Shown in pieces: positions 1 through 64,000 of a stretch of DNA of 64,000 bases. Numbering within the stretch: position 1 is the first letter of the stretch; the number at the start of each line of letters is the position of its first letter. The notes beneath the pieces were generated by a model, which was not told the DNA's origin, did no database searches, and saw nothing but the letters and a program-made list of their open reading frames with translations. The stretch covers positions 582,001-646,000 of the forward strand of contig NZ_JAKKUT010000002.1 of assembly GCF_029582805.1 (NCBI RefSeq). The letters are read 5' to 3'. A program made the position numbers and the translations under genes. This DNA comes from Candidatus Synechococcus calcipolaris G9 (lineage in GTDB: Bacteria > Cyanobacteriota > Cyanobacteriia > Thermosynechococcales > Thermosynechococcaceae).

Positions 1-57
1 ATGGCTGGTCTGGTCATGGGGGTACTCCTGCAAGTTGCCCTTACTAGATATAAACCT

Positions 58-146
58 ACATATCGATTGAGTTCAGCGGCGGTTACCAACCTTTACATTC
101 CAACCAATAACGTTCATTCCGCCGCTGCAACGATTTGTTAGCTGGC
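58..146 (-). other. attC-like recombination site (integron cassette end)
   Basis: An imperfect palindrome lies just past the stop of the HEPN gene. On the minus strand it reads AGCTAACAAATCG, then GTTGCAGCGGCGG, a spacer of 36 bases, CCGCCGCTGAAC, then TCAATCG. The arms (71-82 and 119-131) match except for one extra base in one arm, which is a hallmark of attC sites. The outer R'' box (AGCTAAC) is close to RYYYAAC. The opposite outer box (near 60) is poor, so the site may be decayed. No integrase gene is visible. Alternative: an ordinary transcription-terminator-like hairpin or a REP-type palindrome, although the order of sub-boxes fits attC better. Confidence 0.55.
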
Positions 147-164
147 TTACACCGTATGCTATTC

Positions 165-914
165 CTACAGTACTTGATGAATGTTTTCGACCAGTTTCTC
201 AATGAAATCAACTGCATCACCGACAATCACCTCATCAATGTTCCATCGGTTTCCAATATTAAAAGTTGGATCTATGTCAGCTTCATGAGCGATTTTATTT
301 CTTCGATCAACGATTGAATTCAGTTGCTGCTTCACATCCTTCGCAGATATAGCCATATGGATAGCTACCTCATCCCACAATTTTTTGTCTGAGATGTATC
401 TGATTGCATCAGCAATCTTGTCTGCTTGTTGAAAACTTTGGTATCCCAAACGTTCCCTAATTTCGCTCTCCAACCAAGAAGTATTATTGAGTCTGGCTAG
501 GATGCTACTCGATATTGTGGGGATAAAAGCTGAAATCGTTTGGGATTGCTGGAGAAACTCATATCCTTGATCTTGTTGAATATCAGCTTCGAGCCAAGAG
601 GCAATATCAATTGCTGTTAGTCGATCTTGACGCGCACCGCCCAACGAAACTTGAAAGCGTGAAAATGCTGACTGAGTTGTATTCCCTGAAGGTATTGGCT
701 CAGAACGTTGTCCTCGATGAATTTCCAGCATTCCTAGCGTCACAACTTCATGCACATAATAATCCAATGCGCTCACAGCGAGAACCAGTGCAGCACGTAA
801 CATATCTGACACATCAAGCGCGCCTGTGGCTTCAGCATTGACAGAATTATGAAGTGCAATTAGGTCTCGAACGCGACCAATGCTGATACGAAATTGGTCA
901 AGCGCTGACTGCAT
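165..914 (-). CDS. HEPN-domain protein, probable RNase (RiboL-PSP-HEPN-like)
   Basis: A 249-residue soluble, helical protein. Residues 204-210 (RRNKIAH) form the R-x4-H motif of HEPN ribonucleases, followed by acidic HEAD. The N-terminal half has a helix ending in SALDYYVHEV, typical of HEPN folds of the RiboL-PSP group. Residues 106-135 and 146-175 repeat each other with a period of 40 (SWLE..I....GY....QQ....I), so the middle of the protein arose by internal duplication. Its ATG lies inside the end of the ParA-like gene (17-base overlap), so the pair is probably translationally coupled. HEPN proteins are commonly toxins or abortive-infection effectors; that role here is inference. No signal peptide or membrane segment is seen. 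Confidence 0.75.
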   Translation of the reverse strand: MQSALDQFRISIGRVRDLIALHNSVNAEATGALDVSDMLRAALVLAVSALDYYVHEVVTLGMLEIHRGQRSEPIPSGNTTQSAFSRFQVSLGGARQDRLTAIDIASWLEADIQQDQGYEFLQQSQTISAFIPTISSSILARLNNTSWLESEIRERLGYQSFQQADKIADAIRYISDKKLWDEVAIHMAISAKDVKQQLNSIVDRRNKIAHEADIDPTFNIGNRWNIDEVIVGDAVDFIEKLVENIHQVL

Positions 915-1968
915 ACGCGGAGCTTTTGGAACTTAATGCAATGATTTTGTCTGCCAAACCTGAAAAAGTTTGCCTAAACTCTTCCTGCTTCTTCTGATTT
1001 CGCTCCAAAACAATGCCTGTTTGTCCTAACTGCTGAGGGGTTAAGTCATAAACTGGGGTTCGATGCTCCTGAGATAGGGCAATGAGGCTATTGAAGTTGG
1101 AAATCTTTGCAAGAGAAAGGTTACTTTCAATTTCCTGATCTTTGTAAATCTGATTTGGCAACATCATATTGCTCATCCTTAGAGTTGGAATTAGCTTTTC
1201 AGAGACAGCTTTTTCAATCTTCTCAATCCACGTTTGAAACGCAGCCGTTTCTTTACCTCGGATAATTCGATAGTTTTGAACGATAATTCCCAAGAAACGC
1301 AACTTAATATCAGGAAAAGGATAATTGGCTTCTCTTAAAATTTGCAGTGAACTTGCTGACTTAGCCCAGGCATACCATCTCGGCAGCATCTTAGCCAAAG
1401 AATGAATTGCCATTACAGAAAAAAAGTCCGCAGTCGTAGGTACTAAGAAAAAGTCACTAATCATCAGCAGATTCTGATTAATTGAGCCTAAACTAGGACT
1501 CATATCAATCAAAATATAGTCTGCATTAAACTTAGTTGCTGTTTTCTCAAACAAATCATTGATAGAACCTGGCAAGTTCTTAAGGGTTTGAATTGAACCA
1601 CTTAGTTCTTGAGCAATACCAAGAGTTACTTCGTACTCAGCAAAACCAACGTGACCAGGCAATAAAAATAAATCATCCCGACCTTGTACTGGAATACAGT
1701 CGACAGCTTCAATCGCTCTCGGTTGTGATTCAAATGCCGGAGCTAAACCTGTCTTTATGTTTGAAGTCGTATTATAAATTTCTTGAATTCGCGCCTCGTC
1801 ATCCTCAGTTTCTTCTCCTAAAGCCATGCCCGTGAGGTTACATTGTGGGTCGCTGTCCACAAGAATTACTCTTTTGCCTTTCGAGGCAAGCATCCAGCCC
1901 AAATTGAAGGTGGTTGTAGTTTTGCTAACTCCGCCCTTGTGGTTAAATAAGGCAATTTTTTGAACCAT
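898..1968 (-). CDS. ParA/MinD-type P-loop ATPase (AAA_31)
   Basis: A 356-residue protein with the deviant Walker A motif KGGVSKTT (residues 11-18), the switch motif DSDPQCNLTG (from residue 38) and a Walker B-like ILIDMSPS near residue 155. ParA ATPases bind DNA non-specifically as ATP dimers and position plasmids, chromosomes or protein cargo. It is longer than chromosomal ParA (about 260), nearer to plasmid-type forms. No ParB gene is next to it; the partner is the HEPN gene, which overlaps its 3' end by 17 bases. This argues against a plain partition locus. The gene is AT-richer than the core genes around it and I saw no HIP1 octamer in it, consistent with transfer. Confidence 0.9.
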   Translation of the reverse strand: MVQKIALFNHKGGVSKTTTTFNLGWMLASKGKRVILVDSDPQCNLTGMALGEETEDDEARIQEIYNTTSNIKTGLAPAFESQPRAIEAVDCIPVQGRDDLFLLPGHVGFAEYEVTLGIAQELSGSIQTLKNLPGSINDLFEKTATKFNADYILIDMSPSLGSINQNLLMISDFFLVPTTADFFSVMAIHSLAKMLPRWYAWAKSASSLQILREANYPFPDIKLRFLGIIVQNYRIIRGKETAAFQTWIEKIEKAVSEKLIPTLRMSNMMLPNQIYKDQEIESNLSLAKISNFNSLIALSQEHRTPVYDLTPQQLGQTGIVLERNQKKQEEFRQTFSGLADKIIALSSKSSAYAVSA

Positions 1969-2239
1969 TACACCAAGCCTTCTTGTGATAACGAGGTCGC
2001 TAGCTGCTTGGAACAGAACTCAAGAGGAAAGATAATCTTTATCCTTTAGCCTTCAGTATAGCTTGAAGCTTGCTGAACATAACCCAACCAGATCACCCGT
2101 CGCTACTGCCCTCACTGACAACCCTCTGGATGATTTTACAGCCGCAGACAATACTGAAACCATTGCCCCACCGACAATTTTCTAGGTGTTTTCCGACTTG
2201 CAGGCAACTTCAAGGAACGAGTGCAAGGACTTTCAGCGG

Positions 2240-2253
2240 AGCCAGCTAACAAA
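2240..2253. repeat. 14-bp inverted repeat, second boundary of the ParA-HEPN module
   Basis: AGCCAGCTAACAAA here is the exact reverse complement of TTTGTTAGCTGGCT at 134-147. The two copies enclose the ParA-HEPN operon. Read in the gene direction (minus strand), the module begins with GTTAGCTGGC, like the GTTRRRY start of an integron cassette, and ends with the complementary AGCTAAC box of the attC-like site. The repeat starts four bases beyond the mlaE stop. The rest of the gap 1969-2239 probably holds the parA promoter; a short open stretch there (near 2020-2185, plus strand) has no start and resembles no protein I know. Confidence 0.6.
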
Positions 2254-2256
2254 GTT

Positions 2257-3075
2257 TTAAAGAGATTGAACCCCAACAGTACTACTACCCCCAAACAAAA
2301 TCCAGGACAAAAAGAAGTTTGCGATAAAAATTGTCATTAGGGCCATAACCACCGCCGCAGTGGTTGATTGCCCCACCCCTTTAGCTCCCCCCCGTGTCGT
2401 CAAGCCCCAGCTACAACCAATAATGGCAACGATACCGCCAAAAATAACCGCTTTGATAATGGCACTCCAAATATCCCAGGGGCCAAGGAAGTTTTGAATG
2501 GATTCGAGAAAGAGGGTTCTGGGAATGTCATAGAAATAAAAGGCAATTAACATGCCGCCATAGAGGCCAGTAATCAGGGAAAGAATCATTAGCACCGGTA
2601 ACATCAGTCCACAGGCAATAAACCGTGGAACCACAAGGTAATCTATGGGATCTGTTCCCAGCATATGGAGGGCATCAATTTGTTCAGTGACTCGCATCGT
2701 GCCAATTTCAGCGGCAAAGGCAGAACCAACGCGGCCAGCCAAGACAACGGCGGTGAGGACAGGGCCCAATTCCCGTGTCAGGGCAATGGCAAGAACACCA
2801 CCGACAGCGGAAGATGCGCCAAAGCTAATAAATTCCCGTGCCACTTGAATTGTAAACACCATACCCACAAACATGGCCGTGAGGAGGGCGACCCAAACGG
2901 AACCGGGGCCAACAATTGCCATTTGTTCTATCGTGTTCCGAATATTGATGCGCCCTTGGCAAATATGGAGTGTGACCTGACCCGCCAGCAAAAAGGCAGA
3001 ACCCAGACGTTGCAGTCGTTGACTCTTGCCAAATTGAGCTAGGGAACGCTTGAAACTGACTTTGGGCAATAGCAT
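2257..3075 (-). CDS. mlaE: MlaE-family ABC transporter permease
   Basis: A 272-residue integral membrane protein of the MlaE/YrbE (DUF140) permease family, which forms the membrane core of ABC systems moving phospholipids or other lipids between membranes. Family signatures include RELGPVLTAVVLAGRVGSAF and a following AEIGTMRVTEQIDALHMLG, around residues 125-165. About five or six hydrophobic segments fill the rest. In cyanobacteria the ATPase and MCE-domain partners are often elsewhere, and none is adjacent here. It follows the DUF3172 gene by 17 bases on the same strand, so the two probably form an operon. Length is normal for the family. Confidence 0.92.
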   Translation of the reverse strand: MLLPKVSFKRSLAQFGKSQRLQRLGSAFLLAGQVTLHICQGRINIRNTIEQMAIVGPGSVWVALLTAMFVGMVFTIQVAREFISFGASSAVGGVLAIALTRELGPVLTAVVLAGRVGSAFAAEIGTMRVTEQIDALHMLGTDPIDYLVVPRFIACGLMLPVLMILSLITGLYGGMLIAFYFYDIPRTLFLESIQNFLGPWDIWSAIIKAVIFGGIVAIIGCSWGLTTRGGAKGVGQSTTAAVVMALMTIFIANFFLSWILFGGSSTVGVQSL

Positions 3076-3092
3076 TGGGGTGGGATCTACCG

Positions 3093-3647
3093 CTAAAAGT
3101 TATTGGTTTCTCTTGGACTGCCCCCTAACCCTGGTAGACCAAGGAAGAGATTTTTATCGGCATTACTTTGATATAAGCAGGTAATTTCCGGATTACCTTC
3201 TAAATTGCCAACGTAGCCAAAGGTATTGAGTCGCTGCTTACAGGTTCGCAGTTGCTCCGAGGTGATGAGTTTCCGCTGCTCTAGTAGGGGAATATTATTC
3301 ACCCGGATCACACAACCTGGCTGCATCACTGGCTGGGAGACAAATACGGAAAAGGGGTTAAAGGTTACGAAAATGCGGGTATCAACGGCGATCGCACTGG
3401 CTCCAAACTGAACACAGATTTCTGGATTGGGGGCACTTTGATCAATAAATTGGGTGGAGGCCACATTTTCTGGGGTAAAGCTGGTGGTCTTACTAAAAAG
3501 AACCCCCACACCAATACCGATGACAAAAACTCCTCCCAAGATAGCCAGGGTACGGGAGTTCAGCTTTGAGTCTGGTTGGGGAGGTCGCTGGGGCGTTCGG
3601 GGATTAGCAGACCGAGAAGAAGGGCGAGGTGTGGGGCGACGCGGCAT
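3093..3647 (-). CDS. DUF3172 membrane-anchored protein
   Basis: A 184-residue protein with a proline/arginine/serine-rich basic N-terminus (residues 1-30), one transmembrane helix (about 33-50, LAILGGVFVIGIGVGVLF), then a small globular domain containing four cysteines. It matches the cyanobacterial family DUF3172, whose function is unknown. The likely topology is a cytoplasmic basic tail with the domain on the far side of the membrane. It sits 17 bases upstream of mlaE on the same strand, which makes a shared role in lipid transport possible but unproven. Confidence 0.8.
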   Translation of the reverse strand: MPRRPTPRPSSRSANPRTPQRPPQPDSKLNSRTLAILGGVFVIGIGVGVLFSKTTSFTPENVASTQFIDQSAPNPEICVQFGASAIAVDTRIFVTFNPFSVFVSQPVMQPGCVIRVNNIPLLEQRKLITSEQLRTCKQRLNTFGYVGNLEGNPEITCLYQSNADKNLFLGLPGLGGSPRETNNF

Positions 3648-3741
3648 AGCAAGTCACAAAACGTAAAAGGACAGTATTGACCCTGATGGGCGATCGCAAA
3701 GGATATCCCCTCCAGTATGCCGTTTGCCGATCAACTTTGGC

Positions 3742-3987
3742 CTATTGCTTTGGCTTTGCTTTATTAACTTTCAGAACCCGTCCAAGCCAAGTCGCCCCAT
3801 CGAGATCCTCAATGGCAGAGTCTTCTTGGGTTTCATCCGCTAGTTCCACGAAGGCAAATCCCCGCCGTTTCCCTGTTTCCCGATCGATGGGTAAAACAAT
3901 TCGCCGAATTGAGCCATACTTATCAAAGACTTCCCGGAGGTTTTCTTCGGTTGCATCGTAGGATAAATTTCCGATATAGAGTGTCAT
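3742..3987 (-). CDS. rbp: Small RRM RNA-binding protein (cyanobacterial Rbp)
   Basis: An 81-residue protein that is one RNA-recognition motif: RNP2 LYIGNL at residues 3-8 and RNP1 RGFAFVEL near residues 42-49. Cyanobacterial Rbp proteins bind RNA, are often cold-induced, and some help localise mRNAs to the thylakoid. This one lacks the glycine-rich tail found on some paralogues and ends in basic KVNKAKPKQ. A perfect 7-bp inverted repeat stands immediately upstream of the start codon and may control translation. Confidence 0.93.
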   Translation of the reverse strand: MTLYIGNLSYDATEENLREVFDKYGSIRRIVLPIDRETGKRRGFAFVELADETQEDSAIEDLDGATWLGRVLKVNKAKPKQ

Positions 3988-3992
3988 GATCC

Positions 3993-4015
3993 GAACTCAG
4001 TTCAATTTTGAGTTC
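3993..4015 (-). promoter_or_regulatory. Hairpin in the rbp 5' leader
   Basis: GAACTCA (3993-3999) and TGAGTTC (4009-4015) form a perfect 7-bp stem with a 9-base loop. In the rbp transcript the stem ends about five bases before AUG and directly precedes the GGAUC that could act as a weak ribosome-binding site. Such a position could let temperature or Rbp itself control translation. The regulatory role is inferred from position only. Confidence 0.4.
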
Positions 4016-4209
4016 ATCATAGCCTTTCCCCTTACCCAATCCATGCGATCCAGGCTACAGATTGTGGGGAAATGCAATTAAATTTAATAAAGATTCCTAG
4101 GAATTCCCCATCCCCCTGTAAACAGAGGCCTTCACCGTTAACCCAACCCCTAAAATAGGAAGGCCATACCCGATCGCCCGGGGCGAGAATCTGTAGGAGA
4201 ATACCGCCG

Positions 4210-4491
4210 ATGATTAGTAAGGATGAAGTCTTACGGGTTGCCCACCTGGCCCGACTTGAACTGGAGAGTGCTGAAGTGGGTGCGCTCACAGATCAATTAA
4301 GTTCCATTCTGGACTACGTGAATCAATTGAGTGAATTAGACGTGAGTAGGGTTGCTCCCACCACCCGGGCCATTGAGGTGAGTAATGTCACCCGTAGTGA
4401 TACCCTCATCCCCTATGAAAACCGCGCAGGCCTGCTGGCGATCGCCCCGGATCGGGAAGATGAATTTTTCCGTGTGCCTAAAATCATGTAA
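4210..4491 (+). CDS. gatC: Asp-tRNA(Asn)/Glu-tRNA(Gln) amidotransferase subunit C
   Basis: A 93-residue GatC, the small clamp subunit of the GatCAB amidotransferase that converts misacylated Glu-tRNA(Gln) (and Asp-tRNA(Asn)) to the amidated form. Recognisable segments are VLRVAHLARLEL near the N-terminus, the middle VNQLSELDVSRVAPTTRA, and the C-terminal DEFFRVPKIM. Length is normal. gatA and gatB are not adjacent, as is common in cyanobacteria. The next gene starts 27 bases downstream on the same strand. Confidence 0.95.
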   Translation: MISKDEVLRVAHLARLELESAEVGALTDQLSSILDYVNQLSELDVSRVAPTTRAIEVSNVTRSDTLIPYENRAGLLAIAPDREDEFFRVPKIM

Positions 4492-4518
4492 AGATACCCT
4501 TAACTTAAACCGGAGCCT

Positions 4519-4986
4519 ATGGCAAAGCGTAAACGTCGTCCCCTAGAACTGGATCTATTTCCGTTCCTTTCCGTCCTAGCTTGCACCATTGGTACCCTCA
4601 TTCTCATGGTGGTGGTCATCAGTACCAGTAGTCTGAGTAAGGAGCAGCAAAGTGTCCAGATTCTGGCCCGGGAAACGGCCCAAAATGAGGGAAAAACACC
4701 CCGCTATGTGGAATGTCGGGAGAATGGGGTGGTGATCCATCCCCAGCAAACCCTTGTGCCCCTACGGGAGATGGAAAACACCTCCTCCCTTTTGGCGGTG
4801 TTCCTCAATGGTCTGCGGGGCCGTCAGTCCGAGTACATTATTATTGCGGTGCGCCCCGATGGCTTTGACTGTTTTGAGCAGTTGCGCTATCAGGCAGAAC
4901 AGGCGGGGATCCCCATTGGCTATGAACCCTTTAATGCCGACTGGCAACTCTGTATCCCCGAACCGGGCCGCAGTCGCTGTGATTGA
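4519..4986 (+). CDS. ExbD/ZorB-like single-span membrane protein, function unknown
   Basis: A 155-residue protein: basic start (MAKRKRRPLEL), one transmembrane helix (about residues 14-36, with LFPFLSVLACTIGTL), then a periplasmic-side domain. The arrangement resembles ExbD/TolR-like proteins, which work with MotA/TolQ-type proton channels, and the ending segment AVRPDGFDCFEQLR with GIPIGYEP recalls ExbD-like proteins of planctomycetes. No ExbB/TolQ/MotA partner is next to it. It follows gatC by 27 bases. The assignment is tentative; it may simply be a conserved cyanobacterial membrane protein. Confidence 0.6.
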   Translation: MAKRKRRPLELDLFPFLSVLACTIGTLILMVVVISTSSLSKEQQSVQILARETAQNEGKTPRYVECRENGVVIHPQQTLVPLREMENTSSLLAVFLNGLRGRQSEYIIIAVRPDGFDCFEQLRYQAEQAGIPIGYEPFNADWQLCIPEPGRSRCD

Positions 4987-5034
4987 GAAAAAACCGTAAG
5001 CATTTCTCACCCTTGATCCAAGGGCATGGATCCT

Positions 5035-5586
5035 TCACATTTTCTGCAGCAAGAGTAACGTCGTGCTTCCGTAGCTTTTTTGGCGGCAGTGGAAATGATA
5101 ACGATCGGTCATGGCTTCCATGGTCGGCACTTGGCCCGTGCGGCATTCAACGGCCATTTCTCCCCCTGGGGCCAAAAAATTTCCCTGAAAAATTTCCGTG
5201 ATCACCGGCTGGTAGAGATCACTGTCGTAGGGGGGATCAAAATAAATAAAATCCACGGTTTTTTCGTCTAAGCGCGATAAGCTGTGACGTACATCCCCGC
5301 GAATAATTTGAATCTCTTGTTCGGGGCCGCACAAACCTTGCCAATTGGCACGAATCACTTGACAAGCCCGGGGAGATTGGTCGATCGCCATCACGATTTT
5401 TGCACCTCGACACAGGGCTTCGGCTCCCATTGCCCCACTGCCACTACAGATATCTAACCACCGACAGCCTTCAATGCGGCCCTGCCAAATATTAAAAATG
5501 GCTTCCCTGACACGGGCCGGCGTTGGCCGCGTGGCTAATCCTGGCAAGGTTTTTAGGGCACGTTGGCCGTGAATGCGTAATGCCAT
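5035..5586 (-). CDS. rsmD: 16S rRNA (guanine(966)-N2)-methyltransferase RsmD
   Basis: A 183-residue Rossmann-fold methyltransferase of the RsmD family that methylates G966 of 16S rRNA. It shows the SAM-binding motif DICSGSGAMGAEAL, an N-terminal TRPTPARVREAIFNIW, and the catalytic DPPY. I chose the ATG at 5586 (MALRIHGQR), because longer in-frame extensions only re-read the neighbouring gene. This ATG overlaps the TAA stop of the LysM/LytM gene by one base (TAATG), so the two genes are probably translationally coupled. Confidence 0.9.
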   Translation of the reverse strand: MALRIHGQRALKTLPGLATRPTPARVREAIFNIWQGRIEGCRWLDICSGSGAMGAEALCRGAKIVMAIDQSPRACQVIRANWQGLCGPEQEIQIIRGDVRHSLSRLDEKTVDFIYFDPPYDSDLYQPVITEIFQGNFLAPGGEMAVECRTGQVPTMEAMTDRYHFHCRQKSYGSTTLLLLQKM

Positions 5587-6443
5587 TAGGGACGACCTTG
5601 ACTCGGTGGGGCCCCAAGTAGGGAAAGGTAGGGGAGGGGATCCCGGGCCACCCAACCCTGGGGGGAGTTTTGCCGCAGTTCAAAATAGAGGCCCTGTTCT
5701 CCGGTTTGCCCTAGGGACGTTCCCGCTTGCACCGATTGGCCGACCCGCACCCGAATATTCTGCACCGAACTATACCGCGTTTGCCATCCCTGGGCATGGT
5801 TGATCACAATCAGGGAACCATAACCGGGGCGATCGCCGACAAAGGCAACGGTTCCTGCGGCTACAGCATAAATGGAGGCTGGGGTCGAGATTTGAAAGCG
5901 CACACCCGTGGGCATTGCACTGGTTTGTCCATCGGGGCGATCGGGGATGGTGGGGGCGATCGCTCCTAGGGGATAGCGTTGTAGGGGTGTTGTCACTAAT
6001 TCGGCAATGGGTTGGTTTTGCCGGACTGCTCCCTGCTCTGACCAGCGAACCCCAGGAATAAAAAGGGTTGGGGAATTGGCCTGACAGCCATTGACTTCAA
6101 AGAGAACATCCGGGCGAATTCCGTACCGTTGGGCAATATCTGGCAGGGATTCCTGCCTAGAGCGTTGAATCAGCACCCCATCCATGGGCGGAATAACAAT
6201 TGTAGTTCCGACTGAAACGGTTCCCTGACGTAAAACGGGATTTAACCCCAGGAGAGTGACCGGCCGGAGGCCATGGGCCTGGGCAACAGTCTCCAGGCGA
6301 TCGCCACCGCGCCATTGATAGGCGGTTAATCGTTCCAAAATAGGCACAGGGCAGGCCACTGTACTTTGCCCTCCTAGGACGAGTCCTGTCCCAACCACCC
6401 CCAGGATGATAAATAGGCGAAGATATTGGTCACATCCGTGCAT
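5586..6443 (-). CDS. LysM-type and degenerate LytM (M23-like) envelope protein
   Basis: About 285 residues from the ATG at 6443, which gives a proper signal peptide (MHGCDQYLRLFIILGVVGTG...). Two LysM-like segments follow (GDRLETVAQAHGLRPVTLLGLNP and ESLPDIAQRYGIRPDVLFEVN), which would bind peptidoglycan. The C-terminal domain has the M23/LytM fold pattern (IYAVAAGTVAFVGDRPGYGS) but lacks the zinc ligands: the expected H-x3-D is absent, the usual YAHL reads YSSV, and HLHFE reads LYFEL. It is therefore probably not a peptidase but an EnvC/NlpD-like activator or a wall-binding protein. Its stop overlaps the rsmD start. Confidence 0.8.
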   Translation of the reverse strand: MHGCDQYLRLFIILGVVGTGLVLGGQSTVACPVPILERLTAYQWRGGDRLETVAQAHGLRPVTLLGLNPVLRQGTVSVGTTIVIPPMDGVLIQRSRQESLPDIAQRYGIRPDVLFEVNGCQANSPTLFIPGVRWSEQGAVRQNQPIAELVTTPLQRYPLGAIAPTIPDRPDGQTSAMPTGVRFQISTPASIYAVAAGTVAFVGDRPGYGSLIVINHAQGWQTRYSSVQNIRVRVGQSVQAGTSLGQTGEQGLYFELRQNSPQGWVARDPLPYLSLLGAPPSQGRP

Positions 6444-6722
6444 GATCACCCTGTTTTCAAACCCTAGCATCAGTGTACTGATAACTGTTGAACAGGACAA
6501 TTAAGGGCACTCTAGATAATCCTGTGTTTCTAGAGGCTTTCTCATTAAGCTTCCCTTATTGCTACGACTCATTACTTGAATGCTAGGATAGGGGATGTGT
6601 GGAGTGAACAACTTAAATGCCTACCGATGCTCAATGTGACCCTGACTGAAAAAAGTGGACAAACTCCAAGGGTCGCCCATGAAGGAGAATGTCCAAATGA
6701 CCCAAAAACCAAGACGAACATT

Positions 6723-7685
6723 TATAGCAACTGCATATATAGATTAGGACATAATATAGAGGAAAAATCTGCCCTTGATTGAGAAAGTTTCATGCCCAAA
6801 GCCTATGACTATGATTTTCGGCGTAAAGTCCTCGAAGCCATCGAACTCAACGGGATGACTCGGAGTGAAGCGAGTGAGGCATTTGGAATCAGCCGCAACA
6901 CAATTCATCAGTGGTTCAAACTCAGGGCAGAAACGGGAGACCTTCAATCGCGCCCCCACAATCATTTCGGTCATAGCCATAAAATTATCGATTGGGACAG
7001 ATTCAAAACATTTGTTGGGACGCATTCGGATAAAACGCAAGTGCAACTCGCGGAATTATGGGACGACGAGATTAGTGACCGAACCATTAGCCGTGCTCTC
7101 AAGCGCATCAACTTCAGCCGTAAAAAAAAGCTATGGCTACCAAGAGCGTAACGAGGAGCAGCGAGTTGAGTTTTTAGGGCAGCTAGCAACGGTTGAGTCG
7201 GAATCGATAGTGTATGCCGATGAATCAGGGATGGATAATCGTGACCAATATGACTATGGCTATAACCCAAAAGGGGAGCGTCTCTTTGCCCTCAAATCAG
7301 GTTGTCGGAGTGGACGGGTCAATATGATTGCGGCTCTGTGTGCAGGTCAATTGATGGCTCCATTTACCGTAGAGGGCATGTGTAATCGCTCCATCTTTGA
7401 GGTATGGCGAGAAACCTGCTTGATTCCCGTATTGCAGCCAGGGCAGACGCTCGTGATTGACAATGCCAGTTTTCACAAAGGCGGACGAATTGAAGAACTG
7501 GTGAAAGCAGCAGGCTGTGAGGTATGGTACTTGCCCCCCTATTCTCCCGACTTGAATCCCATTGAAAAATGTTGGTCATGGATTAAGAGCCGGATTCGCA
7601 AATGCTTAGGTGAGTTTGACACCCTACGAGAAGCGATGGAGAACGTTCTAAGCATAGCGTCCTAATCTATATGGCGACTGCTATA
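6723..7685 (+). mobile_element. IS630-family insertion sequence
   Basis: A complete element of about 0.96 kb. Its terminal inverted repeats (6723-6750 and 7659-7685) both begin TATAGCA and share ATATAGATTAGGAC, with a few mismatches between. The ends carry TA on each side, as expected from the TA target duplication of the IS630/Tc1 group. It inserted into an IS3-family OrfA after the codons for MTQKPRRTF: joining the flanks across one TA restores the reading frame. It encodes one transposase in two frames. Confidence 0.85.
6792..7665 (+). CDS. IS630 transposase, needing a +1 frameshift
   Basis: The first frame (6792-7151) gives an N-terminal helix-turn-helix part (SEASEAFGISRNTIHQWFK). The second frame (joined near 7122, ending 7665) gives the DDE catalytic part: DESGMD, LVIDNASFH and PYSPDLNPIEKCW hold the Asp, Asp and Glu. 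The frames meet at a run of eight A (7122-7129), a good site for ribosomal or transcriptional slippage, as in many IS630 elements. It could equally be a disabling indel. The stop lies inside the right terminal repeat. Confidence 0.82.
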
Positions 7686-8106
7686 CTGCCGAACAAAAAG
7701 CTGTTTTTCTGACCATAGGTCAGTAGCTGTGGCAATTGTGCAACAGTCAGGCAAGCCGATCAGCCAAGTCGCCAGGAAATGGGTTTGACAGAAAGTGCCC
7801 TACGCCAATGGGTTAAACAAGCAACCATTGACCAGAGTGGTGGCAACCAAGGATCATTGACCACGCAGGAACTGACGGCATTACGCAAAGACTTGAAGCG
7901 CGTCGAGATGGAGCGTGATTTCCTAAAAAAGCCGCAGCCTTCTTTGCACGGGAGAGCTACGACCCTATAAGCTAATCCATGCCCAGAAGGCACATTTTCC
8001 CATCAGCCTGATGTGCCAGGTCTTAAAGCAATCGAGGAGTGGCTATTATGCCTGGTGCAACCGACCATTATCACCCCGAGGTAAGGAGAATGAGACATTG
8101 CGCTGA

Positions 8107-8400
8107 AGAACACCGCCGAGGTCAGATTGATTACTCTCACCTTTTTTAGGCGTTGAATCGTTGTGGATTTATTGCCAAAGGCTTCTAAAAAGGCAAACGG
8201 AAATGTTTCTGGGGCAACGGGGGCTGCGGCTAGGTTAGATAACCGCTTCTTCAATCTCAACGGCATTCATGGCCCCACTACCCGCTCATCATGCTCTAGC
8301 ATTAACGCTATGCCACCAGTGGCTTCAGTGCCCCATGGACAATCTTGGCTATATCTTACCTGAAACTATTGATATTTCTAAGGCTTAGGGTTTTCTTGTC
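8107..8400. other. Degenerate sequence, nothing recognised
   Basis: Between the decayed IS3 remains and tRNA-Tyr no intact gene is seen. Short open stretches on both strands contain frequent stops. Given the setting it is probably further transposon debris, but I could not assign a family. Confidence 0.4.
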
Positions 8401-8404
8401 TTGA

Positions 8405-8486
8405 TGGGCCGGGCTGGATTCGAACCAGCGTAGGCGTAGCCAACGGATTTACAGTCCGCCCCCATTAACCACTCGGGCACCGACCC
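8405..8486 (-). tRNA. tRNA-Tyr (GTA)
   Basis: On the minus strand the gene starts GGGTCGG and ends CCGGCCC plus discriminator A; these form a 7-bp acceptor stem with one G-T pair. The anticodon loop CTGTAAA gives anticodon GUA (tyrosine). The T arm has GGTTCGAATCC, and a long variable arm marks it as a class II tRNA, as expected for bacterial tRNA-Tyr. CCA is not encoded. It lies next to the insertion-sequence scar; tRNA genes are frequent landing sites for mobile DNA. Confidence 0.95.
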
Positions 8487-8586
8487 TTTGATACCGATCT
8501 CTAATTCTATCAGACAATACTTTGATTGAACAGAATTATCAAAATTCCCAATGAACCCATAAATCACCCTTAGCCATGGGTCTGAG

Positions 8587-9741
8587 TCAGGCCTGAATCC
8601 TTTTTAGGATTTCTTCGCCCTGAGAACCAAGGGCAATCACCTGCCGCGATCGCCGAAATAGGAGACAGCCAACCCTGATGTTTATATGAGAGATGTTTGT
8701 TTGAGAGGGCCCCGTTGGGGAAGGCTGCCAATGGCGATGAATATACTCCAGACTGCGGGATTCCACATCCGTGGCGATCGCCCCAAAAACCTGTTGAGCC
8801 AAGGAAGTAGCCTTTTGCTGATCCCGCTGTTCCAAAAATTCTAGGGCCGCCTCCACCGTAGCGGAGGTATAGACCTGTTCCAGATCAGCCCCCGTCAGAC
8901 CAAATCGGGCGCAATAGGCCGTTAAAATTTCCTGGCGGGCATCGGCTAAATGGTGATGGGTATGGAATATCCCCCCCGCAAGTTTAATGAGTTTGCCATG
9001 GTAGCCCAGTAAAAGCAAAGAGGTGATCCCTGCCATAGCTGCCTCAACTAGGAGCGGCCCCAACCAGTTAGCCGTTTTTACACATAGCTCTGCTGGAATC
9101 CCCAGACGATGGGCCCGATCCAGTCCATTTTCACCAATGCAAAAGACAAGGGTTTGCTCAGTTAATGCCCGTTCACGGATCTGTTGGCAAAAGGTCTCCA
9201 GTTGCTCTGGGGCACTTAAGGGCTGGGAAATCCCTGAGGTTCCCAATAGAGACAGGCCCTCAACTACGCCAAAGGCCGCATTAGAGGTGCGCTCTGCCAA
9301 GGCGCGGCCCTGGGGCAAAATAATTGTCACCTGAATGTTTTGCTCCGGTTCTAAACGGGATGCTAAATTCGCCAGGAGTAACTCATGGGCATAGCTATAG
9401 ATGGCCGCATTCCCCGTAGCCTCAATGCGACCTAGCCCTTCTCCCCCCTGAAGTTGAATGGGTTCCGATTGCTGGGCAGACCCCCAGGCAACGCGCGCCC
9501 AAATGGGTGTATGGCGGGTTAAATCTAGATTGTCCCCAGGATCGCTATAGGTAATGGCCAGGCTACTGTTGTCATCTAGGGGTGCAACTTGGGCAATGGG
9601 GATCGTCACTATCTCCGCCGGATGAAGTAAATCCAGGGTGACTTGCTGGGGCAAACGGCGATGTCTTAGGCACTCCACCGCAGCGATCGCCGCCGCACAG
9701 GCAAAAACGGGCAATGTATAGCCCGACCGCGCAGGGGTCAA
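8587..9741 (-). CDS. cbiD: Cobalt-precorrin-5B (C1)-methyltransferase CbiD
   Basis: A 384-residue CbiD, which methylates C1 of the corrin ring in the anaerobic (early cobalt) branch of cobalamin synthesis. Family features include [17 protein letters not shown] at the N-terminus, an [13 protein letters not shown] segment, and [10 protein letters not shown] followed by the SAM-related [22 protein letters not shown]. Length is normal. It starts inside the aroQ stop (4-base ATGA overlap), so both are probably co-translated although their pathways are unrelated. It is one of several cobalamin-related genes in the window (cobT, nrdJ). Confidence 0.93.
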
Positions 9742-10184
9742 GGCTCCTGGCCCTGAAGATGGTGAATTAAGGCCCTCAATCCTAATAAATAACTATCTAA
9801 ACCAAAACCACAGATTTGGCCCAGACTGACGGCGGCTAAATAGGAATGATGGCGAAATGCTTCCCGCTGATGAATATTACTCAGATGAACTTCCACGGTC
9901 GGTAAACGCACCGCCGAGATCGCATCCCGCAGCGCCACACTGGTGTGGGTATAGGCCGCTGGATTAATTAAAATTCCTTGAAATACATCTGCTGCTGCCT
10001 GAATCCGATCCACCAGTTCCCCCTCATGGTTGGATTGATAGCAGGTGATCTCGCAGTGATACTCAGAGGCTAGCTTCGTCAACTCACCATTGATCTGCTC
10101 AAGGGTGAGATAACCATATATCTCAGGCTCACGTTTCCCCAACAGGTTTAAGTTAGGGCCATGGAGAACTAAAACGCTAGTCAA
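9738..10184 (-). CDS. aroQ: Type II 3-dehydroquinate dehydratase
   Basis: A 148-residue AroQ, the third enzyme of the shikimate pathway (3-dehydroquinate to 3-dehydroshikimate). Signatures: [19 protein letters not shown] at the N-terminus including the catalytic tyrosine, [29 protein letters not shown], and [18 protein letters not shown] with the active-site His. Full length. It is first in the aroQ-cbiD pair, with a 4-base overlap. Confidence 0.97.
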
Positions 10185-10264
10185 AGGCTTTGGTTAAATT
10201 TTGGCTAAGGGTATCTGGGATAAATATTCTGAAAGAGTTTTATTCAGCTTTTTTGAAATCATCC

Positions 10265-10390
10265 CTAGCGATGGCGCACAGGAATGGGAATGGGTTCTAA
10301 TTCTGGCTCAGGCTCTTGGCCATCAAGGAGTTCAATTAATTTTTTTAACCAAGATTTTAGAGTATCCAGAATAGTATCTAGGTAATCCAT
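10265..10390 (-). CDS. Small conserved-looking protein, 41 residues
   Basis: Too short for common ORF cut-offs, but the frame is clean. The protein begins MDYLDTILDTLKSWLKKL, an amphipathic helix with a TRP, and ends in an acidic-proline tail (PEPELEPIPIPVR) before HR. This helix plus PEPxPxPIPV tail recalls a family of tiny cyanobacterial proteins of unknown function; I recall the pattern but cannot check it. A GGGAG stands 13-17 bases upstream of the ATG. It lies between the aroQ promoter region and the next small gene on the same strand. Confidence 0.6.
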   Translation of the reverse strand: MDYLDTILDTLKSWLKKLIELLDGQEPEPELEPIPIPVRHR

Positions 10391-10659
10391 GAGTTAGATA
10401 AACTCCCGCAATAAGCTTGAAAGCGTGACTCATTGTGACTCTAGTACCAGATGAGTGAATTAAAACTCGGCTAGAGCATCCATTAAATCTAACCTAGCAT
10501 AATCCCTTTTGAATGACACTCCGTAATTCCACGTTAATCTCTACTTGCTTCTCCACAGACCCACTGCTAACGGCCGCCTTCACTCCCACTATACTCACTA
10601 TTGAGATGCCCACTATTAAGATAATGGACTCAGATAACCGGCAGCATTGAACAGGGGAC
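10391..10659. other. Intergenic stretch, no gene seen
   Basis: About 270 bases between two small minus-strand genes. No open frame with a start, no strong hairpin and no repeat was recognised. It presumably contains the promoter of the 41-residue gene. Confidence 0.4.
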
Positions 10660-10821
10660 TCAAGGGGAGGCGATCCAGGTGAGGTACGAGCATAAAATGC
10701 TTAAGGGTGCTGGTTGCAAGTCCCCCCGCCAATCTAAAAGTTGCACTAGGGCTAAATAACCCACACCCAGTAGCAGGGCGATCGCCCCGGTGACGATGGC
10801 CACCCACTTTGATCGATCCAT
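10660..10821 (-). CDS. Small single-span membrane protein, 53 residues
   Basis: A clean frame below usual length limits. It starts MDRSKWVAIVTGAIALLLGV, continues GYLALVQLLDWRGDLQPAP, and so has one transmembrane helix (about residues 7-27) and a short polar tail. The pattern MDRxKW, then TGxIAL, then LVQxLDxRG and PAP is one I associate with a conserved small cyanobacterial membrane protein of unknown function. The last dozen residues look atypical and could reflect a frameshifted or diverged end. It is divergent from the sugar permease gene, whose TTG start is only six bases away. Confidence 0.65.
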   Translation of the reverse strand: MDRSKWVAIVTGAIALLLGVGYLALVQLLDWRGDLQPAPLSILCSYLTWIASP

Positions 10822-10826
10822 AATGC

Positions 10827-11804
10827 TTGTCCCCTTTTCCTAATTTGTCCTTATCATTTGTCCGTTCTTCTAAGTTTTCCTTCCCCCTCGTATGTTTGGA
10901 GTGTCTAGCCTTGGATATTTCCCAGAAGATAAAACAAATAAGACTGATGCCCTATTTGTTCTTACTACCGGCCATGGTTCTTTTGACCCTAACGGTCTTC
11001 TGGCCAGCCCTTCAGGCATTTTATCTAAGTTTTACGCGCTATGAATACGATCTCACTCAGGCTCCAACCTGGGTCGGTCTAGCTAATTTTGAACGGCTGT
11101 TGCAGGATCAGGTCTTTTGGCAGACCCTTGGCAACACGATCCTTTACCTGATTTGCGTCGTTCCCCTGCTGGCGATCGCCCCCCTCGGGTTAGCCATCTT
11201 AGTCAATCAAACCTTACCAGGAATGCATTGGTTTCGGACGGCTTACTATACCCCCGTCATTATTTCCATGGTGGTGGCGGGTATTGCCTGGCGGTGGCTC
11301 TATGCCCAAAATGGTCTGTTCAATCAACTCCTGCAACAACTGGGTTGGATTGACACCGCCATTCCCTGGTTGACCAGTCCCGATCTCGCCCTGTTTAGTG
11401 TCATGGCAGTCACCGTATGGAAAGGCCTGGGCTACTACATGGTCATTTACCTGGCCGGACTTCAGGGTATATCTGCGGATCTCTACGAAGCCGCCGCCCT
11501 AGATGGCTCTGATGGTTGGGGTAAACATTGGGACATTACCCTTCCCTTGATGCGGCCCTATCTCCTATTAGTGGGTGTGATTTCGGCTATTTCTGCGACG
11601 AAGGTTTTTGAAGAAGTCTATATCATGACCCAAGGCGGGCCCCTCAATAGCTCCAAAACCATTGTGTACTATCTCTACGAACGGGCCTTTCAGGATTTGG
11701 AAATCAGCTACGCTTGCACCATTGGCTTAGTACTATTTATCCTCATTTTCTCTTTCTCTGTGATTAACCTCAAACTTGGCCAGGGGCGGAATCTGTCCCT
11801 TTAG
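10827..11804 (+). CDS. ABC sugar transporter permease (MalF/UgpA type)
   Basis: A membrane protein of the binding-protein-dependent sugar permease family, with about six transmembrane helices starting at LMPYLFLLPAMVLLTLTVFWP. The EAA loop reads YEAAALDGSDGWGKHWDITLPL near residue 230, which docks the ATPase. The start is uncertain: the TTG at 10827 gives 325 residues, but later TTG codons (for example before DISQKIKQ) would give a more typical N-terminus. The binding protein, second permease and ATPase are not in the window. In cyanobacteria such orphan permeases often serve glucosylglycerol, trehalose or other sugars; the substrate is unknown here. Confidence 0.85.
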   Translation: MSPFPNLSLSFVRSSKFSFPLVCLECLALDISQKIKQIRLMPYLFLLPAMVLLTLTVFWPALQAFYLSFTRYEYDLTQAPTWVGLANFERLLQDQVFWQTLGNTILYLICVVPLLAIAPLGLAILVNQTLPGMHWFRTAYYTPVIISMVVAGIAWRWLYAQNGLFNQLLQQLGWIDTAIPWLTSPDLALFSVMAVTVWKGLGYYMVIYLAGLQGISADLYEAAALDGSDGWGKHWDITLPLMRPYLLLVGVISAISATKVFEEVYIMTQGGPLNSSKTIVYYLYERAFQDLEISYACTIGLVLFILIFSFSVINLKLGQGRNLSL

Positions 11805-11930
11805 CTGGTGAGACTTAAAATTTGCCCTAAAATTACCGTGCAAAAAGAGGCAAAACATAATACAATCCAGCCATCACATTGTTAATGTTTCTGTTACAGT
11901 CAGCCAGTTCATACCAGGGGTGTAAAGTCT

Positions 11931-12971
11931 GTGGGAGTTTTCAGTCGGTTATCACGGGACATTGGCATCGATCTCGGCACTGCCAATACATTGGTCTATG
12001 TTTCTGGTCGGGGTGTGGTGCTAGAGGAGCCATCGGTGGTGGCGATCGATCAAATCTCCAATCAACCCCTAGCCGTTGGGTCAGAAGCCAAACGGATGTT
12101 GGGTCGGACACCGGGTAATGTGGTGGCAGTACGTCCCCTACGGGATGGGGTCATTGCCGACTTTGAGCGAGCCGAACTCATGCTCAAGCATTTTATGCGA
12201 CAAGTTAATGGGGGCAAAAACCTGTTTGCGCCTCGGGTGGTCATTGGCATTCCCAGTGGGGTGACTGGGGTAGAACGTCGGGCCATCGAAGATGCCGCCC
12301 GTGGGGCCGGCGCCCGGGAAGTTTACCTGATTGATGAGCCAGTTGCAGCAGCCTTTGGGGCAGGTTTACCCGTTGAGGAACCCACCGGTAACATGATTGT
12401 GGACATTGGCGGCGGCACCACCGAAGTAGCTGTACTCAGTTTGCAGGGAACCGTACTCAGTGAATCAGTGCGGGTCGCCGGGGATGAAATTTCCGATTCC
12501 ATTGCCCAATACCTCAAGAAAGTTCATAACCTGATTATTGGGGAGCGCACCGCCGAGGATATTAAAATTCGCATTGGTTCGGCCTACCCCAACGAAGATT
12601 ACGACTCTGAGGGGATGGAAGTGCGGGGACTGCACCAACTGTCGGGCCTACCCCGTACCGTGATGATTAAGACGGCCGAGATCCGTGAAAGTATGTCCGA
12701 GCCTCTGTCCATGATTATTGAGGCCCTAAAACGTACCCTAGAGCGGACTCCGCCCGAATTGGCCGCAGATATTGTGGATCGGGGCATCATGTTGGCAGGA
12801 GGTGGGGCCCTCCTCCAGGGATTCGATACCTTAATTAGCCATGAAACGGGCATTGTCGTTCACATTGCACCGGATCCCCTTCGTTGTGTAGTGTTGGGAA
12901 CAGGCCGGGTTCTGGAGAACTTCAAGGAACTGGGTCGGGTCTTTGCGAGTCATGGGCCGTCGGCGGGTTAA
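11931..12971 (+). CDS. mreB: Rod shape-determining protein MreB
   Basis: A 346-residue actin-like ATPase that organises wall synthesis in rod-shaped cells. Motifs: phosphate-1 DIGIDLGTANTLVY, LIDEPVAAAFGAGL, phosphate-2 MIVDIGGGTTEVAVLS, and the adenosine motif MLAGGGALLQG. The start is a GTG at 11931. It leads mreB-mreC-mreD, with 6 bases to mreC. Its presence suggests an elongated cell. Confidence 0.98.
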   Translation: MGVFSRLSRDIGIDLGTANTLVYVSGRGVVLEEPSVVAIDQISNQPLAVGSEAKRMLGRTPGNVVAVRPLRDGVIADFERAELMLKHFMRQVNGGKNLFAPRVVIGIPSGVTGVERRAIEDAARGAGAREVYLIDEPVAAAFGAGLPVEEPTGNMIVDIGGGTTEVAVLSLQGTVLSESVRVAGDEISDSIAQYLKKVHNLIIGERTAEDIKIRIGSAYPNEDYDSEGMEVRGLHQLSGLPRTVMIKTAEIRESMSEPLSMIIEALKRTLERTPPELAADIVDRGIMLAGGGALLQGFDTLISHETGIVVHIAPDPLRCVVLGTGRVLENFKELGRVFASHGPSAG

Positions 12972-12977
12972 TCGTTT

Positions 12978-13745
12978 ATGGCCGTTTTACTACGCTGGTG
13001 GGGCCGTCATTGGGGGGCAGTTTTCTTTGCTGGGGTTGCCCTCGGTACCGCTTGGGTGATTAAAGAAACCAATGGGGCAGGCATTCGTGAACTCTATCGC
13101 TTACTGACCGTGCCGGTGCAGTCCAACATTCAGAGTGAAGAACAACTCATCCAAGCCCGTACTTGGCAGTTAGAGCAGCAACTCAATGAGGTTCGGTCTG
13201 AAAATGAACGCCTCCGCCAGCTATTAAATGTACCGGCGATCGCCCATCAAAACGCCCTTTTGGCCCCTGTCATTGGCCGGTCTGCGGCCCAATGGTGGCA
13301 ATCTATCCTCCTAGGTCAGGGGAGTCGTCAGGGGGTTGGCATTGGTGATGTGGTCATGGCTGATGGCGGATTGGTGGGTCGAATTACTAGTATTACCCCC
13401 AATACCAGCCGGGTTTTACTTTTGACGGATCCCTCCAGTCGCGTGGGAGTCATGGTCAGCCGTACCCGCCAGATGGGTATTTTACGGGGACAACTGGGGA
13501 ATGAAGTGATCATTGAATTCCTGGAAAAAGATCCCCAGGTGCAACCGAAAGATACTATCCTCACCTCTGCCTTGAGTAGTCTTTTTCCGGCGGGAATCCC
13601 CGTTGGCGAAGTCCAATCCGTAGAATTGAGTGATCCCACCCGTCCCCATGCCACTGTGCGCCTAGGGGCAGCCATTGACCGTTTAGAATGGGTAAAAATT
13701 CTGCCCCATGACAACTCCTCTGAGCCAGTTCTCGACCCTAACTAG
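12978..13745 (+). CDS. mreC: Rod shape-determining protein MreC
   Basis: A 255-residue MreC: one transmembrane helix (about residues 12-27), a coiled coil (about 45-75, EEQLIQARTWQLEQQLNEV), then two beta domains with the family pattern VIGRSAAQWWQSILLGQGS and GLVGRITSITPNTSRVLLLTDPSS. It links MreB filaments to periplasmic wall enzymes. It follows mreB by 6 bases and its 3' end overlaps mreD by 38 bases if the first mreD ATG is used. Confidence 0.95.
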   Translation: MAVLLRWWGRHWGAVFFAGVALGTAWVIKETNGAGIRELYRLLTVPVQSNIQSEEQLIQARTWQLEQQLNEVRSENERLRQLLNVPAIAHQNALLAPVIGRSAAQWWQSILLGQGSRQGVGIGDVVMADGGLVGRITSITPNTSRVLLLTDPSSRVGVMVSRTRQMGILRGQLGNEVIIEFLEKDPQVQPKDTILTSALSSLFPAGIPVGEVQSVELSDPTRPHATVRLGAAIDRLEWVKILPHDNSSEPVLDPN

Positions 13746-14250
13746 AACCAGTCTCAATGCCCTAGTAACCCTAGGTTCTGTGGTTATCTGTGCCATGCTC
13801 ATGCTGGTGCGCCTACCCTACTGGCAATTTTTTAGCCCCGATTGGTTATTAATTTGGGTGGTGGTCTGGAGTGTGAAGCGATCGCCCTGGCAAGGATTCG
13901 TTGCCGGGGTTTGCCTCGGTTGGATTCAGGATGGTCTCAGTACCCACTATCCTAGTCATGCCCTATCTCTGGCGATCGTGGGGGGGCTAACGGGGTTGAT
14001 GCAAAAACAACGATTTATCTCAGAGGATTTTATTTCCATTGCTCTAATTGCCTTTGCCATGGCCATGATCAGTGAAACGATTAACGCTGCCCAGATTAGC
14101 CTTTTAACGGATATTTCCCTCCCAGAAATTTGGCAGCACCACCGTCAAATAGCCCTGAGTTCGGCCATTTTAAGTAGCCTATGGGCACCACTGATCTACG
14201 CGCCCCTAAATTTATGGTGGTCTTGGGTGCAGGAGAGTGACTTAGACTAG
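13708..14250 (+). CDS. mreD: Rod shape-determining protein MreD
   Basis: About 180 residues with four to five transmembrane segments, in the order mreB-mreC-mreD. The WLLIWVVVWSVKRSPWQGFVAGVCLGWIQDGLS segment fits cyanobacterial MreD. The ATG at 13708 lies 38 bases inside mreC; a later start is possible, since the first 20 residues are not conserved in character. MreD completes the MreBCD morphogenesis complex in the plasma membrane. Confidence 0.88.
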   Translation: MTTPLSQFSTLTRTSLNALVTLGSVVICAMLMLVRLPYWQFFSPDWLLIWVVVWSVKRSPWQGFVAGVCLGWIQDGLSTHYPSHALSLAIVGGLTGLMQKQRFISEDFISIALIAFAMAMISETINAAQISLLTDISLPEIWQHHRQIALSSAILSSLWAPLIYAPLNLWWSWVQESDLD

Positions 14251-14271
14251 TGAGTATTTAGACTAGTTAAT

Positions 14272-15378
14272 GTGATTCATGGTCATCATTTACGGGCCCA
14301 GGGGGAAGCTTGGTGTTCAACCCATCAGTTCCTTCAACCTGGAATCCTCTGTGTCTTGGGTTTCACGGCAACAGGACTCATTCCCGGCATTTCAGCGGCG
14401 GGCGCAACCCCCAGCGATCGCCAGTTTACCGCCCTAGCCGATGGCGAATTTTTATGCCATGGGCCGAGGGCCCATCCTCTCTATCCCTTACCGCCCCTAA
14501 CGGTGGGGGCATCTCCGGCATTGATTAGTCGTGCCGTGATTGCGGGCTTAGAATTACCCCTCTATGTTTTTGATGCCGGTTTACCCCGTCATTCTCTCCA
14601 GGGATTGATTGATTTAGGCGGGCAACCGGCCCAGTGCCTAACCAGTGGTCAAGCCCTTCCCCTCGATGGGGTTTGGCATCTCTGGCAACAGGGACTCAAG
14701 TGGGGAGAAACCCTGAGTGATCAACACCCTTGGCTTGTGATTGGGGAATGCGTGGTGGGTGGGACGACGACGGCCTTAGCTCTCTGTGAGGGCTTGGGTA
14801 TTTCCGGGCGCGATCGCATTGGCAGTAGCCACCGTCAGTGCAATCATCAGCAAAAGTGGCATATTGTCCAAAAAGGATTGGAGCAGGTTAGGGCTAAGAA
14901 TCCCGGCTATCTCCATCCCTTGGAGTGTGTGGCGGCCATTGGGGACCCGATGCAAGTGGTCATAGCTGGGATGGTTGTTGCCGCCAGTCAACGCTCAGGA
15001 GTTCTGTTAGCGGGCGGGAGTCAACTGTTGGTGGTGTATCAATTGGCCAAGGCGATCGCCCAGGTTGAGACCATTCCTTGGCAATCCGATGCTGTTGTTT
15101 TAGGCACGACGCGCTGGTTAGTAGCCGATACCACCGCCGCCATTCTCAGCCTAGCCCAGGAGATTGATCTACCCCTGATCACGACCCAACTAAACCTGAG
15201 TTCCTCAAAATTTGCAGCCCTACGGGCCTATGAAAAGGGATACGTTAAAGAAGGGGTGGGAGCCGGGGGATGCGCGATCGCTGCCTCTCTCTATGGTCAA
15301 TGGACTAACCCAACCCTCGTCGATCACATTGATCAAATTGCCAGCCAACAGCGGGCACAAACTAAGGTCAACGGCTAG
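14272..15378 (+). CDS. cobT: Nicotinate-nucleotide phosphoribosyltransferase, CobT-like (TIGR00303 type)
   Basis: A 368-residue member of the CobT-like family found in cyanobacteria and archaea, which makes the alpha-ribazole phosphate used for the lower ligand of cobalamin. Features: LPPLTVGASPALISRAV, VIGECVVGGTTTALALCEGLGI and GSSHRQCNHQQKW. The start is a GTG at 14272, 21 bases after mreD, so it may read through from that operon. It is shorter in similarity to classic CobT, and the activity is assigned by family. It belongs with cbiD and the B12-dependent nrdJ in this window. Confidence 0.8.
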   Translation: MIHGHHLRAQGEAWCSTHQFLQPGILCVLGFTATGLIPGISAAGATPSDRQFTALADGEFLCHGPRAHPLYPLPPLTVGASPALISRAVIAGLELPLYVFDAGLPRHSLQGLIDLGGQPAQCLTSGQALPLDGVWHLWQQGLKWGETLSDQHPWLVIGECVVGGTTTALALCEGLGISGRDRIGSSHRQCNHQQKWHIVQKGLEQVRAKNPGYLHPLECVAAIGDPMQVVIAGMVVAASQRSGVLLAGGSQLLVVYQLAKAIAQVETIPWQSDAVVLGTTRWLVADTTAAILSLAQEIDLPLITTQLNLSSSKFAALRAYEKGYVKEGVGAGGCAIAASLYGQWTNPTLVDHIDQIASQQRAQTKVNG

Positions 15379-15440
15379 AGTGAGAGATTGCCAGTTCCAG
15401 AAGAGTTAAAAATCAGTCACAGAAACTAAAGCAGAATATT

Positions 15441-16652
15441 ATGCCTGATACCATTCCCCATGTCCTAATTGTCGGAGCCGGCCCAACCGGTGCAACCCTG
15501 GCCCTCCTACTCCTGCAACGGGGTATCCAAGTAACCGTTGTGGAAGCGGCTAAGGATTTTCAGCGAGTCTTTCGCGGGGAAGGCCTTATGCCCAGTGGCC
15601 TAGAAGCCCTTGATCAGATGGGGCTAAGATCACTTTTAGCCACCGTTCCCCATCGTCCCCTCAATGGCTGGCAATTCATGCTGGGCGATCGCCGATTATT
15701 TACCGCCGCTGAACCCATGGACTGCCATTATCCCTGTACTTTAGTGTCTCAGCCAGCCCTGCTCACGGCCATCATTGACAAAGCCAAAGAATTTGATGCC
15801 TTTACCTTTTTGCCGGGGGTTGCCGTCAAGGACTTGTCTTGGCAGGGGGAACGCTGCACCGGAGTTGTTTTAGGGGATGGTGAAGCGATCAAAGCGGATT
15901 TGGTGATTGGAGCCGATGGTCGTAATTCAACGGTGCGAGATCGGGCCGGTTTAGAATTAAATACCCAACCGAAAACCTTTGATGTCCTTTGGTTTAAGCT
16001 ACCGGTGCATCCCCGCTTCATTGAAGAAAATATTTTTCTTTCGGTTCTCCGGGGCGATCGCGGCTTTAGTGTCTTCCATGGTGCAGAGGATGGCAAACTG
16101 CAATTGGCCTGGGTGCTATTTCCCGACGAAACTGGGGATTGGAAACACACCAACTGGTCAGAAACCCTAGCCAACGTTGCGCCCCATTGGTTAGCAGACC
16201 ACTTTCGCCAGTGTGGAGATGCCATTGAATCCCCCCGCCGTCTTTCCGTCGTGGTTGGCCACGCCCCCTGTTGGCATAAACCCGGACTCTTACTCCTCGG
16301 AGATGCGGCGCACCCCATGTCCCCGGTGCGGGCCCAAGGCATTAATATGGCCCTGCGGGATGTCATTGTAGCTGCCAACCACTTAGTCCCCCTGCTCCAG
16401 TCCGGCGCAGATCCAGGATCAATGGCTCAGGTTCTCAGCCAAATTCAGGACGAGCGGGAGCCAGAAATTATCCAAGCCCAGGAATTACAAATTCAAGAAG
16501 CCAGCCAAGGAGCCGGTTTGCGGAACAGCCCCCTCAAGCAATTCATCTTTCAGTTGTTCATTCCCCTCTTTCGGGATCAAGCGAGACAAGCCTGGATGGC
16601 GCGACAGATCCCCCTGCGTCAGGGAATCACTGAGGTTAACTTGCAGGTTTAA
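15441..16652 (+). CDS. FAD-dependent monooxygenase (PHBH/UbiH type)
   Basis: A 403-residue flavoprotein with the FAD dinucleotide motif VGAGPTGATLALLLLQRG at the N-terminus, the middle VIGADGRNSTVRDRAG (DG motif), and the GD motif GDAAHPMSPVRAQGINMALRD. This is the para-hydroxybenzoate hydroxylase-like group, which hydroxylates aromatic rings; relatives act in quinone synthesis or catabolism. The substrate cannot be told from sequence. It stands alone between cobT and nrdJ on the same strand. Confidence 0.85.
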   Translation: MPDTIPHVLIVGAGPTGATLALLLLQRGIQVTVVEAAKDFQRVFRGEGLMPSGLEALDQMGLRSLLATVPHRPLNGWQFMLGDRRLFTAAEPMDCHYPCTLVSQPALLTAIIDKAKEFDAFTFLPGVAVKDLSWQGERCTGVVLGDGEAIKADLVIGADGRNSTVRDRAGLELNTQPKTFDVLWFKLPVHPRFIEENIFLSVLRGDRGFSVFHGAEDGKLQLAWVLFPDETGDWKHTNWSETLANVAPHWLADHFRQCGDAIESPRRLSVVVGHAPCWHKPGLLLLGDAAHPMSPVRAQGINMALRDVIVAANHLVPLLQSGADPGSMAQVLSQIQDEREPEIIQAQELQIQEASQGAGLRNSPLKQFIFQLFIPLFRDQARQAWMARQIPLRQGITEVNLQV

Positions 16653-16804
16653 CAGGGCGTTTATCTAGTGCCCTTGATTCCCAGGCATCCGTCCACTACA
16701 CTACATCTAGGTTACCTTGGCTCACTAGAGATTTTAAGAAACGTTACTCAAAAAGGTTTCGGTCTCTCGGCTGCCTGTCCCCCTAAATTTTGGGTTAATT
16801 TCCT

Positions 16805-19800
16805 ATGGTGCAAGAACTCTCCCCTTCTGTTCGGAGTGATTTTCCTGAGGCGGCATTGACTGCCCATCCTGTGTTTTATCGCACCTACAGCCGTCAAGAC
16901 GAAGAGGGACAGCGGGAAAGTTGGCAACAGGTGTGCGATCGCACCATTCGAGGTCTTGCCAAGCTGGGTAAGCTCACGCCCGCAGAAATCGCATTACTAG
17001 AGGAGATGCAGCAAAACCTAATTGCGTTGCCTTCGGGTCGCTGGCTTTGGGTCGGCGGAACGCCATGGGTTGAAAAACCCGAGAACTTTTCTGGAGCCTA
17101 TAACTGCACAAGCACAAATGTTATCGACTGGAAGGCCTTTGGGCTGATGATGGACTTAGCCATGCAGGGTTGTGGCACAGGAGCGGTTTTAGAACCGAAA
17201 TATATTGATCAACTGCCGGTTATTCGCAACCCCCTGGAAATTGAGATCATCGGTAACATTGGCCAGACCCCCCCAGAGGAACGGCAAGAGAGGACCACCG
17301 TCACGATTGAGGGCAACCATTGTCACATTAAGGTAGGAGATAGTCGCCCAGGCTGGGTGAGGTCTTACCAAACGGTATTAGAACTCTCCAGTGACGAGCA
17401 GTTTACGGGGCAAGTTCACGTCACCATTGATATGTCCGATATTCGGCCCACGGGGGAACGCTTAAAGGGCTTTGGTGGGGTTGCCAATCCTGTGAAATTA
17501 CCGGAGCTTTATCAACGCTGTGGGGACATTCTTAACCGGGCGATCGGTAGAAAATTAACTGCCGTGGAATGCTGCTTGCTCATTGATGAGGCGGCGGTGG
17601 TTGTAGTTGCCGGTAATGTACGTCGGTGTTTGCCGGAAGATGCCTTAGTTCATACCAGTAAGGGCTTAGTCCCCATCAAAGCGGTTCAAATTGGGGATTG
17701 GGTGCAAACACCCTTGGGTTTCCGGCCAGTAACGGATAAATTTGACCAAGGTTACCAGGATGTTTATGAAATTGAAACCAATGCCACAGTTGCGCGGGCA
17801 ACCTTAAATCATCGCATCGCCACGTTAGCTAATGCCCAAGGGGAAGTGATCTGGAAATCTGTTCAAGACCTACAAGCCAATGATCGACTGCTCCACAATA
17901 GGCAGGTATTGCCTGGAAGCATTACTCACTTACCCCCTGACTTTACCCATGAGCGTCCTGAAAATAGCCGGAATGCCAGTGAAATTACGATTCCCGAACT
18001 CACCCCGGACATAGCTTGGTTGCTCGGCTTGACCCATGGAGATGGCTACGTCAGTTTAGGGCGTAATAAATATAACAAACCTTTTGGAGCCATTTCCTGG
18101 GCGTACAACAGTCTGGAACCCCAACTAGCTGAACAGATCCATGGCAAGATTAACCGTGCTTTAGCTTTATTTGGTGTCCAGTCTCGCCAACATCTGATTG
18201 CAGGCGAAAACACATTCCGCTCACGGGTTACCTCAATTCGTCTGACGGAATATTTCTATCGCTACATTAAACAACCCAAGCAGCCACTCCGAGTTCCTGA
18301 TTTTATTTTGCAGGGAACAGTGGATGTCCGGTGTGCCTATTTAGCTGGGTTAATGGATAGTGATGGCTCTGCCCACGGGCGGCCGCCCTATCTGCTAACA
18401 ACGGTTTATCGTGACTTTGCCCGGGAAGTCGGCGTGTTGCTTTCAAGTCTGGGAATTGCGGCCCGCCTCAGTATCACAGAGCCTCAACTTGAAACGTGGC
18501 AGCCGAAATATAATCTGAAATTACCTGCCCTCAAGTCCCGTTACAACAGTTTGATTGCACCCCATTCCCTTAAGGGTGAAATTCGCCAAGGCTTAAAGGC
18601 TCATGGCTTTACCATTCCTGGGGTAATGATGCGGGAAACCTATACCTATAGCCAAATGCGGGATATGGGATTTGAAGGAAACCGGACAACAGATTCTAAT
18701 TACGAGCGATACATTGCCGAATCAGATATAACCTTAGATATTCCCATTACAGTCAAGGGATTGGGCAGTTATGACCATGTACAGACCTACGATATTGAAG
18801 TAGCTGAAGCCCATTGTTTTTATTGCGATGGCTATCTCACCCATAACAGTGCGGGGATGAGGCAGGGGGATAGTAATGATCAAGACTTTGCCCAGGCCAA
18901 GCAAAATCTATGGCGGCAAGATGAACAGGGGAACTGGTCTATTGATCCGGAACGGGATGCTCTGCGGATGGCCAACCATACCCGTGTTTTTCATCGCAAA
19001 CCGACCCTAGAAGAATGTATGGCAGCGGTGCGCACCCAATACTACTCGGGGGAAGGGGCAATTCAATGGGCCGGTGAAACCATCGCTCGGGCCAATGCGG
19101 ATATCTTGAGAACGCCAGAATTAAAGGGGCAGTTTATTCAGGCTTACGAAGCGGGACAGGGCGCAGATTTTCTTCAGCGACTGGTTCCGGAGATCACCCC
19201 CAAAGAACTGAATCATTGTCTCGGCCGCTATGGTCTGAATCCCTGTGGCGAAATCGTCTCTGCTGATTTTCATTGTAACTTATCGGAAATTCACCTGAAT
19301 CAAATTGATCCCGGCGATCGCACCCTCCAGGCCAAAGCATTCAAAGCGGGGGCCTTATCCGTTGCCTCCTTGCTCCATCATCAGTTTGTGGAAGACCGCT
19401 ATCGCTATAGCCGCCAAGTTGACCCGATTGTGGGTGTATCCTTCACGGGATTGTTTGATTTCTTTGTCCATGCCTTTGGTGTTGAGTGGCTGAAATGGTG
19501 GCAAACAGGGCGATCTGACACGCCCCAAGGTAAAGCCTTTAAGGAACAAGAAGCCGACTATCTGCGCTATTGGCGGGACATTGTCCATAAAGAAGTCTGG
19601 GATTACTGCGATCGCCACGGTCTGAAACGTCCCAACCGCTGTACAACCGTCCAACCCAGTGGCACCAAATCTCTGCTGACGGGAGCCTCCCCCGGTTGGC
19701 ATCCGCCCAAGGCTCAACGATTTATCCGCCGGATCACGTTCCGCAAAAACGATCCTGTGGCCCTAGCCTGCTATGACTACGGTTATGCCGTCATCCCTTC

Positions 19801-20299
19801 CCAATCCGATAAAGACGAAACTGGCAAACTTTTGGATGATCCCTTTGATCCCCGCTGTAGTGAATGGCTGGTGGAAATCCCGATAGCTGTGTCCTGGGCC
19901 GACCTGCCGGGAGCCAGTGAAATTGACATTAATCAGTTTTCTGCCTTAGCTCAGTTTGATTTTTATATGCAGGTGCAGCAACACTATACCACCCACAATA
20001 CTAGTGCCACAGTGGAGTTACGGGAGCAGGAAATTGAACCCCTTGCCCAGGCGATCTATGAAACAATCCAACAGGATCACGGCTATATTTCAGCGGCCCT
20101 CCTGGCCCGATTTGATGCCCTAGAAACCTTCCCCCGCCTCCCCTTTGAACCCATTAGTAAGGAACGGTATGACGCGGAGGTAAAGGCAGTACAGCAACGG
20201 AAGCGAGTGGTTGATTTCCATCAAGCCCTAGCACGATACACCCAACCTCTGACAGAGGCGGGGCCTGCTGGCTGTGATTCCGATAAATGCTTGCTTTAA
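16805..20299 (+). CDS. nrdJ: Adenosylcobalamin-dependent ribonucleoside-triphosphate reductase with intein
   Basis: A 1164-residue precursor of class II ribonucleotide reductase, close to the monomeric Lactobacillus leichmannii type. Exteins are residues 1-274 and 682-1164, about 757 in total, which is the normal size. Visible key residues: Cys101 (YNCTSTN), NPCGE with Cys814 and Glu816 (thiyl radical Cys and acid), Cys824, and the C-terminal redox pair Cys1157/Cys1162. It reduces NTPs to dNTPs using adenosylcobalamin and does not need oxygen. A 407-residue intein splits the conserved NVRR-SAGM. Its stop overlaps the end of the convergent ABC ATPase gene by four bases. Confidence 0.95.
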   Translation: MVQELSPSVRSDFPEAALTAHPVFYRTYSRQDEEGQRESWQQVCDRTIRGLAKLGKLTPAEIALLEEMQQNLIALPSGRWLWVGGTPWVEKPENFSGAYNCTSTNVIDWKAFGLMMDLAMQGCGTGAVLEPKYIDQLPVIRNPLEIEIIGNIGQTPPEERQERTTVTIEGNHCHIKVGDSRPGWVRSYQTVLELSSDEQFTGQVHVTIDMSDIRPTGERLKGFGGVANPVKLPELYQRCGDILNRAIGRKLTAVECCLLIDEAAVVVVAGNVRRCLPEDALVHTSKGLVPIKAVQIGDWVQTPLGFRPVTDKFDQGYQDVYEIETNATVARATLNHRIATLANAQGEVIWKSVQDLQANDRLLHNRQVLPGSITHLPPDFTHERPENSRNASEITIPELTPDIAWLLGLTHGDGYVSLGRNKYNKPFGAISWAYNSLEPQLAEQIHGKINRALALFGVQSRQHLIAGENTFRSRVTSIRLTEYFYRYIKQPKQPLRVPDFILQGTVDVRCAYLAGLMDSDGSAHGRPPYLLTTVYRDFAREVGVLLSSLGIAARLSITEPQLETWQPKYNLKLPALKSRYNSLIAPHSLKGEIRQGLKAHGFTIPGVMMRETYTYSQMRDMGFEGNRTTDSNYERYIAESDITLDIPITVKGLGSYDHVQTYDIEVAEAHCFYCDGYLTHNSAGMRQGDSNDQDFAQAKQNLWRQDEQGNWSIDPERDALRMANHTRVFHRKPTLEECMAAVRTQYYSGEGAIQWAGETIARANADILRTPELKGQFIQAYEAGQGADFLQRLVPEITPKELNHCLGRYGLNPCGEIVSADFHCNLSEIHLNQIDPGDRTLQAKAFKAGALSVASLLHHQFVEDRYRYSRQVDPIVGVSFTGLFDFFVHAFGVEWLKWWQTGRSDTPQGKAFKEQEADYLRYWRDIVHKEVWDYCDRHGLKRPNRCTTVQPSGTKSLLTGASPGWHPPKAQRFIRRITFRKNDPVALACYDYGYAVIPSQSDKDETGKLLDDPFDPRCSEWLVEIPIAVSWADLPGASEIDINQFSALAQFDFYMQVQQHYTTHNTSATVELREQEIEPLAQAIYETIQQDHGYISAALLARFDALETFPRLPFEPISKERYDAEVKAVQQRKRVVDFHQALARYTQPLTEAGPAGCDSDKCLL
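17627..18847 (+). other. Intein with LAGLIDADG homing endonuclease in nrdJ
   Basis: In-frame 407-residue insert starting at Cys (CLPEDALVHTS) directly after NVRR and ending HN before Ser. These are standard splicing residues: Cys1, block B ATLNHR, C-terminal His-Asn, and Ser+1. Two DOD endonuclease motifs, LLGLTHGDG (about intein residue 132) and LAGLMDSDG (about 239), carry the acidic residues, so the homing endonuclease looks intact. The insertion is at a highly conserved catalytic-core site, as is usual for RIR inteins. Confidence 0.93.
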
Positions 20300-20952
20300 T
20301 TATCCATAGGTATTAAACGACCATCCTGGAGTTGGAGCCAGCGATTACAGACCCGTTTGACGAGGGCAGTATCATGGCTGGCCAAGATATAGGAATGGCG
20401 GGACTCACCCAGAAATTGCTCTAGGCGATCGCAGCTATGGCGATCCAAAAAAGCGGTGGGTTCATCGTAAATAATAAGTTGGGGATCCATGGCTAAAACC
20501 CCGGCGATCTCCACCATGCGCTGTTCACCACCGGATAGGTGATGGGGCGGCCGCTCGGCCAGGTGCTCAGTTCCCGTTTGTTGGAGGGCCGCCGCCACCC
20601 GTTCCTGGAGGTTTCTGGATTGAAGACCAAGATTTTCAGGGCCAAAGGCCACATCCTCCCAAACCGTTGCCGAAAAGAGTTGATCCCCTGGATTTTGAAG
20701 CACAATGCCCAAACCCGCCTGAAATTGCCCTGGAATAACGGGTTGCCCCAACCATCGAATCAAGCCGGCATTTGGTTTCAAAATACCCGCACAGAGGAGA
20801 AATAGGGTTGTTTTACCCGAACCATTATCCCCCGTCAACCCCAGGCGATCGCCGGGCCACAGATCCAAACTGAGATCACGAAATAGGAACGATTGGCCAG
20901 GGTAGGCAAAGTCTAGATGGCAAATCTGAAGAATGGGACGAGCATCCACCAC
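20296..20952 (-). CDS. ABC transporter ATPase, CbiO/ECF-like
   Basis: About 218 residues from GTG at 20952. A longer frame exists, but its first 87 residues re-read the M23 gene in another frame. Motifs: Walker A TGDNGSGKTTL, Q-loop ILQNPGDQLF, signature LSGGEQRMVEIAGVLA, Walker B LIIYDEPTAFLD, and switch His ASHD. The QNP.DQLF Q-loop is typical of energy-coupling-factor and cobalt/nickel (CbiO) ATPases. The substrate is unknown; cobalt or a vitamin is plausible next to the B12-dependent nrdJ. It follows the M23 gene by 17 bases. Confidence 0.88.
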   Translation of the reverse strand: MVDARPILQICHLDFAYPGQSFLFRDLSLDLWPGDRLGLTGDNGSGKTTLFLLCAGILKPNAGLIRWLGQPVIPGQFQAGLGIVLQNPGDQLFSATVWEDVAFGPENLGLQSRNLQERVAAALQQTGTEHLAERPPHHLSGGEQRMVEIAGVLAMDPQLIIYDEPTAFLDRHSCDRLEQFLGESRHSYILASHDTALVKRVCNRWLQLQDGRLIPMDN

Positions 20953-20969
20953 GATGGTTGATTGCTTGT

Positions 20970-21566
20970 TTATTGTTGAGCCTGGGTTTGGGCACGGTGC
21001 ATCGCCCGCAAAACCACCGCCGGATTCACTAATTGTCCTTGATGGCGTAGGGTCCAATGGAGGTGTGGCCCCGTTGTTCGGCCCGTCATACCCACCCGAC
21101 CAATTCTCGCCCCCGTGGGAATGGTTTGCCCTTCCCAAATTTGCAGACCGCCACCGCGATCCACCATGGCCCGTCCCCGATTGGTTTGTTCCACCCGACC
21201 CTTCAGGTGACAATAGACATGCTCCCAGGAACCGGATTGAATCCGCACCAAGGTTCCACAGGCCGTATGGTCAGAGATTTCAATCACCCGACCAGCCCAC
21301 CAGTTACGGACATAACTTCCTTCTGGGGCCGCAAAGTCTAGGCCATTATGAAATTCAGTGGTCGGTTCCCCCGTAGGCGATCGCCGATACCCAAAGGGGG
21401 ATGTATACCCCTGGAAATTTTCAACGGGAAAGGAACCCGTTTGCCAACCTGCTAGCTGGGGAGAACTACGGGAATTTTCAAAGGAACGTCCCATCTGGGG
21501 GGACATCAGTCCCAGGCCTAGTCCTAAAATCAAAGCCACGCCAATGCTATAACGTCGCCAGTTCAT
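20970..21566 (-). CDS. M23 (LytM) family metallopeptidase, secreted
   Basis: A 198-residue protein with an N-terminal membrane anchor or signal peptide (RRYSIGVALILGLGLGLM). The LytM domain is intact: FHNGLDF gives the H-x3-D zinc ligands, HVYCHL the second His, and GPHLHW the third. It would cut peptidoglycan cross-bridges in the periplasm. This contrasts with the catalytically empty LytM protein at 5586-6443. It heads an apparent two-gene operon with the ABC ATPase. Confidence 0.9.
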   Translation of the reverse strand: MNWRRYSIGVALILGLGLGLMSPQMGRSFENSRSSPQLAGWQTGSFPVENFQGYTSPFGYRRSPTGEPTTEFHNGLDFAAPEGSYVRNWWAGRVIEISDHTACGTLVRIQSGSWEHVYCHLKGRVEQTNRGRAMVDRGGGLQIWEGQTIPTGARIGRVGMTGRTTGPHLHWTLRHQGQLVNPAVVLRAMHRAQTQAQQ

Positions 21567-22114
21567 CCTTCCTCCTCACGTACCGCTGTAGTTACGTCTA
21601 GGTAGCCATCTCTAGGCATCAGTACCCTAGGGGATATTTTAGGGAATATCCAATGCCCGGCAACGGCAAATCATCACCACAATATCCGATGCTAGCAGCA
21701 ATATTGCCAATCCATCAAAGTACAAGGGAATCGAAAAGACGATCATTTTCAGGATAAAACTTTATTTCATTGCAAAGAAATGTATCAATATGCATGATCC
21801 CCATCATTTATTTCTCAGAATCATCCTAGATTTTGAATAAATAGGTGCTAGTGAATAAACCATTCTTGGATCAGTTCACTTCAGTATTCTCTTAGATTTC
21901 CTTGATCCCCGATAAAAATTCGCAATTTGTAACCTGGGGATCATTGTCATATTGGGAAGATCTAACCATAATAGAAGGTACTCTTAAGACCAAAGATAAT
22001 TTAAGTTTCCCTTAATATTCCGACATGATCTAACTATTTATTAATAAACCAAGGAGCAATTTTTCAATATCACGATCCCCACAATAACTATGAAAATTTT
22101 AAGGATTATTTAAT
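21567..22114. other. Long AT-rich intergenic region with GATCCCC repeats
   Basis: About 550 bases between the M23 gene and the zinc-ribbon gene without a credible gene. The motif GATCCCC (or its complement) appears four times, at 21796, 21904, 21936 (reverse) and 22074. The spacing is irregular. It may contain regulatory sites for the downstream gene or a small RNA; nothing firmer can be seen. Confidence 0.4.
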
Positions 22115-22351
22115 ATGACGACTCTACAAACCATTCATTGTCCCAACTGTGGCAGTTACGCAGAGAGACACCAAATAAACGACATTAGCCGTACTCAGTG
22201 TCCCCGCTGTGACTATTTAATGGTCATGTGTAATCGCACAGGGCGAGTGATTGAAGCCCATGCCCCGGGGCTAGATAGTAGTATTCGCTTGACGGAACCA
22301 GTTACACGCCACCGCAGATCGCCCTTACAACCCGCCAGTGCCCTAGCCTAG
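22115..22351 (+). CDS. Small zinc-ribbon protein, function unknown
   Basis: A 78-residue protein with two CxxC pairs, CPNC (residues 9-12) and CPRC (about 29-32), which should hold one zinc ion. A further Cys is in MVMCNRTGRVIEAHAPG. It resembles a conserved cyanobacterial protein that is often mislabelled as a PriA helicase; it has no helicase part. The long AT-rich leader upstream suggests regulation. Role unknown, possibly nucleic-acid binding. Confidence 0.75.
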   Translation: MTTLQTIHCPNCGSYAERHQINDISRTQCPRCDYLMVMCNRTGRVIEAHAPGLDSSIRLTEPVTRHRRSPLQPASALA

Positions 22352-22484
22352 GGAAAGTCCAAAATCCCCAATGGTAGTTTGTTTTACCTGATACGAAAGC
22401 ACCTATTGACCTATCCGAGGACTAAGCGATTCTGACTGGCCCACGTACTAAATCATGTGAATAGCCCCTTTTTTGCCATTTCGT

Positions 22485-22720
22485 TCATAGGCAACGTCGA
22501 ATCGTCTTGCCATCAATGGCGATGATTGCGCGGTCATTGACTTCAGCGATTGTCTTGACCTAACTCGAAAAACGCGCCTGTAACACTTCTGGGTTGACTG
22601 CACAGATGGTTAAACCAATGATGTCTAGAAGCTTATGCTCTAACAAATTTGCTGCTCTTGGGTCCTCTAGGCTCTGGCAGTGTTCTAGCAGACTTTGATG
22701 ACGATTGAATGATTTGGGTA
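22485..22720 (-). pseudogene. Remnant of an ISAs1-family transposase
   Basis: On the minus strand one frame reads FNRHQSLLEHCQSLEDPRAA, LLDIIGLTICAV, then NPEVLQARFSS, stop, VKTIAEVNDRA and IIAIDGKTIRR. This matches the N-terminal part of ISAs1 transposases (LEDPR motif; IAIDGKTLR motif). About 45 residues are missing after TICAV, a TGG codon has become TAG, and the catalytic rest is absent. It is dead. It fills most of the gap upstream of ilvE. Confidence 0.75.
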
Positions 22721-22805
22721 TGCGTTTGCCCTAGGGATAGCCAGGTTCAGCATGGGTCTGTATACTTGGGAGGGAACATACCCTACATTAGTTTTCTGTT
22801 AACGC

Positions 22806-23726
22806 ATGTCTGACTTTCTGCCCTATGCCTATTTTCAGGGTCAGTTTGTTCCTTTCTCTGAGGCAAAGCTCTCGGTGGCCACCCATGCACTCCACTATGG
22901 CACAGCAGCCCTAGGGGGATTGCGTGGTTTACCTAATCCCAAAAATACCAATGAGATTCTGTTATTTCGTCTTGAGGATCACTGCCGTCGCCTCAGCCGC
23001 AGTGCCCATTACCTGGGCTACGATCTCCCACCCACTCAAATTAAATCCTTAATGATTGATTGGGTGCGGCAGAATGCACCGCAGATTCCCTTTTATATTC
23101 GTCCCCTAGTCTATACATCGGGTCTTGGCATTGCCCCTCGCCTCCACAACGTAGATAAGGATTTCCTCATCTATGGCCTTCCCCTAGGGGACTATCTATC
23201 GCCCCAAGGCGTAAGCTGCCGGATTAGTTCTTGGCAACGTCAGAGCGATCGTAGTTTTCCCTTGCGCGGTAAATTTACAGCCTCCTATTTAGTTTCTGCC
23301 CTAGCTAAAACAGAGGCCGTTGCATCGGGGTTTGACGAAGCTATTCTGCTCAATGACCAGGGCAAAATCTCTGAAGCCACGGGCATGAATATTTTCCTCG
23401 TGCGCAACCAGCAGCTCATTACCCCCAGCGTAGATCAAGATATTCTAGAAGGCATTACCCGCAATAGTGTCCTGCAGTTAGCTCAGGTAGAAGGATTCCA
23501 GGTGATTGAACGTCCTGTAGATCACACCGAACTCCTCATTGCCGATGAAGTTTTCCTCACAGGTACCGCCGCTCGCATTGTTCCTGTAGCCCGTCTTGAG
23601 CAATATGCTTTACCTGCCCCCGGAAAGATGACCCAATACTTGCAACAGCAATTACAGGCCATTACCGAAGACCGGCATCCAGACTATCATCACTGGATTG
23701 ATAAAATCCCATTGACCAAAAGCTAG
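22806..23726 (+). CDS. ilvE: Branched-chain amino-acid aminotransferase (class IV)
   Basis: A 306-residue fold-type IV PLP enzyme that transaminates the 2-oxo acids of leucine, isoleucine and valine. Typical features: FVPFSEAKLSVATHALHYGTA near the N-terminus, the PLP lysine in RGKFTASYLVSALAKTEA, and DEAILLNDQGKISEATGMNIF. Length is right for IlvE. The start follows transposon debris, so its promoter may be rearranged. The 13-base gap to the next membrane-protein gene suggests co-transcription with the polysaccharide genes. Confidence 0.9.
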   Translation: MSDFLPYAYFQGQFVPFSEAKLSVATHALHYGTAALGGLRGLPNPKNTNEILLFRLEDHCRRLSRSAHYLGYDLPPTQIKSLMIDWVRQNAPQIPFYIRPLVYTSGLGIAPRLHNVDKDFLIYGLPLGDYLSPQGVSCRISSWQRQSDRSFPLRGKFTASYLVSALAKTEAVASGFDEAILLNDQGKISEATGMNIFLVRNQQLITPSVDQDILEGITRNSVLQLAQVEGFQVIERPVDHTELLIADEVFLTGTAARIVPVARLEQYALPAPGKMTQYLQQQLQAITEDRHPDYHHWIDKIPLTKS

Positions 23727-23738
23727 ATTACTCATTCC

Positions 23739-25016
23739 ATGTTTAATATTTTCCTTATACTTTTATTTTTGGTTTGCATCCTATTACTGGCCTGGGGAAC
23801 CTATCGCCGTGAGCGTTCCTATGAATTTCCCTTTTTTATGGGCGGTATTTTCCTGGCCTTTCTCCTGCCCCAAGCATTTTTACTAGCAGTTAATCCCCTC
23901 CAAGCTCCCCCAGCGGCGGTAGATCGTATTTTACTTTTTTCCGCCCTGTGCGGAGCAATGTGTTGGGTTGGTTATCAATGGCCAATTCAAAAAAAATATA
24001 TTCGATTTTTAAGTATTCCCTTAGATGAAAAACGATTATTTCAGGTGGGTTTTATTTATGTCGCTCTAGGTTATTTATTTACTTATCTACTCATTAGATC
24101 AGATATTCAGGTGGCGGCCATTGGTGCCGGTTGGACAGGGGAGGCAACCATTTATCATTTTCTGTCAGGCATTGGATTGGTGGGCCTGCCAATTATTCTA
24201 TATTTCACCTGTAAGCGGCCGAGCGTTGTCATGATCACGTTCAGCGTGATTGCTGCTTTACCAACTCTGGCAGATATTTTGCTGGCGGGTCGCCGCCAAG
24301 AGACCTTTACCCTCGCGATTATTCTGGGGGTTTCTCTATTCTATTGGCGTAGAATTCTCCCCCCCCGTTTTCTGCCCAGCTTACTGTTTTTGGCAATGAT
24401 GGTGTTAATCCCTCTCTTTGCCTTTGCTCGACAAGGGGTATTTATTGCCCTAGTGACCGGAGATACGGCGGCGCTGAATTTACAAAACTTTCAGGCCTAT
24501 CTCTCAGGAGGAACGCTAGAACTACGGAATGCGGCAATTTTCGCTGATGCTGCTATGGCGGAGTTGCAATTTGGCTATGGTACAACGTTTTGGGATCAGA
24601 TTGTTTCTCAATTTGTTCCGGGTCAAATAATTGGCTATCAAATTAAGGAGTCCCTGCAATTTAAGCTGCTTTCTTTTGATCTCCTGTCCCGCTATAACTA
24701 CGTCCTTCCCCTTGGTACAACAATCACGGGGATTGGAGATACGTTCCTAGAGTTTAGCTATTTTGGCTGTGCCATTTTCGCCTTCATGGCATACTTTTAT
24801 AAGCACCTTTGGTATGCCTCTTTGCGCCCCGATGGACTGGTTTCTCAGATTTTATATGCAGGTTTGATTGGGCCAGCGGTCATCGGTTTAACCCACGGCG
24901 TTGGACGATTCTTTCAAGAACTTCTCTTTCAACTTATATTTGTTGGGTTTGCGGTCTACTATGCCCAAGTGCGTAAACCGGTTCTGCAATCTAGTCACCA
25001 GAGGCTACTTCGATGA
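23739..25016 (+). CDS. Wzy/O-antigen-polymerase-like membrane protein
   Basis: A 425-residue very hydrophobic protein with about ten or more transmembrane helices and a large polar loop (about residues 235-330). Sequence motif similarity is weak, as usual for Wzy polymerases and O-antigen ligases; the assignment rests on topology and on three glycosyltransferases directly downstream. It would link repeat units of an exopolysaccharide or O-antigen in the plasma membrane. Confidence 0.65.
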   Translation: MFNIFLILLFLVCILLLAWGTYRRERSYEFPFFMGGIFLAFLLPQAFLLAVNPLQAPPAAVDRILLFSALCGAMCWVGYQWPIQKKYIRFLSIPLDEKRLFQVGFIYVALGYLFTYLLIRSDIQVAAIGAGWTGEATIYHFLSGIGLVGLPIILYFTCKRPSVVMITFSVIAALPTLADILLAGRRQETFTLAIILGVSLFYWRRILPPRFLPSLLFLAMMVLIPLFAFARQGVFIALVTGDTAALNLQNFQAYLSGGTLELRNAAIFADAAMAELQFGYGTTFWDQIVSQFVPGQIIGYQIKESLQFKLLSFDLLSRYNYVLPLGTTITGIGDTFLEFSYFGCAIFAFMAYFYKHLWYASLRPDGLVSQILYAGLIGPAVIGLTHGVGRFFQELLFQLIFVGFAVYYAQVRKPVLQSSHQRLLR

Positions 25017-25057
25017 AGTTTGATCTCGAGTGTGCCCTAGATTAGTGATTCTAGTAT

Positions 25058-26206
25058 ATGAAAATCGGCATTCTGTTCATTAATTTTGGCCCCTATCATA
25101 TTGCCCGTATCCGTCGCTTTCACGATCATGCTCGGCAAAAAAATTTTCAGGTGGTGGGTATTGAACTGGCCCGCTCGACACAGGAATACTTATGGAAGAA
25201 TGATATTTTAGACCTAGGGTTTCCCATTATTCCGCTCATTCAAAACCAGCCCATAGAGACGGTGAGTTGGGTGAAGCAAAGTCAATTGTTGTATCAGTAT
25301 CTCCAGCACCTTCAACCCGATGTTTTGGCGATCGCCGGTTATTCTCCCCCTGCGATGCTGGCGGCTTTGGCTTGGTGTCGCTGGCATAGACGACCGGCCA
25401 TTTTAATGACAGAATCCAAGGAAGATGATGCCCCGCGATCGCCCTGGACAGAGCGGCTGAAAGGTTGGTTAATTCGTCAGTACCAGGCAGGCTTGGTGGG
25501 AGGACAACCACAGCTATGCTATTTGGAAAAATTAGGCATGGCCCCAGGGGCAATATTTACGGGCTATGACGTGGTAGATAACGGTGTATTTCATCCTGAA
25601 CAGATTAGAAAAGAGCCTCGCCCAATTCCCCAGTCCTACTTTCTGGCCATTAATCGGTTTATTCCTAAGAAAAATCTAATTGTTTTAATCGAAGCTTACG
25701 CTGACTATTGTCAAGCAACTAACGGCCAAGCAGGCGATCTGCCCTGGCATTTCGTCCTCTGTGGCGATGGGGAGTTGCGGCCAGTCATCGAGGCGTTGAT
25801 TGGGCAGCTTGGCCTAGGCGATCTCATCCATTTGCCTGGCTTTTTACAGCAAGATCAATTATTGCCCTACTTTGCCCATGCCAGTTGTTTCATCCATGCC
25901 AGTACCCAGGAGCAGTGGGGATTAGTTGTCAATGAGGCGATGGCCGCAGGATTGCCAGTATTGGTTTCTAATCGATGTGGTTGTTTTGAAGATTTGATCC
26001 TAGAAGGGGTGACAGGCTTTGGTTTTGACCCAGATAATAAACAACAGCTAACCAACTTAATGCTTAAAATGAGCCATGGGCAAGTAGACCTTGAGCAGAT
26101 AGGACAATCGGCATTAATGCATATTCAAAAATTTTCGCCAGATACATTTGCCCAGGGCCTCCTTCAGGCAGTGGACTACGTGTTATTAAGGCAATCGGGC
26201 CAGTAG
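25058..26206 (+). CDS. Glycosyltransferase family 4
   Basis: A 382-residue GT-B glycosyltransferase. The C-terminal nucleotide-sugar half has FLAINRFIPKKN, LCGDGELRPVIEAL and the E-x7-E motif in STQEQWGLVVNEAMAAGLPVLVS. The N-terminal acceptor half starts MKIGILFINFGPYHIARIRR. Sugar and acceptor are not predictable. It is second in the ilvE/Wzy/glycosyltransferase series and ends 4 bases before the next glycosyltransferase. Confidence 0.88.
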   Translation: MKIGILFINFGPYHIARIRRFHDHARQKNFQVVGIELARSTQEYLWKNDILDLGFPIIPLIQNQPIETVSWVKQSQLLYQYLQHLQPDVLAIAGYSPPAMLAALAWCRWHRRPAILMTESKEDDAPRSPWTERLKGWLIRQYQAGLVGGQPQLCYLEKLGMAPGAIFTGYDVVDNGVFHPEQIRKEPRPIPQSYFLAINRFIPKKNLIVLIEAYADYCQATNGQAGDLPWHFVLCGDGELRPVIEALIGQLGLGDLIHLPGFLQQDQLLPYFAHASCFIHASTQEQWGLVVNEAMAAGLPVLVSNRCGCFEDLILEGVTGFGFDPDNKQQLTNLMLKMSHGQVDLEQIGQSALMHIQKFSPDTFAQGLLQAVDYVLLRQSGQ

Positions 26207-26210
26207 TTCC

Positions 26211-27404
26211 ATGCTCAAGGTTCTGCATATTGTCCCTTCCGTCGGTAGTGTATATGGTGGCTCCTCCAAGGCTGTCCTAGAAATGGTTGGCGTTTTAGGC
26301 AGGTATGTGGAAACGGTTCACTTAGTCACCACGAATGCCAACGGCTCTGATCGGTTAGATGTCCCTCTCCATGATTGGATTCCGGCAGACAACTATCAAA
26401 TTCAATATTTTCCCTACCTAGCCCAGGGAGACTACAAGTTTAGTCGGGCCATGAGTCACTGGTTGTGGCACCATGTGGGCGATTATGACTTAGTCCATAC
26501 CCATGCAGTTTTTTCCATTCCCAATTGGCCGGCCTACTGGAGCTGCCAACGGCACGGAGTTCCCTATGTTGTCTCACCCCACGGAATGCTCCAGCCTTGG
26601 ACCCTTTCCTATAAGGGCTGGAAAAAGAAATTTTTTTACCGCTTACTAGAAAAGCCAGCCCTGGATCGCTGTTGTGGTGTCCATGCCCTAACTCGCTCAG
26701 AGGCAGAAGGGTTACAAAATTTAGGCTTAAATGTACCCCTGTTTTTATTGCCCAATGGTATTCACCGTCAAGAATTTGAGGTTTTGCCGGATTCAAGCCT
26801 ATTCTACAAAGCCTTTCCCCATACCCAAGGACGCACCATTCTCCTATTCCTCGGTCGGATTGATCCCAAAAAAGGCTTGGATTTGTTGATCCCTGCCTTT
26901 GCCCAAGCGTTCCATCAGTACCCAGATAGTCATTTAGTGATTGCTGGCCCCGATAACATTGGCTATCAACCCAGCGTGGAAGATGCCATTCGGGCAGCGG
27001 GGTGTGGTGCGGCGGTAACCTTTACCGGAATGTTAGTGGGGGATTTGAAGCTCAGTGCCTTAGCGGCGGCAAATATTTTTGTGGCTCCCTCCTATTCTGA
27101 GGGATTTAGTATGTCGGTCTTGGAGGGAATGGCGGCGGGACTTCCCTGCGTGATTACCACCGGCTGTAATTTTCCGGAAGCAGCTCAGGAAAAGGCAGCC
27201 CTGATGATTGAGCCAAAGGGTGATCAACTTCTCCAGGCATTGATGACCTGCTTAGGCGATCGCCCCGGAGCTGAGGCTATGGGACAGCGGGCCCAAAAAT
27301 TGATTTTTGATCAATACACCTGGAGTCATATCGCCCATAAACTGGCCCAAGTCTACCAAGCCATTCATAAAACCCAGCCCCTTCCCCATACCTATGCAGC
27401 TTGA
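26211..27404 (+). CDS. Glycosyltransferase family 4
   Basis: A 397-residue GT4 enzyme. N-terminus KVLHIVPSVGSVYGGSSKAVLEMVG holds the acceptor-side glycine loop, HTHAVFSIPN and VSPHGMLQPW follow, and the donor half has FLGRIDPKKGLDLLIPAF and SYSEGFSMSVLEGMAAGLPCV (E-x7-E). It probably adds a hexose to a lipid-linked oligosaccharide. It overlaps the next gene by 11 bases. Confidence 0.9.
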   Translation: MLKVLHIVPSVGSVYGGSSKAVLEMVGVLGRYVETVHLVTTNANGSDRLDVPLHDWIPADNYQIQYFPYLAQGDYKFSRAMSHWLWHHVGDYDLVHTHAVFSIPNWPAYWSCQRHGVPYVVSPHGMLQPWTLSYKGWKKKFFYRLLEKPALDRCCGVHALTRSEAEGLQNLGLNVPLFLLPNGIHRQEFEVLPDSSLFYKAFPHTQGRTILLFLGRIDPKKGLDLLIPAFAQAFHQYPDSHLVIAGPDNIGYQPSVEDAIRAAGCGAAVTFTGMLVGDLKLSALAAANIFVAPSYSEGFSMSVLEGMAAGLPCVITTGCNFPEAAQEKAALMIEPKGDQLLQALMTCLGDRPGAEAMGQRAQKLIFDQYTWSHIAHKLAQVYQAIHKTQPLPHTYAA

Positions 27405-28167
27405 ACAGATTACCCCCCTGATTTTGACCTACAACGAGGCGGACAATATTGATCGCACCCTCAGCCATTTAAACTGGGCCAAGCAGATCATTGTGATTGA
27501 CAGCTTCAGTAGCGATCTCACCCTAGAAATTCTCGAATCCTATCCCACCGTCAAGCTATACCAACGGGCCTTTGATACCCATGCCTGCCAGTGGAATTAC
27601 GGGGTTGGGCAAGTGGGCACGGAATGGGTTCTTTCCCTAGATGCCGACTATATTGTGCCACCAGAACTTTATCAGGAGTTGGTTATGTTGGAACCTGGGG
27701 AGGCGATTGGCGGGTATTTTATTCCCTTTAAGTATTGTGTTTGCGGGCATCCCCTTAGGGGAACCATTTTACCGCCGCGCCAAGCTCTCTTCCGCCGCGA
27801 TCGCGGCCAATATATCGACGATGGCCATACCCAGCTTTTACACGTCACCGGTGAATCCGCACACCTGAAATCCTATTTCTATCACGACGATCGCAAACCC
27901 CTTGGCCGCTGGCTCTGGGCCCAAGATCGCTACATGGTGATCGAGGCCCAAAAACTATTGAACACCCCAGCCCAAGACCTCAGTTGGGGCGATCGCCTGC
28001 GAAAACAAAAAATTATTGCCCCCTTTGTGGTGCTGTTTTATTGCTTGATTTTACGGGGTGGCATACTGGATGGCTGGTATGGCTGGTACTACGCTTGGCA
28101 GCGAATGTTAGCAGAAATTGTCCTCGCTCTGCGATTGATTGAGCAAGAGAAGCTACCGCGCCACTAA
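27394..28167 (+). CDS. Glycosyltransferase family 2 (WaaE/KdtX-like)
   Basis: About 257 residues from the ATG at 27394 (MQLEQITPLILTYNEADN); a longer frame only re-reads the previous gene. The GT-A fold shows LILTYNEADN, IIVIDSFSSDLT and the DxD metal motif in SLDADYIVP. A C-terminal hydrophobic stretch (about residue 210) may attach it to the membrane. Family members add glucose to lipopolysaccharide core or polysaccharides. Overlap of 11 bases suggests coupling with the preceding GT4. Confidence 0.88.
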   Translation: MQLEQITPLILTYNEADNIDRTLSHLNWAKQIIVIDSFSSDLTLEILESYPTVKLYQRAFDTHACQWNYGVGQVGTEWVLSLDADYIVPPELYQELVMLEPGEAIGGYFIPFKYCVCGHPLRGTILPPRQALFRRDRGQYIDDGHTQLLHVTGESAHLKSYFYHDDRKPLGRWLWAQDRYMVIEAQKLLNTPAQDLSWGDRLRKQKIIAPFVVLFYCLILRGGILDGWYGWYYAWQRMLAEIVLALRLIEQEKLPRH

Positions 28168-28259
28168 TTCCTTGGAGATTTCCTAGCCGTAGTTCCCGGC
28201 CGTAGCCAGTGGTATGATCAGCGACAGAGAATCGAGCTTATGTGGGCAGGTAGTGACCT

Positions 28260-28598
28260 ATGCGACAAATTAACTTCTTCATGATATTTGTAATTGGTCT
28301 AGGCTTTGTTTTATTTAGCATCCAGAATACCGAATCCGTTCCCATTAAGGTGATTGAAGGAACAACCATTCAGGCTCCTCTCTGCATTGAACTCATTGTG
28401 GCCATGGGCATTGGGGCGGTATTTGCCTGGGTATTTAGTGTATGGGTGCAGGTGCAGCGGCTTTTGACGGTACGCCAGGAAATGGAAGATCGGGATGAGC
28501 AGATTGCTAACCTAGAGGAAGACGTAGAGCGGTATAAGGCAGCCATTGAGGAACAACAACGGCTCTTGCCCAGTGTTACGACGGCTTCAGTGGAGTAG
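28260..28598 (+). CDS. LapA-domain (DUF1049) membrane protein
   Basis: A 112-residue protein with two transmembrane helices (about 4-20 and 42-62) and a C-terminal coiled coil (about 68-105, QEMEDRDEQIANLEEDVERYKAAIEEQQ). The pattern FSIQNTESVPIKV between the helices is typical of LapA/YciS proteins, which in E. coli help assemble lipopolysaccharide. Its function in cyanobacteria is not known. Confidence 0.8.
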   Translation: MRQINFFMIFVIGLGFVLFSIQNTESVPIKVIEGTTIQAPLCIELIVAMGIGAVFAWVFSVWVQVQRLLTVRQEMEDRDEQIANLEEDVERYKAAIEEQQRLLPSVTTASVE

Positions 28599-28683
28599 GC
28601 TAGAAGCGGTAAGACTTTTTTAATTTCTTTTCTTGAATCATTAAATTATTTGGCACAGTTCAGTACTGCAGGCAGAACCATCT

Positions 28684-29247
28684 ATGGTACGGGTTTCATT
28701 TTGGCAACGGGCATTGGGATTCATTCTAGCGATCGCCCTGGGATGGAGTAGCTTCAGTGGGGTTGCTGGGGCCAGTCTCACGGATGATCACTTTGATGGG
28801 AATATTTTTGCCCTCTATGCGGGGAATGGTTCCCTTGTGCCGCCAAAGGTAACCCTGGCCCAATCCCTAGAACGGGATAAGCCCACCCTGCTCGTTTTGT
28901 ATATCAACGATAGCCGGGATTGTAAGCAATTTGCCACCGTCCTTTCCCAACTGCAAAGTTTTTATGGTCGGGCCGCGGATTTTATTCCCATTGATGTGGA
29001 TGCCTTACCCATTAATGCCACCTTTGGCCCCACTGACCCCGGCTATTACTACCGTGGTGTGGTTCCCCAAACCATTTTGTTAGATGCCGCGGGCCAAGAG
29101 CGGTTAAATGTCGCCGGAGCCGTTAGCTTTGAGGTGGTTGATGATGCCTTTCGGGAGGTGTTTAATTTGCTGCCCCGATCCCAGTCCATTGATCTCAAAC
29201 CCCGATCCGTGAATGAAATCAATACCGAACTAGTCTCTCCTTCCTAG
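28684..29247 (+). CDS. Thioredoxin-fold thylakoid protein, photosystem I accumulation factor-like
   Basis: A 187-residue protein with an N-terminal signal or membrane anchor (about 10-28), then a thioredoxin-like domain ([26 protein letters not shown], then [15 protein letters not shown] with a cis-Pro). The usual CxxC is replaced by SRDC, so classical disulfide exchange is unlikely. It resembles cyanobacterial proteins annotated as thylakoid photosystem I accumulation factors; I make that link from memory. It sits 14 bases upstream of gloB. Confidence 0.65.
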
Positions 29248-29261
29248 GGGGTAGGTCACCT

Positions 29262-30014
29262 ATGGAGATTCACCGTATCCCGGTTCTGCGGGATAACTAT
29301 ATTTTTTTGCTCCATGATCCGGCTACGGCCACAGCAGCAATTGTGGATCCGGCGATCGCTCCTCCGGTCTTAGCCAAACTTCAGGAGTTGGGGGCAACCT
29401 TAACAGCTATTTTTAACACCCATCACCATTGGGATCACGTAGACGGCAATGAAGAACTAGAGCAAGCCTATCCTGAGGTAGTGATCTATGGCGGCGTGGG
29501 CGATCGCGGACGGATTCCGGGGCAACAGGTCTTTTTGGAAGGGGGCGATCGCGTGTTCCTTGGGGATCAGACCTTTGAGGTACTATTTATTCCTGGCCAT
29601 ACCCGGGCCCACATTGCCTACGTTACCCCTGGCCATGTTTTCTGCGGGGATACCCTTTTTGCGGGGGGCTGTGGTCGCTTGCGTGAAGGCACACCGGCGC
29701 AAATGATGGCATCCTTGGAGCAGTTACGGCAATTACCGGGCGAGACTCAGGTCTGGTGTGCCCATGAGTATACCCAGAAAAATTTGGAGTTTGCCCTGAC
29801 AGTGGAACCAGAAAATGTCGCCCTCCAGGAGCGGTATCAAGGGGTGATCGAGCGGCGCAAAAACCATGAAAGTACCATTCCCACCACCATCGCCCTTGAA
29901 AAGGCCACCAACCCATTTTTGCGGTGGCACGAACCTGCCATTCAATCGGCCGTCAACGGCACCAGCGATCTGCAAACCTTTACCCGTCTGCGGGGATTGA
30001 AGGATCAATTCTAG
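29262..30014 (+). CDS. gloB: Hydroxyacylglutathione hydrolase (glyoxalase II)
   Basis: A 250-residue metallo-beta-lactamase-fold enzyme that hydrolyses S-lactoylglutathione in methylglyoxal detoxification. It has the [10 protein letters not shown] metal motif, [22 protein letters not shown], and the glutathione-binding C-terminal part with [15 protein letters not shown]. All ligand residues are present. Length is typical. Confidence 0.95.
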
Positions 30015-30037
30015 TCTTTTTAGGTTTCTTGAAGATT

Positions 30038-31156
30038 ATGACTAAACCCTCCCCCTCCTTTTTTGGCTCAATCGTCACCCGCTTCACCAATACCTTTGTG
30101 AGTACCCTCAGCGTTTTTATTAGCTTGGCCTTCATCGGTGTTGGTTTTACCGTTCTATTAGGTGTTTTAGCCCTGTTGGCCGGTGGCGGTGAATCCCAAA
30201 CGAGCGATCGCTATGAATTTATTTCTGGCAAAGAGGGGAGCCGCGATCGCCTTCTCAGGCTCAATATCTCCGGGCCAATTTTGGGTAGTCCACCGGAAAA
30301 TGAGGATACGTTCTTTAGTGCCCTTGGCGGTGTCACCTACGGCTATCAAGTCCAAAAACAACTTAAAGAAGCCGCTGAAGAAGACTCCATCAAAGGAGTG
30401 ATTCTGGATATTTCTACCCCCGGCGGTACAATTTTTGGCTCCCAGGCTATTTTTGATGGTATTCAAGCCTATAAAGAGGCCACGGGCAACCCTATCTATG
30501 CCTTTATAGAAGGAATTTCTGCCTCCGGCGGCGTATGGGCCATGGTGGGAGCCGATAAAATCTATGCCGACTACGGCAGCATGATTGGCAGTATTGGCAT
30601 TATTGGCCCCAGTTTTATGTTTTACGATCGCCCCATTGCCATGGATGACGGCCTATTTGGCGGTGGCATTACGACAGCCAACGGCATTGAACAAAAGACC
30701 ATTATTGCCGGACGGGGTAAAGACGTGGGCAACCCCTTCCGCCGCCTCACCCCCGAAGAACTGCAAGTATTTCAAGCAGGACTTGACCAGGAATACACCG
30801 TCTTTGTGAACCATGTAGCCGAAAATCGTGGCATGGATGCAAATATCATCCGCAATCAAATGGGGGCGATGATTTTTGGCAATCAACAGGCGGAGCAATT
30901 CAAACTGATTGATGGTACCCTCAGTCGCCCCGCCACCATTGATGCCCTCGCCGAAGCCGCTGGACTAGGTGAAGACTTTGCCGTCGTTCGCGTTCGCAGC
31001 GATCGCACCCCCTTAGTGAATCAACTATTTGGAGTGACCACGGCCCTGCCCAGCCTCCAAGAGCAACAGGCCTGGCAAAAAGGGCAACTCTGCTCCCTGC
31101 GCCACCACCGTGCCCTGGCCTACTACGGCGATTTAAGTCAGTGTGTCCCTAGGTAA
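30038..31156 (+). CDS. sppA: Signal peptide peptidase SppA (S49)
   Basis: About 372 residues from the ATG at 30038; an upstream extension re-reads gloB. One N-terminal transmembrane helix (about 25-50) precedes the S49 protease domain. The nucleophile is Ser163 in ISASGGVW, followed by the DYGSMIGSIGII segment. The family degrades leftover signal peptides; in cyanobacteria an SppA is involved in light-induced phycobilisome degradation. One copy of the S49 domain is present, as in short SppA forms. Confidence 0.9.
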   Translation: MTKPSPSFFGSIVTRFTNTFVSTLSVFISLAFIGVGFTVLLGVLALLAGGGESQTSDRYEFISGKEGSRDRLLRLNISGPILGSPPENEDTFFSALGGVTYGYQVQKQLKEAAEEDSIKGVILDISTPGGTIFGSQAIFDGIQAYKEATGNPIYAFIEGISASGGVWAMVGADKIYADYGSMIGSIGIIGPSFMFYDRPIAMDDGLFGGGITTANGIEQKTIIAGRGKDVGNPFRRLTPEELQVFQAGLDQEYTVFVNHVAENRGMDANIIRNQMGAMIFGNQQAEQFKLIDGTLSRPATIDALAEAAGLGEDFAVVRVRSDRTPLVNQLFGVTTALPSLQEQQAWQKGQLCSLRHHRALAYYGDLSQCVPR

Positions 31157-31201
31157 GGGTCATCTCGCCACCCACTAGCAAAACTCAACCGAGTCACAAG
31201 A

Positions 31202-31705
31202 CTAAAAGGATAGTCCCAGCTTGATGCCAAGGGCAATATGGATCAGCGCTAAACCCAGAGCCGCGCTTCCCAAGTAGGCATGAACCGTCCGCAGAGCCGG
31301 TTTTCCGCCAGCAAACTTACTGAGGGAAATGGCCGCGTTCAGTCCCAACAGACCTACCACTACCGAGCCAGTCCAAAAATGAGGACTCTCTAAAATGGGG
31401 TGTCCCTGCATCACCAAGGACAGAAGTCCGCCACTGTACCCCATGACAATAAATAGAAACATCCAAGGTGCAATTTTTCGATGTTTCTTACGATTTTCAA
31501 CGGAGCCGTCACTATCCGTAGGACTGAGGAGTCGTCCTTTCCAGCCCGTCAAGGCCACCGCACTGCCCATTCCCACTAGGACAATGCCCATCATCAGGGG
31601 ATGGCCCCAGTGGGTGATCGGTTCCGGTAAATCCAACGCCCTAAAATAGGCGGCGAAGGGTTCTAATTGTTGGGTGAGGGTATCTTGAATCCATTGCCAA
31701 TTCAT
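31202..31705 (-). CDS. DUF4079 membrane protein
   Basis: A 167-residue protein with four transmembrane segments, HPLMMGIVLVGMG, WMFLFIVMGYSGG, FWTGSVVVGLLG and HAYLGSAALGLALIHIALG. It matches the cyanobacterial DUF4079 family. Conserved His residues in two helices resemble a cytochrome b561-type arrangement, but function is unknown. It heads toward the convergent sppA and lies downstream of the DUF427 gene on the same strand. Confidence 0.78.
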   Translation of the reverse strand: MNWQWIQDTLTQQLEPFAAYFRALDLPEPITHWGHPLMMGIVLVGMGSAVALTGWKGRLLSPTDSDGSVENRKKHRKIAPWMFLFIVMGYSGGLLSLVMQGHPILESPHFWTGSVVVGLLGLNAAISLSKFAGGKPALRTVHAYLGSAALGLALIHIALGIKLGLSF

Positions 31706-31726
31706 CGTGTTCTCAACTCTGGGTAA

Positions 31727-32011
31727 TTACGCTTCAACCTTAACACCGCGCCAGAACGCAACATAGCCCTTAATCTTTTTAGCGGCTTCCTTGGGGTCAG
31801 GATAATACCAGGCTGCATCCTTATTTTCCTGGCCATTGACGACCAGGGTATAGTAGCTGGCAGTTCCCTTCCAACCACAGGTGGTATGGGTTGGGCTGGC
31901 CTGAAAATAATCCTGATTCAGGGACTCCGGCGGAAAGTATTGATTCCCTTCTACAACTTCACAGCGATCGCTCTCGGCTAGAACAACACCGTTCCAAGTG
32001 GCTTTTGCCAT
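31727..32011 (-). CDS. DUF427 protein
   Basis: A 94-residue small beta-rich protein. The family pattern is clear: KATWNGVVLAESDRCEVVEGNQYFPPESL, TTCGWKGTASYYTL and AAWYYPDPKEAA. The family is widespread in bacteria and fungi and its biochemical role is unknown. It is followed on the same strand by the DUF4079 gene (21-base gap). Confidence 0.85.
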   Translation of the reverse strand: MAKATWNGVVLAESDRCEVVEGNQYFPPESLNQDYFQASPTHTTCGWKGTASYYTLVVNGQENKDAAWYYPDPKEAAKKIKGYVAFWRGVKVEA

Positions 32012-32058
32012 GAATAATCCTCTTGAAAAATTTATTAAACCCTTACTTCATTGATGAC

Positions 32059-32289
32059 TTAACTGAGCCAACCCGCACTCAGGGCCACCGTTAAACCCAT
32101 AAAAATTGCCGTGAGAGTCCAGGTGACGCGATTCAGGGTCGTTTCCGCACTTTTGGTACTGGTGAATAATTGGGCTTGGCCGCCAATGCCCGCCAAACCA
32201 TCCCCCTTAGGGCTGTGGAGTAGGACTAGGATAACGAGGCCCAGGGCAGAAAAAGCCCATATACCCATAGCGATTTGTTCAAGTGTCAT
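32059..32289 (-). CDS. secG: Protein-export membrane protein SecG
   Basis: A 76-residue SecG with two transmembrane helices around the conserved LVLLHSPKGDGLAGIGG loop. SecG is the small subunit of the SecYEG translocon and assists SecA-driven export. The C-terminal AETTLNRVTWTLTAIFMG fits the family. It sits next to pyk, separated by about 80 bases. Confidence 0.93.
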   Translation of the reverse strand: MTLEQIAMGIWAFSALGLVILVLLHSPKGDGLAGIGGQAQLFTSTKSAETTLNRVTWTLTAIFMGLTVALSAGWLS

Positions 32290-32372
32290 TTTTCCTGGTC
32301 AACCCTTTTCTATAGATTCCTCTTTCTTACCTTAGCGTTTCTGGAAGACCCGGATCCCTAAGTACCAGATCC

Positions 32373-33800
32373 CTAATGAATCGTGTGAATCTTAATAAAG
32401 TTCGTGCCCCGAGAATGGCGCGTGGGAATCCCTCCCATAATCACAATTTTGTCCTCAGATTGCACCACATTGCGTTGGCGGAGGACGAGTTCTGCCTGCT
32501 CCACCAGTTCTTCAAAGGTTTCAACTTCGTGATCGAGGACAACGGGCTTCACCCCCCAAATCAGATTCAGGCGGTGGTAAATCGTTTGATGGGGGGTAAA
32601 GGCAACCACCGGGATGTTGGGCCGTTCGGCGGAGGCAATCATGGACGTATAGCCGGAATTGGTGAAGGCAACAATACAGCGGAGGGGTAAGGTCTTGATA
32701 ATGGCGCGGAGAGCTTCACTTAGAGCATAGGTTTCGTTGGTTTGGTTGGGGGGATGGTTAATGTACTCAATATCCCGCTCAACTTCTGTGGCGATTTTGG
32801 CGAGCATTTCTACGGATTTTACGGGAAAGTCCCCCACCGCCGATTCCCCAGACAGCATCACGGCATCGGTGCCATCAATAATGGCATTGGCTACATCACT
32901 GGCTTCCGCCCGCGTCGGCCGAGAGTTCCGGATCATACTATCGAGCATTTGGGTGGCCGTAATCACGGGAATCCGTTTTTGATTGCAGAGGCGAATGATT
33001 TTTTTTTGCAGGAGGGGAACAGTTTCCGGTTTCATTTCCACCCCCAGGTCACCCCGCGCCACCATCAGACCATTACATTCTTGGACAATGGCTTCTAAAT
33101 TAGCGATCGCCTGGGGTTTTTCAATTTTGGCAATCACTGGGGTATCCGCCGCGCCCTTGTCCGCCAGATATTGCTTGAGGGCAATCACATCCTCGGCCCG
33201 CCTCACAAAACTTAAGGAGACCCAATCCACCCCCTGGGCTAAACCAAAATCTAAATCCTGCCGATCCTTTTCGGTCATGGACGGTAGCCGCAGTTCTACA
33301 CTGGGTAAATTAACCCCCTTACGACTTTTTAAGATTCCCCCCTCCAGAACGGTACAAATGACCGCGTTCCCCTCCACCCGATCTACAGTGAGTTCGAGTA
33401 AACCATCATCCAGCAAAATTTGCGTGCCTGGGGCGACATCCTCCGCCAAGTAGGGATAGTCAATAGTAATAGTCTGCTCCGGTGGTTCTGCTATGGATGC
33501 CGGAACGAGGGTCAGTTGCTCTCCCTCCACCAAAGAGATTTCACCATTGGGAAGTTGACCTACGCGAATTTTTGGCCCTTGCAGATCCTGAAGCAGGGTG
33601 ATGGGCATATCCAATTCTTCAGACACTTGCCGTAGGAGGGTCACCATCCGGGCATGATCCGCGTAGGTGCCATGGGAGAAGTTGAGGCGGGCCACACTCA
33701 TCCCCGCCATCACCATTTGTTTAATCGTTTCCTTAGAACTACTGGCGGGGCCAATGGTCGCAACGATTTTGGTTTTGGGGGTTAAGGTTTTCAGGGTCAT
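32373..33800 (-). CDS. pyk: Pyruvate kinase (short form)
   Basis: About 475 residues from the ATG at 33800 ([21 protein letters not shown]). Motifs: [12 protein letters not shown], the catalytic-lysine [29 protein letters not shown] and [14 protein letters not shown]. The allosteric C-terminal domain follows. This is the usual length without the extra PEP-utiliser domain seen in the longer cyanobacterial paralogue. It makes ATP and pyruvate in glycolysis. Confidence 0.96.
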
Positions 33801-34015
33801 GGAGCTAACCGTAGGGTGATCCAAACGTGAGTTTACATCACCACCCTTACGATCGCCCGTCTTCCTTGACACGCCACAGGTCACGCCACACCCTAAAATT
33901 CATTATTTTTTAACTCACCACCATAGCCGAATGGGCCTGCCCTTGCAATTTTGTAAACTAAGTGTTAACTTATATTAAGAAAGGTAAAGAAAACGCAACA
34001 AACAGGAGCACCATT

Positions 34016-34225
34016 ATGAGAAGCGGTTCTATCATCGATGATCAAGGGAAAATGAACAATTTTGCCATTGAGCCTCAAATGTACGTTATGAGCGAGTCTC
34101 AGTCTGGCTTTACCCCCTACGCTGAGTTGTTCAATGGTCGTCTAGCTATGATTGGCTTTGTTTCTCTCTTGGCCCTGGAAGTCATTACGGGCCATGGTCT
34201 TATTGGCTTTTTGACCAGTCTCTAG
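34016..34225 (+). CDS. hli: High-light-inducible protein (Hli/Scp)
   Basis: A 69-residue protein with one transmembrane helix that holds the chlorophyll-binding signature [12 protein letters not shown] (ExxNxRxAMxGF). Hli proteins bind chlorophyll and carotenoid, protect photosystem assembly and are induced by strong light. The start at 34016 is supported by AGGAG (about 34003). It is followed by a strong terminator. Confidence 0.95.
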
Positions 34226-34296
34226 GTTTGCCCATGGGTTGACGGGTCTTGGTCGGGCCGGTCATTGAGTTAAAGCCTTTAATCTCTCTTTTTGAT

Positions 34297-34326
34297 GCCT
34301 ATCCCTACGGGGATGGGCTTTTTTTT
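34297..34326 (+). terminator. Rho-independent terminator of hli
   Basis: GCCTATCCC pairs with GGGATGGGC around a four-base loop (TACG), with one T-G pair, and eight T follow. It ends the hli transcript. The convergent ATPase gene ends four bases beyond. Confidence 0.85.
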
Positions 34327-34329
34327 GAC

Positions 34330-35067
34330 CTAATGATGCCCCGCTCCCAGATACAACTCCCCTACCTTGGGATTATCAAGTAAATCGGGACCAGAGCCTT
34401 CAAAGCAATCTTTGCCCATATCTAAAACATAGCCGCGATCGCTCATAGCTAGGGCTTTACGGGCATTTTGTTCCACGAGAATAATGGAGGTTCCCTCCCT
34501 ATTAATTTCTTTGATTTTCGCGAAAACATTACTCACCAAGAGGGGCGATAGGGCCGCCGATGGTTCATCTAACACCAACACCTGGGGATCCATCATCATT
34601 GCCCGGCCCATGGCTAACATTTGTCGTTCCCCCCCAGATAGGGTTCCCGCCCGTTGTTTTCGGCGTTCCGCTAGGCGGGGAAAGGCGGCGAAAATTTTTT
34701 GCTTTAGAATAGTAATATTGCGATCGCCAATAAAGGCACCCATTTCCAGGTTTTCATCCACCGTCAGCGATCGGAACACATTGGTAATTTGGGGAACATA
34801 GGCAATGCCCTTTTGCACCACCTGATTGGGGCGCAGATGGGTAATATCCTCATCCCGCAACGTAATGGATCCCTGCCGGGGTGTGAGCAACCCAGCGATC
34901 GTCTTTGCCAGGGTGGATTTGCCCGCACCATTGGGGCCAATAATCGACACCAATTCCCCTGGATAGAGGACAAAGTTAATTCCCCGCAGAATATCTAAAT
35001 CCGGCAGATAGCCCCCATAGACCTCATGGACACGAAGGAGGGGTTGATTGGCTACTGGTTCAGTCAC
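34330..35067 (-). CDS. LivF-type ABC transporter ATPase
   Basis: A 245-residue ATPase from the GTG at 35067; an upstream extension re-reads the ferredoxin gene. Walker A GPNGAGKSTL, Q-loop VPQITNVF, signature LSGGERQMLAMGRAMM, Walker B VLVLDEPSAALSP, and switch His-equivalent VEQNAR identify the branched-chain amino-acid/urea (HAAT) group, whose switch residue is usually Gln. It ends with the LivF pattern GPDLLDNPKVGELYLG. The permeases and binding protein are elsewhere. Confidence 0.9.
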   Translation of the reverse strand: MTEPVANQPLLRVHEVYGGYLPDLDILRGINFVLYPGELVSIIGPNGAGKSTLAKTIAGLLTPRQGSITLRDEDITHLRPNQVVQKGIAYVPQITNVFRSLTVDENLEMGAFIGDRNITILKQKIFAAFPRLAERRKQRAGTLSGGERQMLAMGRAMMMDPQVLVLDEPSAALSPLLVSNVFAKIKEINREGTSIILVEQNARKALAMSDRGYVLDMGKDCFEGSGPDLLDNPKVGELYLGAGHH

Positions 35068-35087
35068 CGTTCCATTGCCCTCAAGCC

Positions 35088-35315
35088 CTAGGAGGATGTC
35101 CGTTGTAAATCTGGCCGCTCCTCTTGGAGAATGGCTCCTTCCACAGGGCAGACCTGAAAGCAAATACCGCAATCAATACAGGTCGAAAAATCAATCCAAA
35201 ACCAATCCGTGCCCTTCTGATTTTTACCCTCGCCGGGATGAATGCAGGCAACAGGGCAGGCCTCAACGCAGTCGGCAATCCCTTCACAGGTACTTGTAAC
35301 AATGGTGTGGGCCAC
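35088..35315 (-). CDS. Two-[4Fe-4S] ferredoxin, bacterial type
   Basis: A 75-residue ferredoxin from the GTG at 35315. Two cluster motifs are clear: STCEGIADCVEACPVACI and the C-terminal CIDCGICFQVCP. An insertion between them (HPGEGKNQKGTDWFW) is typical of Allochromatium-like forms. It carries electrons in the cytoplasm; the partner is unknown. It lies 20 bases upstream of the LivF-like gene on the same strand. Confidence 0.9.
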   Translation of the reverse strand: MAHTIVTSTCEGIADCVEACPVACIHPGEGKNQKGTDWFWIDFSTCIDCGICFQVCPVEGAILQEERPDLQRTSS

Positions 35316-35350
35316 AGAGATTCCCCCATTTCGGCTACCTTGCCTAGCGA

Positions 35351-35371
35351 TTGTAGCATTAGACTTTTTCA
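35351..35371 (+). repeat. 21-bp direct repeat, left copy
   Basis: TTGTAGCATTAGACTTTTTC plus A. It matches 20 of 21 bases of 36048-36068. The pair encloses the toxin-antitoxin module. This copy lies in the ferredoxin upstream region. Confidence 0.7.
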
Positions 35372-35460
35372 AAACATTGCATTTCAAAACCTGTCATAAT
35401 ATCGTCTGGCGGTTATGTTAGATTAATTCTACGAGAGAAAACCTAAGGTCATGGTAGAAG

Positions 35461-35691
35461 ATGACTGAACTACTTCAACAGGCGATCGCCCAAATCCAAC
35501 AACTGCCGCCCGATCAACAAGATGCGATCGCGGCTCGGTTTTTAGCAGAATTACAAGACGAGCAAAAATGGGACGCCCAGTTTGTTGCCACAACGGACAA
35601 TCAATGGGATCAGATGGCTGCAATGGTACGCCAGGAAATAGCAAAGGGAGAAACCGTTCCACTTGACGAAGTTTTCCCAGCGCAAAAATGA
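35461..35691 (+). CDS. Antitoxin of a type II toxin-antitoxin pair
   Basis: A 76-residue acidic protein, MTELLQQAIAQIQQLPPDQQDAIAARFLAEL..., the start of which is typical of many cyanobacterial antitoxins that neutralise ParE/RelE-type toxins. No DNA-binding fold can be confirmed. It overlaps the toxin gene by four bases (ATGA), the usual antitoxin-first order. Confidence 0.82.
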   Translation: MTELLQQAIAQIQQLPPDQQDAIAARFLAELQDEQKWDAQFVATTDNQWDQMAAMVRQEIAKGETVPLDEVFPAQK

Positions 35692-35957
35692 AGTCAAGTA
35701 CCACCAAGTCATTTTGCAAGTGCCTAGGTGATCTTCCCGTATCGGTTCAGGAACAAGCCTCTAAAGCCTACGTGCTTTGGCAAGAAGATCCCTATCATCC
35801 CAGCCTCCAGTTCAAACGAGTTAGCCGAAAACAGCCGATTTACTCCGTTCGTGTCAGTATCAGTTATCGCGTGTTGGGGTTGTTGGAGTCCGACCATGTT
35901 TATTGGTACTGGATTGGTACCCACGATGAGTATAATGAGTTGCTAAAACGTATGTAG
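35688..35957 (+). CDS. RelE/ParE-type toxin
   Basis: An 89-residue basic protein: KAYVLWQEDPYHPSLQFKRVSRKQPIYSVRVSISYRVLGLLESD followed by VYWYWIGTHDEYNELL. This matches the RelE/ParE fold, with the RVLG strand and the WIGTHDEYN C-terminus found in HigB/RelE-like cytotoxins. Toxins of this group cut mRNA on the ribosome or poison gyrase; which applies cannot be seen. It is coupled to the antitoxin by a 4-base overlap. Confidence 0.85.
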   Translation: MKSSTTKSFCKCLGDLPVSVQEQASKAYVLWQEDPYHPSLQFKRVSRKQPIYSVRVSISYRVLGLLESDHVYWYWIGTHDEYNELLKRM

Positions 35958-36047
35958 GCTGAGGGCGGGAGTGTTGAGTTTATGGCATCCCCGACCGACC
36001 CGCTACATCTATTTGTCTTACTCAAAGACCTGCGGGAGATGATCAAG

Positions 36048-36068
36048 TTGTAGCACTAGACTTTTTCA
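36048..36068 (+). repeat. 21-bp direct repeat, right copy
   Basis: TTGTAGCACTAGACTTTTTC plus A, one mismatch from the copy at 35351-35371, same orientation, 697 bases apart. It lies between the toxin gene and ndhA. Confidence 0.7.
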
Positions 36069-36206
36069 GGAAAGATAGAATCTGCTAGATAAAAAATAAA
36101 TGTTCCCATTTCTGAAAAATTACACCTCTTGGGTCTGACCAATGAAGGCAAAGACTATATACTGAGAGCGGGTCTATTCCCCCATTGCGGTGTACTCAGG
36201 TTTTCT

Positions 36207-37325
36207 ATGGAAGCTGGTATTGATTTACAAGGGCAAGTGATCTCTGCCCTAGAGTCTCTTGGTGTGGCTCCGGGGCTAGCAAAACTCATGTGGCTGCCAT
36301 TGCCGATGCTGGTGATGTTAGTGGTGGCAACCCTTGGGGTATTGATTACGGTTTGGCTAGAGCGAAAAATTTCAGCGGCGGTACAGCAACGGATTGGCCC
36401 GGAATTTATTGGTCCCTTGGGAATCCTGGCCCCCGTAGCTGATGGCTTGAAACTTCTTCTCAAGGAAGATATTATCCCCACGAATACCGATGGCCTACTC
36501 TTTACCATTGGCCCGGCCCTAGTCGTGATTCCGGTTTTTCTCTCCTACATCATTGTCCCCTTTGGCCAAAACCTGATGATCTCGAACATTGCCATGGGGG
36601 TGTTTCTCTGGATTGCCCTATCCAGTATTGCCCCCATTGGTTTGCTGATGTCGGGCTATGCCTCCAATAACAAATACTCTCTGTTGGGGGGACTGCGGGC
36701 AGCGGCTCAATCCATTAGTTACGAGCTTCCCCTGGCTTTAGCGGTATTGGCAGTGGCAATGATGTCCAATGGTTTGGGGACGGTTGAAATTGTCGAGCAG
36801 CAGTCCGGCTATGGCATTCTGGGTTGGAATGTGTGGCGGCAGCCGGTGGGTTTTATCATCTTTTGGGTAGCGGCCCTAGCGGAATGTGAGCGGCTTCCCT
36901 TTGATTTACCGGAGGCGGAAGAAGAACTGGTAGCGGGCTACCAAACCGAGTATGCGGGGATGAAATTTGCCCTCTTTTATCTAGGTTCCTACGTTAATTT
37001 AGTTCTATCGGCCCTCCTCGTGGCAGTGCTGTACTTTGGAGGCTGGGATTTTCCCATTCCCTTGGGGGCGATCGCCGGCTATTTAGGTATCCCAGAAACG
37101 AATCCATTTCTGCAAATTGCCTTTGCAATCCTTGGCATTACCATGACCCTTCTCAAGGCCTACTTCTTTATCTTCCTAGCCATTTTGATGCGCTGGTCGG
37201 TTCCACGGGTGCGGATTGATCAACTGTTGGATCTCGGCTGGAAGTTTCTTTTGCCCGTGAGCCTAGTTAATTTGCTGATCACAGCGGGTTTGAAGCTCAC
37301 CTTTCCCGTAGCCTTTGGTGGTTAG
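36207..37325 (+). CDS. ndhA: NDH-1 subunit 1 (NdhA)
   Basis: About 372 residues from the ATG at 36207 (MEAGIDLQG). NdhA is the membrane subunit at the Q-site end of photosynthetic NDH-1. It has about eight helices and conserved [21 protein letters not shown] and the E-rich loop [23 protein letters not shown]. It is first in ndhA-ndhI-ndhG-ndhE. The toxin-antitoxin module lies upstream of its promoter. Confidence 0.96.
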
Positions 37326-37380
37326 ATCAAGCCGTAGAACCAAAGAATTGTACTGATTTGATTTCTCAGGGTGAATCATT

Positions 37381-37980
37381 ATGAGTTTTCTGAATAAAAT
37401 TGGCGATTACGCCAAGGATGCGGTTCAGTCTGCTAAATATATTGGCCAGGGTCTATCCGTTACCTTCGATCACATGCGGCGGCGGCCGATTACGGTTCAG
37501 TATCCCTACGAAAAACTAATTCCCTCGGAGCGATTCCGGGGGCGGATCCACTTTGAATTTGATAAGTGCATTGCCTGTGAAGTGTGCGTGCGGGTTTGCC
37601 CGATCAATTTGCCGGTGGTGGATTGGGAGTTTAATAAAGAGATCAAGAAAAAGGAACTCAAGCACTACAGTATTGACTTTGGCGTGTGTATTTTCTGTGC
37701 GAACTGCGTGGAATACTGCCCGACGAATTGCTTGTCTGTCACCGAAGAATATGAGTTGGCAACCTACGATCGCCACGAACTAAATTATGATAGCGTTGCC
37801 ATGGGACGCTTACCCTATAAGGTGACGGATGATCCGATGGTGACACCCATTCGGGAATTTGCCTATTTACCTGCGGGTCAGATCAGTGGCCATGATCTTG
37901 ATCCCCAGATTAAGCGGGCGGGGCAACGTCCTGAAGATATTCTAGAAACCTTGAAAAACAATACCAGTGAAAGCAACTAG
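37381..37980 (+). CDS. ndhI: NDH-1 subunit I (NdhI)
   Basis: A 199-residue peripheral-arm subunit with two [4Fe-4S] clusters: [16 protein letters not shown] and [16 protein letters not shown]. It passes electrons from ferredoxin, the donor to cyanobacterial NDH-1, toward plastoquinone. Second gene of the operon. Confidence 0.97.
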
Positions 37981-37992
37981 GAGCCAGCGATC

Positions 37993-38598
37993 GTGGATTT
38001 AGCCACCCTTGTTCAAACCATTACCTTTGTCGTTCTATCCTTGTTGATGATCACCGCAGCTCTAGGCGTGGTCTTACTGGATAATATTGTCTATTCTGCC
38101 TTTTTACTGGCGGGGGTTTTTCTGAGTATTTCCGGTATTTATATTCTTTTGAATGCCGACTTTGTTTCCGCCGCCCAGATTTTGATTTATGTTGGGGCAG
38201 TGAATGTCTTGATTTTATTTGCGATCATGCTCGTCAACAAGCGGGAAGACTTTGCGCCCGTCGAACGGCGATGGTTACGAAAAGTGTCAGCCGGAGGCGT
38301 GTCTCTGGGGTTATTTGCGCTTTTGAGTACGATGGTGCTACAAACTCCCTGGGCCATTCCCAGCACAACAGTTCATGAAGCCGATACGATTACAGTGATT
38401 GGGATGCATTTCTTTAGCGATTTCCTATTGCCCTTTGAGTTGGCCTCCGTCTTGCTCTTAATGGCACTCATTGGGGCGGTGGTGTTAGCCCGCCGGGATT
38501 ATGTTCTCGATCAAGAACCCTCCATTGGCGAAGAAGTAGCTCCTAATTTAGAATTGCCTGAACGTCCTCGGGAACCCATTTCTCTTGCTGGTAAATAA
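37993..38598 (+). CDS. ndhG: NDH-1 subunit 6 (NdhG)
   Basis: A 201-residue membrane subunit with five helices; GTG start at 37993, 12 bases after ndhI. The conserved [36 protein letters not shown] segment matches NuoJ/NdhG. Part of the proton-pumping arm. Confidence 0.95.
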
Positions 38599-38618
38599 TT
38601 TTTAGAGATAATCCTACT

Positions 38619-38924
38619 ATGCAGTTGACCCATATTCTTCTTTTGGCCGCGCTTCTGTTTTGTATCGGTATTTATGGCCTGATTACGAGCCGCAATGCAG
38701 TCCGTGTCCTCATGTCCATTGAGCTATTACTCAATGCGGTTAATCTAAATCTGATTGGTTTTGCGAATTATCTAGATGGTCAAGATATTAAAGGTCAGGT
38801 GTTTGCTGTGTTTGTGATTGCCATTGCAGCGGCGGAAGCGGCGGTGGGCTTGGCAATTATTCTGGCGATTTACCGAAACCGTGACACCGTTGATATGGAG
38901 CAGTTTAACCTCCTCAAGTGGTAA
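38619..38924 (+). CDS. ndhE: NDH-1 subunit 4L (NdhE)
   Basis: A 101-residue membrane subunit (NuoK homologue) with three helices and the intramembrane Glu residues in [19 protein letters not shown] and [14 protein letters not shown]. Last gene of the ndhAIGE operon. Confidence 0.96.
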
Positions 38925-39101
38925 TGGTACAAACTTGGAGTATGCTGCATTTTTATCAGTTCTATGGGTAAAGCCTTGCAGCGGTAGATCATGAATCATC
39001 ATTAACAGTGCAATATTAAGGGCACTTCGATTAATCGGTTTTTCACCGTTTAGGGTCAAAACTTGTTGAGTCTCTTTTAAACAGTCCTAGATGTAGTAAA
39101 G

Positions 39102-39446
39102 TCAAGCTCCAAGAAAAATTTCTTCTCGATGAAATCGGAGAAAGTCGGGTTCAGGTTGAAACTTTTCTGGTAGACGCAGTTGATTACCAACGTAGGCAAC
39201 AAAGTTATATTCCAACGTTTCTTCAGGCAAAAACTTTTGAAGATAGAGGCTTAGAACCAGTTTATAGTTTTCATCAAAGGTAATCAGTCCCTGATCAAAG
39301 GCAGCCTTATGAGTCCGGGCAAGACACAATCCATTTTGAGGATTGAGGCGGTGTTCTGATTGTTCGCGCCAAGGAATAATATTGCAAGTGAGTAGAGTGT
39401 TAGGACATTTTGCCTCTAAGAAGCCTGTAAACCAAGGGACTCCCAT
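39102..39446 (-). pseudogene. C-terminal fragment of an HNH restriction-type endonuclease
   Basis: Only about 110 residues survive. CNIIPWREQSEHRLNPQNGLCLARTHKAAFDQGLITF aligns with the HNH core (usually SHIIPW...NRLNPHNGLCLNALHDKAFDRGLITI) of restriction-like nucleases, but the first catalytic His is Asn (CNIIPW) and the N-terminal half is missing. Probably inactive. A short open stretch upstream (39450-39590, minus) may be older debris. Confidence 0.65.
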
Positions 39447-39589
39447 TTGGAAGTATCCTAATCACATCTTCATCTGCAATAAGTTTCCAAGAACGGGGTC
39501 GCTGGCAATCATCTGACAAGAATAAAGGGCCGACACCATTCTTGGCATCGACCCATTCATCATCTAGTTAATGTAGAATCTAGAATTCC

Positions 39590-43051
<3,462 letters not shown>

Positions 43052-43267
43052 CTAACTTAGATTAGAACGATTCGGGGATCCGGCGGCCAATTTTTAAGAA
43101 ATGTATAGACTCGTATCGGTTTGTAACTAGATATGGGGTAATTTTATTTAAGTTTTGTTTGCTATCTTGACCAATGCACCTGATTCCCCATTCCTTAGTC
43201 TGCTCTATCCATGAGTAGCCAGAGGAATGTTAGCCTGGTAGTAGCGAGAGTGGGGCAAGAAAAAGAA

Positions 43268-43549
43268 ATGGCAGCATTATTAACGGATCGCCAAATTGAA
43301 GAGCAACTACTCCAACTGCCGGGTTGGGCCCGCACCGGTAACGAGATTGAACAGGTGTTCACATTTGCGGACTTTTTGGGGGCGATCGCCTTTGTGAATC
43401 GTCTAGTGGAACCGGCGGAAACCGCTGGCCATCACCCAGATATTAGTATCTCATGGAATAAAGTAACGATTCGTCTCTCCACCCATGATGCGGGGGGATT
43501 AACGGAAAAAGATTTTTCTCTGGCTCAACAGATTACTGACCTTGCTTAA
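43268..43549 (+). CDS. phhB: Pterin-4a-carbinolamine dehydratase
   Basis: About 93 residues from the ATG at 43268 (MAALLTDRQIEEQL); an in-frame ATG at 43211 would add 19 residues that look non-conserved. The family signature TAGHHPDISISWNKVTIRLSTH, with its His-His-Pro catalytic part, is intact. The enzyme dehydrates carbinolamine pterins. In cyanobacteria a role in RuBisCO assembly (Acclimation of photosynthesis / DCoH-like) has been proposed for some homologues; not shown for this one. Confidence 0.92.
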   Translation: MAALLTDRQIEEQLLQLPGWARTGNEIEQVFTFADFLGAIAFVNRLVEPAETAGHHPDISISWNKVTIRLSTHDAGGLTEKDFSLAQQITDLA

Positions 43550-43654
43550 TATCCCTTAAATTATTGTTTAATCTCTGGGGAGACCTGTTTCTCAAGGACG
43601 GTATTCTGCCATGCGCCGCTGCATTTTTGAGTGATTTTCAGAGTCAGAAACTAG

Positions 43655-44176
43655 ATGGATCCATCCTTTGTCTTTTCCTCAACGGTCTTTTTAACCCTGC
43701 TATTGGGCATCGGTTTATTTTTCTTTGTGCGTGCCTCGACGAAGGAGCGCATTGAGGTACGACAATTTGTGATAGATGAAAAGGCTGAGGTGCTTTTACC
43801 CCGGATTCAGTCCTATTTCCGCGATCGCGCCTATCAGGTCATTTCCGTAAATCCAGACAACCAACGGGTCACCCTAGAAGGGATGGTGGCCGCCAGTCTA
43901 TTTTTAGCGGTTCTTTTAACCCTTTTGGCGATCGCTGGTTTAGCCTGTTTAGCCTTGGTGTTCGCGTTTCTTTGGCCCAATACCGGCCCATTTTGGTTTT
44001 TACTGGTGGCGATCGCCCCGGTTGCGCCTTGGTTTTATTGGCAGGGGGCCCAGCGAAAAGAGCAGGTCATTCTAGAGGTGGCGGTAGACTCCCCCAGCAA
44101 TGCCACGATCCTCAAGGTAACCGGCCATCGGGACGAACTCCTGTCCTTGGCCAAAACCTTGGAACCGGAAGGCTAA
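43655..44176 (+). CDS. CCB1-like cytochrome b6f maturation protein (DUF3529)
   Basis: A 173-residue protein with an N-terminal helix (about 6-25) and a pair of long hydrophobic segments (about 85-130). The start FFFVRASTKERIEVRQF and VNPDNQRVTLEGMVAASLFLAVLL fit PF12046, the CCB1 family, which is required in chloroplasts to attach heme c(i) to cytochrome b6. Function in cyanobacteria is inferred by family. Confidence 0.72.
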   Translation: MDPSFVFSSTVFLTLLLGIGLFFFVRASTKERIEVRQFVIDEKAEVLLPRIQSYFRDRAYQVISVNPDNQRVTLEGMVAASLFLAVLLTLLAIAGLACLALVFAFLWPNTGPFWFLLVAIAPVAPWFYWQGAQRKEQVILEVAVDSPSNATILKVTGHRDELLSLAKTLEPEG

Positions 44177-44319
44177 TACCGTAGCGGCATCTATGGAACC
44201 CGTCCGGGTAAATCGAGTGTTAGCATGACTTTATCAGATACAGATCAGATACAGTCCGCTGGCTTTAGAACGTTACTATTTGCCTCTGGTCAGCTTAATC
44301 TTTATTTCTGGAGTCTTTT

Positions 44320-45816
44320 TTGATTCAATCTCCGTCTCGACTGTGGAGCGATCGCCCTAGCTCTGCCATAGGTTTACCCGTCATTTCAGGTTGGGAAGCT
44401 GAACTCCAGGAACTTTATCGATCCACTCCACCATCATCCTTTAGCAGTGATATTAATCCGACCCATGTCACTGGGACCTTTGCCTGCGCCCTGCATATGC
44501 ATCAACCGACCATTCCGGCGGCAGAGGGCCTGATCAGTAATCTTCAGCACATGCTTAACCATCCCCAAGAGGGGGACAATCATAACGCTGAAACCTTTCT
44601 CTGGTGCTATCGCCGCATGGGAGAATGGATACCGGAATTAGTGGCCCAGGGCTGTCAACCGCGAATTATGCTGGATTACTCCGGTAATTTACTGTGGGGA
44701 CTGGAACAAATGGGGCAAACCACGGCCCTAGATGCCCTCAAGCGTCTTGCCTGCGATCGCCAGTATGCCCTCAATGTGGAATGGCTAGGGACGATGTGGA
44801 GTCATGCGGTGGTTCCCTCCACCCCCATTGCCGATATTAAGTTACAAGTCCAGGCGTGGCAGCATCAATTTGTGGCTCTTTTTGGCCCAGAAGCCTTGCA
44901 ACGGGTGAAGGGATTTTCCCTGCCGGAGATGCATTTACCCAACCACCCAGATACCCTGTACCATTTTTTAGATGTTTTACTCTCCTGTGGCTACGAGTGG
45001 TTACTCGTTCAAGAACATTCTGTAGAACGTCTGGATGGTTCCCCTCTACATCAAGCAGATAAGTACGTGCCCAATGCCCTAGTGGCCCGCAATTCCCAGG
45101 GGCAGACGTTGCAAATGCCAGTTTTGATCAAAACCCAGGGTTCGGACACCAAATTGGTGGCCCAGATGCAACCCTACCATGAAGCCCAATACCTCGGTCA
45201 ACAGCCTTGGCTGAGTGCCATCCACCCCCCCTGTGTCAGCCAGATTGCCGATGGCGAAAATGGCGGTGTCATGATGAATGAGTATGCCCGAGACTTTCAT
45301 CCGGTTTGGCATCAAATTAAGGACAATGGGCGATCGCACCCTGGGGTGGTTGGTCTCAATGGCACCGAATACCTTAACCTGATTCGTCACCAGGGCTTTA
45401 CGGTTCAGGATTTTCCCCAGTGTCAAGCCGTCCAACAGCACAAAATTTGGCAACGTGTTGACCTCGAAAAACCTAGCAGCACAGCCGTTGAAGCAGCGAT
45501 TCAGCAATTAAAGGACACCGACCCCCATTTTTCCTTGGATGGGGCATCCTGGACAAACCACTTGAGTTGGGTGCAGGGCTACGAAAATGTTTTAGGGCCC
45601 ATGGAAGACCTGAGTAAGCGATTTCACCACGTCTATGATCCCCTTGTGGCCGCTAATCCCCAGGTGACTCAGCGGAGCGATTATCAAGAAGCCTTACTCT
45701 ATACCCTACTACTGCAAACCAGTTGCTTCCGCTACTGGGGCCAGGGCACATGGACGGACTATGCCCAGCAACTTTACGATCGCGGTCTCGCGGCCTTAAA
45801 TCCTGCAGAAACCTAA
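44320..45816 (+). CDS. Glycoside hydrolase family 57 protein
   Basis: A 498-residue protein from a TTG start at 44320. The GH57 N-terminal motif appears as ALHMHQPTIP, and later segments include RIMLDYSGNLLWGLEQMG and LPEMHLPNHPDTLYHFLDVLLSCGYEWLLVQEHSVERLDG. GH57 enzymes are retaining alpha-glucan hydrolases, amylopullulanases or branching enzymes. The specific substrate is not clear. A stem-loop lies 20 bases after the stop. Confidence 0.85.
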   Translation: MIQSPSRLWSDRPSSAIGLPVISGWEAELQELYRSTPPSSFSSDINPTHVTGTFACALHMHQPTIPAAEGLISNLQHMLNHPQEGDNHNAETFLWCYRRMGEWIPELVAQGCQPRIMLDYSGNLLWGLEQMGQTTALDALKRLACDRQYALNVEWLGTMWSHAVVPSTPIADIKLQVQAWQHQFVALFGPEALQRVKGFSLPEMHLPNHPDTLYHFLDVLLSCGYEWLLVQEHSVERLDGSPLHQADKYVPNALVARNSQGQTLQMPVLIKTQGSDTKLVAQMQPYHEAQYLGQQPWLSAIHPPCVSQIADGENGGVMMNEYARDFHPVWHQIKDNGRSHPGVVGLNGTEYLNLIRHQGFTVQDFPQCQAVQQHKIWQRVDLEKPSSTAVEAAIQQLKDTDPHFSLDGASWTNHLSWVQGYENVLGPMEDLSKRFHHVYDPLVAANPQVTQRSDYQEALLYTLLLQTSCFRYWGQGTWTDYAQQLYDRGLAALNPAET

Positions 45817-45836
45817 TCCATACCTAAATCCATAAC

Positions 45837-45862
45837 GGGCCTTAGTCTTCAATCCAAGGCCC
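45837..45862 (+). terminator. Stem-loop after GH57 gene, possible terminator
   Basis: GGGCCTT and AAGGCCC form a perfect 7-bp stem with a 12-base loop, about 20 bases past the stop codon. No T run follows, so termination is only likely, not certain. Confidence 0.45.
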
Positions 45863-45997
45863 TTGGGGATAATGTAGAACTCTTGTCCCAGAGAATTTGC
45901 TGAAAAATCAAATCCCGATAAAAATAGTCGGGTATGTTTGACAAGTCTTTTTTGGGGGTGTTAGCATCAGTTCAATTCCACTGGATGGTATGACTCC

Positions 45998-47296
45998 ATG
46001 ACCGCAACTGCTACCGCTGCTACGACTTCTGCCCATTTCACCCACCTCAAGTGCAAGGAATGCGGGGCCGAATACGAACCCCAAGCGATTCATGTGTGTG
46101 AATATTGCTTTGGTCCCCTAGAAGTGCGCTACGACATTAGCCAGTTAGCCAATACGGTGACGCGCCAGACCATTGAAGCGGGGCCCCATTCCATTTGGCG
46201 GTATCGTCCCTTTTTGCCGGTCACCTCGGACAATCCCATTGACGTGGGTACGGGCATGACTCCCCTGGTGAAGGCGAATCGGTTGGCACGGCGGTTAGGC
46301 CTAAAAAATCTCTACATTAAAAATGATGCGGTGAATATGCCCACCCTCAGTTTTAAGGATCGGGTGGTCTCCGTTGCCCTGACCCGGGCCCGGGAATTGG
46401 GCTTTACGACGGTGTCCTGTGCCAGTACCGGAAATTTGGCGAACTCTACAGCCGCGATCGCTGCCCATGCCGGCCTCGATTGTTGTGTATTTATTCCCGC
46501 CGACTTAGAAGCAGGCAAGGTGCTAGGAACCTTAATTTACGCCCCCACAGTGATGGCGGTACAGGGCAACTATGATCAAGTGAATCGCCTCTGCTCAGAA
46601 GTGGCCAATACTCATGGCTGGGGCTTTGTAAATATTAATTTGCGTCCCTACTACTCCGAAGGTTCCAAGACCCTGGGCTATGAAGTGATTGAACAGTTGG
46701 GGTGGGAACTGCCGGATCATGTGGTGGCTCCCCTGGCCTCCGGTTCCCTCTATACCAAAATCTATAAGGGCTTCCGGGAATTTGTGGAAGTGGGTCTAGT
46801 GGAGGATAAGGCAGTTCGCTTCAGTGGGGCCCAAGCCGAGGGATGCTCCCCCATTGCCCAAGCCTTTCGGGAAAACCGGGATTTTGTCACCCCAGTGAAA
46901 CCCAATACCATTGCTAAGTCCATTGCGATCGGGAATCCTGCCGATGGTGTCTATGCCCTAGATATTGCCCGGAAAACCCAGGGGCAAATTGAGTCAGTCA
47001 CCGATGCCGAAATCGTGGCGGGTATTAAACTGCTGGCAGAGACCGAGGGCATCTTTACGGAAACCGCCGGGGGCACGACCATTGCCGTTCTTGAAAAACT
47101 GGTGGCTGCTGGAAAAATCGACCCGGAGGAAAAAACCGTGGTCTACATTACCGGCAATGGCTTGAAAACCCAGGAAGCGATCCAGGGCTGTATTGGTGAA
47201 CCCCTCACCATTGAACCCAAATTGGCCAGTTTTGAGCGGGCCCTGGAGCGGTCGCGTACCCTAGAACGGTTGGAATGGGAGCCAGTGCTAGTGTAA
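45998..47296 (+). CDS. thrC: Threonine synthase
   Basis: A 432-residue PLP enzyme that turns O-phosphohomoserine into threonine. An N-terminal zinc-ribbon-like part (CKECGAEY and CEYCFGP) is found in this form. The PLP lysine is in [12 protein letters not shown], and the phosphate loop is [14 protein letters not shown]. The start ATG at 45998 gives an extra 15-residue leader of Thr/Ala. A MoaD/ThiS-like gene follows 55 bases later. Confidence 0.95.
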
Positions 47297-47351
47297 TTGT
47301 GGTTTATTTTGGGCAGTTGTTGTATTCTTGGAGAGATCAAAAGGCAAATTT

Positions 47352-47627
47352 ATGGCTGTTAAAGTTTTAATTCCTACCCCGCTACAAAAACTCACCCGCG
47401 ATCAGGCGACCTTGGAATGCCAAGCGGGTTCAATTACGGAGCTACTGGATAGTCTGGAACAGGATTGTCCCGGCATTAAGGGACGACTCTGTGATGAATC
47501 GGGTCAATTACGGCGATTTGTGAATTTCTACGTCAATAACGAAGACATTCGCTTTTTAGATGGCCCGGAAACGCCCTTGAGCGATGGTGATGAGGTGAGT
47601 ATTATTCCCGCGATCGCCGGGGGTTAA
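47352..47627 (+). CDS. MoaD/ThiS-family ubiquitin-like sulfur carrier
   Basis: A 91-residue protein from the ATG at 47352 ([12 protein letters not shown]). It has the beta-grasp pattern and ends in Gly-Gly (IIPAIAGG), the residue pair that is activated by adenylation and carries sulfur as thiocarboxylate. It is longer than MoaD and has the inserted [23 protein letters not shown] of CysO/MoaD-like carriers. Next to thrC it could serve sulfur-amino-acid synthesis rather than molybdopterin; that is inference. Confidence 0.82.
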
Positions 47628-47638
47628 ATTTTTTCCTA

Positions 47639-48892
47639 ATGGAACGACTCATTTCCTTGTTGGGGTTGTTCGTCTTTATTGGGATTGCCTATGCGCTCTC
47701 GGTGAAACGGGCGGCAATTAATTGGCGAACTCTCCTGTGGGGGGTTGCTCTGCAAATTTCCATCGGCGTTATTATTCTCCGCTTGCCCATTGGCTATCAA
47801 TTTTTCCAGGCCTTGGGGAATGGCATCGGTTACTTTCTTAATTTTTCCGATGTCGGAGCCGAATTTGTGTTTGGCCCGGATTTTGCCGATCACTTCATTG
47901 CCTTTAAGGTGATGCCGACGATTATATTTTTCTCGTCATTTATTACCATCCTTTACCATTACGGTATTTTGCAGCGGGTGGTGCAGTGGCTATCCGTCGC
48001 GATGGTCAAAACCATGAAAACCTCCGGCAGTGAGTCCCTAGTCTGTGCGGCGAATGTCTTTGTCGGCCCGGCGGAAGCACCGCTGCTTGTCAAACCCTAC
48101 GTCAAGGATATGACCCTTTCGGAACTGCACGCGATTATGACCTGTGGATTTGCGACGATCGCCGGCGGAGTCATGGCTGCCTATATTTCCCTGGGCATTC
48201 CCGCCGAGCATTTAATTGCTGCCTCCGTCATGTCGGCTCCGGCGGCCCTGGGGATTTCTAAGGTGATGTATCCAGAAACCGATACGCCGCTTACCCTGGG
48301 GGATCATGGGGATACCCAGGTTCAGCGCACCAGTATTAATGTAATTGATGCGGCCACCATCGGGGCCCTCGATGGCATGAAATTGGCCTTGAACATTGTT
48401 GCCTTACTGATTGCCTTTACGGCCCTGGTTGCCGCCATCAACGGGTTATTGCAAGTGTTGGGGGGCTGGATAAATTTTCCCCAGTTATCCTTGGAGTGGA
48501 TTTTTTCCTTTGTATTTGCGCCCATTGCCTGGTTAATGGGGGTGCCCTGGCAGGATGTGGGCCAGGTAGGAATTTTACTGGGTAAGAAAACGGTTTTGAA
48601 TGAATTCTTTGCCTACCTCGATCTCAGTGCGCTGATGAATAATGCTGCTGAGATTGCCGCTGGAGAGGTTGAAGCGGGGACAGTTCCGGTGATTTCCCAG
48701 CGATCGCAAATTTTAGCCACCTACGCCCTGTGTGGATTTTCTAGCTTGACGGCCATTGGCATTCAAATTGGCGGCATTGGCGCGATCGCCCCCTCACGGC
48801 AACACGATCTGGCCCGTTTAGGCCTCCGAGCCATGATTGGTGGCTCCCTCGCCTGTTTTATGACCGCCTCTATCGCCGGAGTATTACTCTAA
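47639..48892 (+). CDS. nupC: Concentrative nucleoside transporter (NupC/CNT)
   Basis: A 417-residue membrane protein of the CNT family: about ten helices, with SESLVCAANVFVGPAEAPLLVKPY, TCGFATIAGGVMAAYISLGI and SVMSAPAALGISKVMYPET as typical parts, plus the C-terminal KTVLNEFFAYLDLS and CGFSSLTAIGIQIGGIG. It imports nucleosides with Na+ or H+. The last bases of its TAA stop lie inside the terminal repeat of an IS982-like remnant. Confidence 0.93.
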   Translation: MERLISLLGLFVFIGIAYALSVKRAAINWRTLLWGVALQISIGVIILRLPIGYQFFQALGNGIGYFLNFSDVGAEFVFGPDFADHFIAFKVMPTIIFFSSFITILYHYGILQRVVQWLSVAMVKTMKTSGSESLVCAANVFVGPAEAPLLVKPYVKDMTLSELHAIMTCGFATIAGGVMAAYISLGIPAEHLIAASVMSAPAALGISKVMYPETDTPLTLGDHGDTQVQRTSINVIDAATIGALDGMKLALNIVALLIAFTALVAAINGLLQVLGGWINFPQLSLEWIFSFVFAPIAWLMGVPWQDVGQVGILLGKKTVLNEFFAYLDLSALMNNAAEIAAGEVEAGTVPVISQRSQILATYALCGFSSLTAIGIQIGGIGAIAPSRQHDLARLGLRAMIGGSLACFMTASIAGVLL

Positions 48893-49033
48893 CGTGAGTT
48901 CGGTTGATCAATCACCGTCTCAATAATGGCCCGTTTTCTGAGCATCAAGCGATCACTCAATCCCAACAAACGATTCTTCATGTTGCCTCGTAGCTTCGTG
49001 ATCATTTGTATGACCTTATCCCGAACTCACGTT
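48891..49033 (-). mobile_element. Internally deleted IS982-family remnant (MITE-like)
   Basis: Only 143 bases, bounded by perfect 13-bp inverted repeats AACGTGAGTTCGG and CCGAACTCACGTT. Between them, on the minus strand, one frame encodes MITKLRGNMKNRLLGLSDRL and LRKRAIIETV, matching the C-terminal end of IS982-family transposases. Nearly all of the transposase is missing, so the element could move only with help. It abuts the nupC stop codon and lies between nupC and dapL. Confidence 0.75.
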
Positions 49034-49079
49034 GCGATAGCTGTCGCCTGTTTCCTTAGAACATTGCAATAGGAAGCGA

Positions 49080-50321
49080 TTAACTCGCAAAACACTGAGT
49101 GATCCGCTGCATTGCTTCAGTCACATTCTCCCGACTGTTGAAGGCAGAAATCCGAAAATAACCCTCACCGGCGGCACCAAACCCTGAACCAGGGGTTCCC
49201 ACCACATGGCACGTTTGTAGCAACTCATCAAAAAAGTCCCAGCTAGAGAGGCCTTCAGGGGTCTTCAACCAAACATAGGGGGCATTCACACCACCATAAA
49301 CGGCAAACCCAGCCTGGGTTAGTTCTTCGCGGATCAGTCGGGCATTTTCCAGGTAAAAACGTATCAACCCTTGCACCTGGGCTTGGCCTTCCGGGGTATA
49401 CACCGCTTCCGCCCCCCGCTGGACAATGTAGGACACCCCATTAAATTTGGTCGATTGTCGCCGTTGCCACAAATGCCATAGGGATACGGCTTCATGGCCA
49501 GGGGTTGGCGTCATGCCCATGAGGGATTTTGGCGCCACCGTAAAGGCACAACGGGTTCCCGTAAAGCCAGCATTTTTAGAGAAGGAACGAAACTCGATCG
49601 CACAGTCCCGGGCCCCAGGAATTTCGTAGATGGAATGGGGAATGGCCGGATCCGTAATAAAGGCTTCGTAGGCGGCATCAAAGAAAATAATCGATTGATG
49701 GGCAAGGGCATAGGTAACCCAAGCTTGCAAGTACTCCCGTGTGGCTACGGCTCCCGTGGGATTATTGGGAAAACACAGATAAATTAAATCAACGTTTTGA
49801 GTAGGAAGGGTGGCTTGAAATTGATTGTTGGCGGTAATGGGCAAATACACCAAGCCTGCGTACTCGCCGAGATCATTAGCGGGGCCGGTGTGACCTGCCA
49901 TCACATTGGTATCGACATAGACGGGATATACCGGATCCGTGACCGCGATGGTATTCTCATTGCCAAAAATATCTAAAATATTGCCCGTATCACACTTGGA
50001 GCCATCGGAAATGAAAATCTCACTGGCATCAATGTCACAGCCTCGAGATTGGTAATCGTGGGCAGCAATCTTCTCCCGTAGCCAACTGTAACCCTGTTCC
50101 GGGCCATAGCCCTTAAAGCGATCGCGATCGCTCATATCTTCAATGGCAGCTACCATGGCTTGACGACATGCTGCCGGTAATGGCTCCGTGACATCGCCAA
50201 TGCCTAAGCGAATCAGGGGAGCATCGGCATGGGTTTCCAGAAAGGTATGGACGCGCCGAGAGATTTCTGGAAAGAGATAGCCCGCTTTCAGTTTGAGGTA
50301 ATGCTCATTAATTGTAGCCAT
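49080..50321 (-). CDS. dapL: LL-diaminopimelate aminotransferase
   Basis: A 413-residue fold-type I PLP enzyme of lysine and peptidoglycan synthesis, the one-step route used by plants and cyanobacteria. Motifs: [13 protein letters not shown] at the substrate end, [27 protein letters not shown], and the PLP lysine in [15 protein letters not shown]. Length is normal. Its 3' end faces the IS982 remnant. Confidence 0.96.
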
Positions 50322-50446
50322 GGAGGAAAATAATATCCAAGAATATTTAGCAGCTTAATGGATAGTTGGCAGACACTCACTGCTCAACAGTAATGGGGCC
50401 ACCAAGCTATTTGACAAGCTACTTTTAAGTGTACCAAAGCCGATAC

Positions 50447-51739
50447 TCAGGCTAATACCCGCAAAACCGTGGGAATGTGATCCACCCCATGGAGATGCTC
50501 AATTTCTTTCATGGCCTGGCGAAATTCCCCTTCCCGTACCTGATGGGTGACAACCACAATTTCCGCCAGGTTTTCCTTTACGCCAATTTGGACGAGGGAT
50601 TCTAAACTCACGCCATGGTTGCCAAAGCAGGTACCCAATTTGCCGAGTACCCCTGGATGATCCTGGGCCAACAGACGGGCGTAGAAACGACTCATCACCT
50701 GGGTAATCGGGGCAATGGTGCAATAATGGCGATGACTACAGGTGAGGAGGGGGTGATTGACCTTGCCCATGGGTAGGAGAGCGGCAATGTTAATCAGATC
50801 GGCAACAACCGCACTGGCGGTGGGCCCGGCCCCGGCCCCTGGGCCATAGAACATGACCTGACCTAAGGGTTCCCCCTCTAGAAGAACCGCATTATATACG
50901 CCATTAACGCCAGCGAGGGGATGGTCTAGGGGGACAAGGGTGGGATGAACCCGCACATCTAGACTATCGCTGCCACGATGGGCATCCCGATGGGCGATCG
51001 CCAGTAATTTAATCACAAAGCCTAGTTTTTCCGCATAGGCAATATCCACCGCCGTTACGCCGCGAATACCTTCACAGTGAACCTGATCTAATTTGATCCG
51101 ACCATTAAAGGCCAAGGAGGCAAGAATGGCGATTTTATCCGCCGCATCTAACCCATCAATATCGGTGCTGGGGTCTGCTTCCGCATAACCTAACCGCTGG
51201 GCATCGGCCAAAATGGAATCAAACTCCCCCTTTTCCTGCTGCATTCGGGTCAAAATATAGTTGGTGGTGCCATTGAGAATGCCGGTGAGGGTATGGATAC
51301 GATTGCCCCCTAGGCTTTGTTTCATCGGTTGGATAACCGGAATGCCCCCCGCGACCGCCGCTTCCAACATCACGTAAACCCCCGCTGCATTGGCCGCCGT
51401 AAAAATTTCATTCCCATAACGGGCAATAACTGCTTTGTTGGCGGTGACAATATGCTTCCCCTGGGCGATCGCCGTCAAAATCAAGGATCGGGCTGGCTCT
51501 AGTCCTCCCAAGACTTCCACAACAATATCAATATCTGGATGACGGACAATGGCCTCTAGGTCTGTGGTTAGGATTCCCGCCGGCAGCGTGATTGGACGAG
51601 GTTTGCTGACATCTTTGACACCAACGGCAGCAATAGATAACCAACGCAGAAGGGGATGACGCTTTTCACTATCCAAAAGAACTTGGGCAACACCGCCGCC
51701 AACGGTTCCTAAGCCCAGTAAACCAATCTTGTAAGTCAC
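50447..51739 (-). CDS. hom: Homoserine dehydrogenase
   Basis: A 430-residue enzyme that reduces aspartate semialdehyde to homoserine. Start GTG at 51739. NAD(P) motif GLLGLGTVGGGVAQVLL; catalytic region GGIPVIQPMKQSLGGNRIHTLTGILNGTTNYIL; and YAEADPSTDIDGLDAADKIAILA. A C-terminal ACT domain (about 350-428, DHPGVLGKLGTCFGNHGVSLESLVQ) allows feedback control by threonine. It feeds thrC, present 4 kb away. Confidence 0.96.
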   Translation of the reverse strand: MTYKIGLLGLGTVGGGVAQVLLDSEKRHPLLRWLSIAAVGVKDVSKPRPITLPAGILTTDLEAIVRHPDIDIVVEVLGGLEPARSLILTAIAQGKHIVTANKAVIARYGNEIFTAANAAGVYVMLEAAVAGGIPVIQPMKQSLGGNRIHTLTGILNGTTNYILTRMQQEKGEFDSILADAQRLGYAEADPSTDIDGLDAADKIAILASLAFNGRIKLDQVHCEGIRGVTAVDIAYAEKLGFVIKLLAIAHRDAHRGSDSLDVRVHPTLVPLDHPLAGVNGVYNAVLLEGEPLGQVMFYGPGAGAGPTASAVVADLINIAALLPMGKVNHPLLTCSHRHYCTIAPITQVMSRFYARLLAQDHPGVLGKLGTCFGNHGVSLESLVQIGVKENLAEIVVVTHQVREGEFRQAMKEIEHLHGVDHIPTVLRVLA

Positions 51740-51874
51740 CGAATTGTACCTGTTGTACTGTCTGCCTTAATTTTACTGAGGTGTTGGCATTCAGGGGCGA
51801 TCCTGCATGGAGATACCCTTTCCCTGTTTCCTACTCTGTCCGCTCCCGCTTTTTTGCATATTTTTTATTTTCTA

Positions 51875-52675
51875 TTAATTTTCCAAAAGAGTGCCACAGC
51901 GTTTGCAGTGGTAAGCATCGGGATCATGGAAAAGTAAACCACAATTAGGGCAGGGAGACTCCACCTGACGGGTTGTTTTCACCAGTTGCTTAATTAAATC
52001 GCCGATCTGCCAGGGAATGAGGGCAATGCCGGTAAAAATCATGGAAACGGTGAGGAGCCGCCCCACTTCGGAAATGGGGGCAATGTCGCCAAATCCCACG
52101 GTGGTCATTGTCACTACCGCAAAATAAAAGGCATCTAAAAAGGTCGCAAATTCTTGGGGGTTGACGATATGCTCGGTCTGATAAATGAGGCCCGAGTACA
52201 CAAATAAAATCGCTAGGAGGGTTAGTAAAATCCGACCAAAAATAATCGTATCACTGACATTTAAGGCCCCCAGCAGCGATCGCCCCTCTAGGAATCGAAA
52301 TAAACGAAGAATCCGAAACCAGCGAAAGACACGAATAAAGGTAATATCGACAAGTCCAATAAAAAATGGAACCAAGGTCAATAAATCGATCAGGGAATAA
52401 ATACTCACCATATAACTGAACCATTTTTCCGCCAGCCACAGCCGCAACACATACTCCGCTGCAAAAATCACTAAAATAATCCAGTTAATCCCATCTAGGG
52501 TTTGGCTAATCTGTTCTGGAAGCGTGTAGGTTTCAGAAATAAAAATGACCAAGGAGAAAAGAACCAAAACCATAGCAACAATATCCAGGGCGGCCTCCTG
52601 ATCCCGCAGCCATGCTCTCAAGGATTGCTCGGAACGCTTGGGAGATTCTTTTTGCTGTTTAATGGGAGGGGCCAT
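51875..52675 (-). CDS. Voltage-gated-like potassium channel with C-terminal zinc ribbon
   Basis: A 266-residue six-helix ion channel subunit. S4 appears as RVFRWFRILRLFRFLEGR with arginines every third residue, and the pore filter is TTVGFGD (a TVGYGD variant). The C-terminal tail adds a zinc-ribbon-like domain, CPNCGLLFHDPDAYHCKRCGTLL, which is unusual for a channel and might sense redox or metal. It sits upstream and divergent from the SpoIID gene. Confidence 0.85.
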   Translation of the reverse strand: MAPPIKQQKESPKRSEQSLRAWLRDQEAALDIVAMVLVLFSLVIFISETYTLPEQISQTLDGINWIILVIFAAEYVLRLWLAEKWFSYMVSIYSLIDLLTLVPFFIGLVDITFIRVFRWFRILRLFRFLEGRSLLGALNVSDTIIFGRILLTLLAILFVYSGLIYQTEHIVNPQEFATFLDAFYFAVVTMTTVGFGDIAPISEVGRLLTVSMIFTGIALIPWQIGDLIKQLVKTTRQVESPCPNCGLLFHDPDAYHCKRCGTLLEN

Positions 52676-52716
52676 GGCGGGTCTTGGGGATACTCAATCT
52701 TGCATAGGGTCAATGG

Positions 52717-53976
52717 TTGAAGGTTATGGCTACAATACATAAGGTCATTAATGGATTGTACGTCAGACATTTTCTAATGCAACTTCCCGTTCTTCACCTT
52801 AGCCAACACCTGAGCCAGGCCAGCCCTCGCCACAGACTCCTCCTAGGGTTGGGTCTGGGGATTCCTCTGGTCGTCCTGGTGGGATTAATGATCAAAGGCT
52901 CTACACCGGCCCAAACCCTTGACCAGCCCCAAGCAATATCCCAGGAGGGGCCCTTACCTGATCCGATGTTACCCAGCGATCGGTTATCGGGCGATCGCCC
53001 CACTGGAATGATTCAAGCTCTCACCTCCGGCGCAGAAATATCACTTTTAGAACGCTCCGCCAATCGCCGCAATCCCCGTCCCTTACTCAATGGCAAAGAT
53101 CCCCTCCTGGCCAGGGTCTCCCCCACTCCATCTTCAACCACCCAGGTTAACCGTTCCCCAGCGGCTCTGCCCACCACACCAGGGCCGGCGGCCTCTCCCC
53201 TAGCGGCCTTACCCGCACCACCACGAACCCTACAATCGATCCCCCCCAGTCAGGGGCCAGCCCCCCACGTGCGGGTTGCCATTTCTCGCGGCCAGACCAG
53301 TTTAGGGGTGGGAGCATCCACCACCGCCAGCTTGAGTAGTGATCAAGGCCAATCCCTGGGTAGTTTAGCTCCCGGCCAAGCTGCATCCGTACAATTGAGA
53401 GACGGTCATTTGCTGTGGAATGGCCAAGCCCTGGCCCGCTCCCTCTGGATTACGCCCCAATCCGGTGGTCTCACCTATGTGGATGGTCGCTGGTATCGGG
53501 GTAAAGTGCGTCTGGTGGCCGAGTCCAGTTCAATTACGGCCGTCAACCAGGTGGATCTGGAGCAATATCTTGTGAGTGTGGTGGGTGCGGAAGTCTATCC
53601 CAGTTGGCCCATGGATACCCTCAAGGCCCAGGCGATCGCCGCCCGTTCCTATGCCCTCGCCCAAATGTTCAGCCCCGCCAATCGCTTCTTTGATTTGGGC
53701 AATGATGAACGCTGGCAAGTTTATAAAGGAACGGAGAGCGAGTGGAATACTAGCCAACAGGCCGTTGAAGCCACCCGTGGTATTGTCTTGACCAAAAGTG
53801 GTCGGGTTCTCGTGTCTATGTATGCGGCTACCGATGATATTGTCCGGGATGTCTTTGGCGGCCGGGGCATGAGTCAAACTGGAGCCTACGAACTGGCAAA
53901 ACAGGGATTTAGTTACCTAGATATTTTGGCAACGTATTATCCTGGGGCTGGGTTATCCCAAGTGCAGCTACAGTAG
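52717..53976 (+). CDS. SpoIID/LytB-domain protein
   Basis: A 419-residue secreted protein: a hydrophobic segment (about 42-65) acts as signal or anchor, a long Pro/Ser/Ala-rich linker follows (to about 170), then the SpoIID domain with VNQVDLEQYLVSVVGAEVYPSWPMDTLKAQAIAARSYAL and GMSQTGAYELAKQGFSYLDILATYYPGA. Relatives cleave or remodel denuded peptidoglycan glycans. The start is uncertain; ATG codons at 52726 or 52777 also fit. Confidence 0.82.
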   Translation: MKVMATIHKVINGLYVRHFLMQLPVLHLSQHLSQASPRHRLLLGLGLGIPLVVLVGLMIKGSTPAQTLDQPQAISQEGPLPDPMLPSDRLSGDRPTGMIQALTSGAEISLLERSANRRNPRPLLNGKDPLLARVSPTPSSTTQVNRSPAALPTTPGPAASPLAALPAPPRTLQSIPPSQGPAPHVRVAISRGQTSLGVGASTTASLSSDQGQSLGSLAPGQAASVQLRDGHLLWNGQALARSLWITPQSGGLTYVDGRWYRGKVRLVAESSSITAVNQVDLEQYLVSVVGAEVYPSWPMDTLKAQAIAARSYALAQMFSPANRFFDLGNDERWQVYKGTESEWNTSQQAVEATRGIVLTKSGRVLVSMYAATDDIVRDVFGGRGMSQTGAYELAKQGFSYLDILATYYPGAGLSQVQLQ

Positions 53977-54052
53977 GAGCATCAGAATAAACGACGAATC
54001 ATGACGAAAAAAACTTAAAAAGAGTTTAGAGGAATTGTATTGAGGAATCACG

Positions 54053-55585
54053 ATGTTAGCCCGGGTCTGGAGTGCCGCTCTTTTAGGGATTGAGGCTATT
54101 CCGGTTGGTGTGGAGGTGGATGTATCCGGTGGCTTACCTGGCATTGTTGTTGTTGGTTTGCCGGACACGGCGGTGCAGGAGGCCCGCGAACGGGTTAAAA
54201 CCGCCCTACGAAATGCGGGCTACGCATTCCCCATGCGGCGAATTGTCGTCAACCTCACTCCCGCAGATCTACGCAAGGAAGGGCCCAGTTTTGATTTGCC
54301 CATTAGTATGGGTATTTTAGCAGCCTCCGATCAAGTGGCGACGGATATCCTCGGGGATCATCTATTTCTGGGGGAAGTGTCCTTAGATGGTAGCTTGCGG
54401 CCGGTAGCAGGGGTCTTGGCGATCGCCGCCACTGCCAAAGAACAGGGCATTACCGGCCTCATTGTACCGACGGGCAATTTGCAGGAAGCCGCCGTCGTTG
54501 CCGGCCTCAAGGTCTATGGCTTTAACCACCTTGGGGATGTGGCTGCGTTTCTCAATGATCCAAGCAGCTATCAACAACCCACAACGCCCCCCCCAACCGC
54601 GTCATCGGGACTTGTTTCATCGCCACTCCTAGATCTAAAAGATGTCAAGGGCCAGTCCCATGCTCGACGGGCCTTAGAAATTGCGGCAGCAGGGGGACAT
54701 AATCTCATCTTTGTCGGCCCCCCAGGCAGTGGTAAAACCATGTTGGCCCGACGTTTACCGGGAATTTTACCCCCCCTCAGTTTTGATGAAGCCCTAGAAG
54801 TCACCAAGATTCACTCCGTTGCTGGCTTGCTCAAGGAACGGGGACAATTGATTCAATCTCGTCCCTTCCGGAGTCCGCATCATTCGGCATCGGGGCCAGC
54901 CCTCGTCGGCGGGGGTAGTTTTCCCCGCCCCGGTGAAATTTCCCTCGCTCACAGGGGGATTTTATTCATGGATGAATTAACTGAGTTTAAGCGAGATGTC
55001 CTCGAATTTTTGCGTCAACCCTTAGAGGATGGTCAGGTCACCATTTCCCGGGCCCGCCAGTCCGTTACTTTTCCTGCCCAATTTACCCTAGTGGCCAGTA
55101 CCAATCCCTGCCCCTGTGGCTACTTTGGCGATCCAGTACAGGCCTGCACCTGCTCCCCCCGCCAGCGACAACAGTATTGGGCTAAATTATCCGGCCCCTT
55201 AATGGATCGCATTGATCTACAAGTCACCGTCAGCCGACTGAAACCGGAAGAAATTACCCGCCAATCCACGGGAGAAGCATCGGAGTTGGTGGGGCAGCGA
55301 GTTGCAAGAGCCAGGGATCGCGCCCTAGAACGTTTTAAGAACGAGAAAAATCTGCATTGCAATGCCCAAATGCAAAGTCGCCACCTGCGCCGTTGGTGTG
55401 TCCTAGATTCCACCTCTCGCCAACTCCTGGAAACGGCGATCGCAAAACTAAGTCTGTCCGCCCGCGCCACCGATCGCATCCTCAAAGTCGCCCGCACCAT
55501 TGCCGATTTAGCCGGCCAAGATACCCTTGCCCCCGCCCATGTTGCCGAAGCCATTCAATATCGCACCATTGATCGAGTGCCATAG
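54053..55585 (+). CDS. comM: YifB/ComM family Mg-chelatase-like AAA+ ATPase
   Basis: A 510-residue protein: an N-terminal Lon-type S16-like fold (about 1-170), AAA+ ATPase with Walker A FVGPPGSGKTML and Walker B GILFMDELTEF, and a C-terminal Mg-chelatase-like part with NPCPCGYFGDP. ComM in naturally competent bacteria is a hexameric helicase that drives branch migration during transformation. Many cyanobacteria are transformable, so this role fits. Confidence 0.92.
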   Translation: MLARVWSAALLGIEAIPVGVEVDVSGGLPGIVVVGLPDTAVQEARERVKTALRNAGYAFPMRRIVVNLTPADLRKEGPSFDLPISMGILAASDQVATDILGDHLFLGEVSLDGSLRPVAGVLAIAATAKEQGITGLIVPTGNLQEAAVVAGLKVYGFNHLGDVAAFLNDPSSYQQPTTPPPTASSGLVSSPLLDLKDVKGQSHARRALEIAAAGGHNLIFVGPPGSGKTMLARRLPGILPPLSFDEALEVTKIHSVAGLLKERGQLIQSRPFRSPHHSASGPALVGGGSFPRPGEISLAHRGILFMDELTEFKRDVLEFLRQPLEDGQVTISRARQSVTFPAQFTLVASTNPCPCGYFGDPVQACTCSPRQRQQYWAKLSGPLMDRIDLQVTVSRLKPEEITRQSTGEASELVGQRVARARDRALERFKNEKNLHCNAQMQSRHLRRWCVLDSTSRQLLETAIAKLSLSARATDRILKVARTIADLAGQDTLAPAHVAEAIQYRTIDRVP

Positions 55586-55613
55586 CACAAGTTACGAAGG
55601 TTCTTACACAGGA

Positions 55614-55654
55614 TCAAAAAAACAAAAAAATAGGCTGACCCCATCGAGCCAGCC
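55614..55654 (-). terminator. Rho-independent terminator of ycf35
   Basis: On the minus strand, GGCTGGCTC and GGGTCAGCC form a nine-pair stem (with G-T pairs) around a GATG loop, followed by TATTTTTTTG and another T run. It lies about 50 bases past the ycf35 stop. Confidence 0.85.
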
Positions 55655-55705
55655 CATCATTTAGTCTTATTTAGGAACGCGCACTTGACAATCCGAGTAT
55701 TGCCC

Positions 55706-56059
55706 TTAGCTATGAACCACGAGCTTGACATTAGCGTTTTGTAAGCCAGGACGCTTCACCTGCGACAAGGTTTGGTTAATGGCATACTTTTGATTAATGG
55801 CATTGATTAACTCAGTTTGGTTGTGCTTTTTGGCCACACCCCAGAGATCGGCAATCAAATCAAAGGTACCATTGGCATTCTGAGACCAGCCTAGATCGTA
55901 CTCACCATCTAAAACTGCCACAATATCTGAGCGAACCCGTTGGCCATTGTAGCCTCGGACATCGGCATCGGTTTTGATGGCAATACCCAGATCCTGCAAG
56001 GAGCACTTCAGGATTTCGGCATCAGTGATTTTGGTGCGAAGGGTGCTGAAATGAGACAT
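55706..56059 (-). CDS. ycf35: DUF1257 protein (Ycf35)
   Basis: About 117 residues from the ATG at 56059 (MSHFSTLRTKITDAEIL); upstream in-frame residues re-read leader DNA. The family pattern is clear in LKCSLQDLGIAIKTDADVRGYNGQRVRSDIVAVLDGEYDLGW. Ycf35 is conserved from cyanobacteria to red-algal plastids, function unknown. It follows ycf46 on the same strand with about 120 bases between, so both may share a transcript. Confidence 0.9.
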   Translation of the reverse strand: MSHFSTLRTKITDAEILKCSLQDLGIAIKTDADVRGYNGQRVRSDIVAVLDGEYDLGWSQNANGTFDLIADLWGVAKKHNQTELINAINQKYAINQTLSQVKRPGLQNANVKLVVHS

Positions 56060-56177
56060 GATTGGATTTCCTCCAGATTGAGACAAACATAGTACGGGAC
56101 TGAATGAACCACAATTTATGCTAGGCAAACCCCTGTGGTTTGGGTCTTTCTCCCGTCGGGGAACGGAAGCAAGCTTG

Positions 56178-57722
56178 TTAAAACTCCAGCCGTTGATACT
56201 CGGCGACTGAAGCGGCCGCTGGTCGGGCCCGTTGCCTGGCCCAATCTCGTAGGGCCGTAACTTGTTCGTGCATGGTTTTGGAAAGGGGTTGGGTGGCACG
56301 ACTTGAGGCAATAATATCTAGTTGGGTAAATTCCCGTCCCTGGGCAAAGGCTTCGTACATGGCAGCGACGATCGCCTGTTCAATTTCTGCCCCGGAAAAG
56401 CCATCACAGACACTCGCTAACTGATCTAAATCAAAACGGTCAATGTCATGGCGGCGTTTGGACAGATGAATCCGAAAAATATCCTTGCGTTCTTCCGCAT
56501 TGGGTAAATCGACAAAGAAAATCTCATCAAAACGACCCTTGCGGAGAAACTCACCGGGCAAACGTTCGACACGGTTAGCTGTGGCAAGGACAAAAACAGG
56601 AGAGGTCTTTTCCTGCATCCAAGTGAGGAAGGAGCCAAAAATTCGACTAGAAGTGCCGCCATCAGAATCGGCCGAACCAGCCCCGCCGGCAAAGGCCTTA
56701 TCCATTTCATCAATAAATAGAATGGCTGGAGAAATAGATTCAGCGGTTTTCAGGGCACTGCGGAGATTCGCTTCCGATCGCCCCACCATGGAGCCATCGT
56801 AGACCCGGCCCATATCCAACCGCAGCAGAGGCAACCCCCACAGCCGAGAGGTGGTTTTAGCAATGAGGGATTTACCACAGCCCGGTACACCCAAAATAAG
56901 CATCCCCTTGGGTTGGGGCAGGCCATACTCCCGTGCTTTTTCCGAGAATGCGTTATCCCGTTGCTGTAGCCAAACCTTAAGCTCTTCTAGACCACCCACC
57001 GAGTCGATGGTATCATCCACATCCATGTATTCCAGGATGCCATTGCGACGAATGAGTTGCTTTTTCTCCGAGAGAATGACATCTACTTCCCCATCGCTAA
57101 GGCGACCGGCGGTAACCTTGGCTTTGCGATAGACCTTTTGGGCTTCGTCTCGGGTTAAGCCTAGGGCTGCCTTCAGGAGTTTTTCTCGCACCTCTGGGGT
57201 CAGTTGTCGATTGCGCTGGCCATTCACCTGCTCCGAGAGAACATCATCCAGTTCCGCAATATTGGGGAGGGGATAATCAACAACGGCCACTTCTTTTTCT
57301 AGCTCTACGGGAATCCGTTGGGCCGCTTCCGGCGACATTAAAATAATCGTTTTTTGGCTGGTCTTGAAACTGGCGATCGCATCTCGCAGGGAGCGGGTGA
57401 CTGGTGGCGAATCAATAAAGGGATGGAGGTCTTTGAAAACATAAATGCCCGGTTCCCGTTGATGAACCACCCACTGAATCGCCGCCTCTGGAGAGACCGT
57501 ATTGTGATGATTGGTATTGCGCGCCTGGCCGTACTCCACCATGCCATGGGTGACAGTCCAAATAAATAGACGGCGAGGGCTTTTTCCTTGACTTTGATTC
57601 TGGGCAATTTCGGGATTCTGGGCAATTTGGGCGATGGTTTGCTCTGCCCGCTCTTCCTCGGAGGTTAATAAATAGATCAGGGGATACTGGGCCTGAATTA
57701 AAATACCGAGTTCTTCTTGCAT
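56178..57722 (-). CDS. ycf46: AAA+ ATPase Ycf46
   Basis: About 514 residues from the ATG at 57722. That start is chosen because AGGGGG lies eight bases upstream; GTG 57731 and ATG 57728 are also in frame. The AAA+ module has Walker A LGVPGCGKSLIAKT, Walker B AILFIDEMDKAF and the second-region FVLATANRVERLPGEFLRKGRFDEIFFVDLP. The N-terminal half is specific to Ycf46. In Synechocystis, Ycf46 has been linked to inorganic-carbon use. It is grouped with ycf35 and the RHH gene. Confidence 0.92.
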   Translation of the reverse strand: MQEELGILIQAQYPLIYLLTSEEERAEQTIAQIAQNPEIAQNQSQGKSPRRLFIWTVTHGMVEYGQARNTNHHNTVSPEAAIQWVVHQREPGIYVFKDLHPFIDSPPVTRSLRDAIASFKTSQKTIILMSPEAAQRIPVELEKEVAVVDYPLPNIAELDDVLSEQVNGQRNRQLTPEVREKLLKAALGLTRDEAQKVYRKAKVTAGRLSDGEVDVILSEKKQLIRRNGILEYMDVDDTIDSVGGLEELKVWLQQRDNAFSEKAREYGLPQPKGMLILGVPGCGKSLIAKTTSRLWGLPLLRLDMGRVYDGSMVGRSEANLRSALKTAESISPAILFIDEMDKAFAGGAGSADSDGGTSSRIFGSFLTWMQEKTSPVFVLATANRVERLPGEFLRKGRFDEIFFVDLPNAEERKDIFRIHLSKRRHDIDRFDLDQLASVCDGFSGAEIEQAIVAAMYEAFAQGREFTQLDIIASSRATQPLSKTMHEQVTALRDWARQRARPAAASVAEYQRLEF

Positions 57723-57772
57723 TGCCATCACCCCCTTTTGTTAATTCTTTAGTGGATTGAAGTGGATTATTT

Positions 57773-57789
57773 TAAGTCGATACGACTTA
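57773..57789. promoter_or_regulatory. Palindrome upstream of ycf46
   Basis: TAAGTCG ATA CGACTTA is a perfect 7-bp inverted repeat about 50 bases upstream of the ycf46 start. The size and position suit an operator for a dimeric regulator. The regulator is unknown. Confidence 0.35.
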
Positions 57790-57968
57790 GATTTATGAAA
57801 CTAATAAATGATCGGACACGAACGGGTGGGAAAATAAAAAATTGAATGGGGAACATTGCTCGGATTGTGATCTTCCGAACGTTCCAAATTCAACATCTTA
57901 CCCTGACCCTTGGACCCCTAATCTAAAGGATTAGACGAGTTAAACTAAAAATGAGTCAAACAAATCGC

Positions 57969-58292
57969 CTAGCGAGCAGCGACCAACTCAGTGGGCAGGG
58001 TGGGAACAGTTAAACCCTCATCATCGATTACCGTGGGCTGATTGGCCAGGGATGCCAACTCATTGCCGCGAACAACTAAGGCGCTGGCGCATTCTGGGCA
58101 GCTATAGACCCGGTGAGCTTCACCATGGCGGTTCGCGTCTGCTTCAGCCACCAACTCAGCATGTTCTAAGTAAAACTCAATTGCCCGCTCCGCTAGGGCA
58201 GACATGGTTTCCTGCTGAACGACGGATGAAATCTTTAACTGACGATGCAGTTCCGACGGCAAATACAATGTAACTTTCTGTTTGTCTTCCAT
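57969..58292 (-). CDS. Ribbon-helix-helix-type protein with CxxC
   Basis: A 107-residue protein. The N-terminus KVTLYLPSELHRQLKISSVVQQETMSALAERAIEFYLEH fits a ribbon-helix-helix DNA-binding domain. The C-terminal part has CPEC (about residues 69-72) and ends in a low-complexity acidic/Thr tail. It could be the regulator of the neighbouring ycf46/ycf35 genes; that is inference from position. Confidence 0.7.
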   Translation of the reverse strand: MEDKQKVTLYLPSELHRQLKISSVVQQETMSALAERAIEFYLEHAELVAEADANRHGEAHRVYSCPECASALVVRGNELASLANQPTVIDDEGLTVPTLPTELVAAR

Positions 58293-58442
58293 AAGAAGGT
58301 AAAGAATATGTACCTAAAAGGTATTGAATGCTAGTCTAGACCAAAAAAACGGAAAAGCGTCAAAAACGTTACTTAACTTTACATTTGGCGTTACATCCGT
58401 TACATGGATACTCCCTAGCCGTTCCCCTAGGGGAGACTGAGC

Positions 58443-59357
58443 CTAGGTTAAAATACTGGCCAAGAGGGCTTTTTGGGCATGGAGTCGGTTTTCTGCCTGT
58501 TCCCACACCCGGGATTGGGGGCCTTCCAGAACGGCGGCGGTAATTTCTTCTTCCCGGTGGGCAGGTAGACAATGGAGAACAATGGCTTGGGAGTCTGCCT
58601 GCTGCAAAATATGATCATTGATTTGATAGGGCTGAAAGAGGGGAAGTCGATCGGCGGCTTCACTTTCCTGGCCCATGCTGGCCCACACATCGGTATAGAG
58701 GGCATGGGCCCCCTGGGCCGCGACGACGGGATCACTGGTGATGGTCACTTCACTTTTAGTGGCGGCGATCGCCTGGGCCTGTTCCACAATGGCTGCTAGG
58801 GGTAGGAAACCCGGTGGAGCGGCAATGCGAATATTAACGCCAACGAGGGCACACCCCAACAGGAGGGAATGGGCCACATTGTTGCCGTCACCAATGTAGG
58901 TCAAGGTAAGGCCCGATAGTCCGCCAAAGGATTCCTGTAGGGTTAACAAATCCGCCAAAATTTGACAGGGGTGTTCCAGATCGGTGAGGGCATTGATCAC
59001 CGGAATTCTGGCATGGTCGGCAATGGTGGTTAGGTCAGCCTGGGCAAAGGTGCGTACCGCTAGGGCATCCAGATAGCGATCGAGGACACGGGCCGTATCT
59101 GCCAAGGGTTCCCCCCGTCCCACCTGGGTAGATTGGGGATGGAGATCAATGATTTGCCCCCCCAATTGATACATGGCTACGGAAAAACTAACCCGGGTGC
59201 GGGTAGAGGCTTTTTGAAACAGTAAACCTAGAACCTTGGCACATTTTGGGGCGATCGCCCCGACTTTCATCTGGGTGGCAAACTCTAGGAGATAGAGCAA
59301 TTCCGAGGGTTGTAAATCCCCTAGGCTTAATAGATCCCGACCCCGTAAACCTTCCAT
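58443..59357 (-). CDS. argF: Ornithine carbamoyltransferase
   Basis: A 304-residue enzyme that makes citrulline from ornithine and carbamoyl phosphate. Motifs: carbamoyl-phosphate-binding FQKASTRTRVSF, HPCQILADLLTL, the ornithine-loop region YTDVWASMGQE and HCLPAHREEEI. Full length. Part of arginine synthesis and nitrogen storage in cyanobacteria. Confidence 0.96.
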   Translation of the reverse strand: MEGLRGRDLLSLGDLQPSELLYLLEFATQMKVGAIAPKCAKVLGLLFQKASTRTRVSFSVAMYQLGGQIIDLHPQSTQVGRGEPLADTARVLDRYLDALAVRTFAQADLTTIADHARIPVINALTDLEHPCQILADLLTLQESFGGLSGLTLTYIGDGNNVAHSLLLGCALVGVNIRIAAPPGFLPLAAIVEQAQAIAATKSEVTITSDPVVAAQGAHALYTDVWASMGQESEAADRLPLFQPYQINDHILQQADSQAIVLHCLPAHREEEITAAVLEGPQSRVWEQAENRLHAQKALLASILT

Positions 59358-59481
59358 ACTCCCCTCTTACCCACAACTGGTTTCTTACACTGTGCTTGTA
59401 GCTTATCTGAAACCACGATTGTGGGAAACATAGTGGCAAAAATCCTTAGGGATTCTAGATATGGATCTGGGTATCAATTCC

Positions 59482-60678
59482 TCACCCTAGTCCCTCTAGG
59501 TAATCTTGCACCTGATGGCGACGCTGGGGTTGGCGCAATTTTTGCAGGGCGCGATGTTCAATCTGACGAACCCGTTCCCGAGAGAGGCCAACCTGTTTAC
59601 CCGTTTCCGTTAAGGAGCAGGCAGATTCCTGTCCTAAGCCAAACCGGAGAACAATGACTTGCCGCTCCCGATCGCTCAGATCACTCAACAGTTGGCGGAT
59701 ATCCTGTTGGAGAGCTTCCTGAACCAGTCGGGCATCGGGAGAAATCTCCGTTGTTTCTAGCAGATCTTGCAATTCAGTATCCTTATCTTTGCCCACCTTG
59801 GTTTCTAGGGAAATGGCGCGGGGTACCCGTCCGAGGGTGTCACGGACATCCTCCACTGTCACATTCAACTCTGCGGCAATATCCTTCAAGGTGGGTGTAC
59901 GGCCATGGGTTTGGGATAATTGACGTTGAGCTTTTTTGATCCGGTTGAGTTTTTCTACCACATGAACCGGTAAGCGGATGGTACGACTTTGGCTGGCGAT
60001 CGCCCGGGTAATACTTTGGCGAATCCACCAGTAGGAATAGGTACTAAAACGATAGCCCTTGGACGGATCAAACTTTTCTACGGCCCGCTCTAGCCCTAAA
60101 TTACCCTCTTGAATTAAATCTAGGAACTCAACTCCCCGATGCTGATACTTTTTGGCCACGGAAACCACTAAACGCAGATTGGCATTCATGAGGCGATGTT
60201 TAGCGGCTATCCCCTGTTTTTGAATCACCTCTAGTTCCGCCACGGAGATCCCCAAGGCTTGGGCCCAGACAGCTTGACCTTGATGGAGGAATTGGCGCAG
60301 TTCCATCACCGACAGATGGGCAGCTATGGCCCACTGCTCTAAGGAAGGGCGTTGCCCCCGTTGACTGGCCAGGCGATCGTGAATCTGCCACAGGTCTTGG
60401 AGGTGGGCCAAGGTGGAATTTCCGGCTTTAATGCGCCGATCTCGTTCTCCTAAAGCATCTTGATAACGCTTTACCCGCTGGGCTTGGGTAATTTCCTCGG
60501 CATGATTCAATAGGCGAACTCGGCCAATTTCACGGAGATAGACACGCACCAGATCCGTCGTTTGCCGCTGGGTTGCCAGGGCTTCTGGGCCATCTAAAGG
60601 ATAGGAAATGTCTAAGCTTGCTAAGTCCATGGGGGAACAGGTTGATGGTAGTTCAGGCATTGAAATTGAATGAATCAT
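59482..60678 (-). CDS. Group 2 sigma-70 factor, SigC-like
   Basis: About 398 residues from the ATG at 60678 (MIHSISMPELP); the ATG at 60660 and upstream ATG at 60819 are alternatives. Region 1.2 is TTDLVRVYLREIGRVRLL, region 2 includes NLRLVVSVAKKYQHRGVEFLDLIQEGNLGLERAVEKFDPSKGYRFSTYSYWWIRQSITRA, and region 4 ends with LSRERVRQIEHRALQKLR. The length and the long stretch between regions 1.2 and 2.1 suit SigC, which acts in stationary phase and heat. SigC rather than another group 2 factor is a reasoned guess. Confidence 0.82.
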   Translation of the reverse strand: MIHSISMPELPSTCSPMDLASLDISYPLDGPEALATQRQTTDLVRVYLREIGRVRLLNHAEEITQAQRVKRYQDALGERDRRIKAGNSTLAHLQDLWQIHDRLASQRGQRPSLEQWAIAAHLSVMELRQFLHQGQAVWAQALGISVAELEVIQKQGIAAKHRLMNANLRLVVSVAKKYQHRGVEFLDLIQEGNLGLERAVEKFDPSKGYRFSTYSYWWIRQSITRAIASQSRTIRLPVHVVEKLNRIKKAQRQLSQTHGRTPTLKDIAAELNVTVEDVRDTLGRVPRAISLETKVGKDKDTELQDLLETTEISPDARLVQEALQQDIRQLLSDLSDRERQVIVLRFGLGQESACSLTETGKQVGLSRERVRQIEHRALQKLRQPQRRHQVQDYLEGLG

Positions 60679-60897
60679 GAATGGATTACCCACAGAAACG
60701 GGACACGGAATAGGTGATGGCGTGATGGAGCAAAACGCTTTTTTCTTACTATTTAACTTAAGCTGTTTAATAGAGGCAGACCGTGACCCCACCGGAGGGA
60801 TGGGTGTGATGTTGATCAATAGGATGGTCGAGCCTACCTGACCTAGTGCGACCTAGAACAACAATTAACTCACCCCGAGAATGGAGTACGGCTGACA

Positions 60898-61404
60898 ATG
60901 GCCTGGGAAATTGAACGTAAATTTTTAGTCCAAAGCGATCGCTGGCAGGATGATGCCGATGTCGGTATTGCCTATGCCCAGGGCTATCTGTCCACTCATC
61001 CAGATCGGAGTGTGCGGGTGCGGATTGCCGGCGATCGCGGCTATTTAACTATTAAGGGAAAAAGCGAGGGACTACGCCGCCGGGAGTTTAATTACGCCAT
61101 TCCGGTGGATGAGGCCTGGGATTTACTGGAGCATTTGTGCCCACCCCCCCTCATTGAAAAAACACGCTATCGATTACCGTTGGGGGATGTGGTTTGGGAA
61201 ATTGATGAATTTGCGGGAGACAACGAAGGGCTAATTATTGCGGAAGTGGAATTGAACCACCCAGAGCAAACCCTCTCCTTGCCGGACTGGTTGGGGGAAG
61301 AAGTGACCCATGATCCCCGTTACTATAATGCCCAACTCAGTCAAATTCCCTATCGCCAGTGGGATGATCCTATGGGGTATCCTGAATCCGCTCCCACCAA
61401 ATAG
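60898..61404 (+). CDS. CYTH-domain triphosphate hydrolase
   Basis: A 168-residue CYTH/TTM protein with the N-terminal ExExK motif (EIERKFLV) and RVRIAGDRGYLTIKGKSEG as the tunnel strands. Enzymes of this group hydrolyse tripolyphosphate or related triphosphates, with a metal ion. It is the last core gene before the NACHT gene; 130 bases separate them. Confidence 0.9.
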   Translation: MAWEIERKFLVQSDRWQDDADVGIAYAQGYLSTHPDRSVRVRIAGDRGYLTIKGKSEGLRRREFNYAIPVDEAWDLLEHLCPPPLIEKTRYRLPLGDVVWEIDEFAGDNEGLIIAEVELNHPEQTLSLPDWLGEEVTHDPRYYNAQLSQIPYRQWDDPMGYPESAPTK

Positions 61405-61534
61405 TTAGTTTAGTCTGCTCCGACTGTTAGGAGGGGCAACTTAGTAACTACTGCTTTAGACAAGGTGTAAGGACATCAAACCCTTTGTAAAAGGTTATCC
61501 TTGAGAAAGAGTTTTGTCCTCATCGCTGTTAAGT

Positions 61535-64000
61535 ATGTCGAAACAGACCTATAGCTGGAAACGTTTTTGGTGCCCTCGATCAGGTACCATAAATCTAGCT
61601 GACGGTGGTTTTCTATATGATCCAGATACAGAATGGGGCAAGGCGTGTAATCCAGACTTAGTCAGTTTAGAGGCGATCGCTGATGTTCCATGCCTGGTTC
61701 TATTAGGGGAACCCGGTATCGGCAAGTCTCAGGAGCTAGAGAACCTTAAAGCTTTTACAGACACGAAAATCTGCGATTCCAGTCAAGTTTTAGAACTAAA
61801 CCTTCGATCCTGTACCAATCTAAAGGAAGATCTGTTCAAAGATGAAACCTTTACTGATTGGCTAAAGGGTAGTTGTCACCTCTATTTGTTCCTAGATAGC
61901 CTTGATGAAGGGATTTTGAACATCCCGACTCTCGCAGCAGGCTTAGTTGATGAGCTTAAGAAATCCAAATATCAGAATCATATCGATCGTCTTCATCTCC
62001 GTTTAGCATGTCGAACGTTTGTATTTCCAGCAATTTTAGAAGAGGGGCTAAAGCATCTTTGGAAAGAAGCTAACTTTGCAATTTATGAGTTAGCCCCACT
62101 TCGCCGTATAGACATTATCGAAGCCGCGAAAGCTGAAGGACTTTCTTCTGATGATTTTCTAAAGGAAATTGATCAGAAAGATGTTGTGCCACTGGCAATC
62201 AAACCAATCACTTTAGGTTTTTTGCTGAATACCTATCGTAAACATAATGGTCAGTTTCCGCCTAACCAGAAGCTGTATGAACTTTACCTTGAGGGATGCC
62301 AAGAGCTATGTGCTGAACCGAAGGATAAAGAGCGTCATCCGCTAAGGTCAGTAAGTCATCTGGTTCCCGAAAAGCGTCTAATAGTTGCGGCTCGTATTGC
62401 TGCAATTACAATTTTTGCGAACCGATTTGCAATATGGTTAGGCAGCAGAGCTGATATACCTGATGAGGACGTATTTCTCAATAATCTCTATGGTGACTAT
62501 GAAAAGATAAATGGAAGTCCGTTTGAGATTACCAATAAAGTTATTAATGAGGTTTTAGATACTGGTTTATTCTCATCCCGTGGGTTGCATCGAATGGGAT
62601 GGGCACATCAAACCTATGCTGAATTTCTAGCCGCTTGGTATTTGACCCAGCACGAAACACCTCTAGCACAGATAAGAAATTTAATCTTTTCATCTGAAGA
62701 TCCAAATCATAAACTGATTCCTCAGCTTCATGAAACAGCGGCATGGCTAGCTAGCATGAGGTTAGATGTGCTTCAAGAGATCATCAAAACAGATCCAGAT
62801 GTTCTTTTGCAAACTGATGTGCCTACTGATGCAGAGATCAGAGCATCTATTGTAGAGAACTTGTTGAAACAGTATGAAGAAGGAAAACTATTTGATAGAG
62901 GTGGAAATAACTATCACAACTACGCGAAGCTCAAGCATTCTGGATTGGTTGAGCAATTACGCCCTTATATCTGTGATTCCAGTAAGAAGGTTGATGCACG
63001 AGATCTAGCGATCGATATTGCTGAAGTTTGTGAAATCTCTGAGCTTCAGGATGAGTTAGCAGAACTCGCTCTTGACTCAACACAATCAATCTATTTGAGA
63101 GTGAGCGCAGCTAATGCAATTTGTTCAGTTGGTAATGCAACTACGAGATTGAAGCTAAAGCCGCTTGCGACTGAACGATTGCCAGAGGATAAGGACGGTC
63201 GGCTTAAGGGATATGCTTTGAAAGCTGTTTGGCCAGATCATTTGACAGTAGAGGAATTATTTCAAACTCTGACTCGACCAAAGAAGAGGAACTTTTTTGG
63301 TGGCTATCAATGGTTTATTAACCATGAGTTAGTTCCGCAACTTCGGTCAGAACACTTGGTGGTTGCTCTTGATTGGCTTAAAGGACAAGGTCTACGATGC
63401 TTTGGACATCCATTTGAGGAATTTGGAGATGCCCTTCTCTTCAAAGCATGGGAAAACTTCGATTTACCTGGAGTAGCAGAAAGTTTCACTCAAGTAGCTC
63501 TAGTCCAGTGGGAAGAGCATCAGAAGATTATTACCTATAATAGACAGCTACAAGAGCAATTTGCTTCTTCGCTTTTGCACGATAGCAAAAAACGACGTAC
63601 TCTAATCGAGCAAGCTGTTTTGGCTATTTCAGGAACAGGAAAAGATCCATTCTTTCTATTAAGCTCCTTAACAGAAGCTATTTTGGTTTCAGAAGATATT
63701 TTCTGGATGCTTGAAAAACTCCAAACTTCTAATGGTGAAGCGGCTCAGAAAATTTGGGCACAACTGATTCAGTGGAGTTTCAACCGCCAGAATGTCAATC
63801 AAATAGATGCAATTATTGTAGCCACTGAGACTAATAATATTTTGCAAGAAGTTTTTTCATCTTACTTTGCGCCTATTGAGCTAAATTCATCTCAAGTTAA
63901 AAAAATGAGGGTTGATCACCTCAGAGTGGAAGAAATGCAAGCGCATAGACAAAATCCTCCTTTGCTAGATCCACCACCCAGAGAACGAGTCCTCCAAGTT
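61535..64000 (+). CDS. NACHT-type STAND NTPase, cut by the window end
   Basis: Open frame of at least 822 codons with no stop before the window ends. A short N-terminus (57 residues, no TIR, CARD or nuclease domain) leads to Walker A GEPGIGKS (58-65). Walker B LFLDSLDEG has Asp121, Asp124 and Glu125, the NACHT form. RLACRTF follows as sensor. AHQTYAEFLAAWYL (357-370) is the conserved segment near the end of NACHT modules. From about residue 400 on the protein looks like helical HEAT-type repeats. Such proteins are often phage sensors in prokaryotes (Avs, bNACHT). With no N-terminal effector, the effector is C-terminal, separate or absent; defence is inference. Confidence 0.85.
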   Translation, partial: MSKQTYSWKRFWCPRSGTINLADGGFLYDPDTEWGKACNPDLVSLEAIADVPCLVLLGEPGIGKSQELENLKAFTDTKICDSSQVLELNLRSCTNLKEDLFKDETFTDWLKGSCHLYLFLDSLDEGILNIPTLAAGLVDELKKSKYQNHIDRLHLRLACRTFVFPAILEEGLKHLWKEANFAIYELAPLRRIDIIEAAKAEGLSSDDFLKEIDQKDVVPLAIKPITLGFLLNTYRKHNGQFPPNQKLYELYLEGCQELCAEPKDKERHPLRSVSHLVPEKRLIVAARIAAITIFANRFAIWLGSRADIPDEDVFLNNLYGDYEKINGSPFEITNKVINEVLDTGLFSSRGLHRMGWAHQTYAEFLAAWYLTQHETPLAQIRNLIFSSEDPNHKLIPQLHETAAWLASMRLDVLQEIIKTDPDVLLQTDVPTDAEIRASIVENLLKQYEEGKLFDRGGNNYHNYAKLKHSGLVEQLRPYICDSSKKVDARDLAIDIAEVCEISELQDELAELALDSTQSIYLRVSAANAICSVGNATTRLKLKPLATERLPEDKDGRLKGYALKAVWPDHLTVEELFQTLTRPKKRNFFGGYQWFINHELVPQLRSEHLVVALDWLKGQGLRCFGHPFEEFGDALLFKAWENFDLPGVAESFTQVALVQWEEHQKIITYNRQLQEQFASSLLHDSKKRRTLIEQAVLAISGTGKDPFFLLSSLTEAILVSEDIFWMLEKLQTSNGEAAQKIWAQLIQWSFNRQNVNQIDAIIVATETNNILQEVFSSYFAPIELNSSQVKKMRVDHLRVEEMQAHRQNPPLLDPPPRERVLQV

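Follow-up and report, generated by a model that had tools for sequence, protein, structure and literature searches.

A complete and probably mobile class 1 intein in the B12-dependent ribonucleotide reductase of Candidatus Synechococcus calcipolaris G9

The gene for the B12-dependent ribonucleotide reductase (RNR) of Candidatus Synechococcus calcipolaris G9 is interrupted by an in-frame insert of 407 codons, and the question raised by this locus is whether the insert is an intein that splices itself out to leave an active enzyme and is able to home into empty copies of the gene. An earlier note on the 64,000-nucleotide stretch analysed here (the window) had placed an intein at 17627-18847 in a B12-dependent RNR and had described Cys1, the terminal His-Asn, Ser+1 and both LAGLIDADG (DOD) motifs as kept. 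The location is exact to the base, the reading frame is open, and all of these residues and motifs are present in the window copy; mutated splice residues, which the note had named as the finding that would speak against it, were looked for in the window sequence and none was found. The insert is probably a complete, mobile class 1 intein in a working nrdJ, one that splices to give active NrdJ and is capable of homing.

Anatomy and class of the NrdJ intein

The host protein is a monomeric adenosylcobalamin-dependent ribonucleoside-triphosphate reductase (RTPR/NrdJ) of class II (TIGR02505, E = 4.4e-221). In window coordinates, its gene is composed of the following parts.

16805-20299, forward strand: nrdJ precursor gene, interrupted by the intein; 1164 aa, 757 aa once spliced; TIGR02505 735.9 bits (cut-off 340)
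16805-17626, forward strand: N-extein, 274 aa, ending in ...AGNVRR; aligned with the RTPR structure 1l1l
17627-18847, forward strand: intein, 407 aa, precursor residues 275-681, without internal stop
17627-17629, forward strand: Cys1, the first nucleophile of the splicing reaction; all 37 of 37 same-site alleles have Cys here
17801-17812, forward strand: block B, TLNH (Thr59, His62); both residues in 37 of 37 alleles
18020-18049, forward strand: first LAGLIDADG (DOD) motif, LLGLTHGDGY; catalytic Asp139 at 18041-18043
18338-18367, forward strand: second LAGLIDADG (DOD) motif, YLAGLMDSDG; catalytic Asp246 at 18362-18364
18788-18847, forward strand: blocks F and G, YDIEVAEAHCFYCDGYLTHN, with Asp389, His396, Cys397, Cys400, His406 and Asn407
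18848-20299, forward strand: C-extein, 483 aa and stop; Ser+1 is codon AGT, 18848-18850

Cys1 stands directly after AGNVRR and the terminal LTHN runs into Ser+1 of SAGMRQ, and the alignment with the solved RTPR places the junction between residues 319 and 320 of the 1l1l chain. The G+C content of the intein is slightly below that of the exteins (47.4% vs 52.2% overall, 45.2% vs 52.8% at third positions). The window nrdJ carries this single insert only. In relatives (G014, G009, G022 and others) nrdJ is interrupted elsewhere, at query positions of about 357-416 and with frames of up to 1493 aa (G014), and these further interruptions mark the gene as a repeated target.

Among the Pfam models run on the precursor, LAGLIDADG_3 (E = 2e-11, 44.5 bits vs 22.5) and Hom_end (E = 1e-4, 22.8 bits vs 21.1) score above their cut-offs, and Intein_splicing (PF14890) scores below (E = 8.3e-5, 22.9 bits vs 35.8). 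When the organism's own genome was searched with PF14890 (E ≤ 1), the NrdJ intein was absent from the matches, which fell in six places in four other genes; intein counts by that model are therefore lower bounds. The four other intein-bearing genes (C2:63.8-65.1k, C2:965.2-966.5k, C2:38.0-39.1k and C2:419.6k) encode DnaB, with a LAGLIDADG endonuclease; GyrB, with a weak HNH match below cut-off (E = 1.9e-4); a PPDK_N protein resembling PEP synthase, whose C-terminal junction reads ...ACN|C; and an N-half of DnaE, apparently the usual split intein.

A profile of the 37 same-site alleles matched solved inteins directly, with gp41-1 (E = 4.8e-9), Spl DnaX (7.5e-9), Mtu RecA (2.1e-8) and PI-PfuI (1dq3, 2e-7) among 25 distinct chains at E ≤ 0.01. 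An AlphaFold model built from the same 37 sequences (mean pLDDT 82, pTM 0.84, with a weak stretch below 50 at construct residues 328-376) matches the HINT splicing fold of gp41-1 (Z 18.4), Mtu RecA (Z 18.1) and Npu DnaE (Z 17.1), and its residues 131-317 match the two-motif LAGLIDADG endonuclease I-DmoI (Z 15.8). Over both domains the best fold match is the TliVMA intein (7qsu, Z 28.0 over 325 residues; 7qss, Z 27.0), which differs in its host protein, VMA, and is 21% identical. PI-PfuI, the Pyrococcus furiosus RIR1 intein, is of the same full-length, two-domain LAGLIDADG type (Z 22.6 over 326 residues), though archaeal and 18% identical. The NrdJ-1 intein (8ubs) shares a class II RNR host and matches in its splicing domain (Z 18.2), but it is split, unlike the window intein, and lies at the NPC active-site position. 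The agreement of profiles and fold with known inteins is far beyond chance.

Cys1, the block B pair Thr59-x-x-His62, His406-Asn407, Ser+1 and the HINT fold place the intein in class 1, and its two endonuclease motifs (GDG and DSDG) each carry a catalytic acid. Class 3, defined by WCT residues and the lack of Cys1, was rejected since Cys1 is present and invariant; the block F cysteine sits elsewhere than the Asp389 position. By analogy with well-studied inteins, the splicing domain would excise itself after translation through an N-S shift at Cys1, formation of a branch on Ser+1, cyclisation of Asn407 aided by His406, and ligation of the exteins to the 757-aa active NrdJ. The nested endonuclease most likely recognises and cuts intein-free nrdJ around ...AAT-GTN-CGN|TCN/AGY-GCN..., and repair of the cut would copy in the intein together with a few flanking bases.

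Same-site alleles, transfer and the state of the endonuclease

Of 386 cyanobacterial genomes sampled, 36 contain relatives of the intein, and named records come from Nostoc, Desmonostoc, Fischerella, Kastovskya and Phormidium. Thirty of the 36 genomes had loci and were compared (G358, G375, G346, G119, G324 and G304 were left out), and a single-protein search of genome contigs gave 8 loci, its six peptide patterns reaching close relatives only. Dropped from the comparison were duplicates on the same contigs (L068 and L074, as L042 and L053), the organism's own gene (L025, L037), one of L029/L039, which represent a single gene, an occupied locus that begins at the junction (L035) and a locus without the junction (L031). 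At the exact codon site, 37 alleles are occupied and 25 other relatives have an empty site. The occupied alleles comprise lineage A (n = 28; 404-426 aa, ending in HN) and lineage B (n = 9; 394 aa, ending in SN and 35-37% identical to the window intein). Sharing its junction and 62-75% identity with the other 27 alleles of lineage A, the window intein belongs to lineage A of the NrdJ AGN(V/I)RR|S site (at least 60% identity, same codon). Cys1, Thr59, His62, Asp389, His396, Asn407 and Ser+1 are unchanged in 37/37 alleles, and the penultimate residue is His in 28 and Ser in the 9 of lineage B. Three lineage-A alleles of 422-426 aa (L057, L049, L051) have an extra 15-19 aa in frame in the endonuclease part, which look recent. 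A search of plasmid records for the intein returned no match, and 9 records of annotated phages matched, each at <60% identity and over 22-81% of the query.

The evidence for movement comes from the closest relatives. The inteins of L038, from the window's family, and L039, from another family, share 93% amino acid identity at a dS of 0.28, against 68% identity and a dS of 2.0 for their N-exteins. The intein tree groups L028, L038 and L039 together (support 99), with the window allele as the next to join (support 100). As a clade, L028+L038+L039 is rejected by the extein data (AU p = 0.0205, from a quick tree in which L028 is represented by 96 N-extein residues only); in the extein tree, L028 and L038 nest in their own genus among empty alleles. 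The intein is present in 2 of the 11 genomes of the L038 genus, the other 9 having an empty site. Between L038 and its empty sister L013, 14 of 180 bases around the junction differ, and 5 of the 14 lie within 7 bases of it (-1 to +6), among them a change of serine codon from TCN to AGY, a pattern best explained by a short co-conversion tract. The empty alleles of this genus read CGA|TCN in 8 of 9 cases and CGC|AGC in L030; as L030 is empty yet has AGC like the occupied alleles, the junction footprint is not universal. These sequence comparisons support homing among the closest relatives, in the form of a recent transfer of the intein between families. Intein-free alleles among relatives are also what a mobile intein predicts.

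For the window copy itself no recent transfer is visible. No sampled allele is more than 75% identical to its intein, and the closest extein row reaches 76% identity, similar degrees of divergence that suggest a transfer that is either old or unsampled. The earlier note had held that both splicing and homing could be active; the comparison adds support for homing in the nearest relatives, and for the window copy homing is plausible.

This leaves room for an alternative, considered unlikely though by a wide measure the strongest of those weighed, in which the intein splices but is dead for homing, with its motifs kept, no cutting, and simple inheritance because precise loss is rare. Vertical descent would give just such similar divergence of intein (75%) and extein (76%), and a catalytic Asp has been lost, with splice residues intact, in 5 of 37 alleles: L045, L050, L053 and L063 (Asn in the second motif) and L073 (Gln in the first). 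Decay of the endonuclease is thus common in the family, and the retention of splicing residues while the endonuclease occasionally decays is expected from the homing-cycle model. However, the window copy retains both catalytic Asp and an open frame, the transfer among its nearest relatives is clear, and the endonuclease region of the relatives is constrained. Among the listed pairs whose intein dS is < 1.5, dN/dS is 0.025-0.23 for the splicing parts and 0.045-0.41 for the endonuclease part (0.123 for the endonuclease region of L038-L039), values taken from pairs of relatives because the window copy's own synonymous sites are saturated. The endonuclease of the family thus appears to be under constraint, usually looser than that on the splicing parts. 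The reading as a complete, mobile intein is preferred on these grounds, and we infer that the window copy splices and cuts today.

Redox control and the need for splicing

The earlier note had further suggested that splicing is conditional and links dNTP supply to redox state, and this suggestion is not supported. In its specific form, a disulfide between Cys1 and Cys397 or Cys400 would block splicing under oxidising conditions and so tie dNTP supply to redox, an explanation that is very improbable here. Of the four cysteines in the intein (Cys1, Cys236, Cys397 and Cys400), Cys236 is found in just 4 of the 28 alleles of lineage A. Close to the C-terminal junction are Cys397, 10 residues ahead of Asn407 and conserved in 28/28 lineage-A alleles, and Cys400, 7 residues ahead of it and conserved in 37/37 cyanobacterial alleles, a pattern that would suit a switch. 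Against it, the whole HCFYCDGYL(T/M)HN segment is conserved, so that the cysteines are not specially so, and neither is universal: Cys397 is Glu in 9/9 lineage-B alleles, and several phage alleles, L077, L078 and L104 among them, have Ala in place of Cys400. Known N-extein cysteine traps (CPG or CxC type) are ruled out since residues -3 to -1 are Val-Arg-Arg, without Cys. A precedent exists in the mycobacterial DnaBi1 intein, in which, according to PMC6195587, H2O2 leads to a disulfide between the catalytic Cys118 and Cys48; that intein is of class 3 and has a different cysteine arrangement, and the authors point out that oxidative inhibition does not apply to every intein, even within class 1. 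No finding favours a Cys1 disulfide in the NrdJ intein, and redox control is unsupported. The case warns that a cysteine near an intein junction need not mean a redox switch.

The claim that the intein sits in an essential enzyme, and that splicing is needed, was borne out to the extent that NrdJ is the sole RNR recognised in the organism's own genome (G000; 3.30 Mb, 8 contigs, 99.97% complete). The models PF02867, PF00268 and PF13597 had zero matches in this 99.97% complete genome, while they match 11, 7 and 6 of 14 control genomes. PF02867 is blind to this NrdJ, and a second RTPR-type gene was therefore excluded by a protein search instead, in which spliced NrdJ had no match in the genome besides the two halves of its own gene. 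With no other RNR recognised, splicing is probably needed for growth, to make dNTPs, and living cells would themselves imply that the intein splices. A broken nrdJ or an assembly artefact, for which only the mere length of the insert could be cited, carries next to no weight given the single 1164-aa frame, the insertion at the same codon in 36 alleles of other genomes, and a mature NrdJ that shares 76-79% of its residues, along its whole length, with the eight best matches in the family.

Two B12-related genes lie close to this B12-dependent gene. A CobT-like gene (14272-15378, forward strand; TIGR00303 298.7 bits, cut-off 240) lies two genes upstream of nrdJ, and a CbiO/ECF-type ATPase gene (20296-20976, reverse strand; 159.5 bits, below the 211.8 cut-off) is convergent with nrdJ and overlaps its end by 4 bases.

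Phage alleles, precedents and meaning

The same nrdJ site is occupied in IMG/VR contigs, with full-length relatives at 63% (L075), 55-56% (L076), 44-45% (L077) and, in many cases, ~35% identity. Mini-inteins of 134-150 aa (L104, L106-L109, L121) also occur there, as do split inteins (L112-L120) in which the N-half stops after 94-95 aa. In L112 and L116 the C-half is in a later ORF; in L116 the halves lie at 2209-3303 and 4325-5680 with a 316-aa ORF in between. At the NPC site, apart from the AGN(V/I)RR|S site, L112 carries another intein N-half. Flanking phage genes encode DNA polymerase (L092), a ParB-like protein and SSB (L106), and dCTP deaminase (L076); next to L075 there was a single weak match, its function unknown, and next to L077 none.

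The 23 distinct full-length phage alleles have Asp (12), Asn (9), Lys (1) or Gly (1) as the first catalytic residue, compared with 36 Asp, 1 Gln and no Asn among the 37 cyanobacterial alleles. The second residue is Asp in 22/23 phage and 33/37 cyanobacterial alleles, and is kept in the phage contigs with Asn at the first position (L075, L076, L077, L092-L096 and L126). This count left out near-identical contigs (L082, L084, L086, L088, L090, L091, L101, L105, L123-L125, L127, L128, L130-L136, L138-L141, L144, L145, L150 and L165, the last represented by L146), partial alleles (L089, L099, L103, L137), L110/L111 and repeats, and L098 and L166, which have no standard N junction. The enrichment of Asn in phages (Fisher p = 3.7e-5) is a lead and not a result because the Fisher test ignores kinship and only 3 independent virus/host contrasts are available, which all, or almost all, point the same way (sign test p = 0.25). 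Asn may be ancestral at this site in both lineages, and the phage copies that carry it might be nickases or dead enzymes. A broader proposal, speculative and rather doubtful at present, is that the AGN(V/I)RR|S site is an arena of intein exchange between cyanobacteria and phages in which the cyanobacterial copies, the window copy included, are double-strand cutters and the phage copies strand-specific nickases or inactive cargo. If true, phage copies would propagate the intein and yet leave unbroken the chromosome of the host on which they depend.

An intein of the same enzyme and the same length, 407 aa, was reportedly described from Anabaena (Nostoc) sp. PCC 7120 by Gleason and Olszewski in 2002 (J Bacteriol 184:6544) and is said to self-splice in E. 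coli to an active B12-dependent RNR; it comes from another organism and may occupy the same site. Most lineage-A alleles of Nostoc genomes measure 407 aa, and they share the site of the window intein. Inteins in phage nrdJ and ocean metagenomes are described in PMC3653736, inteins and self-splicing elements of cyanobacterial RNR genes in PMC12702839, and a likely intein in Thermus virus NrdJm in PMC6459318. The literature covered on cyanobacterial RNR inteins, which takes in few subscription papers, contained no paper on this allele family.

The window intein belongs to a kind already known in many cyanobacteria and phages and is, in this sense, of low surprise; taken alone, it is one more mobile intein in a cyanobacterial RNR. 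Some value lies in its combination of features, as the intein is full-length with both active sites, interrupts what is apparently the host's only RNR, and has both empty relatives and a close relative with a recently transferred copy. Together these make splicing, homing and the cost to the host testable in one system.
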